From Psychroflexus gondwanensis ACAM 44 (GTDB taxonomy: Bacteria; Bacteroidota; Bacteroidia; Flavobacteriales; Flavobacteriaceae), in NCBI RefSeq assembly GCF_000355905.1, contig NZ_APLF01000005.1:186001-250000 (forward strand): 64,000 bases of DNA, in the 5' to 3' direction. This document shows, piece by piece, positions 1 through 64,000 of the stretch. Numbering within the stretch: the first letter of the stretch is position 1; each line of letters opens with the position of its first letter. The notes beneath the pieces were generated by a model that saw only the letters and a program-made list of their open reading frames with translations, made no database searches and was not told the DNA's origin. The position numbers and the translations under genes were made by a program.

Positions 1-206
1 CTCGTAAACGACTGCATTTTAAAAAACGCAAATCAAATAATTCATTCTTAACTTTCTTGTGGTAATTAATCATCTCCTGTTTACTAAACCTTCAACAAAC
101 CTTAGGAAAGGTCATAGTAAAATAGGTCAAGAAATTCGTTTGTTTTAACCTATCTTAGGGATGTTGGAGGGCTCAGTATGTTTTTAAGAATTATAAACTG
201 GTTTAT

Positions 207-1424
207 ATGTTACAAAATGTTTTATTAGAACGCGAAATATATGCATCAGAAGAACATAAAATGATGCAAAAAATGATTCAGGATTTCATTAATAATGAAA
301 TTATTGATCATACAGAAGAATGGGAAGAAAAGGGTATGGTTAGCCGAGACATCTGGGAACGTGCTGGAGAATTGGGTTTGCTATGTATCGATATGCCCGA
401 AGATTATGGAGGAAGTGGTTTGGATTTTAGCTTTAGCGCCCTATTTATTGAAGAAATGGCAAAAGAAGGCCTCAGTGGTCCTGGTTTTTCATTGCATTCA
501 GATATTGTTGCACCTTATCTGCTAAAGTACGGTACCGAAGCTCAAAAGCAAAAATACCTACCTCTAATGGCTGCTGGAAAAATAATTACATCTATAGGTA
601 TGACTGAGCCTAACTGCGGTAGTGATCTTCAAGCGATTAAAACAAACGCGGTGGATAAAGGTGACCACTATTTGGTCAATGGACAGAAAACCTTTATTAC
701 CAATGGTTATATGAGTGATATGTCTATAGTTGCTGTAAAAACCAATGTGGGAACAGCGGAAGAAGGAGTATCTTTATTAATCATGGAAAGCCATTTTGAA
801 GGTTTCGAAAAGGGGATTCCTTTCAAGAAAATAGGCATGAAAGCTCAAGATACCTGTGAATTATTTTTTGATAACGTAAAAGTTCCTAAGGAAAATTTAT
901 TGGGAGAAGAAGGCTTAGGATTCAAAATTATGATGACAGAATTGGCAAGAGAGCGCTTGTCTGTAGCGCTCAATGCTATTGGTGGGGCAGAGGGAGCCAT
1001 AGAAAAAACGATGGCCTATACCTCTACAAGAACCGCTTTTAACAAACCCATCGCGGGATTCCAAAACACCCAATTTAAATTGGCCGAATGTGCTACGCAA
1101 TTACAGGTGCATCAAGCGTTTTTAGATCGGTGTACACTATTAGTATCAGATCATAAACTCACTGCTGAAAGTGCTTCAATGGCGAAGTATTCAGCAACAG
1201 AAATGCACGGTAAAGTTGTAGATGAATGCCTGCAATTATTTGGAGGTTATGGGTATATATGGGATTACCCCATTGCGCGCATGTATGCCGATAATAGAGT
1301 CGCCAGAATTTATGCTGGAACCAATGAGATTATGAAGGTATTGATTGCCCGGGGCTTGTTTAAAGAACTGTTTCAGCAAATGAAGGCAAAGAAAAAAACG
1401 ACAAAAAGTCAAAAAAATCATTGA
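207..1424 (+). CDS. acyl-CoA dehydrogenase
   Basis: A 405-residue flavoprotein of normal family length, expected to do the FAD-dependent alpha,beta-dehydrogenation of an acyl-CoA in fatty acid or branched-chain catabolism. The N-terminal helical domain is followed by the flavin-binding segment (GMTEPNCGSD, about 131-140) and the C-terminal signature GGYGY near 346-350. In medium-chain enzymes the catalytic Glu precedes GT in the IYEGT motif; here the motif reads IYAGTNE (about 368-374). Glu249 in ARERL occupies the position used as base by long-chain and isovaleryl-CoA dehydrogenases, so the enzyme should be active with the relocated base. The acyl chain specificity cannot be read. It stands alone, with no beta-oxidation partner next to it. 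Confidence 0.93.
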   Translation: MLQNVLLEREIYASEEHKMMQKMIQDFINNEIIDHTEEWEEKGMVSRDIWERAGELGLLCIDMPEDYGGSGLDFSFSALFIEEMAKEGLSGPGFSLHSDIVAPYLLKYGTEAQKQKYLPLMAAGKIITSIGMTEPNCGSDLQAIKTNAVDKGDHYLVNGQKTFITNGYMSDMSIVAVKTNVGTAEEGVSLLIMESHFEGFEKGIPFKKIGMKAQDTCELFFDNVKVPKENLLGEEGLGFKIMMTELARERLSVALNAIGGAEGAIEKTMAYTSTRTAFNKPIAGFQNTQFKLAECATQLQVHQAFLDRCTLLVSDHKLTAESASMAKYSATEMHGKVVDECLQLFGGYGYIWDYPIARMYADNRVARIYAGTNEIMKVLIARGLFKELFQQMKAKKKTTKSQKNH

Positions 1425-1460
1425 AGTCGTATCGGAAACTCTTCAGATAACAAAAAACAT

Positions 1461-1500
1461 CTCGATACATCCCGACGAGAAAGTCGGAATACTCAATGAG
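1461..1500. repeat. REP-like hairpin unit
   Basis: A 5-bp stem (1472-1476 with 1483-1487, CCGAC/GTCGG) closes a GAGAAA loop and is flanked by CTCGATACAT and ACTCAATGAG. This arrangement resembles intergenic palindromic repeats I recall from other flavobacterial genomes. Only one copy is visible here, so calling it a repeat is inference. Confidence 0.4.
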
Positions 1501-1617
1501 ACAAAACAACATAATATGAGCTTTTCACAACTAATTAATGCTAGTTTATTTTATTCATTTCTATGAGTGAAAATAGTATCAAGAATAAAATATTTGGTTT
1601 TAAACAGTGTTCTAATT

Positions 1618-2283
1618 CTATTCAAACGTATGTCGTTGTTCTGCTGTTGAAGAGGCGTTGAGTAGTTGATTAAATAATCTTATCTTGTTAAAATCGCGAG
1701 TAATCTCGGTAGATACCGCAACACCAGCGATACCAGATTCCAATAGGGCTGTAACATCTTCTGTAGTGATACCGCCAACACCTATAATGGGTATTGGGGT
1801 TTTTAGAACATCCATAATCACTCTATAACCATCCAAACCTAAAACAGGAGGCCTGTTAGCTTCTTTAGCGGTTTCTCTAAAAGGACCTAAATGGATATAG
1901 TCTATTTCTTTATCTAATAATGTTTCGCACTCTTGTAAGGTATTTGCTGTTCCCCCAATACTTTGCCAAGTGTATAAATGCGTTCTAGCTTCAGTAGGGC
2001 AGCGATCTGTGGGTTCTAAATGCACTCCATCTGCTTTAAGGGTTTTTGCAATTTTATAATCACCGTTAATAATTAATCGGGTTTGAAAATGTGTAGTGGT
2101 TTCTCTAGCAGCTTCAGCTATTTTTAAATATTTTTTTTCTGAAATGCTCGCAGGATCCTTTGGAAGGCTTTTTAAGTTTAATTGCACTAATTCTGCACCG
2201 TAAGAACAGGCTTTTTGAATGTTTTCTAGATGTTCTTCTGGAGAGCTCCCTTGTGATATATAATGTAGTTTAGGTATAACCAT
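1618..2283 (-). CDS. thiE: thiamine phosphate synthase (ThiE family)
   Basis: A 221-residue TIM-barrel protein of the ThiE/TenI superfamily. ThiE joins the pyrimidine and thiazole phosphates to give thiamine phosphate. Visible landmarks are VQLNLK (about 34-39, where VQLREK is usual), the strand ending in DGVHLEP, the IHLGPF segment that contacts the thiazole phosphate, and the glycine-rich phosphate loop GVGGIT with GVAVST near the C-terminus. The altered VQLREK motif leaves room for a TenI-like or secondary ThiE role. The gene is isolated from other thi genes and I see no TPP riboswitch upstream. A TATTTTTG box lies about 33 bases before the start codon. Confidence 0.82.
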   Translation of the reverse strand: MVIPKLHYISQGSSPEEHLENIQKACSYGAELVQLNLKSLPKDPASISEKKYLKIAEAARETTTHFQTRLIINGDYKIAKTLKADGVHLEPTDRCPTEARTHLYTWQSIGGTANTLQECETLLDKEIDYIHLGPFRETAKEANRPPVLGLDGYRVIMDVLKTPIPIIGVGGITTEDVTALLESGIAGVAVSTEITRDFNKIRLFNQLLNASSTAEQRHTFE

Positions 2284-2315
2284 ATCTTAGTTCCTGATTA
2301 AAATTAGACGCCATG

Positions 2316-2348
2316 CAAAAATACGAATGTTTGACTACCTAATGACAA
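2316..2348 (-). promoter_or_regulatory. thiE promoter
   Basis: On the minus strand, TTG (2348-2346) is followed after 22 bases by a perfect Bacteroidota -7 box TATTTTTG (2323-2316), 33 bases before the thiE start. Confidence 0.6.
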
Positions 2349-2600
2349 GGATTTCTTTAAATGACGTCGTAAAGAAAGCCATGGACTATTCAGTTACTCA
2401 TAAGAATGATATTGATGACTGTAACTCATTAAAAACACATAAGCGTCAAGTCCTGAAATAGGTTGACATAAAAAACATTAATAAGCTTAATAATCCACAC
2501 GTAGTGTAGATGAAGCCAAACAAGTAATCTGAGATATTTTACATAACGACTCCTTCAAGCTTATCATCTATAATAAACATATGTCTTAAAATGGCTGTGA

Positions 2601-2645
2601 CATAATCCAAAGTTATAGACCTAAACCCGATATAACAGGATTATG
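2601..2645. repeat. nested inverted repeat (stem-loop)
   Basis: CATAATCC (2601-2608) pairs with GGATTATG (2638-2645). Inside it GTTATA (2612-2617) pairs with TATAAC (2631-2636) around a 13-base loop. There is no U-tract on either side, so it is not a standard terminator. Confidence 0.5.
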
Positions 2646-2771
2646 GCTATTAGAATTGTCAATGTTCCATATACTTGTTTTATAAATTGTGGATATGTTG
2701 TCCTATAATTTATATTATGTAAAATAGAATTACACAAATTTTAGATAAATCATAAACATCCTCAAGATCTC

Positions 2772-3347
2772 TTACTCTTCTTTTGGTTCTGTAATTGCTT
2801 TAAGTGTTCCATTATATTGAATGGTATTCCGTTGCGATGACCAAATATTGATAATAGCATTTAAACTTGGGTACAGTGTTAGGCTTACATCATAGTTTTC
2901 ATTACTGTCTTTATCCCTAACGTTAAACTCCATCAGGTAGTAATCTTTATCATCGTCTTTGGTTAAAGTTAATTCTTTAGGAGTAGTTTCAAAGTCAATA
3001 CCTCCGCCATCAGAATTATATCCGCCACCCATTTGGCGTTCTCCGTAATACGGTAAATTGGCCGAAACAGTATCGTTTTCGAATTTGAAAGTGTTCTGAT
3101 TACCTTGTAAGTTTATCTGTGAGGCGTTGTCTCCTGGCCTAAAAAGTCCTGCATCGGCCAACTGATTCAAACTATTGGTCACCAAAGGTCTGGCCCATTG
3201 GAGTTCTATTTCAAAATTGCGATCGGTAACGAGCTTTTCTAAGCTTGCTTTTTCTTGAGCTGTATACACATTGGACGATCCACAAGAAACGATACTCAAC
3301 AATATAACTGTAAAGGCAAAAAATACTATATTTTTGTTAACTTTCAT
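2772..3347 (-). CDS. DUF4251 domain-containing lipoprotein
   Basis: A 191-residue predicted lipoprotein. The start at 3347 is chosen because it places MKVNKN directly before a hydrophobic signal peptide ending in the lipobox IVSC; an upstream in-frame ATG at 3401 would add 18 residues that spoil the signal. After the Cys come a short helical stretch and a beta-rich domain with YYGERQMGGGYNSDGG and a C-terminal NGTL segment, the pattern of the Bacteroidota DUF4251 family. Its biochemical role is unknown. It lies 56 bases downstream of the FAD oxidoreductase on the same strand and is probably co-transcribed with it. Confidence 0.85.
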   Translation of the reverse strand: MKVNKNIVFFAFTVILLSIVSCGSSNVYTAQEKASLEKLVTDRNFEIELQWARPLVTNSLNQLADAGLFRPGDNASQINLQGNQNTFKFENDTVSANLPYYGERQMGGGYNSDGGGIDFETTPKELTLTKDDDKDYYLMEFNVRDKDSNENYDVSLTLYPSLNAIINIWSSQRNTIQYNGTLKAITEPKEE

Positions 3348-3403
3348 GATAAAGGATTTATGATCTAAACACAATGTCAATACCATGTTGGTGTTCATCA
3401 CGT

Positions 3404-4648
3404 TTAGCCTAGATTTATAATACCGTTTTTAATTTTGGAGATCACCGCTTGCGCTGCAGACTCTCCATTTAACATTGCCGCATTAATCGAGCCATTCGCT
3501 AAATGATCTCCCGCTAGAAAGATCTGATCTTTTAATTGAGTCTCCGACTTTGGTAGCATATAACTCACCGTTTGCATAATAGGTAAAGCTTTTTTGATGT
3601 GGTAAAACCGCTTAAATTCTAAGGTGTCTATACCCACATAGGTTTTTAAATCCTCTGTAATTCTAGCCTCAAGTTCTTCTTGCGATAACTCATGGGGTTT
3701 AATTATACTTACCGATAGCAAATGCTCCTCAGCTTTTGGTTTGGATACATAGTAAAAATTATTAACCAATGCGTCCTCGTCTGCAATTAAACCAATCATC
3801 GGTTCTTTAAAGGCGCGTTGCTTCACGCTTAGGTAATAGTTATCGACGCTTTTCCAGAGCGTATTCTGATTGTTTAAATTGGAAATAAGGTGAGAAGCTT
3901 CAGTGGCGATAATCACAAAATCGAACTCCGCTTCTCCTCCGTTTTTAAATATAACATTCTGATTTTGAATAGATTCAACGGGTGTATTAAAGTGAATTTT
4001 AGTCTGTTTCAATTGAGCCATCAGTTGATTGGGAATGGCTTGTATCCCCTTTTTGGGGATTGCAGCGCTTCCTTCTCCAAACATTTTATAAACAAATTCG
4101 AATTTCCTGGACGAGGTCGTTAACTCGTGCTCCAAGAAAATTCCTGTAAAAAAAGGTTTAAAAAAATTATGAATGATGTCTGATGAAAATCCGTAATCCT
4201 GAAGATACTGTAAAGTGGTTTTTTCTTCAGCCAAAAAGATATCATCAAAGCTTTTCTTTTTGAGCTCGGTATTGAGTTTTAAGATTTTCAGTTTATCGGC
4301 GAAACTTCCTATTTTGGAGGTTAAGGTTGGAAACAACAAGCTTAATTGTCGCAAGGGATCTCCTATTTTGTCTTGCTGTCCTTGATTGTAAATAACGGCA
4401 CCAGGGTAGAATTTCTCAAGCTCTAACAAGTCATAGTTTAAGTATTTTTGAGTTGCTGGATAGTGGGTGAGTAAGACTTGAAAGCCGTGGTCGAAAGTAT
4501 ATCCCTCTCTATAATCGGTTTTTACTCTGCCCCCTACTCGATCTGTCGCTTCAAAAATTTCTGGCTGAAAACCTGCCTTTTCGAGATTAATAGCTGCGAC
4601 AAGGCCACTTAATCCTGCTCCTATGATAGCAATTTTTTGATCTTGCAT
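3404..4648 (-). CDS. NAD(P)/FAD-dependent oxidoreductase (amine oxidase / phytoene desaturase fold)
   Basis: A 414-residue flavoprotein. The N-terminal Rossmann motif GAGLSGL (9-15), the Glu ending strand beta2 (EIFEA) and the RVGGR motif (about 38-42) are the standard FAD-binding elements of the flavin amine oxidase superfamily. The C-terminal FAD-contact segment LAGDHLANGSINAAMLNGESAA-like region is intact, so the protein looks functional. It resembles the protoporphyrinogen oxidase / carotenoid desaturase branch, but no carotenoid gene is nearby and the substrate cannot be assigned. It is divergent from the ArsC-like gene at 4762, with a shared 113-bp intergenic region. Confidence 0.85.
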   Translation of the reverse strand: MQDQKIAIIGAGLSGLVAAINLEKAGFQPEIFEATDRVGGRVKTDYREGYTFDHGFQVLLTHYPATQKYLNYDLLELEKFYPGAVIYNQGQQDKIGDPLRQLSLLFPTLTSKIGSFADKLKILKLNTELKKKSFDDIFLAEEKTTLQYLQDYGFSSDIIHNFFKPFFTGIFLEHELTTSSRKFEFVYKMFGEGSAAIPKKGIQAIPNQLMAQLKQTKIHFNTPVESIQNQNVIFKNGGEAEFDFVIIATEASHLISNLNNQNTLWKSVDNYYLSVKQRAFKEPMIGLIADEDALVNNFYYVSKPKAEEHLLSVSIIKPHELSQEELEARITEDLKTYVGIDTLEFKRFYHIKKALPIMQTVSYMLPKSETQLKDQIFLAGDHLANGSINAAMLNGESAAQAVISKIKNGIINLG

Positions 4649-4761
4649 TGATGTATCGTTTTTCCGATAAGGTCTATATTCTCTATAGATATAAACCTCA
4701 AAATATTACTAAATGTTTCCGAACCACTGGATTAATTCTTACTTTAGAAAAAATATTAACC

Positions 4762-5178
4762 ATGAGTAACAAAGATATGGGAGTTATAGCAAAAAATGAT
4801 CGCGAATTAAAATTATATTATCATCCAGATAGTAGGATTGCCAAACAAAGTATTGCAATCGCCGAAGCCACCAAAGCTCAAAAAGTATTGATTAACCTCA
4901 ATGAAATTAAACTTACTGAAACTCAGTGGGCGGAACTTTCTAGACTTCTGAAAAAGCAACCCTCAGAATTAATCAATACCGATCACCCTTTTATAAAAAA
5001 GACTTTAAGTGACCATCCGAATTTAGAGGAAAACCAAGCCTTAAAGGTATTGGCTAAAAATCCAGAGGTTTTGATGCATCCCATTGCCATGCGGGGCGAA
5101 AAAATAATTGAGGTGAAGGGAATAAATGATTTGATGTCTTTACAAGAAAATGATTCTAAAGACGCTAAGTTGCCTTAG
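4762..5178 (+). CDS. ArsC/Spx-fold protein lacking the catalytic cysteine
   Basis: A 138-residue protein with the thioredoxin-like fold of the ArsC/Spx family. KLYYHPDSRIAKQ near the N-terminus matches the ArsC active-site loop (YHNPxCxxSR), but the Cys is absent, and the C-terminal half keeps the family pattern (pVLmHPIAMRGEKIIEV-like). It is therefore unlikely to reduce arsenate. The ATG at 4762 is chosen because homologous residues begin there (MSNKDMGVI); the in-frame ATG at 4648 overlaps the divergent gene's start and would add unrelated sequence. Function is unknown; a structural or Spx-like binding role is only a guess. Confidence 0.78.
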   Translation: MSNKDMGVIAKNDRELKLYYHPDSRIAKQSIAIAEATKAQKVLINLNEIKLTETQWAELSRLLKKQPSELINTDHPFIKKTLSDHPNLEENQALKVLAKNPEVLMHPIAMRGEKIIEVKGINDLMSLQENDSKDAKLP

Positions 5179-5202
5179 ACCTAAGGACATATATGGATAC
5201 TA

Positions 5203-5230
5203 AAAAAGCGCTCCAAATGGAGCGCTTTTT
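5203..5230. terminator. bidirectional intrinsic terminator
   Basis: A perfect 12-bp stem (5203-5214 with 5219-5230) with an AAAT loop and A/T tracts on both sides, between the converging ArsC-like and aconitase genes. Confidence 0.92.
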
Positions 5231-5251
5231 ATATTCAACATTTCTGAAGGT

Positions 5252-7216
5252 TTATAATTTTTCTTTGAAATCGTTGATGATTCCACCTTTCACGATAATT
5301 TGAATTTGTCTATCACTTAAAGTATGTTTCATCTCAATGGTTTTTGAATCGCCTTTAGATTTGTGAATTACCACTTTTACGTTCTCTTTAGATTTGACAG
5401 ATTGAATCACATCTTTCAATTCTACATCATCACCTTGCTCTATACTATCATAGTCATACTCATTGATGAATTCGAGTGGTAAAATCCCAAAGTTTGCCAG
5501 ATTTTGCCAAGCGATTCTAGCATAACTTTTAGCCAACACAGCCACTTGACCTAAGTACTTTGGAGCTAAAGCTGCATGTTCCCTACTGGAGCCTTGCGCA
5601 TAATTTTCGGCAGCTACGACGACGTGACCCCCGTGAGACTCTTTTGCAGTCATAGCCCTATCATAAAAACTATCATCGATAACCATAAAGGAGTATTTAC
5701 TAATTTCTGGAAGATTACTTCTGAAGGGAAGCACTTCTGCGCCAGCCTTTAGGATCTCATCGGTCGAAACATTATCGCCCATTTTTAATAATACAGGAAC
5801 TCGGTAATGGTCCTTTAGCTCTGGGATTTCTGGTAAAGCTTTAATATTAGGTCCTTTTTCCAATGTTACCGATTTATTATTCTCTACTGGTGCGATAAGC
5901 ATATCGGTATTGATGATTTCATAGGTTGGATATTCAAATTTTGGGTAAGTCATATCAAATTCTTTCTCCAGATCTCGAGGATCGGTAATTTTTCCCATAA
6001 GTGCTGAAGCTGCTGCAGTTTCTGGGCTACACAAATGAACCTGATCGTCTTTGGTTCCGCTTCTGTCTGGAAAATTACGTGGCATAGTTCTTAAACTAAT
6101 GGTTCCACTTGCTGGAGCTTGCCCCATACCAATGCAGCCCATACAACCTGATTGGTGAAATCTTGCCCCCGCTTTTATCAAGTTTCCAAAAGCTTTATTA
6201 TCAATCATGTTCTGCATGATTTGTCTAGACGTTGGATTGACATCAAAACTCACCTCAGGACTGATGCTCTTGTCTTCTACAATCGCGCTGGCAATCCAAA
6301 AGTCTCGTAATCCAGGATTGGCTGAAGAGCCAATAACCACTTGACTTATGGGTTTACCCGCTACTTCAGACACTGGAACAACATTACCAGGACTGGTTGG
6401 TAAAGCAATTAGAGGGACCAAATTATCTAAGACAATTTCATCATGAAATTCGTATTCGCAACCTTCATCGGCTAACAATTCAGACCAATCCCCTTCTCTA
6501 TTCTGTGATTTTAAAAAGCGTTTAGTTTCTTTGTCACTAGGAAACACTGTCGTGGTAGCGCCAAGCTCTGCGCCCATATTGGCAATGACGTGTCTATCCA
6601 TAGCACTCAACTCGTTAAGACCATCGCCGTAATATTCTATCACCTTACCAACTCCTCCTTTCACATCGTGACGTCTAAGCATTTCGAGCACAACATCTTT
6701 AGCACTCACCCAATCGGGTAATTTACCAGTGAGCTTTACTCCCATTACTTTTGGCATTTTGACAAAATACGGCTGACCTGCAATGGCTGCCGCCACATCC
6801 AAACCGCCAGTTCCAATAGCAAGCATACCTAAAGATCCTGCAGCGCAAGAGTGAGAGTCTGACCCAACTAAGGTTTTGCCTGGTTTACCAAAGCGTTCCA
6901 TGTGTACTGGGTGACTTACTCCATTTCCTGGCCTACTATACCATAACCCAAAACGCTGAGCTGCAGATTTTAAAAATTTATGATCATCTGCATTTTTAAA
7001 ATCCGTTTGTAAAAGATTGTGATCAACATATTGAACTGCAACTTCGGTTTTGGCTCTATCCAACCCCATGGCCTCGAGTTCCAATTGAACCAAAGTCCCC
7101 GTGGCATCTTGAAGTAAAGCTTGATCTATTTTTAGGCCAATTTCTTCGCCGGGTATCATTTTTCCCTCGATAAGATGAGATTTGATGAGTTTCTGAGTAA
7201 CATTTAGTGGAGTCAT
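5252..7216 (-). CDS. aconitate hydratase, short Aquifex-type
   Basis: A 654-residue [4Fe-4S] hydro-lyase of the aconitase superfamily, interconverting citrate and isocitrate. Its length fits the compact Aquifex-type group and is well below the roughly 750-900 residues of the main AcnA/AcnB forms. Substrate and cluster motifs are present: GSDSHSCAAG (about 119), SGCMGCIGMG with two cluster cysteines, HLCSPETAA, and the swivelling C-terminal domain with YAQGSSREHAAL, whose SSREH supplies the catalytic Ser and Arg. No other TCA gene adjoins it. It could be a second aconitase or act on a related substrate such as homoaconitate; aconitate is the simplest call. Confidence 0.88.
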   Translation of the reverse strand: MTPLNVTQKLIKSHLIEGKMIPGEEIGLKIDQALLQDATGTLVQLELEAMGLDRAKTEVAVQYVDHNLLQTDFKNADDHKFLKSAAQRFGLWYSRPGNGVSHPVHMERFGKPGKTLVGSDSHSCAAGSLGMLAIGTGGLDVAAAIAGQPYFVKMPKVMGVKLTGKLPDWVSAKDVVLEMLRRHDVKGGVGKVIEYYGDGLNELSAMDRHVIANMGAELGATTTVFPSDKETKRFLKSQNREGDWSELLADEGCEYEFHDEIVLDNLVPLIALPTSPGNVVPVSEVAGKPISQVVIGSSANPGLRDFWIASAIVEDKSISPEVSFDVNPTSRQIMQNMIDNKAFGNLIKAGARFHQSGCMGCIGMGQAPASGTISLRTMPRNFPDRSGTKDDQVHLCSPETAAASALMGKITDPRDLEKEFDMTYPKFEYPTYEIINTDMLIAPVENNKSVTLEKGPNIKALPEIPELKDHYRVPVLLKMGDNVSTDEILKAGAEVLPFRSNLPEISKYSFMVIDDSFYDRAMTAKESHGGHVVVAAENYAQGSSREHAALAPKYLGQVAVLAKSYARIAWQNLANFGILPLEFINEYDYDSIEQGDDVELKDVIQSVKSKENVKVVIHKSKGDSKTIEMKHTLSDRQIQIIVKGGIINDFKEKL

Positions 7217-7265
7217 ATATAAATATATTAGAACATTAAATTAGAAATTATTGAACAACTCAGAA

Positions 7266-7273
7266 CAAAATTA
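7266..7273 (-). promoter_or_regulatory. aconitase -7 box
   Basis: A perfect TAATTTTG (TAnnTTTG) on the minus strand, 49 bases upstream of the aconitase ATG. No matching -33 TTTG lies at the usual spacing. Confidence 0.45.
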
Positions 7274-7309
7274 ACGATACTTTAATGCCACGGCTTCTTC
7301 CAAATTAGG

Positions 7310-7340
7310 TTTGAGACTACAGTAAAAACTCCTATTTTTG
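7310..7340 (+). promoter_or_regulatory. upp promoter, complete Bacteroidota consensus
   Basis: TTTG (7310-7313), 19-base spacer, TATTTTTG (7333-7340): both boxes match exactly. The ATG begins 11 bases after the -7 box, so the 5' untranslated leader should be only a few bases. Confidence 0.85.
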
Positions 7341-7351
7341 AAAAAAAACTT

Positions 7352-8005
7352 ATGAAAGTTCATAATTTAAGTCAAACCCATTCTATCCTTAATCACTTCA
7401 TCCACCAATTGAGAGATGAATCGGTACAACAAGACCGGATGAAGTTTCGAAGGAATATTGAGCGCATTGGAGAAATACTGACTTATGAAATGAGTAAAAC
7501 CTTTTCCTACAGTCCCCAAACCTTTCAAACTCCCCTAGCTGAAACGACCTCTCATCTCTGCCAGGATGAAATAGTGGTCTGTTCTATATTAAGAGCAGGT
7601 ATTCCTTTGCACAATGGTATTCTTAATTATCTAGATGAAGCAGATAATGCTTTTATTTCAGCTTTTAGAAAAGTGGAAAGCAATGGAAAAGATTTTGAAA
7701 TAGTAGTTGAATACTTATCCTCTCCCAGCTTAGAAGGAAAAACCTTGGTTTTGGCAGATCCTATGCTGGCTACTGGTAGGTCTATGCTCAATGTCTATAA
7801 AGCCTTGGAGAAATTAGGCCAACCTAAACAAACCCATGTCGTATCTGTTATTGGCGCCCAGCCGGGAGTTGATCTTCTCGAAGAACACTTCCCTGAAGAT
7901 ACACAACTCTGGATTGCTGCCGTGGATGACACTTTAAATGAGAAGGGATACATTATTCCGGGATTGGGAGATGCAGGTGATTTAGCTTTTGGAAAAAAAT
8001 TGTGA
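7352..8005 (+). CDS. upp: uracil phosphoribosyltransferase
   Basis: A 217-residue cytosolic phosphoribosyltransferase converting uracil and PRPP to UMP in pyrimidine salvage. The PRPP-binding loop reads LVLADPMLATGRSM (about 131-144), the type I PRTase signature, and the C-terminal uracil-recognition segment GYIIPGLGDAGD matches the GxYxxPGxGDxGD pattern of Upp. Length is normal. The gene has its own very clear promoter and is followed 45 bases later by the OmpA-family lipoprotein gene on the same strand. Confidence 0.97.
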   Translation: MKVHNLSQTHSILNHFIHQLRDESVQQDRMKFRRNIERIGEILTYEMSKTFSYSPQTFQTPLAETTSHLCQDEIVVCSILRAGIPLHNGILNYLDEADNAFISAFRKVESNGKDFEIVVEYLSSPSLEGKTLVLADPMLATGRSMLNVYKALEKLGQPKQTHVVSVIGAQPGVDLLEEHFPEDTQLWIAAVDDTLNEKGYIIPGLGDAGDLAFGKKL

Positions 8006-8050
8006 TTTTTTTGAAAAAAATATCTACATTTAACTCAAATCTAATCACTT

Positions 8051-8896
8051 ATGACTAAAATTGCTACAATTACACTTTTATTTGCTATTTTGATGACCTC
8101 ATGTGTTTCTAAGAAGAAAATGAACCAAGTTGAGAATCAAAAAACAGCCTTAGAACAAGAACTTTCTGATCTGAGATCTGAACAGCAAAATTCCAACGAC
8201 AACTATGCAGAGCTTGAGGACGAAGTTTTGTCTTACAAGCAGAAAATTGCCAACTTACAAGGTGATGCTGAAAACAAAATCCAACTTACCGATAAAGGTA
8301 TGCTGGTTTCTGAAAACACCAAATCGAATGTGAGAAAAGTATTTTCTAAAATGCCAGTCGACCAACGTTCTAAAGCTAATACGTTGGAAGATTCGATCAA
8401 CCTTGCTGTAGCCTACAACATCAAGTCGAACCTTTTAAAACAGATGAAGGATGAAGACAAAGTTGCAGATGAGGCAATTGAAATTACTGTGGAAGAGCCT
8501 ATTGTAAGAATAACCTTAACTGATAAAGTTTTATTTAAAAGCGGAAGTTATTGGGTCGATAAAAAGGCTTATAACCTTTTAGCCAGAATTGCAGAGGTGA
8601 TCAACTCGGAGCCAAATATGGACATTAGAGTTGAAGGTCACGCCGATAATATGAAAATTTCAGAATCTTCATACATCGTAGATAACTGGGATCTAAGTAT
8701 TCGTAGAGCAGCTTCCGTAGTGAGGACTTTGGAAGATAAGTTTGGAGTGGGCGGAGATCGTCTTATTGCTTCTGGCCGAGCTCATTATTATCCTGTAGCA
8801 GATAATGCAACCAAAGAAGGTCGCGCAAAAAATAGAAGAACCACTATTCTTCTGTTACCTAAGGTGGACCGTTACATGGATATATTAAAAAAATAA
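8051..8896 (+). CDS. OmpA-family peptidoglycan-binding lipoprotein
   Basis: A 281-residue outer-membrane lipoprotein. The N-terminus is a short signal peptide ending in the lipobox MTSC (Cys17), followed by a lysine-rich linker and a coiled coil of about 50 residues rich in Glu, Gln and Leu. The C-terminal third is an OmpA domain (VEGHADN, then NWDLSIRRAASVV, carrying the Asp and Arg that hold the diaminopimelate side chain of peptidoglycan). It probably tethers the outer membrane to the cell wall. A strong terminator follows the gene. Confidence 0.92.
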   Translation: MTKIATITLLFAILMTSCVSKKKMNQVENQKTALEQELSDLRSEQQNSNDNYAELEDEVLSYKQKIANLQGDAENKIQLTDKGMLVSENTKSNVRKVFSKMPVDQRSKANTLEDSINLAVAYNIKSNLLKQMKDEDKVADEAIEITVEEPIVRITLTDKVLFKSGSYWVDKKAYNLLARIAEVINSEPNMDIRVEGHADNMKISESSYIVDNWDLSIRRAASVVRTLEDKFGVGGDRLIASGRAHYYPVADNATKEGRAKNRRTTILLLPKVDRYMDILKK

Positions 8897-8916
8897 AAGA
8901 ATTCACTATAAATAAG

Positions 8917-8950
8917 AAAAGCCTGCTTGTAAACATCCAAGCAGGCTTTT
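8917..8950. terminator. bidirectional intrinsic terminator
   Basis: A perfect 13-bp stem (8917-8929 with 8938-8950) with an 8-base loop, between the converging OmpA-family and dienelactone hydrolase genes; A and T tracts flank it. Confidence 0.92.
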
Positions 8951-8972
8951 CAATTACAACAAACAAACTTAC

Positions 8973-9827
8973 TTATTCGCTATAAAGGTCTTTAAAAAAT
9001 AATGTCATTTTTTCCCAAGATTTTTCTGTTATTTCTTTATCATAAGCTAGTGGAAGATCGAATTTTTCACCTAAGCTATCGGCATCTTTATTGGTAAAAG
9101 AATGCATCACGCCTTCATAAGCAATATACTCATAATCAGCGTTGATAGCATCTAATTGAGATTTGAATGTTTTTTCTTGCTCATCGGTAATCATCATATC
9201 TTCGGCCCCATTTTGAATTAAAAGTTTGGCTTTCAAATCTTCATTTGGCATAACTGGTAAACCAAGTCCACTATGAAAGACAGCAACTCCATCTAAGTCA
9301 GCACCAGAATTGGCCATCGACAAGGCTACACTTCCACCAAAACAAAAACCTATAGCTGAAATCTTTTCTGCATCTACATTCTCATCAGCTTTTAGAGTTT
9401 CCATCGCTGCCATAAAACGTTTTTTAGCAGTGTCAAAATTCTTCATCACGTTGCTAGAAAATGCCATAGCTTCCTCTGGATGTTCAGCTTGTTTTCCATT
9501 TCCATACATATCGACGGCTAGAGCTACATAACCCATTTCAGCAAGTTCATCTGCTTTTTGTCTTGCGAACTCATCGTGACCCCACCATTCGTGTACTACA
9601 ATAATTCCAGGTCTTTTACCTGACGTAGCAGTATTTCTGGAAATATATCCGTTTAGCATTATAGAGTCTGAGGCTTGATAGGAAATTTCATTTCCTATTA
9701 TCTCGGTCGAATTTTCTTCTTGGACTACTTCTACATTTTCTTCTGAAGTGTTTTCCTTTTTATCAGCCTTACAAGCTAATACACTTACTGTGAGCGTAAA
9801 TAATAGTATCCAATGATAATTTTTCAT
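8973..9827 (-). CDS. dienelactone hydrolase family lipoprotein
   Basis: A 284-residue alpha/beta hydrolase with a lipoprotein signal peptide (lipobox VLAC, Cys19) and an acidic linker of about 25 residues. The hydrolase core shows VVHEWWGH, the nucleophile elbow GFCFGG with Cys in place of Ser as is normal for dienelactone hydrolases, the acid in GAEDMM and the His in MHSFTN, so the catalytic triad is complete. As an exported lipoprotein it probably acts on an extracytoplasmic ester or lactone, but the substrate cannot be read. It is 10 bases downstream of the DUF2452 gene and very likely in its operon. Confidence 0.92.
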   Translation of the reverse strand: MKNYHWILLFTLTVSVLACKADKKENTSEENVEVVQEENSTEIIGNEISYQASDSIMLNGYISRNTATSGKRPGIIVVHEWWGHDEFARQKADELAEMGYVALAVDMYGNGKQAEHPEEAMAFSSNVMKNFDTAKKRFMAAMETLKADENVDAEKISAIGFCFGGSVALSMANSGADLDGVAVFHSGLGLPVMPNEDLKAKLLIQNGAEDMMITDEQEKTFKSQLDAINADYEYIAYEGVMHSFTNKDADSLGEKFDLPLAYDKEITEKSWEKMTLFFKDLYSE

Positions 9828-9837
9828 AGAGTAATGG

Positions 9838-10272
9838 TTAATGGGTTAAGGTGAGTTTTCCTTTAGAATCCAATCGAACCCACATTTTGTCTTCATTGAG
9901 TTTAAAACTTCCTTTAAAATCAAAATTACACTCATTAGGGGATATAATAGATAAGAATATTTTTCTCTTTTTATTTTCATATAGATGATAAATCTCACCT
10001 ACAATAGGTTCAAAACTAAACTCAGCACTGTAAATAAGATTATTGTATTCGTATTGCGCCATCAACTTTTCATACTTCTGCTTTAATTCTTCGTACTCTG
10101 TTTTGATTTGATGATTGACTTTACTCACATTGGAGTTTTTCCATCCTGTTAAATCTGTAGGAGTGATCTTTGGAGCACTAGAATTTGTAGCATAAGGCAA
10201 TAAACCCGCTTCATATTTATTGGTATCTTCATTGTAAACTACCTGATCTGGCTTTTTGGAGTTGTTGCCCAT
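9838..10272 (-). CDS. DUF2452 domain-containing protein
   Basis: A 144-residue soluble protein. The N-terminal half carries NPDQVVYN-like KKPDQVVYNED, then LLPYATNSSAPKI and a predicted helix (about 50-75) rich in Lys and Glu; the C-terminal half has YSAEFSFEPIVGEIYHLY and a strand-rich end with DKMWVRLDS. These are the landmarks of DUF2452, a Bacteroidota/proteobacterial family of unknown function. It leads a two-gene operon with the dienelactone hydrolase lipoprotein and is divergent from the FKBP gene, sharing a 189-bp intergenic region. Confidence 0.88.
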   Translation of the reverse strand: MGNNSKKPDQVVYNEDTNKYEAGLLPYATNSSAPKITPTDLTGWKNSNVSKVNHQIKTEYEELKQKYEKLMAQYEYNNLIYSAEFSFEPIVGEIYHLYENKKRKIFLSIISPNECNFDFKGSFKLNEDKMWVRLDSKGKLTLTH

Positions 10273-10307
10273 TTTGAAATTTTAAATAATTTAAGCGAAA
10301 TTATGTT

Positions 10308-10325
10308 CAATTATTTCAATAATTG
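10308..10325. repeat. perfect inverted repeat between divergent genes
   Basis: CAATTATT, two bases, AATAATTG. It lies between the DUF2452 and FKBP start codons and could be an operator or chance AT-rich symmetry. Confidence 0.4.
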
Positions 10326-10377
10326 CCTTACTTAAGGTTAAAATTGCATTAAAAAAGAGAATTAATAACCGATATAA

Positions 10378-10407
10378 TTGGGTTTGGCTATCTAAATGAT
10401 ATCTTTG
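10378..10407 (+). promoter_or_regulatory. FKBP gene promoter
   Basis: TTG (10378-10380), 19-base spacer, TATCTTTG (10400-10407). This places the transcript start about 50 bases before the ATG. Confidence 0.7.
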
Positions 10408-10461
10408 TATTAATTGTTAAATAAAAGTTCTAATTAATTAGAAATCAATAAATTAATATTT

Positions 10462-10896
10462 ATGAGTCAAGTAAAAGAAAAAGACACAGTAAAAGTTCAC
10501 TACACAGGAAAAATAGCTACTAGCGGACAAGTTTTCGATAGTTCTTTAGAAAGAGAACCTATTGAATTTACGCTAGGCGAAGGTACAATTATTCCAGGTT
10601 TTGAAACTGGTGTCCTTAATATGAAAGAAGCTGAGAAAAAAACTATAGAAATCCCTAAAGAAGAAGCTTACGGTGAAGTTAAGGAAGAACTTTTCCAACA
10701 AGTTGGTAAAGATCAACTTCCAGAGGATATAAAACCTGAAGTAGGTATGGGATTAGTTTCTCAAAATCCTGATGGAACTGAACGTCAATTAAGAGTTGCA
10801 GAAGTGAATGAAGATCACATCGTTGTCGATGCTAATCATCCACTTGCTGGACACGATCTTACTTTTGAATTGGAATTAGTTGAAATAAAAAGCTAA
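10462..10896 (+). CDS. FKBP-type peptidyl-prolyl isomerase, SlyD-like
   Basis: A 144-residue cytoplasmic prolyl isomerase and chaperone. VKVHYTGKI (9-17) and the split FKBP core with GTIIPGFETGVLNM (about 46-59) identify the catalytic domain. The roughly 65-residue flap insert (EAYGEV to NHPLAGHDL) is the chaperone insert-in-flap domain of SlyD, and NHPLAGxxLxFELEL is the SlyD signature. It ends right after this motif and lacks the His/Cys-rich nickel-binding tail of E. coli SlyD, as is common outside Enterobacteria. It has its own promoter and a terminator directly after. Confidence 0.95.
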   Translation: MSQVKEKDTVKVHYTGKIATSGQVFDSSLEREPIEFTLGEGTIIPGFETGVLNMKEAEKKTIEIPKEEAYGEVKEELFQQVGKDQLPEDIKPEVGMGLVSQNPDGTERQLRVAEVNEDHIVVDANHPLAGHDLTFELELVEIKS

Positions 10897-10917
10897 ATCT
10901 ATTCAATTTTAGAATTC

Positions 10918-10944
10918 AAAAACCACTCTTTACGAGTGGTTTTT
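10918..10944 (+). terminator. intrinsic terminator after the FKBP gene
   Basis: An 11-bp stem whose core AACCACTC (10921-10928) pairs with GAGTGGTT (10934-10941), loop TTTAC, followed by a run of T. Confidence 0.92.
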
Positions 10945-11000
10945 TTTTGTAATCTCATTACCTTCTAAACGACTATTCAATCGAATTTAAAAATAAATAT

Positions 11001-11546
11001 ATGAAACCTATTGAAATTAATGAAGCTCAAGAACCTGCAAAAGGTATTTTAGAAGCTACAAAATCTAAAATGGGCGCAGTTCCTAATATGTTCAAAATGA
11101 TGGCTAACAATCCATCCCTTTTAAACGCTTATACGAAAGCCGATGAAACGTTTAGAAAGGATTCTGGTTTTACTCCTCAAGAACAAGAAGTGATTTTGCT
11201 TTCTATAGCTGTTTATAATGAATGTACTTATTGTGTAGCAGCACATAGCTTTATCGCTAAGCATCAAAGTAAAGTCTCTAAGGAAGTTATCGATGCTTTA
11301 CGAGATCGTAAAAAATTATCAGAGGCTAAATACGAAGCGCTTTCCAAGTTTGCTGTATCTGTTACCAAGGAGCGTGGCTTCCCTACTCAAGAGGCTACAA
11401 ATGCCTTAAAACAAGCAGGCTATACCGATCAACATGTAGCCGGTGTTATTACTGGGGTTGGTATGAAGACGCTAAGTAACTATATCAATCACATTTCAGA
11501 AACTAAAGTCGATGATATGTTTGCTGAATTCAAGTGGGAAAAATAG
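11001..11546 (+). CDS. carboxymuconolactone decarboxylase / AhpD-like peroxidase-related protein
   Basis: A 181-residue all-helical protein of the AhpD/CMD fold. The active-site motif ECTYCVAAH (74-82) has the Glu, CxxC and His of the AhpD proton relay, so a thiol-dependent peroxidase or reductase activity is expected rather than decarboxylation, which does not use the CxxC. It resembles the uncharacterised peroxidase-related branch. No ahpC is nearby. A terminator follows, separating it from the two small membrane-protein genes downstream. Confidence 0.9.
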   Translation: MKPIEINEAQEPAKGILEATKSKMGAVPNMFKMMANNPSLLNAYTKADETFRKDSGFTPQEQEVILLSIAVYNECTYCVAAHSFIAKHQSKVSKEVIDALRDRKKLSEAKYEALSKFAVSVTKERGFPTQEATNALKQAGYTDQHVAGVITGVGMKTLSNYINHISETKVDDMFAEFKWEK

Positions 11547-11572
11547 AAGGTAATTTTTGCTAACTCTTAAAA

Positions 11573-11605
11573 ACGCTCAAGTCTTTATAAGCTTGAGTGT
11601 TTTTT
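11573..11605 (+). terminator. intrinsic terminator after the AhpD-like gene
   Basis: ACGCTCAAG (11573-11581) pairs with CTTGAGTGT (11592-11600) with one G-U pair, followed by a T-tract. Confidence 0.85.
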
Positions 11606-11652
11606 ATGCAAAGTATTCTAATAAAATTTAAAGTTGTTTATGATGGCTTATC

Positions 11653-11660
11653 TATTTTTG
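11653..11660 (+). promoter_or_regulatory. -7 box six bases before a start codon
   Basis: A perfect TATTTTTG ends 5 bases before the ATG at 11666; GTTG at 11633-11636 is a possible -33 box at a short 16-base spacing. The mRNA is predicted to be leaderless or nearly so. Confidence 0.6.
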
Positions 11661-11665
11661 CACCC

Positions 11666-12052
11666 ATGAAATTAACATTACAATTAGCAGCTATATATAA
11701 TATCCTCTGGGGCGCCTGGGTGGTTATTTTTCCAAATCATTTTTTTCAACTTGTGGGTATGGAACTCCCTACTCAACCTATGATCTGGCAAGGTATGGGA
11801 ATGGTTATAGGAGTGTACGGTATAGGATATTGGTGGGCGTCCTTTAACCCTCTAAGGCACTGGCCAATTGTTGCAGTTGGTTTCTTAGGAAAGATTTTTG
11901 GTCCCTTGGGTTTTGTGTTTAATTATTATGAAGGCAAAGTTCCTTTTGAGTTTTTTTATACGCTTATTACCAATGACTTCATTTGGTGGATTCCTTTTTT
12001 CTTGATTTTGAAAAAAGTTCATCAAGATTACAACTGGAAACTAACCGACTAG
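11666..12052 (+). CDS. small multi-spanning membrane protein, unknown function
   Basis: A 128-residue protein with about four predicted membrane segments: AAIYNILWGAWVVIF, GMGMVIGVYGIGYWWA, WPIVAVGFLGKIFGPLGFVF and the C-terminal FIWWIPFFLIL. It is rich in Trp and Phe. The start is placed at 11666 because the upstream in-frame GTG at 11597 lies inside the preceding terminator and the -7 box sits at 11653-11660. I do not recognise a named family. Its TAG stop directly abuts the ATG of the next membrane-protein gene, so the two are probably made together. Confidence 0.8.
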   Translation: MKLTLQLAAIYNILWGAWVVIFPNHFFQLVGMELPTQPMIWQGMGMVIGVYGIGYWWASFNPLRHWPIVAVGFLGKIFGPLGFVFNYYEGKVPFEFFYTLITNDFIWWIPFFLILKKVHQDYNWKLTD

Positions 12053-12481
12053 ATGAACAGTATACTCGAACATCTATGTATGTTAAGGCTTTTAGCCGAT
12101 TTTGGACTTGTAGTCTTGATTTGGATGGTTCAACTCATTGTTTATCCAGGATTCACCTTCTACTCCGAAGAGCATTTATTGAATTGGCATAAAACGTACA
12201 CACCCAGAATTACGTTTATTGTAGCTCCACTCATGTTCATTCAAATGGGAATAGCGCTGTACTTGTGCATTTTTGATTTTTCAACAGTCCATTTGGTCTA
12301 TTTAATTTTAGTGGTCTCAACCTGGTTCAGCACCTTTATTTATTTTGTACCGTTACATCATAATATCGAAGTCAATAGAGACTTAAAGTCATCGGCTAAC
12401 AGGTTAACCAAAGGGAATTGGATACGCACCATTCAATGGACTTTTATCTTTATTTACGGTGTGATTTGGCTTTCTTCTTAA
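12053..12481 (+). CDS. four-helix membrane protein, unknown function
   Basis: A 142-residue protein with four hydrophobic segments (about 9-32, 53-73, 78-99 and 122-140). The loop after helix 1 has YPGFTFYSEEHLLNWHKTYTPR, with conserved-looking Tyr, Glu, His and Arg, and the loop after helix 3 has PLHHN. Polar residues of this kind at membrane edges could bind a metal or haem, but that is speculation. The ATG follows the stop codon of the upstream gene without a gap, indicating translational coupling. No named family is recognised with confidence. Confidence 0.78.
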   Translation: MNSILEHLCMLRLLADFGLVVLIWMVQLIVYPGFTFYSEEHLLNWHKTYTPRITFIVAPLMFIQMGIALYLCIFDFSTVHLVYLILVVSTWFSTFIYFVPLHHNIEVNRDLKSSANRLTKGNWIRTIQWTFIFIYGVIWLSS

Positions 12482-12520
12482 GGCTATTATAAAATATTGG
12501 AATTAAGACATCTTAAAAGC

Positions 12521-12557
12521 AATAATACTTGACTTTACCAGTTTAAAGTCGTATTAT
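12521..12557. other. stem-loop upstream of rpoD
   Basis: ATAATAC (12522-12528) pairs with GTATTAT (12551-12557) and GACTTTA (12531-12537) pairs with TAAAGTC (12544-12550), with a TT bulge and a 6-base loop: 14 base pairs in all. There is no T-tract, so it is a weak candidate as a terminator for the membrane-protein pair and may be a feature of the rpoD leader. Confidence 0.55.
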
Positions 12558-12600
12558 AGCCAAATTCCAGTTATTTATTATTATTATATAAAAATTATAT

Positions 12601-13467
12601 ATGAGACAGCTTAAAATTACCAAACAGGTTACCAATCGTGAATCTAAGTCCTTAGATAAATATCTACAAGACATTAGTAAGGTAGATTTAATTACAGCTG
12701 AGGAGGAAGTTGAATTAGCTCAACGGATTCGGGAAGGCGATCAAGCAGCTTTGGAAAAATTAACTAATGCCAATTTAAGGTTTGTCGTCTCAGTTGCAAA
12801 ACAATATCAAAATCAAGGTTTAAAATTGCCTGATTTAATTAATGAAGGTAATGTTGGTCTTGTTAAAGCAGCCAAGCGATTTGATGAAACCCGTGGTTTC
12901 AAATTTATCTCGTACGCTGTATGGTGGATTAGACAATCTATCCTTCAGGCTTTAGCAGAGCAGTCACGTGTGGTAAGACTTCCTTTAAATAAAATTGGAG
13001 TCATTAACAAAATAAACAAAACCTTTTCTCACCTAGAACAGGTCAACGAGCGTCCACCATCTGCTATTGAAATTGCTAAAGAGCTCGATATGAGTGAAGC
13101 TCAAGTGAAAGTAGCTCTTAAAAATTCTGGTCGTCATCTCTCTATGGATGCACCCTTTAAGGAAGGTGAAAACGATTCGAACTTATATGATGTATTAAGT
13201 TCTGCTGAATCCCCTACTCCAGATGATCAATTGATGAAAGACTCTTTGAGTATCGAAATCAATAGAGCTTTAGAAACCCTATCTCAAAGAGAAGCAGATG
13301 TTATTCGTTTAAATTATGGGATTGGCAATCAACCAGCGATGACGCTTCAAGAAATTGGAGATACGTTCGATTTAAGTAGAGAGCGTGTAAGACAAATTAG
13401 AGAAAAAGGCATTAGACGATTGAAACATCAATCCAAAAATAAAATGCTTAAGAAATATTTAGGCTAA
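12601..13467 (+). CDS. rpoD: primary RNA polymerase sigma factor (RpoD/SigA, Bacteroidota short form)
   Basis: A 288-residue sigma-70 factor. It begins with region 1.2 ([16 protein letters not shown]), then regions 2.1-2.4 ([45 protein letters not shown]), region 3, and region 4.2 helix-turn-helix ([19 protein letters not shown]). Region 1.1 is absent, as in Bacteroidota primary sigma factors, and region 2.4 should read the TAnnTTTG boxes seen repeatedly in this window. It is monocistronic: a hairpin precedes it and a terminator follows. Length and sequence are typical of the essential housekeeping factor. Confidence 0.97.
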
Positions 13468-13488
13468 TCCTAGATACTTTATAAACGT

Positions 13489-13513
13489 AAAAAAAGCCAT
13501 TCAGAATGGCCTT
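13489..13513 (-). terminator. intrinsic terminator, mainly for the SDR gene
   Basis: GCCATTC (13496-13502) and GAATGGC (13504-13510) form the stem. On the minus strand it is followed by a run of seven T, so it serves the SDR gene; on the plus strand it can also slow transcription leaving rpoD. Confidence 0.75.
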
Positions 13514-13521
13514 GAGGTAAA

Positions 13522-14235
13522 TTATTTCTTGGAAGGTTGAGATGGCCTTACCTCTACTTTACTCGGTAGAGTTCTAGGATTCATTTTAAATAAATCAACA
13601 ACCAATTCTCCCAAATCTTCGGGTTGAATTTTCCAAGCATCACTTTCATCTGGAGTATTTCCATTGAAATGAGAAGCTACAGACCCAGGCATGATAGTAG
13701 ACACATTTACACCGTAATCTCTTAAATCCATCATCACAGCTTGCGTAAATCCTGTTACTCCAAATTTACTGGCGTTGTAAGCAGATCCTTTTGCGAAGAA
13801 ATTGGTTCCTGCAAGACTAGATATGGTTATAAAATATCCTTTACTCTTTTTTAAAGCCTCTACAGAAGCTTTAATCGAAAAAAATACTCCTGTAAGATTG
13901 GTGTCTATAGTTTCTTTCCATTGGGTTTCTGTCAAATCTTCAATAGAGTGATAGTGGCCCAATCCTGCATTAGCTATAACGTAGTCGAGTTGACCAAATT
14001 CGCTTAAAATTTTTTGTACTGCTTTTTCTTGATGCTTCAATTCTCTTACGTCTGCTTCAATACCAATAGCTTTTGCATTGGGATTGGAACTTTTAAGCAA
14101 TTCTACAGCTTGGTCAGCAGAAGACTGCGTTCGGCTAGTAATAGCAACATGAACCCCTTGTTTCATCAGGGCATCTGCAATACCAAAACCTATTCCTTTA
14201 CTTCCGCCTGTTATATAAGCAACTTTATTTTTCAT
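13522..14235 (-). CDS. short-chain dehydrogenase/reductase, 3-ketoacyl-ACP reductase-like
   Basis: A 237-residue classical SDR. The cofactor motif TGGSKGIG (9-16), the NAG motif (NAGLG), the catalytic Ser in ISSLAG and YNASK (Tyr and Lys) are all present, so it should be an active NAD(P)H oxidoreductase. An Arg shortly after strand 2 (SRT) suggests preference for NADPH. Annotation pipelines often call this group 3-ketoacyl-ACP reductase, but the C-terminus is short and the true FabG candidate is at 54384. The substrate is unknown. It is monocistronic with a terminator at its 3' end. Confidence 0.9.
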   Translation of the reverse strand: MKNKVAYITGGSKGIGFGIADALMKQGVHVAITSRTQSSADQAVELLKSSNPNAKAIGIEADVRELKHQEKAVQKILSEFGQLDYVIANAGLGHYHSIEDLTETQWKETIDTNLTGVFFSIKASVEALKKSKGYFITISSLAGTNFFAKGSAYNASKFGVTGFTQAVMMDLRDYGVNVSTIMPGSVASHFNGNTPDESDAWKIQPEDLGELVVDLFKMNPRTLPSKVEVRPSQPSKK

Positions 14236-14335
14236 ATTTTCTAAATAATTTTTTGATTTATTTAAAGTTAATGTCTAGGTATTAACTTCATCCTCATTTT
14301 TAAAACTTTTAACGTCATCGTTTGAAGTTTAAAAT

Positions 14336-14343
14336 TACTTTTG
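14336..14343 (+). promoter_or_regulatory. -7 box of the penicillin-binding protein gene
   Basis: A perfect TACTTTTG 16 bases before the ATG. A TTTG lies only 11 bases upstream, too close for a canonical -33 box. Confidence 0.5.
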
Positions 14344-14359
14344 AGCAAAATTAAAATTC

Positions 14360-16663
14360 ATGACAAAGTCAAAAAAGAAAAAAAACAATAGCTTTTTCAG
14401 ACTTTTCCTTTGGGGGATGACGATTCTTATTGGAAGTTTTTTCATTTTCTTTGGAAGCATTTATATAGGGTTATGGGGGAAAGTGCAGACAAAGAGCGAT
14501 CTTCAAAATATAAAGCAGTCGGAAGCCACAGAAATTCTAGATCATAAAGGAGAAGACATTGATAAATTCTATAAATACAATAGACAGTCTATTTCATATT
14601 CAGCTTTCCCCAAACACCTTGTAGAGGCATTAGTCGCTACTGAAGATGCACGGTTTTATGAACATGATGGTGTGGATAATTATAGTCTTTTGCGCGTGTT
14701 TTTTAAAACTATCCTCTCTGGTGATAAGTCTTCTGGAGGAGGAAGTACACTTACGCAACAGTTGGTCAAAAATATCTATGGGAGAAAATCTTATGGTTTT
14801 TTTAGTCTACCCGTTAACAAGTTGAAGGAAAGCATCATTGCCAAAAGGATTGAAAATGTGTATTCTAAAAAAGAAATTTTAGAATTATATCTCAATACGG
14901 TTCCTTTTAGTGGTAATACTTACGGTATAGAGAGTGCGGCAAATCAATTTTTTGATAAAACCACATCCGACTTATCTGTTCCAGAGTCGGCGACCTTAGT
15001 GGGAACCCTTAAGGCTAACCATTCTTACAATCCAAGACTTTTCCCTGAACGAAGTCAGTTGAGACGTGATGTAGTTCTTTCTCAAATGCAAAAATATGGC
15101 TACCTGACTTCAGAAAAAGCAAGTTCTGCTATGAGTGAATCTATTCAATTGAAACTCTCTAAGCGGAACACCTTTCAACGTCAATTTTTCGTTGACCTTA
15201 TCAAGTCTGAAGTTGAAGGTATCCTTGATAGTATCAATTCCAAAAATGATTATAAATATAGTATAGAAGAAGATGGCTTAAAAATTCACACTACCCTAGA
15301 TCTTGATCAACAAAAGCTTTTAGAAGCTTCTGTTAAAAAGCATATAGGCAATTTGCAGCCTCAGTTTGAAGCAGAATATAACACCGATTTACCTTGGAAA
15401 AATAAAGCACTGCTTTTAAAAATTGCTGAAAACACCAAGGTCTATAAGAGATTAAAAAGGTCTAAAATTTCTAAAGATCAACTCCTAGATAGTCTCCAAA
15501 AGAAGAGACCTATTGAGGTTTTAAAAAATGGAGAATACACTGTATTACAGCTATCTACGTTAGATAGTATAAGCTATAGCTTGAAGCAAATAAATGCGGC
15601 AAGCCTAAGTGTAAATCCAAAAACTGGAGCCATATTGGCTTACGTTGGTGGTGTAGACTACAGAACCTCAAAATTTGATATCATCAAAAATTCTAGACGC
15701 CAAGTGGGGTCAACTTTTAAACCCATTGTGTATGCTTCTGCCTTAAAAACTGGAATAAAGCCTTGTGATTATTTTTTAGCAAAAGAGATCACCTATACTA
15801 ACTTTAAAGACTGGAAGCCAGAAAACTCATCTCATAAGGAAGAAGATCCTTACCTCAATTTTTCTATGAAACACGCCCTCACCCACTCTTTAAATACGGT
15901 GAGTGTAAAAGTATTGGAAAAGGCAGGAATTGAAAATACAATTACACTAGCGAAGAGTATGGGAGTAACTTCCAATATGGTTAGTGAACCTTCTCTAGCT
16001 CTTGGAGTTGCAGAATTGAATATGAAAGAATTAGCCAAGGTATATTCGAGTATCGCCAACCAAAGTAAAGTTCCTGAGATTCATTTTATAACAAAAATCA
16101 CATCAAAAACTGGCGAAGTGATTGCTGAATTTACTCCTGCTCAACCTAAATCTTCAGAACTGGAGGTTGAGCAAAACCGAATCTTATTGGCCATCTTAGA
16201 AAATGTTGTTGATGAAGGTACAGCCAGTCGATTACGAACTACCTTCGGACTCCGCCAAGATCTGGCTGGGAAGACCGGTACAACTCAGGGGAACAAGGAC
16301 GGTTGGTTTGCTGCGATTACTCCAAAGTTGGTCAATATTACATGGGTAGGGCATAATAACCAAAGCATCAACTTTAAAACTACTCGACTAGGTCAAGGTG
16401 CAAATTCAGCGTTGCCCATTTTTGGAACTATGTATCAACAGATGGTTAAAGAAGATCGCTTTAATGAGATCACTAGAGCGAAATTCCCGTCACTCTCCGA
16501 AAACCAAAGGGAAGCTTTAAATTGCAATGGTATAAAGCGTGATGGTTTTTTCAAACGCCTATTTACAAAAGACGAAACTGAAAAGAATTTTGACGACGAA
16601 ACCGAGAAGGAAGATAAAAAAGAAGGCTTTTTTAGTCGTCTTTTTAGCTCAAAAAAGAAATAA
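14360..16663 (+). CDS. class A penicillin-binding protein (PBP1A-type transglycosylase/transpeptidase)
   Basis: A 767-residue bifunctional peptidoglycan synthase. A lysine-rich cytoplasmic start is followed by one membrane anchor (about 19-38), the GT51 transglycosylase domain (catalytic Glu95 in ATEDARFYEHDG, and GGSTLTQQLVKN), and the transpeptidase domain with Ser451 in GSTFK, an SLN motif and KTGT at about 638. The last 50 residues are charged and low in complexity, with repeated RLF and KKEG elements. All active-site motifs are intact, so it should polymerise and cross-link glycan strands at the inner membrane. It converges with the SdiA-regulated gene with only 3 bases between stop codons. 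Confidence 0.96.
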   Translation: MTKSKKKKNNSFFRLFLWGMTILIGSFFIFFGSIYIGLWGKVQTKSDLQNIKQSEATEILDHKGEDIDKFYKYNRQSISYSAFPKHLVEALVATEDARFYEHDGVDNYSLLRVFFKTILSGDKSSGGGSTLTQQLVKNIYGRKSYGFFSLPVNKLKESIIAKRIENVYSKKEILELYLNTVPFSGNTYGIESAANQFFDKTTSDLSVPESATLVGTLKANHSYNPRLFPERSQLRRDVVLSQMQKYGYLTSEKASSAMSESIQLKLSKRNTFQRQFFVDLIKSEVEGILDSINSKNDYKYSIEEDGLKIHTTLDLDQQKLLEASVKKHIGNLQPQFEAEYNTDLPWKNKALLLKIAENTKVYKRLKRSKISKDQLLDSLQKKRPIEVLKNGEYTVLQLSTLDSISYSLKQINAASLSVNPKTGAILAYVGGVDYRTSKFDIIKNSRRQVGSTFKPIVYASALKTGIKPCDYFLAKEITYTNFKDWKPENSSHKEEDPYLNFSMKHALTHSLNTVSVKVLEKAGIENTITLAKSMGVTSNMVSEPSLALGVAELNMKELAKVYSSIANQSKVPEIHFITKITSKTGEVIAEFTPAQPKSSELEVEQNRILLAILENVVDEGTASRLRTTFGLRQDLAGKTGTTQGNKDGWFAAITPKLVNITWVGHNNQSINFKTTRLGQGANSALPIFGTMYQQMVKEDRFNEITRAKFPSLSENQREALNCNGIKRDGFFKRLFTKDETEKNFDDETEKEDKKEGFFSRLFSSKKK

Positions 16664-16666
16664 GTA

Positions 16667-17518
16667 TCACTTAAATTCTATAAGTTGTATGTTTTGTTTT
16701 TGAAAATCCCCTTCCTCATTAGAAATATATATTCGCCCTTTAGAATCGAAGGATAAACCTTCTGGTTGTTGGAACTTTTCGGGATCTAAGAGGTGCATTT
16801 TTTTCGGAGATCCATCTGGCTCTAATATTAAAATTCTAGGAGTTTTCGAATCTAAAATATAAATTTCCTGTGTAGTTGGATGAATCGTCAATTCTGAAGG
16901 AAAGAAATTAGTTTCCATAAACCAGGAAGCATCTACTTCAAATATCGGATCTCTGTAACTTAAATTTATAAAGTAGTCTTCTTTGGTGTCAAATGTAGTG
17001 GGATCTAATTCATAAATAAGAAAGCGATCCCTAGTGGTTAGAAGGTTATTTTCTTTTGGAATTGTAAGAATTTCACCTGTAGTTTTATTGATATCAAAAC
17101 TTTCGATGTTATGTTTTTTTGAAAATTCAGTTTGAAAGACTTCGACTATCCGACTTTCGAGTTCGAAATTTTCGATTCTGAAAAGTTGTCCACTACTATC
17201 CATGACGTAAGCTGTAGAATCAATAATTCTAATGGCTTCATAATCTCCTCTTGGTCCAAATTGAATTTCTCTTGTAACGCTTTCGAGGTTGAGATCATAA
17301 ATATAGATACTTCCTTTTTCATCCTGAATACAAGCAAGCTTAGAATCATCTATATGACTAATTCCAGAAACTTCTTTTAAAGATTCCGGAAGCTCAAATG
17401 TTTTTAAAATGCGCAGTTCACCTGTGTAGGAATAATTGGGTTTTAAAAACCAATACGTTCCAGCCACGAAAAACAGTACACCTGCAATTATTAAAAAGAC
17501 AATTAAATTCTGTTTCAC
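16667..17518 (-). CDS. SdiA-regulated domain beta-propeller protein
   Basis: A 283-residue protein starting at a GTG. An N-terminal hydrophobic segment (about 4-25) acts as a membrane anchor or uncleaved signal, so the rest is probably periplasmic. The body is made of repeated strands with KEVSGISHID, ACIQDEKG, RGDYEAI and QQPEGLSFDSKGRIYISNE; the paired SGI and EGL motifs are typical of the SdiA-regulated (PF06977) propeller family. The family is related to phytase-like and strictosidine-synthase-like propellers, but no activity is established. It shares a short intergenic region with the divergent MscS channel gene. Confidence 0.83.
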   Translation of the reverse strand: MKQNLIVFLIIAGVLFFVAGTYWFLKPNYSYTGELRILKTFELPESLKEVSGISHIDDSKLACIQDEKGSIYIYDLNLESVTREIQFGPRGDYEAIRIIDSTAYVMDSSGQLFRIENFELESRIVEVFQTEFSKKHNIESFDINKTTGEILTIPKENNLLTTRDRFLIYELDPTTFDTKEDYFINLSYRDPIFEVDASWFMETNFFPSELTIHPTTQEIYILDSKTPRILILEPDGSPKKMHLLDPEKFQQPEGLSFDSKGRIYISNEEGDFQKQNIQLIEFK

Positions 17519-17564
17519 AGCTTATTACTTATGGTTTAAGAGATCAAAGATGTAAGATTATATG

Positions 17565-17572
17565 TAAATTTG
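17565..17572 (+). promoter_or_regulatory. -7 box of the mscS-family gene
   Basis: A perfect TAAATTTG 14 bases before the ATG at 17587. It supports that ATG over upstream in-frame starts, which lie inside the divergent gene. Confidence 0.55.
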
Positions 17573-17586
17573 CAAAAAATTTGATC

Positions 17587-18873
17587 ATGGATAAGACAAC
17601 GGTTGCAAAATACTTTTATGAGCTTCTCAAATCTAGTGGGTATTTTTCTGATTTTGCAGCTACTTATTTAAATGCTGCCCTCAACTTTTTGATCATTATT
17701 ATCTTGAGTTTTTTTTTATTTAAAATTTTGAGATATACAGCGCTAAGTATTTTACACAACTTAGCCACTAAAACCAAAACCAGCTTCGACGATTATTTGA
17801 TAAAAAATAGGGTCTTTGTTTATCTCTCTAATCTAGTTATTCTATTTATTATATACGAACTCATACCTGTTGTTCTTATTGATTTTACTGATTCTGAAAT
17901 TTATTTTGAAAAATTTATTGAGATTCTTATCACTTTTGTTGGGATTTGGATTGTAAGAAGTCTGCTATTGACATTTAAAGATTATTTAAGAACTTTCAAT
18001 TCTTTTAAAGATAAACCTATAGAGAGTTATATTCAAGTCTTTATGATCCTTGTCTGGGTCCTAGGAATTGTAGTTGTATTTTCAAAATTAACCGGAAAAC
18101 CACTTGTTGGTTTTTTAACCGCTCTTGGTGCATTTTCTGCTGTACTGCTTTTGATTTTTAAAGATACCATCTTAGGTTTTGTAGCGAGTATACAAGTAAC
18201 GGTGAACGACACCGTAAGACTCGGAGATTGGATTACCATGGAAAAGTATGGTGCAGATGGGGATGTTTTTGAAATCAATCTAGCTTCTGTAAAAATTAGA
18301 AATTTTGATAATACCATTACTACAATACCCACTTATTATCTGATTTCAGATTCGTTTAAAAACTGGCGTGGGATGAGTATTTCTGGCGGAAGACGAATAA
18401 AACGCTCGATCTTAATAAAAGCTAATAGCATTAAATTTCTAAATGAAGATGATATTGAAAACCTAAAAAAAATTAGACTTATTACAGACTATATTCAAAA
18501 TGCACAACAAGAAATTGATGAGTTTAATACCTCTCATACGATTGATAAATCCATATCCATCAACGGCAGAAACCAAACCAACTTTGGAGCCTTTAGAGTC
18601 TACGTGGATCGCTATTTAGAAAAGCATCCAGAAATCAATAAAGACATGATGATGATGACTCGACAATTGGCTCCTACTCCTGAAGGTATTCCTTTAGAAA
18701 TTTATGCCTTTTCAAAAGATAAAGTTTGGCAAAATTATGAACGCGTGATCGCAGGAATTTTTGATCACCTGCTTGCTTCAGTACCGTATTTTGATCTAGA
18801 ATGTTTTGAATCTCCGACCACCAAAGACATACAGAAGTTATCACCAAATTTCAAAGCTTCTGGTTCTAAATGA
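17587..18873 (+). CDS. mechanosensitive ion channel of the MscS family
   Basis: A 428-residue inner-membrane protein, protecting against hypo-osmotic shock by opening under tension. Four to five hydrophobic segments precede the conserved pore region (PLVGFLTALGAFSAVLLLIFKDTILGFVAS, about 170-200) and the beta domain (VNDTVRLGDWI then GDVFEINLASVKIRNFDNT). The large C-terminal domain (about 260-428) recalls the YbdG/MscM branch. The start at 17587 is fixed by the TAAATTTG box just upstream. The stop overlaps the next gene's ATG by 4 bases (ATGA), so channel and MFS carrier are translationally coupled. Confidence 0.92.
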   Translation: MDKTTVAKYFYELLKSSGYFSDFAATYLNAALNFLIIIILSFFLFKILRYTALSILHNLATKTKTSFDDYLIKNRVFVYLSNLVILFIIYELIPVVLIDFTDSEIYFEKFIEILITFVGIWIVRSLLLTFKDYLRTFNSFKDKPIESYIQVFMILVWVLGIVVVFSKLTGKPLVGFLTALGAFSAVLLLIFKDTILGFVASIQVTVNDTVRLGDWITMEKYGADGDVFEINLASVKIRNFDNTITTIPTYYLISDSFKNWRGMSISGGRRIKRSILIKANSIKFLNEDDIENLKKIRLITDYIQNAQQEIDEFNTSHTIDKSISINGRNQTNFGAFRVYVDRYLEKHPEINKDMMMMTRQLAPTPEGIPLEIYAFSKDKVWQNYERVIAGIFDHLLASVPYFDLECFESPTTKDIQKLSPNFKASGSK

Positions 18874-20081
18874 GAGACTTTATCTTCTTTATAAAGGGGA
18901 ATTTTAGAAAATTGAGTTTTGGCTGGATGTTAACTTTCTTGTCCAGTTTTGGTCAAACTTATTTGATATCCCTTTATGTGACAGAAATTTCCGCTGAATT
19001 TGCCATTACAGAAGGAAGCTTTGGAGCTATTTATGCCATTTGCACAGTGGCTGCTTCTTTTATCATGTTATCTGTGGGACATACCGTCGATCACATTTCT
19101 GTAAAAAAGGTTACGACCTTTACGATTTTGTGTTTGGCGTTTTCCTCCATATTGATGGGACTCTCCTACCACATCGCTTTTATTTTTATAGGTTTAATTG
19201 GTTTAAGGCTTACTGGCCAAGGGATGTTAAGTCATATTAGCATGACCATTCTATCCAAATTTTATGATGAAAATCGAGGGAAAGCAATCAGCTTTTCGAC
19301 GCTCGGTTTTTCTTCAGGTGAAATTGTTCTACCGCTATTGCTTACTTTAGTTATTGGCTGGTTTAACTGGAGATGGGCAATGATAGGTTCTGGTATCCTA
19401 CTCATTTTGTACTTAATACGACTATACTTTACCGACCTCACTCATTTCAATAAACAATTAAGCCGAGGAAGACCATCGTCCTTAAGTCTGATTAAAGATT
19501 TTGGTAGCATTGTAAACGACAAGCGATTTTTGATTTTAATGCCCACGAGTTTTGCTATAAGCTTCACCGTTACCGCTGTAATATTTTATCAATATGTTTT
19601 TGTAGACCAGAAAGGATGGTCTCCCCAATTATACGCAGCTTTTTTTACAGGATATGCAGTAACGCGATTGCTTTTTTCTTTAGCAGGAGGAGTTTGGGTA
19701 GATAAATTCTCAGCTAAAAAGATGTTCAGGTTCTATTTAATACCTCTTACTCTAGGTTTATTGGCTTTTGCAGTGATAAATAGTATTGCTGGAGCTCTTA
19801 TATTTTTACTTTTAATGGGAGTTACAGTTGGGATGTCCGGAACTATCAAGTCCTCCATATTAGCCGAAGTCTATGGCATTGAAAAACTTGGTGCTATACG
19901 AAGCTTATTTACTATGTTTATGGTAGTCAGTACAGCATTAGGTCCTTTAATTGTTGGATGGATGATTGACAGTGGGTACAGTATACAAACTATAATGCTG
20001 AGCTTATTTGGGTTCTTAGTAGTCTGTGCATTAAATGCTCAACGCATAAAAGGGATACAAACGACCGGAGTTCAAAGATAA
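18870..20081 (+). CDS. MFS transporter
   Basis: A 403-residue integral membrane protein with about 12 predicted helices. VDHISVKKV in the loop between helices 2 and 3 is a loose form of the DRxGRR-type signature; the second half repeats it as VDKFSAKKM. RLTGQGMLSHISMT resembles carriers of the monocarboxylate/oxalate-formate group, so an organic anion substrate is possible but unproven. It overlaps the MscS channel gene by 4 bases and must be co-expressed with it. Confidence 0.88.
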   Translation: MRDFIFFIKGNFRKLSFGWMLTFLSSFGQTYLISLYVTEISAEFAITEGSFGAIYAICTVAASFIMLSVGHTVDHISVKKVTTFTILCLAFSSILMGLSYHIAFIFIGLIGLRLTGQGMLSHISMTILSKFYDENRGKAISFSTLGFSSGEIVLPLLLTLVIGWFNWRWAMIGSGILLILYLIRLYFTDLTHFNKQLSRGRPSSLSLIKDFGSIVNDKRFLILMPTSFAISFTVTAVIFYQYVFVDQKGWSPQLYAAFFTGYAVTRLLFSLAGGVWVDKFSAKKMFRFYLIPLTLGLLAFAVINSIAGALIFLLLMGVTVGMSGTIKSSILAEVYGIEKLGAIRSLFTMFMVVSTALGPLIVGWMIDSGYSIQTIMLSLFGFLVVCALNAQRIKGIQTTGVQR

Positions 20082-20141
20082 TTTAACAAATACTTAATTT
20101 ATTTGATTAGTTAAAAATATGGTACAATTAAGCATAAACCT

Positions 20142-20149
20142 TACTTTTG
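20142..20149 (+). promoter_or_regulatory. -7 box of the VTT-domain gene
   Basis: A perfect TACTTTTG 9 bases before the ATG at 20159; the leader would be very short. Confidence 0.55.
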
Positions 20150-20158
20150 TGAGCTATT

Positions 20159-20779
20159 ATGAGCAAGAAAAATAAAAATCCTAACCGTAAATCTCATTGG
20201 AGATTATTACACCAGTATTATACTTATACAGGATTTTACAGTTTTTTAGGGAGGAGTTTGATAAAAGCAGCCCCCCCTATTTTTATTTTTATAGCTATCC
20301 TTTTAGGTATTCATTTTTTTGTCATCGATGTCAATACGATGTTGATTTACGTGACAGATAATTTTCCCCCAATTGGAGTATTTGCCATTTTCTTTGCTTC
20401 AGAATCTATTCTAGGGCTTATTCCTCCAGAGATTTTCATTGCTTGGTGTGGAAAATCAACTTATCCTTGGGGATTTCTCAGCATACTCGCGATACTTTCT
20501 TATTTCGGCGGGATCATTTCCTACTTTGTAGGTCGAGGAATTGCCAGCATCCCATCCGTTTTTGTGTTCTTGGAAGTAAAAATGTCCAAGCATATAAAAA
20601 ACATGAGGAAATGGGGCGGCATTCTTATTATTGCTGGAGCAATTCTTCCTTTGCCTTTTGCTATTGCTAGTATGTCTGCGGGGATAATCAAATTTCCTTT
20701 CGGAAGTTATTTGCTCTATGGAATTTTAAGATTACTCAGGTTTGCTATTTATGGTGCACTTATCTTTGGAGCCCTTTAA
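20159..20779 (+). CDS. VTT (DedA/SNARE-associated-like) membrane protein
   Basis: A 206-residue integral membrane protein. After a basic N-terminal tail come a helix (about 37-57) and the VTT-type core: ESILGLIPPEIFIAWCG, then GGIISYFVGRG, and the R-x-x-x-W-like RKWGGILIIAGAILPLPF segment with the glycine-proline pattern of DedA proteins. The family includes lipid scramblases and undecaprenyl-phosphate flippases; which role applies is not visible. Its TAA stop shares TTAA with the stop of the converging BCCT gene. Confidence 0.8.
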   Translation: MSKKNKNPNRKSHWRLLHQYYTYTGFYSFLGRSLIKAAPPIFIFIAILLGIHFFVIDVNTMLIYVTDNFPPIGVFAIFFASESILGLIPPEIFIAWCGKSTYPWGFLSILAILSYFGGIISYFVGRGIASIPSVFVFLEVKMSKHIKNMRKWGGILIIAGAILPLPFAIASMSAGIIKFPFGSYLLYGILRLLRFAIYGALIFGAL

Positions 20780-22389
20780 CTATCCTTCGAAAACTTATCA
20801 TCAGTTTTATGAGAGTGTTCTAATCCGTTTTCATTATTTACTTTTGAATTAGCTTGTTTTTCCTTTTTTATAAAATCTTCTTTTAAACCTAAAAACAGGG
20901 AGTAGCACATTACAAATAAAATTACTGTAAAAGGAAGAGCTGATACTATAGAAGCGGTTTGAAGAGCTTCCAGCCCTCCTCCTATTAGCAATACGGCAGC
21001 TATAGCTCCTTCTATAACGGCCCAAAATACTCTTTGGCCCACAGGAGCATCTATCTTCCCTCCACTCGTTAAACTATCTATAACTAGCGACCCTGAATCT
21101 GAAGAAGTCACAAAAAAACTAACTATTAAAATTATAGCAACCAAGTTGAGAACGAGTGTAAAAGGATAATTTTCAAAAAATGCAAATAATGATATATCGA
21201 CATTGGTATTGACAGCTTCCAAAACAGAATTATCTCCTAACAGAACATCGTTAATGGCAGCGCTACCAAAGGCAGTCATCCAAAAAAAGATAACAAGTGT
21301 AGGTAAAAACAAAACACTAAAAATAAATTCTCGTATCTGTCTTCCTTTAGAAATTCTAGCGATAAACATACCCACAAATGGGGACCAAGCGATCCACCAT
21401 CCCCAATATGTGACTGTCCAAGGCATTTGCCAATTGTCCTGTGAATAGGTTTCTGTCCAAGTGGATAGCTCGATAAAATCGCCTAAGTAAGCTCCTATGT
21501 TCTGAACGTAAGACTTGAAAATAAAAAGTGTTGGACCAAGGAAAAGGACTAAAAGCAGAAGTACTAATGCTATTCTAATATTCCACTCGCTTAGCACTTT
21601 GATACCTTTATGAATACCTAAGACTACAGAACCCGTGGCAATGAGAGTAATTCCTGCTATCAAAAGAACTTGTGTGGTAATGGTATCTGGAAAGCCAAAT
21701 ACATAATTAAGCCCTGCAGAAACTTGCTTAACGCCATAGCCTAAAGACGTAGCCAAACCAAAAAGCGTAGCTAAAACAGCAAATATGTCTATAATATCTC
21801 CCCATATTCCATATATTTTCTCCTTTAAAAAGGGATAAAATACAGAGCGAAGTGTTAGCGGTAATCCCCGCGTATAAGTGAAATAAGCAAGTGATAGTCC
21901 TACTAAAGCATACACCGCCCAAATGTGAATTCCCCAGTGCAAATAGGTATATTGCATGGCTTGTCGTGCTGCTTCTGCGTTTCCTCCTTCGCCGAAAGGT
22001 GGATTAGAAAAATGGGTTAAAGGTTCTGAGACACTGAAATATAGCAGGCCTATTCCCATCCCTGCACTAAAAAGCATAGAAAACCACGATATTTTTTTAA
22101 ACTCAGGTTTAGCATGTTCTCCTCCAATCTTCAATGTCCCATATTTGCTAAGGGCGATGTATAGGATAAATACAAGAAAAAAATTAACCCCAAGAATATA
22201 AAACCATCCTCCATTTTCAGTCACGTAAAGCTGAGTAGCATTGAAAAAAGATTTCGCAGAGTCTTTATAAACTAAGGTCAAAACAATCGATAAGAAAATT
22301 AAAAAAGCGGATGTAAAAAATACTCGTCCGTTGAGTTTCAAACCAAAAATTGACTTTTTTTCATCACTCCTTTCAACTTTATTAGGCAT
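20776..22389 (-). CDS. BCCT family betaine/carnitine/choline transporter
   Basis: A 537-residue secondary carrier with 12 predicted membrane segments. The BCCT signature is complete: TYWGWWIAWSPFVGMFIARISKGR-like region at about 332-355 with the substrate-box tryptophans, and SAGMGIGLLYFSVSEP in helix 3. It should import a quaternary ammonium compatible solute such as glycine betaine with sodium, which fits a salt-exposed organism. The cytoplasmic C-terminus (about 45 residues) is charged. No betaine-synthesis gene adjoins. A terminator separates it from the upstream helicase gene, so its own promoter should lie in or near 22390-22405, where I see no consensus box. Confidence 0.95.
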   Translation of the reverse strand: MPNKVERSDEKKSIFGLKLNGRVFFTSAFLIFLSIVLTLVYKDSAKSFFNATQLYVTENGGWFYILGVNFFLVFILYIALSKYGTLKIGGEHAKPEFKKISWFSMLFSAGMGIGLLYFSVSEPLTHFSNPPFGEGGNAEAARQAMQYTYLHWGIHIWAVYALVGLSLAYFTYTRGLPLTLRSVFYPFLKEKIYGIWGDIIDIFAVLATLFGLATSLGYGVKQVSAGLNYVFGFPDTITTQVLLIAGITLIATGSVVLGIHKGIKVLSEWNIRIALVLLLLVLFLGPTLFIFKSYVQNIGAYLGDFIELSTWTETYSQDNWQMPWTVTYWGWWIAWSPFVGMFIARISKGRQIREFIFSVLFLPTLVIFFWMTAFGSAAINDVLLGDNSVLEAVNTNVDISLFAFFENYPFTLVLNLVAIILIVSFFVTSSDSGSLVIDSLTSGGKIDAPVGQRVFWAVIEGAIAAVLLIGGGLEALQTASIVSALPFTVILFVMCYSLFLGLKEDFIKKEKQANSKVNNENGLEHSHKTDDKFSKDS

Positions 22390-22405
22390 TTGGTGAGGTT
22401 TTAAA

Positions 22406-22441
22406 TAACTAAAGGCTGTGTGACAACACAGCCTTTAGTTA
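22406..22441 (-). terminator. intrinsic terminator after the helicase gene
   Basis: A perfect 15-bp stem (22406-22420 with 22427-22441) and 6-base loop between the helicase stop and the BCCT start; the T-tract on the minus strand is short. Confidence 0.85.
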
Positions 22442-22454
22442 GTCGTTTTATAAG

Positions 22455-23954
22455 TTAATCCATAAAGTGGTCATTTATTTTCACTCTCAGCTTACGCACG
22501 TAATCTTCGAAAAGCCAATCCCTGTAGTTTTTTGTATTGTTGATGATGCAATTGGAATAACGCTTTATCCGATCTTTAATATCGTCTTTAAGTTCTCTAG
22601 CTAGAATTCTTGCATCAAATACATCTTCAGAATTTTCTGCACACATTTTAGCATGTTGCATTATCGACTCTTCTAGGACAAGTTTAGATTTATCACCATT
22701 ATTGACTGTTTCATTATACCGTCGCCTAATGTCGAAGGTAATGTCTTCAGAATTTTTGAACATCTGCCTTACTTCATCGGGCATTTCATATTTAAAGTTG
22801 AGCTCAATATCTTCATCCGAAACCATATTATCTAAGAAATAATCTGGATTTTCAAAAATAAGCTGCCAATCTACTGGAGCATCCCAAGGTCCAAACCTAG
22901 CGATATTGTTACCAAGATCAATAACATTGAAGATGTCTTTATGTGGAAGTTTCCGAGATCCACGTCCAATCATTTGGAAGTATAACGTCAGAGATTTTGT
23001 TGCCCTATTAAGGATGATATTTTCTACAGTAGGTTCATCAAAACCTGTTGTAAGAATACTCACCGAAGTAAGAATGGCATCTGGTTTTTCCCTAAACCAT
23101 TTTAAAATTGCTTTTCGCTCTTTTCGATTATGTGTGTTATCTAAGTGCTTTATTTCGTAACCAGCATCTTTGAAAGTTTGATATACGTACCAAGAGGTGT
23201 TGATTCCGTTATTAAAGATCAACGTTTTCTTTCCCTTACACTTTTCTTCATAAGCTTGGATAAGTTTCTCTTGCATATCCAGGTTGGTGTAGAGGTCTTC
23301 AGAAGATTTAACCGTGTAATCTCCAGTAATTCCCACTTGAAGGGAACCAAGCCCAACGTCGTAATTAAACATTTTGGCCTCAGCCAAGAAGCCCTTTTCA
23401 ATAAGCGACGAAATGGAGTTGCCAACAATCAATTCTTCATAATTCCTATGCATAGGAAGCTTAATGTTGGAACTTAAAGGGGTAGCAGTCACTCCAAGGA
23501 TAAATGCTTTTTCTAGGTATTTAAAAAGCTTAGTAAATGAATTGTAGTGTGCTTCATCAATAATTGCTAAGCCAACATTTTTCATATTTAACTTCTCCTC
23601 ATTCAACCTGTTGTTTAAGGTTTCTACCATGGCAACAAAACACATGTATTCGTTATCATCGGAAAGTTCTTTGACTTTAGAATTGATAATTTTATTTTGC
23701 ACACCAAAGCCCTCTAACATATCCGAGGTTTGTTTGCAGAGCTCTATTCTATGCGTAAGGACAATGACTTTCTTTCCTGTTTTTTCGATATATCGTCTCA
23801 CGATTTCAGAAAAAACCACAGTTTTGCCTCCGCCTGTAGGCAGTTGATATAAGAGGTTGAAGTTATCTGGACAGTTCTCTATCTTATCAAAAATCTTTTG
23901 TAGATCACTTTCTTGATAACCGTATAAACTTTTTTCAGCAGTATTTTCAAGCAT
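22455..23954 (-). CDS. superfamily 2 DEAD/DEAH-box helicase
   Basis: A 499-residue helicase-like ATPase. Motif I PTGGGKT (about 37-43), motif II DEAH, motif III-like VTATPL, and the C-terminal helicase domain with TTGFDEP and motif VI QMIGRGSR are intact, as in the restriction-enzyme-subunit/ComFA-like SF2 group. There is no nuclease or methyltransferase domain and no restriction gene nearby, so it looks like a stand-alone DNA or RNA helicase. The ATG at 23954 is chosen because an in-frame TTG at 23999 lies within the TATTTTTG promoter box and could not be on the mRNA. Confidence 0.9.
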   Translation of the reverse strand: MLENTAEKSLYGYQESDLQKIFDKIENCPDNFNLLYQLPTGGGKTVVFSEIVRRYIEKTGKKVIVLTHRIELCKQTSDMLEGFGVQNKIINSKVKELSDDNEYMCFVAMVETLNNRLNEEKLNMKNVGLAIIDEAHYNSFTKLFKYLEKAFILGVTATPLSSNIKLPMHRNYEELIVGNSISSLIEKGFLAEAKMFNYDVGLGSLQVGITGDYTVKSSEDLYTNLDMQEKLIQAYEEKCKGKKTLIFNNGINTSWYVYQTFKDAGYEIKHLDNTHNRKERKAILKWFREKPDAILTSVSILTTGFDEPTVENIILNRATKSLTLYFQMIGRGSRKLPHKDIFNVIDLGNNIARFGPWDAPVDWQLIFENPDYFLDNMVSDEDIELNFKYEMPDEVRQMFKNSEDITFDIRRRYNETVNNGDKSKLVLEESIMQHAKMCAENSEDVFDARILARELKDDIKDRIKRYSNCIINNTKNYRDWLFEDYVRKLRVKINDHFMD

Positions 23955-23996
23955 AAAATTCCTTGAGTTGAGGGGTGATTTAAATTTTAAGATTCG

Positions 23997-24004
23997 CAAA
24001 AATA
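23997..24004 (-). promoter_or_regulatory. -7 box of the helicase gene
   Basis: A perfect TATTTTTG on the minus strand, 42 bases before the ATG at 23954. Confidence 0.6.
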
Positions 24005-24153
24005 AGGAGATTAAAGGGTTTAAGGAAATATTTTAGCAAATTATAAACTAAAAACAAGTACTTTTTGGCTTTGATCATTCTTCTGATTTACCTTTAGATC
24101 AAGTTATTTTCAAAAATAGTATTGACAAGCACTCATATATATAAACTAAAAAT

Positions 24154-24161
24154 TATTTTTG
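24154..24161 (+). promoter_or_regulatory. -7 box of the TTG-start gene and yebC
   Basis: A perfect TATTTTTG 25 bases before the TTG at 24187. Confidence 0.6.
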
Positions 24162-24186
24162 CATAGCAACTCTAAAATCAAAAACC

Positions 24187-24570
24187 TTGGAAAATAAAAA
24201 AGCAACAAAACTTATTGAATCTATTGTAAAGGATCTTGAATCCAATCAAATCGTTACAGACGATGTGGTGGAAATGGTAAAACAACTAAGACCTTTTGCA
24301 GTTGAAGAAAGCTTACCAGTAGTTGCTAAAACACTTAGACTAGTGTGTGAGCACATTGAAGAAAACGAAGTTTTTGCGATACCTATACCTCAGGATGAGC
24401 CCTTAACAGATGAAGAAACTGGAGAGGATATTGAACCTGAAGCTTCTGAAATTATCACTGGTTCTGATAGCTTACTCTATTTAATCAATTTGATTAAAAA
24501 GTCTGAAAATCCAGCGAACAAGGCTGAAATAAGAGAATATAATCGCAAAATGGAAGCATTTGCTGAATAA
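24187..24570 (+). CDS. small acidic protein of unknown function
   Basis: A 127-residue acidic, mostly helical soluble protein starting at TTG. Translation reads MENKKATKLIE; no ATG exists further in that keeps the N-terminal helix, and the promoter box 25 bases upstream excludes starts further out. A helix with KLIESIVKDLES and VVEMVKQLRPF is followed by an acidic linker (PIPQDEPLTDEETGEDIEPE) and a second helical part. I do not recognise a named family. It is 8 bases upstream of the YebC-family gene and clearly co-transcribed with it. Confidence 0.8.
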   Translation: MENKKATKLIESIVKDLESNQIVTDDVVEMVKQLRPFAVEESLPVVAKTLRLVCEHIEENEVFAIPIPQDEPLTDEETGEDIEPEASEIITGSDSLLYLINLIKKSENPANKAEIREYNRKMEAFAE

Positions 24571-24578
24571 GACATTGT

Positions 24579-25289
24579 ATGGGAAGAGCATTTGAATTTA
24601 GAAAAGCTAGAAAAATGAAGCGGTGGTCTGCTATGGCCAAAACTTTTACACGTCTTGGAAAAGACATTGTAATGGCGGTAAAAGAAGGAGGACCCGATCC
24701 GGAGACCAATGCCAAGTTGAGAGCTGTTATTCAAAATGCCAAAGCCGCCAACATGCCAAAAGATAATGTTGAGCGGGCCATAAAAAGAGCTTCAGATAAA
24801 AGTTTAGGGGATTATAAAACAGTGCTTTACGAAGGCTACGCTCCTCACGGTATTGCCATATTGGTTGAAACAGCTACAGATAATACCAACAGGACGGTTG
24901 CAAATGTGCGATCTTATTTTAACAAGTGTAACGGAAACCTAGGAACATCTGGGTCTGTTGAATTCATGTTCGACCATACTTGTAATTTCAGAATAAGCTC
25001 TGAGGGTAAGGATGTGGAAGAGCTAGAGTTAGAAATGATCGACTTTGGTGCTGAAGAAGTGTTTGAGGATGAAGACGGAATAATGATTTATGCTCCCTTT
25101 CAAAATTTTGGAGATATCCAGAAGCACTTTGAGGAGAGTCATATTGAAATTCTAACTTCTGGATTTGATAGAATTCCTCAAGTAACAAAAGGCTTGAGTG
25201 AAGGAGAAAAAGAAGATGTCGATAAGCTCTTAGAAAAAATTGAAGAAGATGATGATGTGCAAAACGTTTACCATACAATGGAAGAGTAA
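24579..25289 (+). CDS. YebC/PmpR family protein
   Basis: A 236-residue protein of the widely conserved YebC family. The N-terminal helical domain has MKRWSAMAKTFTRLGKDI and the motif KAANMPKDNVERAIKRA (about 52-68); the central domain begins with YEGYAPHG, followed by TDNTNRT and a long acidic C-terminal domain ending in VQNVYHTME. Family members are described as DNA-binding regulators and more recently as ribosome-associated factors helping translation of proline stretches; which applies here is not visible. A terminator follows. Confidence 0.94.
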   Translation: MGRAFEFRKARKMKRWSAMAKTFTRLGKDIVMAVKEGGPDPETNAKLRAVIQNAKAANMPKDNVERAIKRASDKSLGDYKTVLYEGYAPHGIAILVETATDNTNRTVANVRSYFNKCNGNLGTSGSVEFMFDHTCNFRISSEGKDVEELELEMIDFGAEEVFEDEDGIMIYAPFQNFGDIQKHFEESHIEILTSGFDRIPQVTKGLSEGEKEDVDKLLEKIEEDDDVQNVYHTMEE

Positions 25290-25292
25290 TAA

Positions 25293-25320
25293 AAAAGGCC
25301 AGATGAATATCTAGCCTTTT
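25293..25320. terminator. bidirectional intrinsic terminator
   Basis: AAAAGGC and GCCTTTT bracket a second paired segment AGAT/ATCT with one C-A mismatch, between the converging YebC and Lrp genes; A/T tracts on both sides. Confidence 0.82.
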
Positions 25321-25345
25321 AATTTATAATGTAGGTTGGAAACCG

Positions 25346-25828
25346 TTACATATTTTCAAAAATAGATTTCATCAACCTCGTTTTATCATTAAGACTTTCC
25401 TCCATTGAAATCATGGTTTCTGTTCTGCTTACTCCATCTATATCATCAATAAGGAAAATGATGTTTTTGGCATGCTCAGTATTCTTAGCTCTAATCTTGC
25501 AAAACAAATTGAATTTCCCAGTAGTCACGTGAGCGACAGTTATATTTGGGATTTCTTCAATTCTATTCAGTACAAATTGAGTTTGAGATGTTTTTTCTAG
25601 AAAAATACCAACATAAGCTATAAACGTGTAGCCTAATTTTTTGTAGTTTAAGGTTAACGAAGAACCAACGATGATTCCACTTTCCTCCATTTTTTTGACT
25701 CTTACATGTACAGTTCCTGCAGATATATCTAATTTTTTTGCAATATCAGTAAAAGGCGTACGTGTGTTATCAATTAGCATATTAAGAATCTGGTGATCAG
25801 TCTCGTCTAACTTGAGTTTTCCTTTCAT
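25346..25828 (-). CDS. Lrp/AsnC family transcriptional regulator
   Basis: A 160-residue regulator. The N-terminal winged helix-turn-helix (LDETDHQILNMLIDNTRTPFTDIAKKLDISAGTVHVR, about 7-45) is the AsnC type, and the C-terminal RAM ligand-sensing domain (about 70-145) includes AHVTTGKFNLFCKI. Such proteins form octamers and sense amino acids or related effectors; the ligand is not visible. It is divergent from nothing close by: the M14 peptidase gene lies upstream on the same strand with 85 AT-rich bases in between that carry its own promoter box. Confidence 0.93.
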   Translation of the reverse strand: MKGKLKLDETDHQILNMLIDNTRTPFTDIAKKLDISAGTVHVRVKKMEESGIIVGSSLTLNYKKLGYTFIAYVGIFLEKTSQTQFVLNRIEEIPNITVAHVTTGKFNLFCKIRAKNTEHAKNIIFLIDDIDGVSRTETMISMEESLNDKTRLMKSIFENM

Positions 25829-25857
25829 TTGTGAATTATATTATATTTAATAAAAAT

Positions 25858-25865
25858 CAAAAATA
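25858..25865 (-). promoter_or_regulatory. -7 box of the Lrp-family gene
   Basis: A perfect TATTTTTG on the minus strand, 29 bases before the ATG. Confidence 0.55.
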
Positions 25866-25913
25866 ATCAATATTTCTGATTAAAAAGGAAAGATTAATCA
25901 AAATCTTTATTAA

Positions 25914-27065
25914 TTAGATAACGAAAACGTTATCGTTGACTTTAAATGACGATAAAACATCACCCACTTTTAAGGAAAAATGCTTTTCCAAAATCAAAGA
26001 TTGTCCATCTACATTGATTTCACGGTGGGCAAAGAAAGGTATATTTTTTTCAATTTTTTCAATAAAAGGAACAAAGTTTATATGTTCATCTTCCACCACT
26101 TCCTTATATTGAATAACAATATCCTTTATAGTAGAATCTTCACTTTTCACATTTCGAACAATCACATCATTAAAGAGTTTTTTATTCTCCGGAATTTCAA
26201 AGTAGACGTCAATTAATTGGTCTTCAACATCAAGGCAAATATCTTGAACCATTTTCAGTAAGGCTAAGAAAATATATTTCCTAGTTTCTTCTCGTGCATA
26301 ATCATTAGGAAAGTGTCCAGCCTCAAATAAGATAGTTGGAGTCCCTTGAGCCTGAAAAAAATCACCTATAAAGTTTAAATTAAAACTATCGTCGTAGCGT
26401 CCTATTTGATTTGGAATAAACTTTTCTAGCATAAGACTTGCAGAAGCAATTAAACTCATAGACTTCTTTCTAGTGACATTGAGTCCTCTTTCTTCATTAA
26501 AGGAAGGGGATAAAAAAGAAACTGTTGCAGGAAAAGGATTGGTACCCGCACTAAAAATAGTCCTTTGATCATGCATATTAAAACAAAAATCAGGTTGAAA
26601 CTCAGTGTAGACTCTGTTCAATAATTGACTTTCTAATTGAGTTCGACTAGAGGCATCGCGATTTAAATCTACTAAATTTGCATTAGCTCTCGTATATCTT
26701 ACTGCACCATCTGGATTCAAAACAGGGATGATAACAAAACTACAGAGTTCAAAAATGGAATCGGTAATATCTTTATATAGGCTAAAGAAATTAAGTAAAT
26801 CCAAAACAGCCTTTGTTGTTGTGGTTTCATTACCGTGCATTTGAGACCAAATTAAAATCTTTCTAGACCCCTGACCTAAATGAAATGAAGAGATAATTCT
26901 ATCTTCTTCTGAATAGCCTTCGTTATTGATTTTAAATTTATGAGAGATGGCTTTAAACTCCTTGATTAAATCCTCCTCCTTTAAATATCGACCCCGCAAA
27001 GACGAAACTTTGAAATGAGAATAATCTTCTAATAACTGAGTAAAATCTAGTGTGTCTAATTTCAT
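25914..27065 (-). CDS. M14 family zinc carboxypeptidase-like protein
   Basis: A 383-residue peptidase-like protein. Zinc-ligand motif HGNET (His and Glu), NRDAS downstream, the third ligand in NMHDQR and the catalytic Glu in FEAGH make a complete M14 active site. There is no signal peptide with the start at 27065, so a cytoplasmic substrate such as a peptide or peptidoglycan fragment is likely. The C-terminal 100 residues form an additional beta-rich domain. The ATG at 27065 is chosen because a TACATTTG -7 box lies 6 bases upstream; the longer in-frame TTG start at 27107 would be outside the mRNA. Palindromes at its promoter link it to the XRE regulator at 27361. Confidence 0.88.
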   Translation of the reverse strand: MKLDTLDFTQLLEDYSHFKVSSLRGRYLKEEDLIKEFKAISHKFKINNEGYSEEDRIISSFHLGQGSRKILIWSQMHGNETTTTKAVLDLLNFFSLYKDITDSIFELCSFVIIPVLNPDGAVRYTRANANLVDLNRDASSRTQLESQLLNRVYTEFQPDFCFNMHDQRTIFSAGTNPFPATVSFLSPSFNEERGLNVTRKKSMSLIASASLMLEKFIPNQIGRYDDSFNLNFIGDFFQAQGTPTILFEAGHFPNDYAREETRKYIFLALLKMVQDICLDVEDQLIDVYFEIPENKKLFNDVIVRNVKSEDSTIKDIVIQYKEVVEDEHINFVPFIEKIEKNIPFFAHREINVDGQSLILEKHFSLKVGDVLSSFKVNDNVFVI

Positions 27066-27079
27066 GTTTACAAATGTAT
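27066..27079. promoter_or_regulatory. palindrome overlapping the M14 gene -7 box
   Basis: TACAAATGTA symmetry within GTTTACAAATGTAT. Read on the minus strand it contains a perfect -7 box TACATTTG (27078-27071), ending just before the ATG at 27065. A bound regulator would block the promoter. Confidence 0.6.
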
Positions 27080-27092
27080 AAAAACTAAAATA

Positions 27093-27105
27093 TACAATTG
27101 TAAAC
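27093..27105. promoter_or_regulatory. palindrome, candidate operator
   Basis: The perfect 10-bp palindrome TACAATTGTA (27093-27102), extended by AAC, 15 bases beyond the first site. Confidence 0.5.
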
Positions 27106-27125
27106 AAATAAAAGTATTCTATAAT

Positions 27126-27138
27126 TTACATTTGTAAC
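27126..27138. promoter_or_regulatory. palindrome, candidate operator
   Basis: TTACA-TT-TGTAA, a perfect inverted repeat that also contains TACATTTG on the plus strand (27127-27134). Confidence 0.5.
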
Positions 27139-27353
27139 TTAGTTTTGATCACTATGGTCGATGAAGACTAACTCACACTGGAAATTTTCCCAAAGCCCTT
27201 TTTTTAGAGATTAAATTACATGTTTACAGTTAGTTAAGTGTATATTGAGGATGTTTACTTTAAGCCATGAGTGACTTATGAACAAGTGAATACACTCTGT
27301 TTCAATTTTTTTGTATACATTCGTATATAATTTAAATGTTTAAACTACTTATA

Positions 27354-27369
27354 GTTTACAATGGTAAAC
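27354..27369. promoter_or_regulatory. palindrome spanning the XRE regulator start codon
   Basis: GTTTAC-AATG-GTAAAC, a perfect 6-bp inverted repeat whose centre contains the ATG at 27361. This is a natural autoregulatory operator position. Confidence 0.55.
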
Positions 27370-27765
27370 AGTGCTGATTTTACAAAACGACTCAAAGAAA
27401 TTTTTGAGTATTACGACCTATCTGCTTCTTCATTTGCAGATCAAATTGATGTGGGCAGAGCTTCTATTTCTCACATCCTATCTGGACGTAACAAACCAAG
27501 TTTAGATTTTGTAATGAAAGTTGTATCCAGCTTTAAGGAAGTTGAGCTGTATTGGCTTTTAAATGGAAAAGGGCAATTCCCCTCTTCCAAAGATAATAGG
27601 AATGGCAATAGTACCAAGGAAGAGCTTGTCGATGACATAAAACCAGTTGAACCAAAGACTGCGGAATCTCTATTAAATCCAAATCAGGCTTCACAACCTA
27701 AAAAAGAAATTCAAAAAGTAATTATATGTTACACCGATGGTAGCTTCGAATCTTTTCAGAATTAG
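27361..27765 (+). CDS. XRE-type helix-turn-helix regulator
   Basis: A 134-residue DNA-binding protein. The Cro/C1 helix-turn-helix covers about residues 8-60 (SASSFADQIDVGRASISHILSGRNKPSLDFVMKV), with the recognition helix at RASISHIL. The rest is a polar linker followed by a short conserved-looking C-terminal tail (KKVIICYTDGSFESF-like), a pattern I associate with flavobacterial XRE regulators. The start codon sits in the centre of a GTTTAC/GTAAAC palindrome; three related palindromes lie toward the divergent M14 gene, so it probably represses itself and that gene. Confidence 0.88.
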   Translation: MVNSADFTKRLKEIFEYYDLSASSFADQIDVGRASISHILSGRNKPSLDFVMKVVSSFKEVELYWLLNGKGQFPSSKDNRNGNSTKEELVDDIKPVEPKTAESLLNPNQASQPKKEIQKVIICYTDGSFESFQN

Positions 27766-27800
27766 TTGTTATAGTCTACTCTAATAACTTTTGATTTAAT

Positions 27801-27808
27801 TATTTTTG
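27801..27808 (+). promoter_or_regulatory. -7 box of the small lipoprotein gene
   Basis: A perfect TATTTTTG ending 9 bases before the ATG at 27818. Confidence 0.6.
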
Positions 27809-27817
27809 CTTAAAAAC

Positions 27818-28189
27818 ATGCGTTACCTCTCTGTATTAATTTTATGTCTCCTTTTTATATCCTGTTATAATCCTGAAAGAAATTGTGAAGATTTCAAAAC
27901 AGGAACTTTTGAGTTTGAAGTTTATTTGGAAGGAGATTTAGTTAAGACTACTTTTATAAGAAATGATTCGACAGAAATCGAAATCTACAAGGACAAAAAA
28001 GATACGGCCTCGATTCGTTGGATTAATGACTGTGAATACGTTTTAAAATCCTTGAATCCGAAAAATTTAGCGGAAGAAAAGCCCATCCACATGAAAATTA
28101 TATCTACCACAAACAATTCTTATACTTTTGAGTATAAAATTGTAGGGAAAAATAAGAAGCAAAAAGGACGGGTCGTAAAAGTGGATTAA
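27818..28189 (+). CDS. small lipoprotein of unknown function
   Basis: A 123-residue predicted lipoprotein with signal peptide and lipobox FISC. The mature part starts YNPERNCEDFKTGTFEF and is beta-rich, with two further Cys (in RNCEDF and NDCEYVL) and the Asp-Ser-Thr-Glu strand; this fits the many small Bacteroidota lipoproteins carrying a single lipocalin- or beta-sandwich-like domain. The ATG at 27818 is chosen over an in-frame TTG at 27806, which lies in the TATTTTTG box. The stop shares TTAA with the stop of the converging parC. Confidence 0.78.
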   Translation: MRYLSVLILCLLFISCYNPERNCEDFKTGTFEFEVYLEGDLVKTTFIRNDSTEIEIYKDKKDTASIRWINDCEYVLKSLNPKNLAEEKPIHMKIISTTNNSYTFEYKIVGKNKKQKGRVVKVD

Positions 28190-30777
28190 TCAAACAATGA
28201 GGACTGCTGGTTATCTTCTTTTTTATCTTCTATTTCTGGGACTATAACTTCCTCGGATTCTTTATCAGAGGGTAATGGTTCTATCAGATCAATCTGCTTA
28301 ATTTGATCTGAGGTGAGTTGATTGCCTTGAGCCTTAATTCCTTTAATAGATATAAAGTCTTCTAGATTTACGACTTCATTGGATCTTCTCTCTTTACCTC
28401 TAGTCTTTTTAAACTCAATTTCAATTTGAGGAATATAGTCTGTAGAGACTACTTCCAGTTGAGAGTTAGGATGTTCAGTGATAATTAATTCTTCCTTGTC
28501 GGGGTTATCAATTTGAAAGCGTTTGACGTAATATTTTTCTTTCTCTCCCTCCCAGTATACAAGCGAAATTGGTTTTTTAGAATTCCATTTCTCCATAACT
28601 ATGATGTCGTTTTCAAAACGGGTAGTAAGTTCAGGAACAATGGTTTTAGCAATTCCGTTTTGTCTAATGATGAGTAACCTATCCTCACCTTTAAAGGCTC
28701 CCAAGAGCTCTCCCCTTTCATCCACGTTAAGACGTCTTACCGTTTCATCGAACCATATTTTTCTTGGTTTTAAGGTAGAAACTCCTTCTTCTTTTAGCTC
28801 AACGCTTTTAATGGGCATTTTGGAGACTAAATTTCCCTTCACATTTCTGCCCTTAATGGTTAAATCTGAGAAGTCAATATCAAATTTTAAGCGTTTTAAA
28901 CCTTTCTTTTGTCTTAAAAAGACAGTCACCAACTCCGCTTCACCGTTAGGGTTACAAGAAAAATATAAAACTTTTGTACCCGGCTTATCTTTTCCAACAC
29001 TGTATGCCTTATCTCTTGTTATCGAGGTAACTGCAAAACGCTTCATATAGTTATAACCAGCTTTTCCATCCCGATAGATGAGATTATAGATGGTTCTTTT
29101 ATCTTTTTTCTTGAAGATTCCTACATACAAGATATTCTTTCCAATAAAGGTCTTCCCCTCTACCTTAGTTACCATCATAGTCCCATCTTCAGTAAAACAA
29201 ATGATATCGTCAATATCACTACAATCGGTAACATATTCATCTTTCTTCATTGAAGTGCCTATAAAGCCTTCACTTCTGTTGACGTAAAGCTTAGTGTTTC
29301 GGATTATGACTTTGGTGGCTTCGATATCTTCAAATAATTGAATTCTCGTTTTGCGTTCTTTTCCTTTGCCATATTTCTCTTTAAGCATTTTGAAGTAATT
29401 GATAGAATAATCTATCAAGTGGTCAAGATCTTTCTTTACGGCTTCGATATCCGCTTCCAAGGTTTCTATTTTTTGCTCCGCTTTGTCAAGGTCGAATTTT
29501 GAAATTCTTTTGATTTTGATTTCAGTAAGCCTAGAAATATCGTCTCTAGTAATATCTCGTTTCAAATGCTTTATATGAGGCTGTAACCCCCTATCAATAG
29601 CATCTATAACACCATCCCAAGTTTCTTCTTCTTCAATATCTCGGTAGATGCGTTTCTCTATAAATATCTTCTCTAAGGACGCAAAATGCCATTGCTCTTC
29701 AAGTTCTCCAAGTTTTATTTCTAACTCGGTTTTCAAGAGCTCTACTGTATTTTCAGTGCTCATTCTCAATAGCTCGGACATTCCTAGGAAATGAGGCTTA
29801 TCGTCAATGATAACACAGCTTAAGGGAGAGATTGAAACTTCACAATTGGTAAAAGCAAATAAAGCATCTATAGTTTTGTCTGGTGAAATGTTATTGGGTA
29901 AGTGAACCAATATTTCAACATCTGAAGACGTATTATCTTCAATTTTTTTAATTTTAATTTTACCCTTGTCATTTGCCTTCAGGATAGAATCTATGAGTGT
30001 TGATGTGTTTGTTGAATAGGGAATTTCGGTAATCACCAGTAAATTCTTGTCTTTTACTTCAATATTGGCTCTCACTCTTATTTTCCCTCCTCTAAGGCCA
30101 TCGTTATAATTTGAGACATCCGCGATTCCTCCAGTTGCAAAGTCTGGGAATATTGTAAAACGCTTACCTTCTAGATGCTTGATGGACGCGTCAATAAGTT
30201 CAATAAAATTATGGGGAAGAATCTTTGTGCTTAAACCCACAGCAATACCTTCCGCACCTTGGGCCAATACCATTGGAAATTTAACCGGTAAGTTAACGGG
30301 CTCTTGTTTCCGGCCATCGTACGAAATTTGCCATTCCGTGGTTTTTGGATTAAAAACAACCTCCAGAGCAAATTTGGATAACCTTGCTTCTATATACCGA
30401 GATGCTGCCGCACTGTCTCCTGTAAGAATATTTCCCCAGTTACCTTGAGTGTCTATTAAAATGTCTTTTTGACCAATTTGAACGATAGCATCCCCTATAC
30501 TTGCATCTCCGTGCGGGTGGTATTGCATCGTATGGCCTACAATATTGGCAACCTTTGTATATCTTCCATCATCTAGATCTTTCATAGAATGTAAAATCCT
30601 ACGATGTACAGGCTTAAAACCATCTTCTATGGCGGGTACTGCTCTTTCTAGTATAACATATGAAGCGTAATCTAGGAACCATTCTTGGAACATTCCAGTT
30701 ACTTTTACAGACTCGTCTTTTGCAGTAGGATCGAAAGGCTCTTGAGATTCAGGATTTAAATCTAGATCGTCACTCAT
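28186..30777 (-). CDS. parC: DNA topoisomerase IV subunit A (GyrA/ParC family)
   Basis: An 863-residue type IIA topoisomerase DNA-cleavage subunit. The winged-helix region carries the catalytic Tyr128 in SAAASRYIEARLS; HPHGDASIGDAIV (about 87-99) is the quinolone-region motif. The coiled-coil gate follows (about 380-470), and the C-terminal beta-pinwheel ends in an acidic, low-complexity tail. Pairing with parE in one transcription unit identifies topoisomerase IV rather than gyrase. ATG overlaps the preceding small membrane-protein gene's stop by 4 bases, and its own stop overlaps the converging lipoprotein gene. Confidence 0.95.
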   Translation of the reverse strand: MSDDLDLNPESQEPFDPTAKDESVKVTGMFQEWFLDYASYVILERAVPAIEDGFKPVHRRILHSMKDLDDGRYTKVANIVGHTMQYHPHGDASIGDAIVQIGQKDILIDTQGNWGNILTGDSAAASRYIEARLSKFALEVVFNPKTTEWQISYDGRKQEPVNLPVKFPMVLAQGAEGIAVGLSTKILPHNFIELIDASIKHLEGKRFTIFPDFATGGIADVSNYNDGLRGGKIRVRANIEVKDKNLLVITEIPYSTNTSTLIDSILKANDKGKIKIKKIEDNTSSDVEILVHLPNNISPDKTIDALFAFTNCEVSISPLSCVIIDDKPHFLGMSELLRMSTENTVELLKTELEIKLGELEEQWHFASLEKIFIEKRIYRDIEEEETWDGVIDAIDRGLQPHIKHLKRDITRDDISRLTEIKIKRISKFDLDKAEQKIETLEADIEAVKKDLDHLIDYSINYFKMLKEKYGKGKERKTRIQLFEDIEATKVIIRNTKLYVNRSEGFIGTSMKKDEYVTDCSDIDDIICFTEDGTMMVTKVEGKTFIGKNILYVGIFKKKDKRTIYNLIYRDGKAGYNYMKRFAVTSITRDKAYSVGKDKPGTKVLYFSCNPNGEAELVTVFLRQKKGLKRLKFDIDFSDLTIKGRNVKGNLVSKMPIKSVELKEEGVSTLKPRKIWFDETVRRLNVDERGELLGAFKGEDRLLIIRQNGIAKTIVPELTTRFENDIIVMEKWNSKKPISLVYWEGEKEKYYVKRFQIDNPDKEELIITEHPNSQLEVVSTDYIPQIEIEFKKTRGKERRSNEVVNLEDFISIKGIKAQGNQLTSDQIKQIDLIEPLPSDKESEEVIVPEIEDKKEDNQQSSLFD

Positions 30778-31250
30778 AAGTTAGTTTGGTTTTTTGCTAT
30801 GATTTTATCTAAGGATAATTTCAAATATCTAGTTTTTCTGGGGCTTAATAAGCTGATATTGGTATGAACATCTTTTATTGAATTCTTTGTTGAATGCACA
30901 ATATGTAATCTTCTGTAAATGATGAAGTTGGTTATTCTATAAGATTTTATTTTGTCTTTTTTTATTTCATGAATTTTGGTCCTATAATTTACGAATTCAG
31001 ATAGTATAGCTCCTCTGTTTAAAAATGAAACTAAACTCCCTTCACTGTCATATTCAAAATACTTTCCAGCGAAGTAAATATAAATTAACCACAATCCCAC
31101 CCCTGTCAAAGCTGCGTAAAAGTAGTTCTCGGAAGGAAACAATTGCTGACCTAATTGATAATTTAAAAAGATAATTAATAGAAAAAGTATTACTGAAAAG
31201 TAATACACTCCCGGAATAACCTTTACCAATCTATGATTACTTAACCTCAT
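30774..31250 (-). CDS. small membrane protein between parE and parC, unknown function
   Basis: A 158-residue protein with two predicted membrane helices (about 13-31 and 43-62) followed by a basic cytoplasmic-type domain of about 90 residues ([18 protein letters not shown]..., rich in Lys, Arg and Ile), reminiscent of bacterial PH-like domains but not certain. Its ATG lies 14 bases inside the end of parE and its stop overlaps parC by 4 bases, so all three genes are translationally coupled. Why a membrane protein should be locked between the two subunits of topoisomerase IV is not apparent. Confidence 0.82.
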
Positions 31251-33117
31251 TAATTTCTTCTTTGACTTCTTCTACGAGGTCGATTTCTACTTTCAAATTA
31301 TCTATGATGAAATTTTGTCTATCTGGTGTATTTTTCCCCATATAGAACTCTAAAATTTCGGGTATGCTTTTATATTTATCCAACATTACAGGATCCAAAC
31401 GGATATCATCACCTATAAAATTTTTAAACTCATCTGGAGAGATCTCCCCTAGTCCTTTAAAGCGGGTGATTTCTGGCTTCCCTCTTAATTTTTTTAAAGC
31501 TTCTCGCCTTTCTGTTTCAGAATAACAATAAAACGTTTCCTTTTTATCTCTAACTCTAAAGAGTGGTGTTTGCAAAATATAAAGGTGACCTTCCTTAATT
31601 AGTTCTGGAAAAAATTGGAGGAAAAAGGTGATGATAAGTAACCTAATGTGCATACCATCTACATCTGCATCGGTTGCTATCACTATATTATTATAACGCA
31701 GGTCTTCTAGAGAATCTTCGATATTAAGAGCGGCTTGAAGCAAATTGAATTCTTCGTTTTCATAAACGATTTTTTTACTCAGTCCATAAGAATTTAGAGG
31801 TTTCCCTTTTAGGCTAAATACGGCTTGGGTATTTACATCTCTAGATTTTGTAATACTTCCACTAGCCGAATCTCCTTCGGTTATAAACAGTGTAGTTTCA
31901 AGATAACCTTCCTTTTTGGTATCTTCTAAATGTATTCTGCAATCCCTTAATTTCTTATTATGAACACTTGATTTTTTGGCTCTATCTTTTGCTAGTTTTC
32001 GGATTCCAGAAAGATCTTTACGCTCCTTCTCTGCTCTTAGAATTTTTCTGTGTAATTGTTCAGCAGTCTCGTTATTTTTATGGAGGTAATTATCAAGCTT
32101 TTGCTTCATAAAATCCGAGATAAAGGTTCTAACCGTTGGTAAGTCCCCTCCCATGTCTGTAGAACCTAATTTTGTTTTGGTCTGACTTTCAAAAATAGGC
32201 TCCATGACTTTAATACTCACAGCAGAAACAATAGACTTTCTTATATCACTGGGTTCAAAGTTTTTCTTGTAGAAATCTCTAATGGTTTTCACGATAGCTT
32301 CTCGAAAAGCAGTCTGGTGAGTTCCCCCTTGTGTGGTATTTTGACCATTTACAAAAGAGTGGTATTCTTCAGAATATTGTGCTTTACTAAAGGTGATCGC
32401 CACTTCAATATCGTTACCCCTTAAATGAATAATAGGAAATAATCGATCTTCCTCTCGGATTCTGTCGCTGAGTAAGTCTTTTAAACCCTCTTCAGAGTAA
32501 AACTTCTCACCATTGAACATTATAGTAAGTCCTGGGTTTAAATAGACGTAATTCTTGAGCATCTTTTCGATATATTCATTTCTGTATGAATATTTCTTAA
32601 AAATAACTTCATCGGGAATAAAAGTTACTTTAGTGCCTCTGCGTCTTGAGGATTGCTCAAGATCTTCTTTATTTACTAAATTACCTTGATCAAATTCAGC
32701 AGACACCGATTTTCCATCTCGTGAAGATTCAACCCTGAAATAACTCGAAAGTGCATTAACGGCTTTGGTACCTACACCATTAAGACCAACAGATTTCTTA
32801 AAGGCATTGGTGTCGTATTTTCCTCCAGTATTCATTTTGGAAACTACGTCCACCACTTTCCCTAAGGGAATTCCACGTCCATAATCTCTTACAATGACTT
32901 TTGAGCTTTGTATAGATACTTCGATAGTTTTTCCAGATCCCATTACAAATTCATCGATAGAATTGTCCAAAACCTCCTTTAATAAAATATAAATACCATC
33001 GTCTGCACTAGACCCATCTCCAAGTTTACCTATGTACATACCCGGACGCATGCGTATATGTTCCTTCCAGTCTAGTGATTTTATGTTATCCTCTGTGTAC
33101 TTTGTTTCTTGTGCCAT
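31237..33117 (-). CDS. parE: DNA topoisomerase IV subunit B
   Basis: A 626-residue ATPase subunit of topoisomerase IV. The GHKL ATP-binding fold shows [11 protein letters not shown], the glycine-rich DYGRGIPLG and [13 protein letters not shown] motifs, and the transducer domain has [12 protein letters not shown]. The TOPRIM domain carries EGDSASGS and [10 protein letters not shown] for Mg binding. MAQETKY at 33117 is preferred as start because it matches usual ParE beginnings; an in-frame ATG at 33132 would add five residues. It heads the parE - membrane protein - parC unit. Confidence 0.95.
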
Positions 33118-33234
33118 AGTTTTTCTCAACATCGAAATATACTACGATTTCTGTAAAATAAAAATCATAGCACAAATTTAAAATCTTAAAGCTTTTGGAG
33201 CATCTTTAAGGTAGAAATATTTTTAAAAACCAAA

Positions 33235-33266
33235 AAAGCCCTCATTAATTTCATAATGAAGGCTTT
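33235..33266 (-). terminator. intrinsic terminator after the ferredoxin gene
   Basis: AAAGCC (33235-33240) and TCATTA (33242-33247) pair with TAATGA (33254-33259) and GGCTTT (33261-33266), one mismatch; T-tract on the minus strand. Confidence 0.8.
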
Positions 33267-33291
33267 AGCAAATTAAAAGTATCGAGTAAGC

Positions 33292-33642
33292 TTATTTTTT
33301 ATGCATAAAAGATTGCTTTTCTAAAAGTGTTTCTTCAGATTCCACGTGTTCATCATCAGGAACACAACAATCTACTGGGCAAACCGCTGCACATTGGGGT
33401 TCCTCATGAAATCCCATGCACTCCGTACATTTGTCTGCTACTATATAATATAATTCATCACTAATAGGTTCCTGAGCTTCTTCAGCATTTGCCTCTTTTC
33501 CGTTTGGAAGAACAACATCACCTTCCAAATCTGTTCCATCTGCGTGTCTCCAATCATCACCGCCTTCATAGATTGCTGTATTAGGGCATTCTGGCTCGCA
33601 AGCACCGCAATTGATACATTCGTCTGTTATTTTTATAGCCAT
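33292..33642 (-). CDS. 4Fe-4S dicluster ferredoxin
   Basis: A 116-residue small electron carrier. Cluster I ligands are in [12 protein letters not shown] (9-20), and the second set in [18 protein letters not shown] (about 73-90), the pattern of a two-[4Fe-4S] ferredoxin with an insert between motifs and an acidic loop of about 45 residues between the two halves, as in other Bacteroidota ferredoxins. It is divergent from the LuxC-like reductase/serC unit; the close pairing suggests but does not prove that it feeds electrons to the reductase. It has its own promoter and terminator. Confidence 0.93.
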
Positions 33643-33668
33643 TTGAGTAATATTTATGTAAGTTTGTT

Positions 33669-33699
33669 CAAAAATAGGAATACTCTAACGGTTAGCCAA
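33669..33699 (-). promoter_or_regulatory. ferredoxin promoter
   Basis: On the minus strand TTG (33699-33697), 20-base spacer, TATTTTTG (33676-33669), 26 bases before the ATG. Confidence 0.75.
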
Positions 33700-33704
33700 C
33701 TTTT

Positions 33705-34739
33705 ATGACTTTAGATGATAGAATAGATGCCTTTTCAGAACTTGGATTATGCCTACAAAATTACACAGATTCTAAAGATTTAAGCTCTAATTTTTCACAA
33801 AAATTGACTAATATCATTAGGCAAGCTGAAATCCAAAATGCCTGGTTTACTCAAGACCAGGTTCATTTATCGATAGCGGCTTGGGCAAAAGCTTTAACAA
33901 AAGAACAGCTTCGTAATTGGCTTACTCCCTACAAGATATCGCCGATGCCTAAAAAAGATGTCGCTGTTATTATGGCTGGAAATATACCCTTAGTGGGCTT
34001 TCATGATTTTTTATGCGTTCTTATTATTGGCCACAAAGTGATTGGTAAGTTATCTTCCAACGATAATTTGCTACTTCCTTTTATGGCTGAAGAGTTGATT
34101 AAAATTCAACCGGGTTTTGAAGATAAGATTGAATTTACAAAAGATAGATTACCAAAATTTGATATGGTTATAGCTACAGGAAGTAATAATACAGCAAGGT
34201 ATTTTGAATATTACTTTAAAAATAAACCTCACATTATTCGAAAAAATAGAAATTCTGTAGCTATTTTAAACGGAAATGAATCTAAAGCTGAACTTGAAGC
34301 CTTAGGGGAGGATGTATTTAGATATTTTGGCTTGGGATGTAGAAACGTATCAAAGCTATTTATCCCTGAAGATTATGATGTTGATGAATTTTACAAAGCT
34401 ATGTTTAAATTTAAAGACTACATCAATCATCACAAATACGCTAATAATTACGATTATAATAAGGCCGTTTACTTAATGAGCTCCGTAAAACTTTTAGACA
34501 ATGGTTTCTTACTCTTAAAAGAAGACAAACAATTTTCATCCCCCATTGGGACTTTGTTTTATGAAAAGTACACCAATACTAAGGAGCTTAAAATCACCCT
34601 GAGAAAAAGACGTGATGACATACAGTGTATCGTTGGAAATGAAGATTTTGCGGAGGTTAACTTTGGGCAAACACAACATCCAAAGTTGTCGGATTATGCA
34701 GACGGAGTGGACACTTTAGAATTTTTAATCCAACACTAA
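33705..34739 (+). CDS. acyl-CoA reductase, LuxC-like
   Basis: A 344-residue protein of the LuxC/acyl-CoA reductase branch of the aldehyde dehydrogenase superfamily. VAVIMAGNIPLVGFHDFL (about 86-103) is the nucleotide-binding start, IATGSNNTARYF follows, and FGLGCRNVSKLF holds the candidate nucleophile Cys212. It is 11 bases upstream of serC and in one operon with it and the SerA-like gene, where annotators often call it an acyl transferase. Its substrate is unknown; the context suggests a link to serine or hydroxy-acid metabolism, not bioluminescence. Confidence 0.82.
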   Translation: MTLDDRIDAFSELGLCLQNYTDSKDLSSNFSQKLTNIIRQAEIQNAWFTQDQVHLSIAAWAKALTKEQLRNWLTPYKISPMPKKDVAVIMAGNIPLVGFHDFLCVLIIGHKVIGKLSSNDNLLLPFMAEELIKIQPGFEDKIEFTKDRLPKFDMVIATGSNNTARYFEYYFKNKPHIIRKNRNSVAILNGNESKAELEALGEDVFRYFGLGCRNVSKLFIPEDYDVDEFYKAMFKFKDYINHHKYANNYDYNKAVYLMSSVKLLDNGFLLLKEDKQFSSPIGTLFYEKYTNTKELKITLRKRRDDIQCIVGNEDFAEVNFGQTQHPKLSDYADGVDTLEFLIQH

Positions 34740-34750
34740 AACGATAAGAC

Positions 34751-35821
34751 ATGGAAAGACCACATAATTTTAGTGCAGGCCCTTGTATACTTCCGTTGGA
34801 AGTCTTTGAAAAGGCTTCACAATCGGTAATTGATTTGGATAACTCTGGACTTTCTATTTTGGAAATTTCTCATAGAAGTACAGCATTTGTGGGGATTATA
34901 GAGAAAGCAAGAGAACTTGCACTAGAGCATCTTAATTTACAGGGCAAAGGTTATAAAGCCTTATTTTTACAAGGAGGAGCTAGTCTGCAGTTTTTAATGA
35001 CAGCCTATAATTTATTAGAAAAAAAAGCGGGCTACTTAGACACTGGAACTTGGTCTTCTAATGCTATAAAAGAAGCTAATAATTTTGGAGAAACTGAAGT
35101 TTTGGCCAGTTCAAAAAGTAGCAATTATAACTATATTCCAAAAGATTTTTCGATCCCAGAAGGCTTAGATTATCTTCACTATACGAGTAATAATACCATC
35201 TATGGAACTCAAATGAAGACGTTCCCGAAAAAAGCAAACACTCCTTTAGTGTGTGATATGAGTAGCGATATTTTCTCTCGCCAACTCGATTATTCACAAT
35301 TCGATTTGATCTATGCTGGGGCCCAAAAAAATATGGGGCCTGCGGGAGCAACCCTCGTTGTAGTGAAAGAGGATATTTTAGGCAAGGTGTCTAGAGCAAT
35401 ACCTTCTATGATGGATTACCAATTAATGATCAAAAGAGAGAGCATGTTCAATACACCTCCAGTATTTTCGGTCTACGTTTCTATGTTGAATTTGGAATGG
35501 CTCTCTAGAAATGGTGGCGTTCCTTCCATAGAGAAAAAGAACCAAGCCAAAGCTGATTTAATTTATTCTGAGATTGATAGAAACCCCCTATTTGAAGGAT
35601 TTACAGCCTTGGAGGATCGTTCAATGATGAATGCAACATTCTCATTAAAAGAAAAACAACTTGGCCCTAAATTTGACGAATTATGGAAAGCTAGCCATAT
35701 CAATGGCTTAAGCGGTCACCGAAGCGTAGGAGGGTATAGAGCTTCTATGTATAATGCATTGACTCTAGATAGCGTTAAAGTACTTGTTGACGTTATGAAA
35801 CATTTTGAAAAAACCGCATAA
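34751..35821 (+). CDS. serC: phosphoserine aminotransferase
   Basis: A 356-residue class V PLP aminotransferase that makes 3-phosphoserine from 3-phosphohydroxypyruvate and glutamate, and also serves the pyridoxine pathway. It starts with the SerC opening HNFSAGPCILP; the cofactor pocket has GGASLQF and the Schiff-base Lys in YAGAQKNMGPAG, and the C-terminus carries GHRSVGGYRASMYNA. All active-site motifs are intact and length is normal. It lies between the LuxC-like gene and the SerA-like gene with 11- and 3-base gaps. Confidence 0.97.
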   Translation: MERPHNFSAGPCILPLEVFEKASQSVIDLDNSGLSILEISHRSTAFVGIIEKARELALEHLNLQGKGYKALFLQGGASLQFLMTAYNLLEKKAGYLDTGTWSSNAIKEANNFGETEVLASSKSSNYNYIPKDFSIPEGLDYLHYTSNNTIYGTQMKTFPKKANTPLVCDMSSDIFSRQLDYSQFDLIYAGAQKNMGPAGATLVVVKEDILGKVSRAIPSMMDYQLMIKRESMFNTPPVFSVYVSMLNLEWLSRNGGVPSIEKKNQAKADLIYSEIDRNPLFEGFTALEDRSMMNATFSLKEKQLGPKFDELWKASHINGLSGHRSVGGYRASMYNALTLDSVKVLVDVMKHFEKTA

Positions 35822-35824
35822 AAA

Positions 35825-36784
35825 ATGAAAATGAAAATTTTAGCAACAGATGGTCTTTCAGGCATAGGAGTTCAATTGCTCGAAAATGCTGGCCACGAAG
35901 TTATTATAAAAAAAGTAGCACAGAACCAGTTATCAAACTACATTACTACCAATGAGTTTGATGGTGTTTTGGTTAAAAGGTCTACTCCACTTACCAAGGC
36001 AATTCTTTCTGAGAGCCCAACCTTAAAATTTATTGGTAATTGTGATATCATCTCCACTCATATCGATGTTGAATTTGCAGAACAAAAAGGCTTAAGCGTT
36101 TTTCAGGCGATAACCGCTTCCTCCACTAGTATTGCAGAATTGACTATTGGTCATCTCCTCAGTTGTGTGAGACATTTAAAAGATTCTAATAGAGAAATGC
36201 CCCTCGAAGGGGATAGTAAATTTGAAAATTTAAGACACTCTTATTCTGCAGGAACAGAAGTTGAAGGTAAAACACTTGGGATTATTGGTTTTGGAAATGT
36301 GGGACAAGAAGTGGCTAAAAAGGCCATTGGTTTAGGAATGAAGGTTTTATATTATGATAAAAATGAAGAGCATGTTGAAATCACTTTAGACTTTTATGAT
36401 CAACAAACTGTAAAATTCAATCTTTCATCATCACCATTGAAAGAGGTGCTTTCAACTTCAGATTTTGTAAGTCTTCATGTAACCACTAAACAAAAAAATT
36501 ATTTTATTGGTGCTAAAGAGCTCAAAGAGATGAAGCCTACAGCAGGACTAATAAATACTTCGTACTTTAAAGCTATAGACGAGGTAGCCTTGGTTAAATC
36601 ACTTGAAAGTAATGAGTTGAGATTTGCCGCATTAGACGTCTTTGAAGACGAGCCTCAACCTCCAATCCAATTACTGATGAATCCTAAATTATCCTTGAGT
36701 CCAAATATTGGCGGAGCCACACAGGAAACTCAAGATAGAATCGCTATTGAATTAGCTAATCAAATCCTATCTTACTTAAACTAA
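35825..36784 (+). CDS. D-2-hydroxyacid dehydrogenase (SerA-like) lacking catalytic residues
   Basis: A 319-residue member of the D-isomer 2-hydroxyacid dehydrogenase family, in the place where phosphoglycerate dehydrogenase follows serC. The NAD-binding GFGNVG (155-160) and the Glu in DVFEDEP (271-277) are kept. The catalytic Arg of NxxRG is replaced (NTSYF, Tyr247-Phe248), the catalytic His of TPH is Asn294 (SPNIGG), and the substrate loop RGGVGMDNID is NCDIISTHID (72-81). No frameshift or stop is present, so it is a maintained, altered protein. Oxidation of 3-phosphoglycerate by the usual mechanism looks unlikely. An in-frame ATG at 35831 is an alternative start. Confidence 0.88.
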   Translation: MKMKILATDGLSGIGVQLLENAGHEVIIKKVAQNQLSNYITTNEFDGVLVKRSTPLTKAILSESPTLKFIGNCDIISTHIDVEFAEQKGLSVFQAITASSTSIAELTIGHLLSCVRHLKDSNREMPLEGDSKFENLRHSYSAGTEVEGKTLGIIGFGNVGQEVAKKAIGLGMKVLYYDKNEEHVEITLDFYDQQTVKFNLSSSPLKEVLSTSDFVSLHVTTKQKNYFIGAKELKEMKPTAGLINTSYFKAIDEVALVKSLESNELRFAALDVFEDEPQPPIQLLMNPKLSLSPNIGGATQETQDRIAIELANQILSYLN

Positions 36785-36789
36785 ATCAC

Positions 36790-37545
36790 ATGAAACTTTA
36801 CCTCTTTTATTTTTTATTTATATTGAGCAGTATTGCTTTAGCTCAAACACAAACAGGCAAAGCTTCTTTTTATGCTGATAAATTTGAAGGCAGACAGACT
36901 GCAAGTGGTGAAATTTATAAGCACAACTTACCTACCGCAGCTCACAGAAAACTAGCTTTTGGAACCAAGGTGAAAGTGATAAATCTTCAGAATTATAAAA
37001 CGGCTACAGTTACCATTAATGATAGAGGCCCTTTTATAAGAGGTCGCATTATAGACTTGTCAAGATCTGTTGCACAGAGTCTAGACATACTAGATGATGG
37101 TGTCACAGAGGTGAAAATTGAAGTTTTAAAAGACCAAAATGTTGACATAGCTTCAGCATCTACACCACCTTCAACGCCTCAAGCACCTATTGCTAAACCT
37201 GCATCAAATAAAGATGAAACTAGCAATAACTCGCCAATGCAATCTAAAGAGACCTTTGAGGTAAATGAGTTTTATGAGATGAATATCGATGAAATCACAC
37301 CAGATTTCTTCGGCGTACAAATTGCGAGTTTCCAGGATACTGAAAATCTATTAAGAATGGCCAACAGGCTTAAAGTAAGCTATAACAATGAAGTGCTTGT
37401 GCAGGTAAAAACGGTTAGCGGGTCCAAGGTCTATACAATCATTTTAGGCCAATATAAAAGCAGGAAAGCAGCAGAAAACTTTCAGAGCAGAATGTTAGAT
37501 AAATATCCTGACTCTTTCATTGTAGATATGACTATAAAAGATTAA
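36790..37545 (+). CDS. RlpA-family septal-ring lytic transglycosylase-like protein with SPOR domain
   Basis: A 251-residue exported protein. A signal peptide ends near ALAQ (19), followed by the RlpA double-psi beta-barrel (GKASFYADKFEGRQTASGE to DLSRSVAQSL, about 22-98) with the conserved NDRGPF, a Pro/Ser/Thr-rich linker of about 45 residues, and a C-terminal SPOR domain (FGVQIASF to the end) that binds denuded peptidoglycan at the division septum. Domain order is the reverse of some homologues but common for RlpA. It follows the SerA-like gene by 5 bases. Confidence 0.92.
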   Translation: MKLYLFYFLFILSSIALAQTQTGKASFYADKFEGRQTASGEIYKHNLPTAAHRKLAFGTKVKVINLQNYKTATVTINDRGPFIRGRIIDLSRSVAQSLDILDDGVTEVKIEVLKDQNVDIASASTPPSTPQAPIAKPASNKDETSNNSPMQSKETFEVNEFYEMNIDEITPDFFGVQIASFQDTENLLRMANRLKVSYNNEVLVQVKTVSGSKVYTIILGQYKSRKAAENFQSRMLDKYPDSFIVDMTIKD

Positions 37546-37553
37546 ATTTAAAA

Positions 37554-37961
37554 ATGCGTTATTTAATCATACTTCTTCTAGCAGCTTCTGTAATGAGTTG
37601 CTCCACCCAGAAAAAAGGGGGTAACCAGAGGTTTGAGGATTCAAAAGTAGACAACGATACGATTAGAATCGCCAATGATTCCCTTGAATACGAAATCGTT
37701 ATTATAGAACCAGGTTTTAACGCTTGGTTAGCCTCTCAAAGACCTAGAGGCTATTATGGACTCAATTATCTAGATCAACGCAATAAATTCTACGTTACTA
37801 TTTATAACATGAGAGTAAACGACCCCATGAGTTTTGATCCGAATTTATATCCTTTTCGTATAAATTATGAAATGGATGTTGATTACGGATACGAGGTAAA
37901 TTATTTACTCTATCATTATTTTTTATTTTTTGAAGAAAAATATAATCAGAGATTGAGATAA
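37554..37961 (+). CDS. DUF6146-like lipoprotein
   Basis: A 135-residue predicted lipoprotein with lipobox VMSC (Cys16), a short polar linker, and a compact domain with YEIVIIEPGFNAWL, RPRGYYGL and the Tyr-rich C-terminus NYLLYHYFLFFEEKYNQ. This matches the Bacteroidota family I know as DUF6146; function is unknown. It lies 8 bases after the RlpA gene, and 18 bases ahead of the next small membrane gene, an order I recall as common in flavobacteria. Confidence 0.82.
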   Translation: MRYLIILLLAASVMSCSTQKKGGNQRFEDSKVDNDTIRIANDSLEYEIVIIEPGFNAWLASQRPRGYYGLNYLDQRNKFYVTIYNMRVNDPMSFDPNLYPFRINYEMDVDYGYEVNYLLYHYFLFFEEKYNQRLR

Positions 37962-37967
37962 GGTTTG

Positions 37968-37975
37968 TATTTTTG
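37968..37975 (+). promoter_or_regulatory. -7 box four bases before a start codon
   Basis: A perfect TATTTTTG whose G is 5 bases from the ATG at 37980. If used, the mRNA starts at or next to the ATG. Confidence 0.55.
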
Positions 37976-37979
37976 CAAA

Positions 37980-38297
37980 ATGAAGAAATTAAAAGAACGC
38001 TGGGGTATACAATCCAACTTTCAATTGGTCATCATTTTTATCGTTTTCGCTATTACAGGTTCATTATCGGCCTATTTAGCAAAGCCCATTTTAAATTTAT
38101 TGGAATTAACAAGGACTTCTTTCCCAGAGCATTTCTTTGGAACCTTTGGTTATTACTCATTACGAATATTAATTATTTTTCCAATTTATCAAGTTTTGTT
38201 GGTTGCCATTGGAACTCTGTTTGGACAAAATAAGTTTTTTTGGAATTTCGAAAAGAAAATGCTTTCTAGATTAGGGCTTGGTTTTTTATTTCAATAA
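37980..38297 (+). CDS. DUF6787-like small membrane protein
   Basis: A 105-residue protein with two to three membrane helices. It begins MKKLKERWGIQSNFQLV, a conserved opening (LKxRWGIxSNxQLxxI) of the family I know as DUF6787, then FVFAITGSLSAYLAK, a loop with FPEHF and a second hydrophobic segment ILIIFPIYQVLLVAIGTLFGQ, and ends in FEKKMLSRLG. The ATG at 37980 is used because an earlier in-frame TTG at 37965 overlaps the promoter box. Function unknown. Confidence 0.82.
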   Translation: MKKLKERWGIQSNFQLVIIFIVFAITGSLSAYLAKPILNLLELTRTSFPEHFFGTFGYYSLRILIIFPIYQVLLVAIGTLFGQNKFFWNFEKKMLSRLGLGFLFQ

Positions 38298-38325
38298 TAA
38301 TTATTTTAGTTTTTTATAAATTGCT

Positions 38326-38333
38326 TAACTTTG
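38326..38333 (+). promoter_or_regulatory. -7 box of the metal-uptake-like cluster
   Basis: A perfect TAACTTTG, 17 bases before the TTG start at 38351. About 25 bases upstream is the AT-rich palindrome AATAATTATT (38297-38306), reminiscent of Fur-family sites but too short to call. Confidence 0.5.
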
Positions 38334-38350
38334 CCAAAATTAATTTCACT

Positions 38351-38659
38351 TTGAAGTTTAAACAAATCATCAGTATTTGTCTTTTAATGTTGTTAACAAC
38401 ATCCGTTGTTAATGCACATGCGCTTAGCCATTTATTTGATGACGATATATCTTCAGTAGAACAATGTGACACTTGTGATGAATTTATTGTCACACATTCT
38501 AATAATGTTCTGTTTACTCCCCCTATTTTAGATGTCGATATTCCAAACTCTTTTGAATATCTGACATTAAAATCTGATATAATAGATATTTCATTAACTA
38601 TTATTTTAAGGCCTTCAGGTGAGTATTACAACAAGCCTCCTCCCTCTCTTCTAGTATAG
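38351..38659 (+). CDS. small exported protein leading a TonB-receptor cluster
   Basis: A 102-residue protein, here begun at the TTG at 38351, since an upstream in-frame TTG at 38321 lies before the promoter box. The signal peptide (KFKQIISICLLMLLTTSVVNA) is followed by HALSHLFDDD, CDTCDEF and a C-terminal NKPPPS motif. The His, Asp and CxxC residues would suit metal binding. It resembles small exported proteins that precede metal-linked TonB receptors in flavobacteria, but no family name is certain. It is 57 bases upstream of the receptor. Confidence 0.7.
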   Translation: MKFKQIISICLLMLLTTSVVNAHALSHLFDDDISSVEQCDTCDEFIVTHSNNVLFTPPILDVDIPNSFEYLTLKSDIIDISLTIILRPSGEYYNKPPPSLLV

Positions 38660-38716
38660 TCTTTACCTTCCTCTTTTTATTATATACTAGAATACTAATT
38701 TTTTACACTGGATTTT

Positions 38717-41128
38717 ATGTACCAAAAGTCTATTCTTTTGTACCTATTTATATTTTTTTCATTTGTTATTCAAGCTCAAGATTGTGAGTTAGCTATATCA
38801 GGGAAAGTGATAGATATACACGATAACTCCCCTTTATTTGGAGCTGTTGTTCAACTCGTTGGACTTAATAAAGGCGTTTATACGGATGAATATGGTCTTT
38901 ACAAGATTGAAGGTATCTGTGAGGGTGAAGTCCAACTCAAAGTTTCTCATCCTTCTTGTGAACCAAAAACAAAAAGTATCTATCTGAAAGAAAATCGTCA
39001 AATCCATTTTAAACTTGAACATCATCTTGAAGAATTGAATGAAGTCTTACTTAAAGGTAAGCTTTATAATAACGAATCTAATTCCTCTATATCCAATCAA
39101 ATAAAAACACAGAAGCTTGAAAAATTTAGCAATGCCTCTTTAGGAGATGCACTTAAGAGTATAAGTGGCGTATCCTCTTTAAATACTGGAAATTCTATTG
39201 TTAAACCCATTATACAAGGTTTACATAGTTCGAGAGTTCTTGTCATCAACGACAATGTGAGACTTCATGACCAACAATGGGGTGTTGATCACGCTCCCAA
39301 TGTCGATATTAACTCCGCAGCCAATATAACTGTCATAAAAGGAGCCTCAGCCTTAAAGTATGGCGGTGATGCTATTGGAGGAACCATTGTCATAGAACCA
39401 CAAAAAGCCCCTATTAAAGACACAGTGATGGGTAAAACCATTCTTAATGGTTCTAGCAATGGCCGAGGGGGAAGTATCTCTACCAGCCTTATAAAAGCAA
39501 AATCTTCAGGATTCAATTATAGATTTCAAGGGAGTTTAAAACGTCTTGGCGATCTCAGAGCCCCAGATTATCAACTGACCAATACAGGACAAAGGGAAAA
39601 CAATATCAGTTTGGGGATTGGCCTCAATAAAATAGATTATGGGATTGATTTTAGTTATCGATTAACTAATTCTGAAATTGGTATTTTGAGAGCATCCCAT
39701 ATCGGAAACGCTAGAGATCTAGTAAATTCTATCAACAGACAGGAGCCTTTTTTTATTGAAGATTTTTCTTATACAATCGATAGCCCACAACAAGAAGTGA
39801 CACATCAAATATATAAACTTGAAACTTTCAAAAAACTTAAAAACCTTGGGGAATTAAGTTTACAATATTCTTTTCAACAAAATAACCGATTGGAGTTTGA
39901 TATTCGACGCGGAGGACGTGGAGACACTCCCGCTATGGATATGGAACTTAAAACCCATACCCTACTCACTCAACTGGAATGGACGAGTTTGGAGGGTTTT
40001 GACTCTAATTTTGGTTTAGAATTCAATGCTCAGAATAACTTTGCAAATCCAAATACTGGAGTGAGAAGACTTATTCCAGACTATAACATGTACACTGCTG
40101 GAATTTTTGCCACCACCGCTTATAAGGTCTCAGAGGGTTGGGATCTAGATGCGGGAGTTCGCTATGACTTTAATACTATAGATGCCGATAAGTTCTATAT
40201 CACTTCGAGATGGGAAAATTTAGGTTACGATCAACTCTTTCCTGAGTTTGAAATTGGAGAAGATGGAAATCAGATTTTAACCAATCCACAGTTCGACTAT
40301 CACAATATTTCTGCAACTGTAGGAGCATCATATACTTTCAAAAATGATTTTAAATTGATTGGGAATTTAAGTTCAGCAAGTAGAGCACCAAACCCATCAG
40401 AATTGTTCAGTGATGGCTTACATCACAGCATTTCTAGTATAGAACTTGGTGATCTTCAGCTCAATTCAGAACAATCCTTTAAAGCAGGAGTCGGATTTCA
40501 AGGTGTTGTAGAAAAGTTTGGCTTCAATATTCAGCCTTATATCAATTATATTGAAGACTTTATAGTCTTGGAGCCCAATGGTATAGAAACAACTATAAGA
40601 GGAGCTTTTCCCGTATATGAGTATAGACAAACCAATGCAAGACTTTATGGTATAGATGTAAGTGCAAATTATAGTTTTGACAATTTGGAGTTCTCGTCCA
40701 ATTTTGCTTATGTCAATGGAAGAGACGTCGAACAAAATGAGGCGCTTATACATATGCCTCCATTCAATGTTTCAAATACAATAACCTATTCCAAAAAAGA
40801 ATGGAATAACTTTTATATCTCTTTAAATAGCCAGTTGGTTACTCAGCAAAATGCTTTTCCTGATAATAATTTTAGGACAGATATAGTCAATACTACTACT
40901 GGCGAATTTGAAGAAGTTGAAGTGGATGTTAGCTCTACACCAGAAGCTTATCATCTTCTCAATTTTAGCTCAGGACTAGACTTCGACTTTGATAAAACTA
41001 AGCTAAGCATCAACGTGATGATCAACAACGTTTTAAATACCAATTATAGAGATTATCTCAATAGATTAAGATTTTATGCCGATGAAGTTGGCACTAATGC
41101 TATGTTACAATTAAAACTCAATTATTAA
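38717..41128 (+). CDS. TonB-dependent outer-membrane receptor (probable metal uptake)
   Basis: An 803-residue receptor. A signal peptide ends at QAQ (21); the CarboxypepD_reg-like N-terminal domain (ISGKVIDIHDNSPLFGAVVQL to about 110) is typical of Bacteroidota; the plug domain begins near 135 (SLGDALKSISGVSS) with GLHSSRVLVINDNVRLHDQQWGVDHAPNVD, and the beta-barrel runs to a C-terminal aromatic-type strand (LQLKLNY). The plug loop QGLxSSRVLVLNxxxRxxxQQWGxxHAP is like the ZnuD-type zinc receptors, so zinc or another metal is the favoured substrate. The lipoprotein that follows belongs to a family often placed beside such receptors. Confidence 0.88.
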   Translation: MYQKSILLYLFIFFSFVIQAQDCELAISGKVIDIHDNSPLFGAVVQLVGLNKGVYTDEYGLYKIEGICEGEVQLKVSHPSCEPKTKSIYLKENRQIHFKLEHHLEELNEVLLKGKLYNNESNSSISNQIKTQKLEKFSNASLGDALKSISGVSSLNTGNSIVKPIIQGLHSSRVLVINDNVRLHDQQWGVDHAPNVDINSAANITVIKGASALKYGGDAIGGTIVIEPQKAPIKDTVMGKTILNGSSNGRGGSISTSLIKAKSSGFNYRFQGSLKRLGDLRAPDYQLTNTGQRENNISLGIGLNKIDYGIDFSYRLTNSEIGILRASHIGNARDLVNSINRQEPFFIEDFSYTIDSPQQEVTHQIYKLETFKKLKNLGELSLQYSFQQNNRLEFDIRRGGRGDTPAMDMELKTHTLLTQLEWTSLEGFDSNFGLEFNAQNNFANPNTGVRRLIPDYNMYTAGIFATTAYKVSEGWDLDAGVRYDFNTIDADKFYITSRWENLGYDQLFPEFEIGEDGNQILTNPQFDYHNISATVGASYTFKNDFKLIGNLSSASRAPNPSELFSDGLHHSISSIELGDLQLNSEQSFKAGVGFQGVVEKFGFNIQPYINYIEDFIVLEPNGIETTIRGAFPVYEYRQTNARLYGIDVSANYSFDNLEFSSNFAYVNGRDVEQNEALIHMPPFNVSNTITYSKKEWNNFYISLNSQLVTQQNAFPDNNFRTDIVNTTTGEFEEVEVDVSSTPEAYHLLNFSSGLDFDFDKTKLSINVMINNVLNTNYRDYLNRLRFYADEVGTNAMLQLKLNY

Positions 41129-41157
41129 CACAAATTAAATTTTTAAAAATTAAATCT

Positions 41158-41736
41158 ATGAAAACAATTAAAACAATTAAATTATTAAGCTTAGGCCTTT
41201 TAGCAACGCTCGTTTTTAGCGCCTGTTCTGATGACGATGATGCACCACAAGTGATCAACGAAGAAGAAGTAATTACGACTTTGAATTTAAAATTAACTCC
41301 TGAGGGAGGTGGTGAAACTATTGATTTTATTTACAGAGATTTGGATGCAGATGGATCCAATCCAGAAATTATAAGTCCAGCACTATCTGCGAATACTACC
41401 TATACTGGACGTGTACAGTTTTTGAATGAGCTGGAAAATCCTGCTGAAGACATCACCATTGAGGTTCTTGAAGAAGCTGAAGAGCATCAAGTGTTTTATA
41501 TTGTAGAGGATTCTTTAGACGCTACTCCTACTTATACTGGAGCTTTAGACAACGACGGGAACCCTATTGGTGTAGAATTTAGCTTAGCAATAGGTGAAGC
41601 TAGCCAAGGGAACTTTACTGTAATTCTTATTCATGAAGGTGATAAAAATGTTCCTGGAGCAAGTGAAGGAGATTTATCTCCTGAAGTTGGAGGAGAAACA
41701 GATATCGAAGTGACTTTTGATGTCACTGTAGAGTAA
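41158..41736 (+). CDS. lipoprotein partner of the TonB receptor
   Basis: A 192-residue predicted lipoprotein (lipobox FSAC, followed by SDDDDAP). The mature part is a beta-rich domain with TTLNLKLTPEGGGETIDFIYRDLDADGSNP, TYTGRVQFLNE, EEHQVFYIVED and VILIHEGDKN. In flavobacteria such proteins, sometimes named type 1 periplasmic binding fold proteins, sit beside TonB receptors of metal uptake. Acidic and His residues would suit capture of a cation on the cell surface. It is 29 bases after the receptor and evidently in its operon. Confidence 0.8.
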   Translation: MKTIKTIKLLSLGLLATLVFSACSDDDDAPQVINEEEVITTLNLKLTPEGGGETIDFIYRDLDADGSNPEIISPALSANTTYTGRVQFLNELENPAEDITIEVLEEAEEHQVFYIVEDSLDATPTYTGALDNDGNPIGVEFSLAIGEASQGNFTVILIHEGDKNVPGASEGDLSPEVGGETDIEVTFDVTVE

Positions 41737-41770
41737 AAACACATAGCATAAGTTCCACGAACTCTGTCGT

Positions 41771-41866
41771 AAAAAAAGAGCTGTCCTTAATGTTCTGCTG
41801 ATATTTAAAGTTCTTCCTGAATTAGTCCTTTAAATACTTTAAAACATATAACGGACAGCTTTTTTA
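41771..41866. repeat. nested inverted-repeat element / long-loop terminator
   Basis: AGCTGTCC (41779-41786) pairs with GGACAGCT (41853-41860), extended by A and T tracts on the outside. Inside, TATTTAAAG (41802-41810) pairs perfectly with CTTTAAATA (41828-41836). The final GGACAGCT plus T-run resembles a terminator with a 66-base loop. Confidence 0.65.
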
Positions 41867-42003
41867 TGTTTCAAATCTAGCAATAATAAAATATTTTAAA
41901 GGAAGTATATCTATTATTCTTAAAGCTAAATATACTTAGAAGTGTATTCTTTATAATTTTTACCTTTTAAAAAAGAATCCTTACTTTAGACAAAACTTAT
42001 ATT

Positions 42004-42408
42004 ATGAAGACAAGAGATGAGGAGATTCTATCTATACGCGTAGAAGTTCCCAATGCTAAAGTAAGCTCTCTCACCTTAAGCTTTGAATCTTTTCAGAATT
42101 CGACCTTAAGACCTATCGCTAAATTTCAAAATGATATTCTACTATCTATTTTTGAAGATTATATCATCCGATATAAAAATGTGTTCCATAAACTTGGACA
42201 TGAGGAAAAGCTTAAATACATTGAGAATACTGTCAAGAAAGACTCAAAATTTAAAAATCTTATAAGGGGAATCTTTATGGGGCATTTTACAATTGATGAG
42301 TATAAATTTTATATTGAAAATGCTTCAGAAGTGAATAAAAGGATTATCAATTTAACTAAAGAACGCCTACAAACTCAGATCCACTATTTTGAAAAACAAA
42401 GTGCGTAA
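42004..42408 (+). CDS. flavobacterial conserved protein of unknown function
   Basis: A 134-residue soluble, mostly helical, basic protein. Landmarks are LRPIAKFQNDILLSIFEDYI, YIENTVKKDSKFKNLIRGIFMGHFTIDEYKFYIENAS and a C-terminal NKRIINLTKERLQ. Homologues I remember from flavobacteria are sometimes labelled glyoxalase, but the metal ligands and beta-alpha-beta pattern of glyoxalase I are missing, so that label is not supported. It overlaps the start of corA by 8 to 20 bases and is in one unit with it. Confidence 0.75.
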   Translation: MKTRDEEILSIRVEVPNAKVSSLTLSFESFQNSTLRPIAKFQNDILLSIFEDYIIRYKNVFHKLGHEEKLKYIENTVKKDSKFKNLIRGIFMGHFTIDEYKFYIENASEVNKRIINLTKERLQTQIHYFEKQSA

Positions 42409-43498
42409 AACTCTTCCGAGCTTAAAATACCCTAAGCGTTTAAGTTTTAAACGTAAACCTATCCAGAATCAAATTCCAGGTAAAATAACTTATGTAGGTG
42501 AGGAAACTTCGGAGGATACAGTTATAAATGTGATTAGTTATAACGAGGAGAAGGTTATTTATAATAGCAATTGTTCTATAGAAAAAGTGCTCGATCTCGT
42601 GACTCACGAAACTCAATTCAAACATTGGATTAATTTTATAGGAGTCCATGATGTGGAAAAATTATCCAAACTTGGTACCCTATTAGATATCCATCCCTTA
42701 GTGCTTGAAGATATCGCCAATACCAAACAGCGACCAAAATTAGATGAGTTTGAAGATTATGTATTTTTTGCTTTAAAAATGATCTATCATAACGAAACAG
42801 ACCTATTGATTAAAAATCATTTTGGACTTGTTTTTAATAAGTCTTATATCATTTCGTTTCAGCAGTCTCAGGATATCATTTTCAATTCTATTCGAGAGCG
42901 AATTCATAATAAAGTAGGAAGAATTCGTATGAGGAATACAGACTATCTCTTTTATGCCCTAATAGATGCAGTTGTAGATAATTACTACAATTTATTAGAA
43001 ACCATGGAAGAAAAAATTCAAGATCTTGAAGAAAGAATAATTGAGGATGCCAACAAAGCTTCAACCTCAGAAATACAGCTACTGAAACGAGAGATTTTAA
43101 GCATTAGAAAGGCTGTTTTTCCTGCAAAAGAACTTATAAACAAGCTGCAGATCTCAAAACATCAGCTTTATGATAAATCTACAAAAGCATATATTGCTGA
43201 TCTATACGATCATATTCTTCAAGTCACAGAAAATATAGATATCTATAGAGAAATTGTCTGGGGATTAATGGACATGTACATGGGTAGTTTGAGCATTAAG
43301 ATGAATGAAGTCATGAAAGTGTTAACTATTATGTCTACCATATTTATTCCACTTACATTTTTAGCCGGTATCTACGGGATGAACTTCGACTATATGCCAG
43401 AACTCAAGTTGAAATCTGGATATTTTATCGTTTGGGGAGTCATGATATTAATGACTGCTCTCCTCATTTTCTATTTCAGAAAAAAGAAATGGTTTTAA
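42389..43498 (+). CDS. corA: magnesium/cobalt transporter CorA
   Basis: A 369-residue CorA-family channel. The large N-terminal cytoplasmic domain is followed by a long stalk helix and two C-terminal membrane helices; the YGMNF selectivity motif sits at the end of helix 1 (about 329-333), and the C-terminus is basic (FRKKKWF), as usual. It should form a pentameric Mg2+ uptake channel. The start is uncertain: TTG at 42389 gives MKNKVRK, GTG at 42401 is the alternative; both overlap the upstream gene. Its TAA shares TTAA with the converging TruA-family gene. Confidence 0.93.
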   Translation: MKNKVRKTLPSLKYPKRLSFKRKPIQNQIPGKITYVGEETSEDTVINVISYNEEKVIYNSNCSIEKVLDLVTHETQFKHWINFIGVHDVEKLSKLGTLLDIHPLVLEDIANTKQRPKLDEFEDYVFFALKMIYHNETDLLIKNHFGLVFNKSYIISFQQSQDIIFNSIRERIHNKVGRIRMRNTDYLFYALIDAVVDNYYNLLETMEEKIQDLEERIIEDANKASTSEIQLLKREILSIRKAVFPAKELINKLQISKHQLYDKSTKAYIADLYDHILQVTENIDIYREIVWGLMDMYMGSLSIKMNEVMKVLTIMSTIFIPLTFLAGIYGMNFDYMPELKLKSGYFIVWGVMILMTALLIFYFRKKKWF

Positions 43499-44280
43499 AG
43501 TTTTAAACTCACTTTATTAAGAATTAACCCCGAAGCTTGAGCTATGTGTTCAAGCTTTATTTTATGACTACCGTCGATGGTTTTTTCCAATTCTTCCAAG
43601 CTCATCTTATGTCTCCCCAGATCGATTAAAGCACCCATCATCAATCTAATTTGTTGACGTTTAAAACCTTCTCCTACTACCTTTAAGACAAAACTTTGGT
43701 TTGGAAAAAAGTTGGCAGTATAGATATCATTTTCTCTGAGTTCACAGCGTTCTATATTCCCCTCGGTCTTGGTTTCTGGATTGGGTCTGAACGTGAAGGA
43801 ATAAAAATCATGCTCTCCTTCGAAAAGCCTAGCTCCTAGCTTCATCAATTCAATATCAAGATCTTCTTGAAAATTTACCATGAATGGGGCACAAAACGGG
43901 TGCATTTTTTCTTTTAAACAGAAAAAATAAAGGTATTCTTTAATTTTTGGATGCTGAATAATATTAAAGTCGGCAGTGGTTTCTTCTATAGACAAAGCCC
44001 TTATATCTTGAGGAAGATTTTTATTGAATTGATCTAGAAAGGTTTCCAAATCAAGTTCATCTTCATAAACAAACAATTCAATGTAGGTTTGATTTGCAGA
44101 TACCATAGCATCTGTACGTCCAGCAGCAAGAACCTTAAAACGCTGATTCTCCAGTATAAAATTTAGAGTTTTGTGGAGCATATGCTCCACTGTAAGGACA
44201 CCAGGTTGCTTTTGCCAGCCGTGATACCGAAAGCCTAAATACTGAAGCTGAATGAGATAGTAGAAACGTTTATACTGCAT
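43495..44280 (-). CDS. TruA-family tRNA pseudouridine synthase
   Basis: A 261-residue pseudouridine synthase of the TruA fold. YLGFRYHGWQKQPGVLTVE near the start and GRTDAMVSANQ (about 75-85) identify the family; the catalytic Asp is kept, while the usual GRTDAGVHA reads GRTDAMVSA. GEGFKRQQIRLMMGAL corresponds to the F-x-x-x-Q/H-I-R element of the C-terminal half. The altered motif may mark a paralogue with a different tRNA or rRNA target; a second, canonical TruA elsewhere in the genome is expected. It lies 25 bases downstream of hisIE and may be read from the his transcript. Confidence 0.85.
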   Translation of the reverse strand: MQYKRFYYLIQLQYLGFRYHGWQKQPGVLTVEHMLHKTLNFILENQRFKVLAAGRTDAMVSANQTYIELFVYEDELDLETFLDQFNKNLPQDIRALSIEETTADFNIIQHPKIKEYLYFFCLKEKMHPFCAPFMVNFQEDLDIELMKLGARLFEGEHDFYSFTFRPNPETKTEGNIERCELRENDIYTANFFPNQSFVLKVVGEGFKRQQIRLMMGALIDLGRHKMSLEELEKTIDGSHKIKLEHIAQASGLILNKVSLKL

Positions 44281-44305
44281 TTTGAACTAAAAATCAAATT
44301 GACAT

Positions 44306-44908
44306 TTATTTTTTATTTCGTCGCTCCAAAACATCTACAACATCCTCAAGTTGAAATCCTTTTTGTTGAAGCAGAATTAAATAATGAAAAAGCAAATCTG
44401 CACTTTCATTCAAAAATAAATTATCATCGTTATCTTTAGCTTCAATAACAACTTCAACAGCTTCCTCTCCTACTTTTTGAGCGATTTTATTGATTCCTTC
44501 TTCGAATAAACTAGCCACATAACTCTCTTTAGAATTAGCCTCCAGTTTGCGTTGAGCAATGGTTGATTCTAAGTTGGTTAGGAATCCAAAAGTCGCTTTA
44601 TTATCTTCTTTCCAGCAGGTGTCTGCTCCTGTGTGGCAGGTTGGCCCATTGGGATAAACATTGACAAGTAAAGTATCATTATCACAATCTACCTTAATAT
44701 CCACTAAATCCAAAGAATGACCACTCTCTTCGCCTTTGGTCCAAAGTCTTTCTTTACTTCTGCTATAAAAAGTTACCAATTTGGTTTCAATGGTTTTTTT
44801 GTAAGCTTCTTCATTCATGTAGCCTAGCATCAAAACAGTTTTGGTATTAGCATCTTGGACAATGGCTGGCACCAGACCACTACTCTCTTTCTTAAAATCT
44901 ATAGTCAT
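44306..44908 (-). CDS. hisIE: bifunctional phosphoribosyl-AMP cyclohydrolase / phosphoribosyl-ATP pyrophosphatase
   Basis: A 200-residue fusion doing steps 2 and 3 of histidine synthesis. The HisI half (1-105) holds the zinc motif CHTGADTCW; the HisE half carries QKVGEEAVEVVIEA. Both active sites look intact and the arrangement is the usual HisIE of bacteria. It is the last biosynthetic gene of the operon, 10 bases after hisF, with the TruA-family gene following. Confidence 0.97.
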   Translation of the reverse strand: MTIDFKKESSGLVPAIVQDANTKTVLMLGYMNEEAYKKTIETKLVTFYSRSKERLWTKGEESGHSLDLVDIKVDCDNDTLLVNVYPNGPTCHTGADTCWKEDNKATFGFLTNLESTIAQRKLEANSKESYVASLFEEGINKIAQKVGEEAVEVVIEAKDNDDNLFLNESADLLFHYLILLQQKGFQLEDVVDVLERRNKK

Positions 44909-44918
44909 AGTTTGTTTT

Positions 44919-45674
44919 TTAAATTCTTATGGCAATTCCTTTAGACTTGAGCTCTTGCTTTAGGTCTGGAATTTCTATTTCTTTGAAATGAAAAACACTA
45001 GCCGCTAGTGCTGCATCTGCTTTTCCTAGTTTAAAGGTATCCTCGAAATGTTGAATTGTTCCTGCGCCTCCTGAAGCGATAATAGGAATGTGAAGCTCAT
45101 GAGAGAGTCGGGCTAAAGCTTCATTAGCAAAACCTTTTTTGGTCCCATCATTATCCATTGAAGTGAACAAAATTTCTCCAGCGCCAAGCTCTTGGACTTT
45201 TTTGGCCCACTCGAACAAATCGAGTTCGGTAGGTTGTTTTCCCCCAACCAAATGAACTTTCCAAAGCCCATTTATTTGTTTGGCATCAATAGCAACCACA
45301 ACACATTGGGAACCAAACCGCTTTGCTATTTCTGAAATTAATTGAGGATTCTTAACCGCTGCAGAATTGATAGAAACTTTATCTGCGCCAGATTTTAATA
45401 ACAAAGCTACATCCTCCACCGAAGCAATACCTCCGCCAACCGTAAAGGGAATATTGATATGTTTTGCGATGTCTTCAACCAATTGGGCTAGGGTTTTACG
45501 GCGTTCTTCGGTTGCTGAAATATCTAGGAAAACCAACTCATCAGCATAGTTTTCAGCATAAATTTTGGCTAATTCTATGGGGTCACCAGCATCTCGTAAT
45601 TCAACAAAATTGATGCCTTTAACCGTTCGGCCATTCTTGATATCTAAACAAGGTATAATACGTTTTGTAAGCAA
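44919..45674 (-). CDS. hisF: imidazole glycerol phosphate synthase subunit HisF
   Basis: A 251-residue TIM-barrel cyclase subunit. The catalytic Asp is in [13 protein letters not shown] near the N-terminus; the second is in [12 protein letters not shown], and phosphate loops VGGGI and ASGGAG are present. With HisH it uses glutamine ammonia to form imidazole glycerol phosphate and AICAR. Order follows the pathway cluster, 14 bases after hisA. Confidence 0.97.
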
Positions 45675-45688
45675 TGTCTTTTCGTTTT

Positions 45689-46414
45689 TTAGTGTTCTAA
45701 AACAAATTTTTCCAGTTCTTTCAAACTGATTTTGTTTTCATAAATAGCTTTTCCAATAATTACACCTTCACAGCCTATTTCAAAAACATCTTCAAGATCT
45801 TTTAAATTTGAAATCCCCCCTGACGCTATTAATTTCAAATCTGGATTATTCATTAAAATAGACCTATACAAGTCTGTTGAGGGACCTTGTAACATGCCAT
45901 CTTTAGAAATATCTGTAGAAATAACATAGTCAACCCCATGAGCTACAAAATCTTTGATAAACTTTTCAATTTCTAAGTCTGAAGCCTCTTTCCATCCACC
46001 CGTAGCGATCTTTCCATCTTTAGCATCTGCCCCTAAGATAATTTTTTGAGAACCAAATTGAGTTAGCCACTCTAAAAATAGCGATGTATTGGTAACAGCG
46101 ACACTCCCCCCCGTAATTTGTTGTGCTCCAGAATCGAAAGCGATTTTCAGATCTTTATCGGTCTTTAATCCCCCACCGAAATCAATTTTAAGACGGGTAT
46201 GTGTTGCTATATCTTCTAATATTTTATGATTTACAATATGCTTGGACTTAGCACCATCCAGATCGACTAAATGCAAATATTCAATTCCACTATCTTCGAA
46301 AGCTTTGGCAACTTCAAGCGGATTTTCATTATACACTTTTTTAGTATTATAATCGCCTTTGGAGAGTCTCACACATTGGCCTTCTATTATATCTATTGCA
46401 GGAATTATTCTCAT
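45689..46414 (-). CDS. hisA: phosphoribosylformimino-AICAR-phosphate isomerase
   Basis: A 241-residue TIM barrel catalysing the Amadori rearrangement in histidine synthesis. [13 protein letters not shown] provides Asp8, [14 protein letters not shown] the second catalytic Asp, and DFGGGL and ASGGIS the phosphate loops. The ATG overlaps the end of hisH by 4 bases (ATGA-type overlap), so the two are coupled. Confidence 0.97.
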
Positions 46415-46995
46415 CGTATTTCAATAAAATTCTTCAAAATTTGTTCACCTATTTCACCGCTTTTCTCAGGATGGAATTGTACTCCATAAAAATTATTTTT
46501 ATGAAGTGCTACACTATAGTTCACTCCGTAACTGGAATTAGCAATACTATCTCGATACGCTGGAACATAGAAGCTATGAACTAAGTACATGTAGGCGTTT
46601 TCTTCTATACCATTAAAAAGGTCTGTTTTCAGGTCGAAAATTGTATTCCAACCTACCTGCGGTACTTTGAGTTGATTGTTAAACTTCACAACCTTCACAT
46701 CGAATATGTTTAAGCCTTTGGTATCGCCCTCTTCACAATAGTTGCACATCAATTGCATTCCTAAACATATCCCTAAAACTGGCTGTTCTAAAGCTGGAAT
46801 AAGGCGATCTAGCCCTGTACTTTTTAGCATTTTCATAGCACTACTAGCTTCTCCAACACCTGGAAAAATAACACGATCTGCTGCTTTTACAGTATCTGCA
46901 TTACTTGTTAGTTCTGAGGAGTAACCTAGTCTTTGTAAAGCAAACTCAATACTTTTAACATTGCCAGCTCCATAATCTATTATTGCAATCTTCAT
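46411..46995 (-). CDS. hisH: imidazole glycerol phosphate synthase subunit HisH
   Basis: A 194-residue class I glutamine amidotransferase. The nucleophile Cys is in [10 protein letters not shown], and the His-Glu pair in [10 protein letters not shown]. It supplies ammonia to HisF through the HisF barrel. The start directly follows the hisB stop, without a spacer. Confidence 0.97.
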
Positions 46996-48129
46996 CTAAA
47001 GTTGTCCTTTTGTGCTTGGTAAAATCATTTTTTCCGCATCTCGCTTTACAGCCATTTTTATAGATTTTGCAAAAGCTTTAAAGATAGCTTCAATTTTATG
47101 ATGCTCATTATCCCCTTCGGCTTTTATGTTCAAGTTGCATTTTGCGCCATCCGTAAAGGATTTAAAAAAGTGCATAAACATTTCTGTTGGCATTTCTCCT
47201 ATTTTCTCTCTTTGGAAATCAGCATCCCAAACTAACCAATTACGGCCACCAAAGTCTATGGCAACTTGGGCTAAACTATCGTCCATTGGTAAGCAAAATC
47301 CATATCGTTCTATGCCTAATTTGGATCCTAAAGCTTTAGCGAAAACTTCGCCTAGCACGATCGCCACATCTTCAATAGTATGGTGCTCATCAACTTCCAA
47401 ATCACCTTCTGCTTTCAATTCCATATCTATTTGGCCATGTCGAGCCACTTGGTCTAGCATGTGGTCAAAAAAATGAAGTCCCGTAGAAATATCACTCTTT
47501 CCTGTACCATCTAGATTTATGCTAATTTCAATATTGGTTTCTTTAGTGGTTCGCTTTAAACTAGCGGTTCTTCGTTCTAACTTTAGATACTCGTAAATGG
47601 CTTTCCAAGTATTGGTTCTAAGTCCAATATAAGATTCCAATTCAGTATTAGAAGATTCTGTTTCTCCTAGACCTAACTCTGTTTTATTATCGATAAAAAC
47701 ACCCTTAGCGCCCAAATTCTTCGCCAACTCAACATCAGTAAGTCGATCTCCAATGACAAAAGAATTTTCCATATCGTACTCAGATTCAAAATACTTCGTC
47801 AATAAGCCTGTTTTCGGCTTTCTAGTGGGTGCATTATCTTTTGGAAAGGTTTTATCTATGTAGATATCTTCAAACTCAACACCTTCATTTTTAAAGGCGT
47901 GAATGATAAAATCTTGCACGGGCCAAAAGGTATCCTCGGGGTAAATATCAGTCCCTAAACCATCTTGATTGGTGATCATTACCAATTCATAATCTAGTTC
48001 TGATGCAATTTTATTCATATAAGTAAATACTTCAGGATAAAATTCTAGTTTCTCAAAACTATCAATTTGATGGTCGGCAGGCTCTTTAATGAGCGTACCA
48101 TCTCTATCTATAAATAAGACTTTTTTCAT
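46996..48129 (-). CDS. hisB: bifunctional histidinol-phosphatase / imidazoleglycerol-phosphate dehydratase
   Basis: A 377-residue fusion. The N-terminal HAD phosphatase (about 1-165) has FIDRDGTL with the nucleophile and acid Asp and [15 protein letters not shown]; the C-terminal dehydratase has the paired manganese motifs HFFDHMLDQ and DEHHTIED. It catalyses steps 6 and 8 of the pathway. Start overlaps the hisC stop by 4 bases. Confidence 0.97.
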
Positions 48130-49166
48130 GAATTAAATTCTTTTAGGGCATTGAGTAAAGTTTGGTTTTGTTCTGGTGTACCCACCGTAAACCTTAAGCA
48201 GTTCTCGCATAATGGTTGATTCGTCCTATTTCTAACGACAATTTTTTTCTCTAACAATTGGCCATACCTCAGATTCGCATTATCTACTCTGCAGAGTAAA
48301 AAATTAGATTCTGAAGAAAAAACGTGTTGTATCCAACTGACTTTTTTCAACTCGTTTGCCACTAATTCCCTTTCAGATTTAATGATTTGAACTTGAAAAA
48401 TATAAGTATCAAAGTTTTGAATCACCTCTAGAGCTTTAGTCTGGCTGAGTTGATTGATATTGTACGGAGGCTTTATTTTATTGAGAACTGCAATAATACG
48501 TTCGCTGGCAAAACACATTCCCACTCGGATTCCTGCATGAGCAAGAGCCTTTGAAAAAGTTTGAGTGATAATCAAATTTGGGAAATCATTCAATTCAGAA
48601 ATAAATGAACTACTCGTTGCAAAATCAATATAAGCCTCGTCAATAACTACTAATCCTTCAAATTGATCTAAGATGGTTTTTATATCATTAATCTGTAATA
48701 AGTTGCCCGAAGGATTGTTAGGAGAACAAATGAAAATCAATTTGGTTTTATCTGAAATGGCCGACAACACTCCCTGAACATCAATTTGAAATCCTTCCTT
48801 TAAAAGGACTTGAACTGTTTTTACATCATTAAGATTCGCTAATACTTCATACATACCATAGGTAGGAGGCATCGTAATAATCTCATCTTCTTTGGGCTCG
48901 CAAAAAGCTCTGAAAATGAGATCAAGAACTTCATCGCTTCCATTCCCTAAAACAATATTTTGTTTTGGAATTTGTTTAACTTTAGAAATAGCATCCTTTA
49001 AAGCATTTTGATAGGGATCTGGATATCTATTATAGTCAGAATTAAATGGATTCTCATTAGCATCCAAAAACAGATAGTTTTTTTCATCAGCATTAAATTC
49101 GTCTCTGGCAGACGAATATGCAGACATGTTTTTTACGTTTTTTCTTATTAGGTTATCTAAAATCAT
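48126..49166 (-). CDS. hisC: histidinol-phosphate aminotransferase
   Basis: A 346-residue class I/II PLP aminotransferase. The PLP Lys lies in [12 protein letters not shown]; substrate Arg in [21 protein letters not shown] and CSPNNPSGN are the cofactor motifs. It converts imidazole acetol phosphate to histidinol phosphate. It is 11 bases downstream of hisD. Confidence 0.97.
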
Positions 49167-49177
49167 TCGCTAACGTA

Positions 49178-50467
49178 TTAGTTATTTTCAACCGCTTTTC
49201 GTCTTAAGGTCATCGCATTTTTATGAGCTTGAAGGCCTTCGGCCTCTGCCATAAGTTCTACAGCTTCACCAATTCCTTTAATCCCTTCTTCGGTAATTTT
49301 TTGGTAGGTAATCGCTTTGTTGAAACTATCTAGATTCACACCACTGTACTGTTTAGCATACCCATTGGTAGGTAAAGTATGGTTAGTTCCAGAAGCATAA
49401 TCTCCTGCACTTTCTGGCGTATATTTTCCTATGAAAACGGAACCTGCATTATTGATATTGTCAACATAAAAATCATCGTCTTTGGTAGAGATAATAAAGT
49501 GCTCTGGACCATAGAAATCGATTAGTTCTAGAGCTGAATCTTGGTCTTTTACCAGGACGAATTTTGAATTTTCAATAGCTTTAGAAGCCATTTCTTTTCT
49601 CGGTAACACTTCTAGCTGCTCCTTGATTGCTTTTTGCACAGCGGTAATCATGTCTTCATCTGTCGATACTAAAACCACTTGAGAATCGAAACCGTGCTCT
49701 GCTTGGCTTAACAAATCTGAAGCTACAAATTCAGGATTTGCTGTTTCATCTGCAACAACTAGCAATTCTGAAGGACCTGCTGGCATATCAATAGCCACAT
49801 CGAAAGTGGTGGCCACTTGTTTGGCGACAGTTACATATTGGTTTCCTGGTCCGAAGATCTTATAAACTTTAGGGATACTTTCTGTCCCAAAAGTCATCGC
49901 TCCAATAGCTTGGATTCCTCCTACTTTGAAGATTTTATCTATTCCACAAAGTTCAGCCGTATATAAAGTAACAGGATTTATTTCCCCTTCCTTGTTTGGT
50001 GGCGTGCACAACACTATCTCACTACATCCAGCGATCTTGGCAGGCACTGCCAACATCAAAACAGAAGAAAATAATGGAGCAGTCCCCCCTGGTATATATA
50101 AACCTACTTTTTGTATGGGCTTTTTTGCTTGCCAACAGGTCACCCCAGGTTGGGTTTCTACCTTAACAGGTTCTGTTTTTTGAGCTTCGTGAAACTTAGT
50201 GATATTAGCTTTCGCTAATTGAATTGCAGATTTTAATGGATTTGAAACTTGGTGTTGAGCATTTTCAATTTCAGCGGATGTCACCTTAAAATCTTTTAAA
50301 TCCACTCCATCGAACATGCTGGTATACTTTAATATAGCTTCGTCCCCACTCTGTTCAATATTCTTAAAGATATCATCCACTGTGGTTTCGATATCTTTAA
50401 AAGTACGCGTTGGCCGTTTTAAGAGTTCGGACCAGTCTTCTCTCTTTGGAAATTGAATCGTTTTCAT
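49178..50467 (-). CDS. hisD: histidinol dehydrogenase
   Basis: A 429-residue zinc enzyme doing the two-step NAD-dependent oxidation of histidinol to histidine. YIPGGTAPLFSSVLMLAVPAK-like region (about 108-128), AGPSELLVVAD, the catalytic Glu-His in the YGPEHF segment, and SQAEHGFDSQ with zinc ligands are present. The start shares one base with the hisG stop (TAATG), so translation is coupled. Confidence 0.97.
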   Translation of the reverse strand: MKTIQFPKREDWSELLKRPTRTFKDIETTVDDIFKNIEQSGDEAILKYTSMFDGVDLKDFKVTSAEIENAQHQVSNPLKSAIQLAKANITKFHEAQKTEPVKVETQPGVTCWQAKKPIQKVGLYIPGGTAPLFSSVLMLAVPAKIAGCSEIVLCTPPNKEGEINPVTLYTAELCGIDKIFKVGGIQAIGAMTFGTESIPKVYKIFGPGNQYVTVAKQVATTFDVAIDMPAGPSELLVVADETANPEFVASDLLSQAEHGFDSQVVLVSTDEDMITAVQKAIKEQLEVLPRKEMASKAIENSKFVLVKDQDSALELIDFYGPEHFIISTKDDDFYVDNINNAGSVFIGKYTPESAGDYASGTNHTLPTNGYAKQYSGVNLDSFNKAITYQKITEEGIKGIGEAVELMAEAEGLQAHKNAMTLRRKAVENN

Positions 50468-51324
50468 TATAAAATCATTTTTTCAATTGGACTTACAAGG
50501 ATGCTTTCTGCTCCTGCAGATTTTAATTCGTCTATAATTTCCCAAAACTTCTCTTGGGTAATAACAGTGTGTACGGAACTCCAGTTAGATTCTGCAAGAG
50601 GCATAATTGTAGGACTCTTCATACCAGGTAGAATCTTAATAATATCTTCAAGTTTATCGTTTGGAGCATTCAACAATACATATTTAGAATTTTCAGCTCT
50701 CAAAACAGAATCAATTCTAAACATCAACTTATCCAGTAATTCTTGCTTCTCTTTGGATAAAGTAGGAGAACTTGCTAAAACAGCTTCACTGTTTAAAATA
50801 ACATCAGATTCCTTTAGATTATTTTTGAACAAAGTACTACCGCTAGATACTATATCGCAAATAGCATCTGCAAGACCGATGTTAGGAGCAATTTCAACAG
50901 AACCTGTTATCAAGTGAATATTAGCATTTACCCCTTGTTTATCCAGGTATTTCTGAAGTGTATTTGGGTAAGATGTAGCAATCTGCATGCCTTCTAGATC
51001 TTTAACGCCTTTCATAGTAGACTGCTTTGGAATTGCCAAAGACACTTTACATTTAGAAAATCCCAAACGTCTTTGGATAATAAGGTCATCTCCCTTTTCA
51101 TAAAGAAGGTTTTCCCCCACTATGGCTAAGTCTGCAATGCCATCTCTCAAGTACTGTGGAATATCTCCATTTCTAAGGTAAAAGATCTCTAAAGGAAAAT
51201 TAGAGGCCTCTACCTTAAGCTGGTCTCTTCCATTATCGATGGAAATCCCACAATTTTTTAGAATTTTAAGGGATTCATCGTGTAACCTTCCTGATTTCTG
51301 TATCGCTATTTTAAGTTTTTCCAT
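50467..51324 (-). CDS. hisG: ATP phosphoribosyltransferase, long form
   Basis: A 285-residue HisG, first enzyme and main feedback point of the pathway. KIAIQKSGRLHDESLKIL opens the catalytic domain; DLAIVGENLLYE and DIVSSGSTLFKNN (the PRPP loop) follow. Its length shows the C-terminal ACT-like regulatory domain (about 210-285) found in long HisG, so it should be inhibited by histidine directly and needs no HisZ. It is the first structural gene after the attenuator. Confidence 0.97.
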   Translation of the reverse strand: MEKLKIAIQKSGRLHDESLKILKNCGISIDNGRDQLKVEASNFPLEIFYLRNGDIPQYLRDGIADLAIVGENLLYEKGDDLIIQRRLGFSKCKVSLAIPKQSTMKGVKDLEGMQIATSYPNTLQKYLDKQGVNANIHLITGSVEIAPNIGLADAICDIVSSGSTLFKNNLKESDVILNSEAVLASSPTLSKEKQELLDKLMFRIDSVLRAENSKYVLLNAPNDKLEDIIKILPGMKSPTIMPLAESNWSSVHTVITQEKFWEIIDELKSAGAESILVSPIEKMIL

Positions 51325-51351
51325 AGTATTGATTCTCGTTTTTTAAATTAA

Positions 51352-51386
51352 AAAACCCGTTAGAGCATAGTGCTCAAACGGGTTTT
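51352..51386 (-). terminator. his attenuator terminator hairpin
   Basis: Minus-strand AAAACCCGTT (51386-51377) pairs with AACGGGTTTT (51361-51352), with inner GAGCA/TGCTC and loop, then a T-tract: a strong intrinsic terminator 28 bases before hisG. Its 5' arm is also complementary to a segment of the leader ORF. Confidence 0.93.
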
Positions 51387-51431
51387 GTATATGATTAACT
51401 ATCTACATATTACATTCCAACCGCGTTGAGC
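51372..51431 (-). promoter_or_regulatory. his antiterminator pairing
   Basis: GCTCAACGCGGTT in the leader ORF (51431-51419) pairs with AACCCGTTTGAGC of the terminator 5' arm (51384-51372): 6 bp, a 3x3 internal loop, 4 bp. The pairing excludes the terminator. Confidence 0.75.
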
Positions 51432-51469
51432 GTATTAGATAAATAATGATGTAGGTTGTAATTTTTCAT
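51410..51469 (-). CDS. histidine leader peptide
   Basis: A 19-residue ORF, MKNYNLHHYLSNTLNAVGM, preceded by a perfect -7 box. Codons 7 and 8 (51451-51446) are both CAT for His. It lies between the promoter and the hisG terminator. The segment CTCAAC-GCG-GTT of this ORF is complementary to the terminator's 5' arm. Two His codons are few compared with the seven of E. coli hisL. Confidence 0.85.
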   Translation of the reverse strand: MKNYNLHHYLSNTLNAVGM

Positions 51470-51476
51470 CGCAGTG

Positions 51477-51507
51477 CAAATTTAGAATAAAATATGTAAT
51501 CCTAAAA
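51477..51507 (-). promoter_or_regulatory. his operon promoter
   Basis: A perfect TAAATTTG (51484-51477), 7 bases before the leader ATG, with TTTT as a -33 element 19 bases upstream. Confidence 0.72.
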
Positions 51508-51531
51508 GAGTTCGCTTTTTTTATGACAAAA

Positions 51532-52347
51532 TTAGTTATTTCCTAATATGATAGGCATACCATTTTCTCCAGAACCTATTACAATAATTTTAGAATTTTC
51601 AGATTTAGAAAGTTCAATTGTAGCTTGGATTCCTTTTTCCTTCAAGATATTTTCAGACAGAGAAGCATTTAAAATCTCATTGGCACGAGCTTTACCTTGA
51701 GCTTCAATTTCTTGACGTTGTTTTTCTTTAGTCGCTTTTTCTAAACGAAACTCATATTCCAATGACTCTTGTTCTTGCTTCAATTTTCTCTCAATCGCTT
51801 GTTTAATAGTTGGTGGTAATGAGACATCTCTTACCAAAATTCTATTGACTTGAACATATTGATTTTTCAGTAATTGATTGGTTTCATCATATATTTCATT
51901 TTGAATTGATTCTCTTTTTTGAGCATACAATTCATCAGGCTTGTACCGACCAACAACTGCTCTTGTCGCAGATCTTACAGCAGGTTGTATCAATCTAGAA
52001 ATATATTTCTGTCCTCGTTCTTTGTGCAATAAACCAAGTTGATCATAAGTTGGTTCAAACCAAATTGTAGCATCAAGTTTAATGTCTAGACCGTTTGAAG
52101 ATAAAACTTGCATAGATTCATCTATAGTTTGTTGTCTCACCTCATAAATAAAAACAGTGTTCCAAGGAGCTACAATATGAAAACCCTCTTTTAGAGGTTC
52201 GCCATCCGTAACTACTCCACCATCAAAACGTTTAAATAAAACTCCAGCTTCACCAGAATTGACGTTCACTGTTGAATTTGCTATAAAAATGATTGCAATC
52301 ACCACTACTATAATGATAGGTACAATCGCCTTAGGTAATCTTTCCAT
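51532..52347 (-). CDS. prohibitin-family (SPFH) membrane protein
   Basis: A 271-residue membrane-anchored protein. A single hydrophobic segment (about 8-24) is followed by an SPFH/PHB domain (about 30-190: GEAGVLFKRFDGGV, TNQLLKNQYVQVNRILVRDVSLPP), a long charged helix (about 190-235), and a C-terminal tail with IVIGSGENGMPIIL. Such proteins form large rings that organise membrane proteases or lipids. It is 11 bases downstream of the VWA gene and presumably ends that operon; the his promoter lies right after it. Confidence 0.93.
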   Translation of the reverse strand: MERLPKAIVPIIIVVVIAIIFIANSTVNVNSGEAGVLFKRFDGGVVTDGEPLKEGFHIVAPWNTVFIYEVRQQTIDESMQVLSSNGLDIKLDATIWFEPTYDQLGLLHKERGQKYISRLIQPAVRSATRAVVGRYKPDELYAQKRESIQNEIYDETNQLLKNQYVQVNRILVRDVSLPPTIKQAIERKLKQEQESLEYEFRLEKATKEKQRQEIEAQGKARANEILNASLSENILKEKGIQATIELSKSENSKIIVIGSGENGMPIILGNN

Positions 52348-52358
52348 ATTATTTTAAT

Positions 52359-54374
52359 TTAAATTAAGCCTTTATATTTTCTATAAAACCATTCGAAACT
52401 CAAAGTTAATGCTAATAATAGGATAAGCCATTCAAAATCGACTAAACTCTGTGTTTTTTTGGTGGATTTTTGGATTGATTTAACGTCTTCTGACCTTAAA
52501 CTAGAAATCAGTTCCTCTCTGTTTGAAAATAGATACAAATCTTTTTCTTCTACAAGTCGTCTTAACCCTTTATAATTTGCATTTTCAAATTGAAGTTCGC
52601 TAGAATAGTTTAAAATTTCAAATTGTCCAACTTTAGAAATATCAACATCCACCCCTTTTATTTCATAAGTATAGGTTCCCGGCTCCAAGTCTGATAGATT
52701 ATAGATATAGCTATCTCCATCTGAAAGTAGTCTTGATTGTGTTGCTTTTGTAGTCTCAAGATTTTCAAAACGAATACTGAAATTAAAGTCAGGATTTACT
52801 TCAAAATTAGCATCATAATACTTAGCTCTTATTTCATTGGATTCTCCAGAATTAATCACTGGATTCACCTCTACCGATAAGTTATTCTTAGACTTCGCTT
52901 GAGATAAATACTGAAGGATCTTTTGAAAAGTCTGGTCGAATTTTTCAAAATCCGAATGCTTAACATAATAGCTAGCTCTCCACTTCCAGAAATTTTCACC
53001 AAATAAAAAAGAGCGTTTTATATTAGAATCTGCATCAAACACCCACAATGGAGAATCCAATTCTACTCCATTTACTTTTTTATTCAAAAACATTGAAAAA
53101 TTAGTTGTCAAATTGATATCTCCAAACTTATCTAAGACAGGTGGATAGGATTTAAAATTTAAACCCTCAATTTGAAACAAACTAAAATCAGCATTTAAGG
53201 TGGCAGTATACTCTTCAGTAGTAGGTATCAATTCTTTTTCAAATCCTAAATCCAACCGATTTAAAAATCCATAGTCGGTTTGTGAACCCCCGATGAGAAA
53301 ATAATTCAATTGGTTAGCTTTTATTTCACTAAAAACTTTTCGAAATGCAGATTGAGGTTGGTATAAAATCAGCAAGTCATATTCAGAATATTCAATAAAA
53401 TCTGAGGTGGTTTTTGTAAAAAGTTCCAACTCTTTATTGGTTTCCAGAATCCTTTTAAAAAATCCCAAGTCCGGATGTATAATATCCGAGATTAGCAAAA
53501 TTTTGGAGCGAGAATCTATGACCTCTAGGGATATACTTTTCTTATTATTCGTTAAGTTCTTTTCATTTTGAAGAGGCTCTAGCTCAGCTTCAAGCACTTT
53601 CATCCCTACTGGTGTTGCTTTAAGTTGGAACTCAACTTTAGTGGAACCCTTAGCTGGAATTGTAATCGATCTAGAAGCGAGTTTTACATCGTTCTCGACT
53701 ATGCTTAAGGTCTGAGTCGTGTTTGTAGACGTATTCTGACTAACAAATAATTCCAGAGGAAATTCATTGTTGAAATAAGCAAACTCATTGAGGTTGATAA
53801 AATCAATTTTAGAATCTTTATATGTAGTGGTATCTCCTAAAACTATAATTGAAGAGGATATAGGTTCAGGGAACGATTTGTAATAGTAATCCTCACCAAA
53901 AGTTTGATTCCCATCTGTCAACATAACAAATAAAGACGTCTCCTCTTTATTAATTTCGTAAGCATAATCTATTACTTTCGAGATGTTTGTTGAAGTTTCT
54001 GAAAACTCAAGCGAATCAGTTAATACGTTGTATTGATTACCAAAGGAAAAAAAACTCAAATCGTATTTTGAATTTAGTTCATCATCTGTCCTGATTTTTT
54101 TTACAAAATCGTTAATTCCCTTACTATCAGAAAGCTTTTGGATAGATTCAGAATTATCAATAGCAAATGTGAGTTTAGGCTTTTCAATACTGAGTTCTGT
54201 AGAGTCAATTTCAGGATTTATAAGTAATAGTCCTATCAAAAAAAAAGACAAAAATCTAAAAAGTGCGAGCACTCTTTGAGTTTTGTCTTGAAATAATTTA
54301 TGATATAATAAAAATGTCAATCCCAATGCACATGCAAAATTCAAAAGAAGCAATAGCAAAAATTGACTTGTCAT
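52359..54374 (-). CDS. VWA-domain membrane protein
   Basis: A 671-residue protein with two N-terminal membrane helices (about 4-22 and 35-52), an extracytoplasmic von Willebrand A-like domain (AIDNSESI, with the DxSxS metal site, at about 71-78; MLTDGNQTFG), two further beta-sandwich-like domains, and one membrane helix near the end (WLILLLALTLSFEWFY, about 650-665) with a short basic tail. The arrangement recalls BatA/BatB-like aerotolerance proteins and Bacteroidota membrane VWA proteins. Its role is unknown. It lies 9 bases after fabG and 11 before the prohibitin gene. Confidence 0.85.
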   Translation of the reverse strand: MTSQFLLLLLLNFACALGLTFLLYHKLFQDKTQRVLALFRFLSFFLIGLLLINPEIDSTELSIEKPKLTFAIDNSESIQKLSDSKGINDFVKKIRTDDELNSKYDLSFFSFGNQYNVLTDSLEFSETSTNISKVIDYAYEINKEETSLFVMLTDGNQTFGEDYYYKSFPEPISSSIIVLGDTTTYKDSKIDFINLNEFAYFNNEFPLELFVSQNTSTNTTQTLSIVENDVKLASRSITIPAKGSTKVEFQLKATPVGMKVLEAELEPLQNEKNLTNNKKSISLEVIDSRSKILLISDIIHPDLGFFKRILETNKELELFTKTTSDFIEYSEYDLLILYQPQSAFRKVFSEIKANQLNYFLIGGSQTDYGFLNRLDLGFEKELIPTTEEYTATLNADFSLFQIEGLNFKSYPPVLDKFGDINLTTNFSMFLNKKVNGVELDSPLWVFDADSNIKRSFLFGENFWKWRASYYVKHSDFEKFDQTFQKILQYLSQAKSKNNLSVEVNPVINSGESNEIRAKYYDANFEVNPDFNFSIRFENLETTKATQSRLLSDGDSYIYNLSDLEPGTYTYEIKGVDVDISKVGQFEILNYSSELQFENANYKGLRRLVEEKDLYLFSNREELISSLRSEDVKSIQKSTKKTQSLVDFEWLILLLALTLSFEWFYRKYKGLI

Positions 54375-54383
54375 AATTAAGTT

Positions 54384-55130
54384 TTAAGTATACATTCCTC
54401 CATCTACACTTAAAGTCTGCCCAGTGATGTAGGTGCTCATATCGCTAGCTAAAAATACACACGCATTGGCTATATCTTCTGGCTTTCCACCTCTTTTAAG
54501 AGGAATAGCTTGTCTCCAGCCCTCCACTGTTTTTTCATCTAATTTTTCTGTCATTTCAGTTTCTATGAATCCTGGAGCTACCACATTTGATCGTATATTT
54601 CTAGACCCTAATTCTAGAGCTACGGATTTAGAAAAACCGATGATTCCTGCTTTTGAAGCTGAATAATTGGCCTGTCCAGGGTTCCCCTTTAAACCAACAA
54701 CAGAACTTATATTGATAATGCTACCACTTCTTTGCTTCAACATAGGTCGTAAAACGGCTTTGGTCAAGTTAAAAACAGAATTCAAATTTACCTTAATAAC
54801 TTTATCAAAATCGTCTTCACTCATCCGCATCAAGAGATTGTCTTTTGTAATTCCTGCATTGTTAATAAGAACATGGATACTGCCAAAATCTTTGATGACT
54901 TCGTCTGCTAACTTTTGAGATTGATCAAAATCTGAAGCGTCAGATTTATATGCTTTTGCGTTCACTCCAAAGGTTTTGAGGTGATCTTCCAACTCTTTAG
55001 CAGAACTTGAAGATGAAATATAGGTAAAGGCAACATTGGCTCCATGTTGAGCAAAAATTTCAGCAATCCCTTTTCCTATTCCTCGGTTTCCACCTGTAAT
55101 AATTACATTTTTTTTGTCAAGTAGTTTCAT
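54384..55130 (-). CDS. fabG: 3-oxoacyl-ACP reductase FabG
   Basis: A 248-residue SDR for the NADPH-dependent reduction of 3-ketoacyl-ACP in fatty acid synthesis. TGGNRGIGKG (cofactor), NNAGIT, ISSVVG (Ser), YSASKAG (Tyr, Lys) and the C-terminal ITGQTLSVDGGMYT are standard FabG. The ATG at 55130 is preferred because MKLLDKK is the normal beginning and an upstream ATG at 55151 sits directly in the T-tract of the sucD terminator. It heads a unit with the VWA and prohibitin genes, reached by read-through of that terminator or an unseen promoter. Confidence 0.94.
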   Translation of the reverse strand: MKLLDKKNVIITGGNRGIGKGIAEIFAQHGANVAFTYISSSSSAKELEDHLKTFGVNAKAYKSDASDFDQSQKLADEVIKDFGSIHVLINNAGITKDNLLMRMSEDDFDKVIKVNLNSVFNLTKAVLRPMLKQRSGSIINISSVVGLKGNPGQANYSASKAGIIGFSKSVALELGSRNIRSNVVAPGFIETEMTEKLDEKTVEGWRQAIPLKRGGKPEDIANACVFLASDMSTYITGQTLSVDGGMYT

Positions 55131-55152
55131 AGCTTGTATAGATTTTGACATA

Positions 55153-55183
55153 AAAAGCCTTTACTTGTGCAGTAAAGGCTTTT
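55153..55183 (-). terminator. intrinsic terminator after sucD
   Basis: A perfect 13-bp stem (55153-55165 with 55171-55183) with loop TGTGC and T-tract on the minus strand. Confidence 0.92.
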
Positions 55184-55198
55184 CGAATTTTAAATAAT

Positions 55199-56074
55199 TT
55201 ATTTAGAAAGTACTTCAGCTACTTTTTTACCAATTTCTGCTGGTGAATCCACAACGTGGATACCAGAATCCTTCAGTATGGCTTTTTTCGCCTGAGCTGT
55301 GTCTTCGCTTCCACCTACAATAGCGCCAGCATGTCCCATAGTTCTTCCAGCAGGGGCAGTTTCTCCAGCAATAAATCCTATAACAGGTTTTTTGCTTCCA
55401 CTTTCTTTATACCATTTAGCAGCTTCTGCTTCCAATTGTCCACCAATTTCACCAATCATGACCACACATTCAGTTTCTGGGTCGTTTACCAACATCTCTA
55501 CAGCATCTTTTGTGGTAGTTCCAATAATAGGATCTCCCCCAATACCAATAGCCGTGGTAATACCATAACCTTCTTTAACCACTTGGTCTGCGGCTTCGTA
55601 AGTTAAGGTTCCGGACTTAGAAACAATACCAACTATTCCTTTTTTGAAAACAAAGCCTGGCATAATGCCCACTTTAGCCTCTCCGGGTGTAATTACACCA
55701 GGACAGTTGGGACCAATAAGTCTACAGTCTTTATCTTTAATGTAATCTGAAGCCTTAATCATGTCTGAAACAGGAATACCTTCTGTAATAGTTATAATGA
55801 CTTTAATACCAGCATCTGCAGCTTCCATAATAGCATCTGCTGCGAAAGCTGGTGGAACAAAGATAATAGTGGTATCTGCTCCAGCTTTTTCAACAGCATC
55901 AGAAACTGTATTGAAAACTGGTTTTCCCAAATGGGTAGTTCCTCCTTTGCCTGGAGTCACACCACCAACTATGTTGGTTCCATAGTCTATCATTTGTTCG
56001 GCGTGAAATGATCCTTCACTTCCAGTAAACCCCTGAACAATAATTTTTGAATTTTTATTGACTAAAACGCTCAT
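55199..56074 (-). CDS. sucD: succinate-CoA ligase subunit alpha
   Basis: A 291-residue TCA-cycle enzyme subunit. [16 protein letters not shown] opens the CoA-binding Rossmann domain; [20 protein letters not shown] and the phosphorylated His in GHAGAIVGG are present. Its partner sucC is not in this window, as is usual in flavobacteria. It has its own promoter box and terminator, so it is expressed as a single gene inside the lipid A cluster. Confidence 0.96.
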
Positions 56075-56097
56075 ATGTATGTTTAATTTTTGTTGAA

Positions 56098-56105
56098 CAA
56101 AAGTA
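56098..56105 (-). promoter_or_regulatory. -7 box of sucD
   Basis: A perfect TACTTTTG on the minus strand, 23 bases before the ATG. Confidence 0.6.
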
Positions 56106-56131
56106 AATTTTTAAGACGAGCCTTAAAAATT
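56106..56131 (-). terminator. AT-rich hairpin before the sucD promoter
   Basis: A 10-bp stem (56106-56115 with 56122-56131) and loop ACGAGC, directly abutting the sucD -7 box. It may end the NTF2-like transcript weakly. Confidence 0.5.
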
Positions 56132-56153
56132 ATATAGTTATTTAATTGCTTAA

Positions 56154-56561
56154 TTATACTTCATTTATGAAAGAGAGCATACCTTCTAAACCCTCGTCGC
56201 AAGGTTGAGACATGATATAACCTCTGTAAAGCTTATTGTCTTTTATTTCCCAAACGCTAAAAAAGTCTGCCAATCCAATCAAATCTTGAGATTCAACCGT
56301 TTCTACATTGTAAGTAAACCTTACAAACACTTGGTTATCTTCTTGGACTACATGAGAAAATTCTGGAGACATATTTTCGAAAGATTTCCCCATTTCTAGG
56401 GACATCTTATAAAACTTTTTATAATTGAACTGAAAAAAACCCCTGCTGCTATTCCAGTCTATTTTTAGTTTTGGATGTATAAACTTCTCAAATTCAGATT
56501 GATCTTTGTAGTATTTGGAAGTAAAAAAGTTTGTGACCAATTTTTTGTGATCTGAACTCAT
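56154..56561 (-). CDS. NTF2-like / SnoaL-like protein
   Basis: A 135-residue protein with the NTF2-like cone fold: N-terminal helices (VTNFFTSKYYKDQSEFEKFIHPKLKIDWN), then strands with FVRFTYNVET and DFFSVWEIKDNKLYRGYIMSQP. Family members act as small enzymes or binding domains; no catalytic site is evident. Its ATG overlaps the stop of the second LpxD-like gene by 4 bases (56558-56561), so it is coupled to it. Confidence 0.85.
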   Translation of the reverse strand: MSSDHKKLVTNFFTSKYYKDQSEFEKFIHPKLKIDWNSSRGFFQFNYKKFYKMSLEMGKSFENMSPEFSHVVQEDNQVFVRFTYNVETVESQDLIGLADFFSVWEIKDNKLYRGYIMSQPCDEGLEGMLSFINEV

Positions 56562-57493
56562 AAATTTTTAAGTTTTTGAATGATTTCTGGTATCCTACTA
56601 ATGTAAGCTAATTCTCTGTATTTCTTTTTTACATCCTCAGCAGGCGTTCCAAAGTAAGTTTTATTTGGTTTTAGGCTTTTACTAATTCCAGACTGGGCTA
56701 AAATAATGGCTTTAGTCCCTATAGTTAATCCACTGGCTACACCAACTTGCCCCCACATGGTGACTTCATCTTCTACAACCACACAACCTGCTACTCCTGT
56801 TAGTGAGGCAATAAGACATTTCTTCCCTATTATTGTATCATGTCCAATTTGGACTTGGTTATCTATTTTTGTGCCTTTTCCTATGAGTGTGATTCCAGAC
56901 ACCCCTTTATCGATAGTACATAGTGCTCCAATCTCTACTTCATCTTCAATTTTAACACTACCTCCAGATAGTAATTTATCGTGATGTGAAGGACGGTTTT
57001 TATAATAAAAAGCGTCTGCACCTAAAACAGTACCTGAATGAATCTGAACGTTATTGCCAACCTCTACCCCATCGTATATTGAAACATTACTATGAATGAT
57101 ACAATTGTTGCCAATCTTAACATGGTTACCGATAAATACATTTGGTTGGATAACAGTATTATGACCAATGGAAGCTGTTTTTGAAATTTGTGCATCTGCC
57201 GCTGTAAACGGTGAAAAGTGACGGGTAATTTTATTGAAATCTGAAAACGGATCTTCAGATATCAATAGCGCCTTTCCTTCAGGGCAATCTACTGTTTTAT
57301 TGATAAGTATCACGCTTGCTTTAGACTCTAAAGCCTTATCGTAATATTTAGGGTGGTCTACAAATACAATATCTCCTTCTTCTACAACATGAATTTCATT
57401 TATACCTTGAATTTCAAAATGTTGATCACCAATAAATTCAGAATTGATGAGTCTAGAAATTTCTAAAAGAGTCTGTGGTTGTGGAAACTTCAT
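56558..57493 (-). CDS. second LpxD-like acyltransferase
   Basis: A 311-residue left-handed beta-helix protein with hexapeptide repeats from about 95 to 245. The N-terminal LpxD-type domain is shorter than in LpxD; the acyltransferase His in QIGHDTIIG is preserved. It is clearly different from the lpxD at 60248 (LGADAFYYKNRPSHHDKLLSGG versus IGADGFGFTPSENGEYSKIP), so it may N-acylate another nucleotide sugar or serve a modified lipid A. It sits 13 bases after efp in the lpx operon. Confidence 0.83.
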   Translation of the reverse strand: MKFPQPQTLLEISRLINSEFIGDQHFEIQGINEIHVVEEGDIVFVDHPKYYDKALESKASVILINKTVDCPEGKALLISEDPFSDFNKITRHFSPFTAADAQISKTASIGHNTVIQPNVFIGNHVKIGNNCIIHSNVSIYDGVEVGNNVQIHSGTVLGADAFYYKNRPSHHDKLLSGGSVKIEDEVEIGALCTIDKGVSGITLIGKGTKIDNQVQIGHDTIIGKKCLIASLTGVAGCVVVEDEVTMWGQVGVASGLTIGTKAIILAQSGISKSLKPNKTYFGTPAEDVKKKYRELAYISRIPEIIQKLKNL

Positions 57494-57506
57494 TCAGCTT
57501 AGCTTT

Positions 57507-58073
57507 TTATTCTTTAATTCGTTCTTTATAAGTTCCCTTTTCAGTTTCAACTTTCACCTTATCCCCTTCGTTGATAAATAAAGGAACGTTTACTTCAGCT
57601 CCTGTTTCTAAAGTTGCAGATTTAGTAGCATTTGTGGCGGTATTTCCTTTAATTCCCGGCTCCGTTTGAGTCACTCTTAAAACAACGTGAGGAGGCATGT
57701 CTACGGATAAAGGAAGATTGTCCTCTGTGTTGATAAGTATAGTCACTACTTCACCCTCTTTAAGTAAATTTGGCATATCTAATGCCGCTTGAAGAAGTCT
57801 GATCTGTGTAAAATCTTCAACATGCATAAAGTGATAAAATTCACCTTCCTGGTACAGAAACTGGTATTTGTGAGTTTCTACTCTTACTTCTTCAATTTTG
57901 TGTCCTGCAGAAAACGTATTATCAATAACTTTTCCTGTCGTAACACTTTTTAATTTAGTCCGCACAAAAGCAGGACCTTTTCCAGGTTTAACGTGTAAGA
58001 ATTCCGTCACCTTGAATATATCGTGGTTATATTTTATGCATAAACCATTTCTAATGTCGCTTGTTGTTGCCAT
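57507..58073 (-). CDS. efp: elongation factor P
   Basis: A 188-residue translation factor that rescues ribosomes stalled at proline runs. The three beta-barrel domains are seen; the tip loop reads HVKPGKGPAFVRTKLK with Lys32 as the modified residue, and the C-terminal domain ends in GDKVKVETEKGTYKERIKE. It is embedded in the lipid A operon (6 bases after lpxA), a placement common in the Bacteroidota. Confidence 0.97.
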   Translation of the reverse strand: MATTSDIRNGLCIKYNHDIFKVTEFLHVKPGKGPAFVRTKLKSVTTGKVIDNTFSAGHKIEEVRVETHKYQFLYQEGEFYHFMHVEDFTQIRLLQAALDMPNLLKEGEVVTILINTEDNLPLSVDMPPHVVLRVTQTEPGIKGNTATNATKSATLETGAEVNVPLFINEGDKVKVETEKGTYKERIKE

Positions 58074-58079
58074 GGGTGT

Positions 58080-58862
58080 TTAGTTTGAAAAATATCCTTT
58101 CATAATTCCTCTCTGGGAATCTTTTATAAATTGCAATATTTCGTCTCGTTCTGGAGTAGCCTCCATTTCCGCTTCAATAATAGAAACGGCTTGTGTATTA
58201 TTGTAATTCTTTTGATAAAGAATCCTATAAATATTTTGAATTTCTCTTATTTTATCGGTATCAAAACCTCTGCGTCTTAGGCCTACAGAATTAATCCCAA
58301 CGTAGGATAAGGGCTCTCTTCCTGCTTTTACAAACGGAGGAACATCTTTTCTTACCATCGATCCTCCGGTGATAAACGCATGACGTCCAATGCTACAAAA
58401 TTGCTGAACCGCGGCCATCCCTGCTAGAACTGCATAGTCTCCAACGGTAATATGACCCGCTAAAGTACTATTATTGGAAAACACACAATTATCACCTACA
58501 ATGCAATCATGGGCAATATGGCAATAAGCCATAATCCAACAATTTTTTCCAATCTTAGTTTTCATTCTGTCATTGGTACCTCTGTTGATGGTTACACATT
58601 CCCGAATCGTGGTATTATCCCCTATTTCAGTAATAGTGTCTTCATCTTCAAATTTTTTATCTTGAGGAACAGCTGAAATTACAGCGCCAGGAAAAATACT
58701 TACATTCTTTCCGATTCGAGCACCTTCCATAATGGTAACATTAGAACCAATCCAAGTTCCCTCACCAATTTCTACATTGTTGTGAATTGTAGTAAAAGGT
58801 TCAATTACCACATTTTTGGCAATTTTTGCACCTGGGTGAACGTATGCTAAAGGTTGATTCAT
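58080..58862 (-). CDS. lpxA: UDP-N-acetylglucosamine O-acyltransferase
   Basis: A 260-residue left-handed beta-helix enzyme for the first step of lipid A synthesis (3-O-acylation of UDP-GlcNAc). Hexapeptide repeats fill the first 180 residues, the catalytic His is in YCHIAHDC, NRGTNDR is the substrate segment, and the C-terminal helical part ends with DSQRGIMKGYF. It lies 1 base after lpxC-fabZ. Confidence 0.97.
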   Translation of the reverse strand: MNQPLAYVHPGAKIAKNVVIEPFTTIHNNVEIGEGTWIGSNVTIMEGARIGKNVSIFPGAVISAVPQDKKFEDEDTITEIGDNTTIRECVTINRGTNDRMKTKIGKNCWIMAYCHIAHDCIVGDNCVFSNNSTLAGHITVGDYAVLAGMAAVQQFCSIGRHAFITGGSMVRKDVPPFVKAGREPLSYVGINSVGLRRRGFDTDKIREIQNIYRILYQKNYNNTQAVSIIEAEMEATPERDEILQFIKDSQRGIMKGYFSN

Positions 58863-58863
58863 T

Positions 58864-60258
58864 TTATTTAGATTTTACGATTTTTGCCATGAGTTCGGCC
58901 TCACATGCTAATTTATCATTGGCATAAGCATAACCTTGCATGTGACAAATACCACGTCGAATTGGAGATATTAATTCTAGTTTGAAAATAAGCGTATCTC
59001 CAGGTACAACCTGTTGCTTAAATTTAACATTATCTATTTTGATAAAATAGGTCAAGTAATTTTCGGGATCGTCCACCGTACTTAAGGCTAAAATACCACC
59101 AGTTTGAGCCATAGCTTCTATCTGAAGAACGCCTGGCATTACTGGTTTACCTGGAAAATGTCCTACAAAGAAAGGTTCGTTCATAGTCACATTTTTAGTT
59201 CCAATAACCGACCGATCCGTTAGTTCAAAAATTTTATCTACCAGTAAAAAAGGCGGCCTGTGAGGTAACCTATTCATGATTTCAGTTACATCATAAAGTG
59301 GTGGTTTATTAAGGTCAAATTTTGGAACTTTATTTCTCTTTTCAGCTTTTATTATTTTCGCTAACTTTTTAGCAAATAGAGTGTTGATGGTATGACCTGG
59401 CTTATTGGCTATCACCTTTCCTCGTATGTGTGTTCCTACCAATGCCAAATCTCCAATTACATCTAACAGTTTATGCCTTGCTGCCTCATTTGGATAATGG
59501 AGAGTAAGATTGTCTAAAATTCCATTGGGCTTTATTGAAATTTCATTTTTACCAAAAGCTTCTTTTAAGCGTTCCATCGTATCTGGAGATAGTTCTTTAT
59601 CTACGTAAACAATAGCATTGTTGAGATCTCCGCCTTTTATTAATCCACTGGTCAACATCGCTTCTAACTCATGTAGAAAACTAAAAGTTCTTGAGTTTGC
59701 AATTTCTTTTTTGAAATCGCTCATCTTATTCAAATAAGCATTTTGCGTCCCCAATACCTTTGTTCCAAAATCTACCATGGTAGTCACTTGGTATTCATTG
59801 GAAGGCATCACAAGGATTTCTGAACCTGTCTCTTCATCTGAAAAAGAAATCACATCTTCCACGATAAATTCATCTCTAGGAGCATCTTGTTCTTCGACAC
59901 CAGCTTCTTCTAGAGCTTCCACAAAATACTTTGAAGATCCATCCATTATTGGAGGCTCAGAGGCATTTAATTCTAAAAGAATATTGTCAACTCCCATCCC
60001 TACGCAGGCTGCAAGAACGTGCTCTGAAGTCTGAATAGCAACCCCGTTTTTTTCTAGGCTTGTTCCTCGATCGGTATTGGTTACTAAGCTTGCATCCGCA
60101 GGAATAATAGGTTCTCCTTCCAGATCAACTCTTTTGAAAGCAAATCCGTGATTGATAGGAGCAGGTTTAAAAGTCAAAGTTACATTTTGACCTGTATGAA
60201 GCCCTACCCCATGTAAGGATACTTCTTTTTTTATAGTAGTTTGGTTATTAATTTTCAT
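58864..60258 (-). CDS. lpxC-fabZ: bifunctional LpxC deacetylase / FabZ dehydratase
   Basis: A 464-residue fusion typical of Bacteroidota. The LpxC part (1-305) has the zinc His in SEHVLAAC, PIMDGSS, and HKLLDVIGDLALVG with further ligands. The FabZ part (about 320-464) has RLPHRPPFLLVDKI, the catalytic His of GHFPGKPVMPGVLQIEAM and Glu in the same helix. It deacetylates UDP-3-O-acyl-GlcNAc and dehydrates 3-hydroxyacyl-ACP, balancing lipid A and phospholipid use of hydroxyacyl-ACP. Its start overlaps the lpxD stop by 11 bases. Confidence 0.97.
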   Translation of the reverse strand: MKINNQTTIKKEVSLHGVGLHTGQNVTLTFKPAPINHGFAFKRVDLEGEPIIPADASLVTNTDRGTSLEKNGVAIQTSEHVLAACVGMGVDNILLELNASEPPIMDGSSKYFVEALEEAGVEEQDAPRDEFIVEDVISFSDEETGSEILVMPSNEYQVTTMVDFGTKVLGTQNAYLNKMSDFKKEIANSRTFSFLHELEAMLTSGLIKGGDLNNAIVYVDKELSPDTMERLKEAFGKNEISIKPNGILDNLTLHYPNEAARHKLLDVIGDLALVGTHIRGKVIANKPGHTINTLFAKKLAKIIKAEKRNKVPKFDLNKPPLYDVTEIMNRLPHRPPFLLVDKIFELTDRSVIGTKNVTMNEPFFVGHFPGKPVMPGVLQIEAMAQTGGILALSTVDDPENYLTYFIKIDNVKFKQQVVPGDTLIFKLELISPIRRGICHMQGYAYANDKLACEAELMAKIVKSK

Positions 60259-61279
60259 CCTTTGGAAATTGTTTTTCTATATGATCTAAACGGCTTACTA
60301 TTTTTTGAAAATTTCTAAAATGCACGTAGGATTTATTAAAGTCGCTATATCCAAAAGCAGGTGAACCTTGTATAGCTTCATCATCTTTTATATTCCTTCC
60401 AACACCTGTTTGAGCTTGAATTTTTACGCGGTCACCTATTTTTATATGCCCTGCGATACCCACTTGTCCGCCTATTAAACAGTTCTTTCCAATTTTACTA
60501 GATCCCGCAATACCCGTTTGGGCTGCAATTGCAGTATGCTCTCCAATTTCAACATTATGGGCAATTTGAATTTGATTATCTAGCTTTACACCTTTTCGAA
60601 TAATGGTAGACCCTAATGTAGCTCTATCTATTGTAGTGGCAGCACCTATATCTACAAAATCTTCTATTATGACATTTCCTATTTGTGGTATTTTGGAATA
60701 TTCTCCATTCTCTGAAGGCGTAAATCCAAATCCATCGGCACCTATTATAACTCCGCTGTGGAGTGTACAATGGTTACCAATTTGAGTTTCAGAATAAATT
60801 TTGCTACCAGCAAATATGGTGACACCATTTCCTATAGTAACATTATCACCTATATAAACATTGGGGTAAATTTTCACATTATCTCCCACAACAACATCTT
60901 CACCTATATAAGTAAAAGCTCCAACGTAGATGTTTTCTCCTAGTTTGGCTGTATCTGATATAGAGCTTGGCGTTTCAATACCCTTTTTATCTAATTTTAT
61001 CTGATTATAGACCTCAAGTAATTTTGAAAATGCATCATAAGAATCTTCAACTTTAATCAATGTTGTTGATATATCTTGAGTCTTCTCAAAGCTTTTATTG
61101 ACGATACAAATGCTAGCTTGAGTTTTGTATATGTATGAAGTATATTTTGGATTAGATAAAAAGGTTAACGATCCTTCTTTGCCTTCCTCTATCTTAGAAA
61201 GCTTATTAACTTCTACATCTGGATTTCCCACAATGTCTCCGTCTAATATATCTGCAATTTGTTGGGCTGTAAATTTCAT
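60248..61279 (-). CDS. lpxD: UDP-3-O-(3-hydroxyacyl)glucosamine N-acyltransferase
   Basis: A 343-residue hexapeptide-repeat acyltransferase, adding the N-linked hydroxyacyl chain in lipid A synthesis. The N-terminal LpxD domain (KFTAQQIADILDG to about 100) is followed by the left-handed helix with the catalytic His in QIAHNVEIG and GADGFGF, and a C-terminal helix. It follows the HD-domain gene by 24 bases and starts the lipid A run. Confidence 0.96.
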   Translation of the reverse strand: MKFTAQQIADILDGDIVGNPDVEVNKLSKIEEGKEGSLTFLSNPKYTSYIYKTQASICIVNKSFEKTQDISTTLIKVEDSYDAFSKLLEVYNQIKLDKKGIETPSSISDTAKLGENIYVGAFTYIGEDVVVGDNVKIYPNVYIGDNVTIGNGVTIFAGSKIYSETQIGNHCTLHSGVIIGADGFGFTPSENGEYSKIPQIGNVIIEDFVDIGAATTIDRATLGSTIIRKGVKLDNQIQIAHNVEIGEHTAIAAQTGIAGSSKIGKNCLIGGQVGIAGHIKIGDRVKIQAQTGVGRNIKDDEAIQGSPAFGYSDFNKSYVHFRNFQKIVSRLDHIEKQFPKDEN

Positions 61280-61303
61280 TCTGGCAAAAATAGAAAAAAA
61301 CCG

Positions 61304-62533
61304 TTAATTATAGGTTTTTGGATAACATAAGTAGTGCTTTACTACAGTTTTAGATAATGCTTTTAGGTTGAGCTGGTCTGAAGCCGAGGACACATCCTTA
61401 ATCTTTCCGTTTTTATACCATATGTTAATATGTTCCTTATCAGGCTGATAAGCTAAATTGGAAGTAGTTCCTTCGAATACAAAATACTCTGCTTCTTCTT
61501 CAGAAAGCTTATAATTTTTAATAACTTTAGAAAGATGACACTTTAGTTTTTCTTGATCAATAGGTTCATTTTTCAGTTTAATCTTTAACAAATCTCTATT
61601 CAAAATCATTTTACTCAATCTACTCAAAACAAAGTCATCGTGATTTTGCCAGCTCTTTAAGGCTGAAATGATATCGTAGTCATCCAATTTTGAAAAAAGT
61701 TGGAGAGTGATATCATCAAAATTTTCAGAATTAATATCATGCCTTAAAAAGTAATTTAGGGTTGAATTTTCTATCTGTTCATCTGTTGTTTCAAAAATAT
61801 ATTTGGCTCTTCTCAATAACCTAATCAGAAGTTGTTCTGCACTTAAACTTGTTTTATGCAAATAGACTTGCCAGTACATTAAACGTCTAGCAACCAAAAA
61901 TTTTTCGATTGAATAAATTCCTTTTTCTTCTACAACCAACTTATCATCCACTACATTAAGCATATTGATAAGGCGCTCACTATTGATATTACCCTCTGCC
62001 ACCCCTGTGTAAAAGCTATCTCGCTTTAAATAGTCCAAACGATCTATGTCTAACTGACTTGAAATGAGTTGACATAAAAATTTCTTATCGTGATTTCCTC
62101 TGAAAATATTAATAGCTAAAGTGAGCTGTCCTTGAAACTCTATATTTAATCTATTCATAAATTCCAAGGAGAGGTATTCATGACTTAGATCACTAACTAT
62201 AGAATGCTCTAAAGCATGAGAAAAAGGTCCGTGACCTATATCATGGAGTAAAATAGTAATAAGTACGCCTTCCTCCTCTTCTTCTGAAATATCAACACCT
62301 TTAAACTTTAAAATATCGACAGCCTTCTTCATGAGGTGAAGACATCCTAAGGCATGATGAAATCTAGTATGATTAGCTCCTGGATAAACAAGGTGAGATA
62401 ACCCCATTTGAGTAATTCTCCTCAGCCTCTGAAAGTATGGATGCTCAATGAGGTCGAAAATTAAGGGGCTTGGTATCGTAATAAATCCATAAATTGGATC
62501 GTTTATTATTTTAAGTTTGTTCCTTTGGTTCAA
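61304..62533 (-). CDS. HD-domain phosphohydrolase (dNTPase-like)
   Basis: A 409-residue HD-superfamily protein. The opening KIINDPIYGFITIP and FQRLRRITQMGLSHLVYPGANHTRFHHALGCLHL is the start of the SAMHD1/dGTPase-like group; HD motif in LLHDIGHGPFSHALEH, and DIDRLDYLKRDSFYTGV supplies the later metal ligand and nucleotide loop. It probably hydrolyses dNTPs or another nucleotide. The start is the TTG at 62533 (MNQRNKLK), 19 bases after a perfect -7 box; no ATG exists before residue 43. It is divergent from porX. Confidence 0.9.
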   Translation of the reverse strand: MNQRNKLKIINDPIYGFITIPSPLIFDLIEHPYFQRLRRITQMGLSHLVYPGANHTRFHHALGCLHLMKKAVDILKFKGVDISEEEEEGVLITILLHDIGHGPFSHALEHSIVSDLSHEYLSLEFMNRLNIEFQGQLTLAINIFRGNHDKKFLCQLISSQLDIDRLDYLKRDSFYTGVAEGNINSERLINMLNVVDDKLVVEEKGIYSIEKFLVARRLMYWQVYLHKTSLSAEQLLIRLLRRAKYIFETTDEQIENSTLNYFLRHDINSENFDDITLQLFSKLDDYDIISALKSWQNHDDFVLSRLSKMILNRDLLKIKLKNEPIDQEKLKCHLSKVIKNYKLSEEEAEYFVFEGTTSNLAYQPDKEHINIWYKNGKIKDVSSASDQLNLKALSKTVVKHYLCYPKTYN

Positions 62534-62552
62534 ATCAGTTTTTTTTATACCA

Positions 62553-62560
62553 CAAATATA
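62553..62560 (-). promoter_or_regulatory. -7 box of the HD/lpx unit
   Basis: A perfect TATATTTG on the minus strand, 19 bases before the TTG at 62533, within the 36-base gap to porX. Confidence 0.6.
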
Positions 62561-62569
62561 AAGCTATAT

Positions 62570-64000
62570 ATGTCAAAGATAAAAGTACTATGGGCAGATG
62601 ATGAAATAGATTTGCTAAAGCCACACATTTTGTTTCTTAAAAAAAAATCTTATGCAGTGACAACTTGTAAAAGTGGGTCTGAAGCTGTAGATGAAGTGAA
62701 GCAAAATAGATTTGATATTGTGTTCTTAGATGAAAATATGCCAGGGCTTACTGGACTGGAAACACTTAATGAAATAAAGGCCATCAGAACAGATCTTCCT
62801 GTGATTATGATTACCAAAAGTGAGGAAGAATATATCATGGAAGAAGCCATTGGTTCTAAAATAGCAGACTACCTAATTAAACCTGTCAATCCAAACCAGA
62901 TTCTCCTAAGTCTAAAGAAAAATCTAGACCATACTCGGCTAGTTTCAGAAAAGACAACACTCAATTACCAACAGGAGTTTAGAAAAATATCTATGGAATT
63001 GACTGACGTGGATTCCTTTCAAGAATGGGTAGACTTATATTTGAAATTGATTTATTGGGAATTAGAGTTAGAAAATGTCGAAGATACAGGGATGTTTGAA
63101 ATTCTTGAATCTCAAAAAAATGAAGCTAACATCGAATTTTGCAAATTTATAGATCAAAATTATCCAACATGGTTCGAAAAAGGTGTTGAAGCTCCTACTC
63201 TATCTCACACTCTTTTCAAGTCGAAAATACTACCTGAAATATCAAAGCAACAGCCTACACTATTAGTCGTGGTTGATAACTTAAGGTACGACCAATGGAA
63301 ATCGTTCGAGCCTATTATAGCAAATCACTATAAGAAAATTAAAGAGGAACCTTTTTACAGTATTCTCCCCACTGCAACACAATACGCGAGAAATGCTATT
63401 TTCTCGGGTCTTATGCCTTCCGATATGGAAAAAATTTATCCAGAATATTGGTTGAATGATACAGAGGAAGGAGGAAAAAATCAATATGAAGAGGAATTTC
63501 TGAGAGCTCAACTAAAACGACTTGGAAAAGATTATAAAACTCAATACCATAAAATCACCAATGTTGCTAAAGGGAGAAAGTTAGCTGATAATTTTAGAAG
63601 TCAAAAAGACAACGACCTGACCGTTTTGGTGTATAATTTCGTCGATATGTTATCGCATTCTAAAACAGAATTGGAAGTCATAAAAGAATTGGCCTCTAAC
63701 GATAAGTCTTATAGATCTCTAACTCAAAGTTGGTTTAAAAACTCTCCTTTACTGGATATCATTCAACAAGCTCAAAGCTTAGGTTTCAAATTGATTTTGA
63801 CGACAGATCATGGAACGATTAACGTCAAAAATCCTTCTAAAGTAGTTGGTGACAAAAACACAAGTTTAAACTTAAGATACAAAACAGGAAAAAGTCTAAC
63901 TTATAATGAAAAGGATGTTGTTGTTGCAAAAGATCCTAAAAAAATACATTTGCCCAGTATCAATATGTCTAGTTCTTTTATTTTTGCAAAAGAGAATTAC
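62570..64000 (+). CDS. porX: PorX-type response regulator with PglZ domain (partial, runs off the window)
   Basis: 477 codons of a protein whose family is about 515 residues; the C-terminus lies beyond the window. The receiver domain has WADDE (8-12), the phospho-acceptor Asp54 in VFLDENMPG and Lys104 in LIKP. A helical linker leads to the PglZ/alkaline-phosphatase-like domain, with VVVDNLRYDQW (Asp236), LPTATQYARNAIFSG (Thr candidates 268 and 270), NFVDMLSHSK and TTDHGT. In Porphyromonas gingivalis PorX is the response regulator partner of PorY and controls type IX secretion, with a metal-dependent phosphodiesterase-like effector. The intact motifs suggest the same here. Confidence 0.95.
   Translation, partial: MSKIKVLWADDEIDLLKPHILFLKKKSYAVTTCKSGSEAVDEVKQNRFDIVFLDENMPGLTGLETLNEIKAIRTDLPVIMITKSEEEYIMEEAIGSKIADYLIKPVNPNQILLSLKKNLDHTRLVSEKTTLNYQQEFRKISMELTDVDSFQEWVDLYLKLIYWELELENVEDTGMFEILESQKNEANIEFCKFIDQNYPTWFEKGVEAPTLSHTLFKSKILPEISKQQPTLLVVVDNLRYDQWKSFEPIIANHYKKIKEEPFYSILPTATQYARNAIFSGLMPSDMEKIYPEYWLNDTEEGGKNQYEEEFLRAQLKRLGKDYKTQYHKITNVAKGRKLADNFRSQKDNDLTVLVYNFVDMLSHSKTELEVIKELASNDKSYRSLTQSWFKNSPLLDIIQQAQSLGFKLILTTDHGTINVKNPSKVVGDKNTSLNLRYKTGKSLTYNEKDVVVAKDPKKIHLPSINMSSSFIFAKENY

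Follow-up and report, generated by a model that had tools for sequence, protein, structure and literature searches.

The eight-gene his operon of Psychroflexus gondwanensis ACAM 44 is very probably governed by a ribosome-mediated transcription attenuator, a reading made strong by comparison with related genomes. Its leader contains a short ORF with two adjacent His codons, a segment late in this ORF that can pair with the 5' part of an intrinsic terminator, and a hairpin that would hold this segment back by default. These parts, their conservation, their alternative pairings and the co-variation between them are established here by sequence comparison and folding.

Layout of the his leader and the proposed switch

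All parts lie on the minus strand of the window, by which we mean the whole stretch of 64,000 nucleotides that was analysed. The promoter-like box, the 19-codon ORF, its CAT CAT codons and the terminator were found at the positions given in the original prediction for this DNA.

51484-51477, minus strand: promoter box of the Bacteroidota -7 type, TAAATTTG (sequence)
51469-51410, minus strand: leader ORF MKNYNLHHYLSNTLNAVGM, 19 codons plus stop
51454-51449, minus strand: segment A (CTACAT), which includes the first His codon and forms the 5' side of the protector hairpin (folding, co-variation)
51451-51446, minus strand: adjacent His codons CAT CAT inside the leader ORF (sequence)
51431-51419, minus strand: segment B, the antiterminator strand, in the late part of the leader ORF (folding)
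51408-51403, minus strand: segment C (ATGTAG), right after the leader stop, partner of A in the default fold (folding)
51393-51386, minus strand: segment D, immediately upstream of E (weak, from folding only)
51384-51372, minus strand: segment E, the 5' part of the terminator, with B or the 3' arm as partner (sequence, folding)
51386-51352, minus strand: intrinsic terminator hairpin, -20 kcal/mol (folding)
51355-51350, minus strand: T run of the terminator, six T (sequence)
51324-50467, minus strand: hisG, first gene of the his operon (Pfam HisG and HisG_C)
50467-44306, minus strand: seven more his genes (ORFs and Pfam)

All eight genes of the operon lie downstream of the terminator. Behind hisG follow histidinol dehydrogenase, an aminotransferase (hisC-like), an IGP dehydratase with phosphatase (hisB-like), a glutamine amidotransferase (hisH-like), two His_biosynth proteins (hisA and hisF) and PRA-CH/PRA-PH (hisIE), where the single gene names are in part our assumption from the usual operon order. 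The leader ORF starts 7 nt past its TAnnTTTG box, and B begins 14 bases past the second His codon, as had been predicted. The complementarity claimed between 51431-51419 and 51384-51372 was likewise found at exactly these coordinates, with 10 of 13 positions matching by eye in a rigid register; the folded form of B:E comprises 12 pairs and, on either strand, a bulge of a single base. A simple terminator scan did not include the his terminator among those it listed, presumably because a mismatch interrupts the stem.

In the model that we infer, which comprises translation of the ORF, the ribosome footprints, the timing and the response to histidine, RNA polymerase would start transcription a few nucleotides upstream of the leader ORF. 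In the absence of a loaded ribosome, the A:C protector would sequester B and the terminator would form between E and the 3' arm, F. Fast translation up to the stop codon would place a ribosome over B, and the terminator would form again. When charged His-tRNA is scarce, the ribosome would stall at CAT CAT, covering A and leaving B free; B would then pair with E once this is made, before F leaves the polymerase, and transcription would proceed into hisG.

Conservation and alternative pairings in relatives

For the comparison, 21 loci of the genus and the best 80 of at least 505 relatives provided 101 hisG upstream regions, of which 93 are distinct, our own included. Aligning related his leaders, a check suggested with the original prediction, revealed no leader that lacked the His ORF or the complementary arm: a short ORF with His codons is present in 93/93 regions, and E:B pairing in 92/92 of those folded. 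The His codons are adjacent in 91 leaders and arranged as HFH in two. A typical leader peptide of the wider family reads M(K/R)N.NTHHHFYTC.QAR up to the stop, and at the nucleotide level the leader ends in CUCAAGCG or a variant, followed by the stop, a AUGUAUUGUAGU-like stretch, AACCCGUUUGAG...CAAACGGGUUUU and then hisG. The 92 folded rows were selected by a terminator pattern in which CCCG and GGG are obligatory, which partly builds in the invariance of these letters; the sole region lost, L076, has the parts by eye. Across the 72 rows outside Psychroflexus, all of which were selected by the same pattern, the terminator pairs are present in 99.7% of cells. The presence of only two His codons, which had been described as part of a minimal form, is correct for our leader and lies at the low end in general, since 80 of the 92 leaders have three (58) or four (22) in a row, against two in 10 and HFH in 2.

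By eye, the stop codon falls inside B in seven leaders (L005, L043, L066, L072, L193, L216 and L223), so that the antiterminator strand spans the leader end there; a ribosome at the stop would cover B either way.

We folded the leaders with and without a ribosome footprint, as had also been proposed, by removing the RNA that the ribosome covers and cutting the transcript before the 3' arm of the terminator. With the ribosome stalled at the His codons, the probability of E:B exceeded 0.5 in 92/92 leaders (mean 0.88, own leader 0.91), the weakest values being 0.53 and 0.54 in L014 and L013. Dinucleotide shuffles of the stretch from the stall site to E (9,200 in total) gave a mean of 0.25, with 21% reaching 0.5, and for our own leader 1 of 100 such shuffles paired E with B equally well. 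Without a ribosome the mean was 0.57 (own leader 0.51), and with a ribosome at the stop the probability is 0 by construction of the test. Conservation, co-variation and folding all support the reading in which B is freed by a stalled ribosome and covered by one at the stop, with the stop state holding by construction.

Of the 17 stalled leaders shown, 16 still favoured the terminator at equilibrium when folded at full length, with the 3' arm present, and antitermination must therefore depend on timing, with B pairing first. Winning by being first is usual among attenuators. Similarly, because B:E also forms at equilibrium without a ribosome, the protector would help only if it forms first; the notion that the default pairing blocks antitermination completely was dropped, as B:E exceeds 0.5 without a ribosome in 53/92 leaders.

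The additional pairing of CTACAT with ATGTAG, suggested earlier as a possible default structure, occurs in the predicted fold and is part of a conserved protector hairpin, which holds B in its upper part; with this hairpin also formed, the leader is less minimal than had been claimed. In our own leader the protector region has a z-score of -2.9, with 0 of 60 shuffles as stable, and over the 92 leaders the mean is -3.4, with 86% below -2. RNAalifold on all 92 rows returned the terminator alone, which we attribute to the variable number of His codons and to a shift of B in Psychroflexus, both of which break the alignment columns. Changes in the protector were counted on a folded consensus of the 72 non-Psychroflexus rows outside L001-L021, leaving out 20 rows. 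In this set, both partners have changed in 83 cells, compared with 39.9 in column shuffles that ignore kinship among rows (0/300 reach 83), while 5 of 300 shuffles match the number of such pairs. Paired cells amount to 80%, against 34-55% in six slid versions of the structure and a narrowly lower 76% in the column shuffles (0/300 reach 80%). This is good support and not a strict test, because the structure was derived from the rows that were counted, as many as 59 double changes occur in the slid versions and the shuffles pair nearly as many cells as the structure does. Two leaders, L021 and L089, have almost no A:C stem.

In the stalled fold, 51414-51406 pairs weakly with D, which suggests that D may have this partner in the antitermination form; the C:D region has a z-score of -0.65 in our own leader and a mean of -1.3 over the 92.

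Within the family, the 72 rows show hardly any variation in the core B:E pairs, and proof of B:E by co-variation thus rests on the order and the class. L011, which shares its upstream region with Psychroflexus halocasei (L025), has a U in B opposite an A in E. Elsewhere in the order, other families have CGUCUGAG, CGCUUGAU, CGCCUGAG or CCUGCCGAAG as E, and in most of them B changes accordingly; B:E folds in these leaders (L182-L195, L197 and L200) have 7 to 14 pairs. When partners were exchanged among 27 leaders, 16 from the order and 11 chosen from the 92 of the family, own B:E pairings gave -10.8 kcal/mol against -8.8 kcal/mol for exchanged ones, with 0/20,000 permutations as extreme in a statistic that ignores kinship. 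Class-level leaders have unrelated sequence, as in L216 and L223, where B is GGGUAAGC and E is GCUUACCC, and B still lies at the leader end. We tested six of the 12 class-level leaders, namely those with a clear terminator before hisG and without the doubtful L222; in each of these (L215-L219 and L223) B and E are complementary, a match that no more than 10 of 500 letter shuffles equalled. Of four leaders from outside the class, L231 (11 of 500 shuffles equally good) and L232 (21) give marginal results, and L229 (44) and L230 (144) do not stand out clearly from chance.

Sister leaders, promoters and rival explanations

The genome carries comparable leaders outside the window. Before pheA (L213) lies a leader ORF MTTRFYFYFNFYFASLAKRG with B CGAAACGAGG and E CCUCGUUUCG; over 10 bases, the end of this ORF is a perfect complement of the terminator 5' arm, with 0 of 500 shuffles as good. 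The leader gives a sub-threshold match to Rfam Phe_leader (32.3 bits, cut-off 55), and a pheA 5' element is already listed in PMC9723704. A second leader, at L103:1512-1646, contains the ORF MNNKNTYYHYYPLLNSRIG and precedes a phenylalanine hydroxylase gene (PF00351; L103/L202), with 3 of 500 shuffles as good. Tyr-rich leaders before this short phenylalanine hydroxylase gene carry YYHYY, YYYYY, YYYY or, in L205, spaced Tyr codons, and their B:E pairing was equalled by 1 (L203), 17 (L204) and 21 (L205) of 500 shuffles. Eight homologues of the short enzyme occur in 249 family genomes, four of them with a Tyr-rich leader (our own, L203, L204, which is identical to L141, and L205); the genes in L206 and L207 seemingly sit directly behind another gene, and L208 (identical to L140) has no leader in the stretch examined. 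In a scan of 12 biopterin hydroxylase loci, Tyr leaders were found only in our own genome and in L141, and none at the nine long-form loci (about 590 aa). This arrangement suggests that phenylalanine hydroxylase is controlled by tyrosine supply.

The trpE leader of this genome, MLKTNNNSWWWSLLRQTS, contains WWW, starts 4 nt past a TATGTTTG box and matches the Rfam family RF01692 (Bacteroid-trp) with 57.3 bits at a cut-off of 49; its B:E test was negative (384/500 shuffles as good), and L210 and L212, which encode other chorismate-binding enzymes, have no leader in the stretch examined. In our own genome, the codon run is thus His before hisG, Phe/Tyr before pheA, Trp before trpE and Tyr before phenylalanine hydroxylase, and leader codons that follow the gene product support the ribosome as the sensor. 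This correspondence weighs against a different sensor, in which a protein or a metabolite such as histidine itself would bind the protector hairpin and the His codons would be incidental. The hairpin is stable and co-varying, as a binding site might be, and room for a ligand is left by the lack of any Rfam family above cut-off on the his leader; its letters, however, vary between genera, and together with the matching codon runs this makes a ligand switch very unlikely.

Upstream of the leader ORF, a TAnnTTTG (43) or TAnnTTTA (32) box ends 4-10 nt before the start codon in 75 of the 92 leaders, our own included, most often at 7 nt. At a distance of 3-9 nt, TAnnTTTG is found in 41/92 leaders against 2/409 other upstream ATGs, and TAnnTTTA in 32/92 against 0/409. 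Close spacing is missing in 17/92 leaders, Aquimarina among them: four have TAnnTTTG at 18-19 nt and 13 have neither box. With the Bacteroidota promoter box at -12 to -5 (PMC9723704, accessible part), this spacing predicts transcript starts 0-6 nt before the leader ORF in the 75 leaders and, for our own, a start near 51472, about 3 nt ahead of the start codon. The his leader transcript is predicted to be near-leaderless, which would be unusual, since leaderless mRNAs make up only 5.5% of the mapped mRNAs reported there.

The promoter also bears on the possibility that the leader ORF is fortuitous or non-regulatory, with the hairpin serving as the ordinary terminator of the upstream SPFH/Band 7 gene and hisG transcribed by read-through or from a later promoter. 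The SPFH/Band 7 gene does lie on the same strand, and short HH-containing ORFs are not rare, as 5/52 window ORFs of at least 150 aa have one within 260 nt upstream, the his leader included. However, the promoter box stands between that gene and the leader, our own sequence has no TAnnTTTG between the his terminator and hisG, and a His ORF accompanies pairing B and E segments in every leader folded (92/92), so that we give this explanation little more than nominal credence.

At the level of the phylum, we examined 20 hisG regions, 12 from the class (every one there with hisG) and 8 from more distant relatives; an HH-containing short ORF lies within about 260 nt of hisG in 17 of them (12/12 and 5/8), compared with the 5/52 given above for window ORFs. 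Between leader and hisG, the scan found no clear GC-rich intrinsic terminator in five class-level loci (L214, L221, L222, L224 and L225), L222 perhaps having an AT-rich one, and another mode of control, perhaps Rho-dependent, is possible in these. By eye, a hairpin in each of the five includes the last His codon or codons, for example ATCACCAC-CAT-GTGGTGAT in L224, and in three of them takes in the leader stop as well. Even with such relatives, and with the proposal that leader genes near a gene raise its translation by re-initiation (PMC4833913, accessible part), control acting mainly on translation or ribosome re-initiation at hisG and not on termination is scarcely credible here, as the leader stop and hisG are 85 nt apart and a strong terminator occupies the space between them.

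Distribution and relation to known attenuators

A model of the attenuator, R1, was built from the 92 leader sequences and matched in 219/249 family genomes, a count of model matches; position relative to hisG was compared in the 11 genomes with both listed, where the best match ends 22-84 nt from hisG. A hisG protein search in 20 of the 30 family genomes without a match found none, although completeness is 90% or more in 12 of the 20 and the same query finds hisG in 103/118 phylum genomes. In the order, R1 matches occur in 58/148 genomes, 21 of them of our own family, a figure that overstates the true his leaders because some matches are false: of 20 stretches retrieved from the order, 16 have hisG together with a His leader, and the matches in L196, L198, L199 and L201 were rejected as his leaders, being terminators without hisG. 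Judged by these sequence matches, the his switch is common to Flavobacteriaceae, and its general plan reaches further.

A further R1 match in our own genome (L104) was rejected as a terminator between convergent genes. Within the window, weak R1-type matches on both strands at 8874-9041 (28-29 bits) probably mark a bidirectional terminator.

Compared to the his attenuator of E. coli and Salmonella (RF00514), the present leader has in common the adjacent His codons, the competition of terminator and antiterminator, the downstream his operon and the regulatory logic. The enterobacterial leader has seven His codons and alternates between stems A:B, C:D and E:F and stems B:C and D:E, whereas here two to four adjacent His codons are combined with a single antiterminator that pairs over a long range, B:E, and with an A:C hairpin that encloses B by default. 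The description as classical attenuation is therefore apt for the logic and not for the stem scheme. RF00514 itself gave no match at gathering score in the window, at E <=5 in L102 or at E <=0.5 in L001. The enterobacterial trp leader (RF00513) stayed below its cut-off on the leader's own strand (24.4 bits against 41), and the ORF has no Trp codon; this sub-threshold match spans 51347-51425 on the minus strand (L001:2378-2456), the 3' half of the his leader, and probably reflects terminator shape only. No T-box match at gathering score was found by Rfam in the 64-kb window. RF01692, a leader RNA of the same phylum that concerns tryptophan instead, does not match the his leader.

The original prediction had also held that amino acid attenuators are little described in this phylum, which proved too strong, given the RF01692 match before trpE in this very genome and the naming of a hisG 5' element in PMC9723704. 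That structured element, listed in 2021 for Flavobacterium psychrophilum, is probably the same as the his leader described here; it too concerns hisG in Flavobacteriaceae, and in the accessible part of that source it is described without peptide, pairing, mechanism or distribution. An ORF at or next to the transcription start, as predicted here, is also known from the leaderless ilvBNC attenuator of Corynebacterium glutamicum (PMC11857589, accessible part) and, as far as the accessible sources go, from the polycysteine ORFs of mycobacteria (Actinobacteria), in both cases for other amino acids and in another phylum. Leader peptides had previously been known only in Proteobacteria and Actinobacteria before Firmicutes were added (PMC2965389, accessible part), and a survey of his genes in Bacteroidota mentions attenuation, in its accessible text, only for enterobacteria (PMC8305728). 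In the open-access literature, as far as its texts were accessible, we found neither a his attenuator mechanism in Bacteroidota nor a Tyr leader before phenylalanine hydroxylase; older surveys (e.g. Lopatovskaya 2010) may contain predictions of either. In short, neither the principle nor the existence of the element is new; for its parts, mechanism, spread and sister elements, we found no description in the literature searched.

More tentatively, and with somewhat more doubt than confidence, we propose that these leaders share a common and largely undescribed Bacteroidota plan, consisting of an almost leaderless ORF in which the final codons and the stop repeat the sequence of the terminator 3' arm, with a protector as the default, and used widely with His, with Phe at pheA and with Tyr at phenylalanine hydroxylase. 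Under such a plan B would resemble F, and segment E would choose between two look-alike partners; leaderless initiation may provide a second input to the switch. If this plan is true, phenylalanine hydroxylase would be a regulated source of tyrosine, and not merely catabolic.

Bacteroidota are abundant in the sea and in the gut, and the regulation of amino acid synthesis in them is poorly known. A family-wide element with a clear mechanism would provide a simple histidine sensor to test and a candidate Rfam family, as well as a case for asking how attenuation works when an RNA seemingly begins with its leader ORF.
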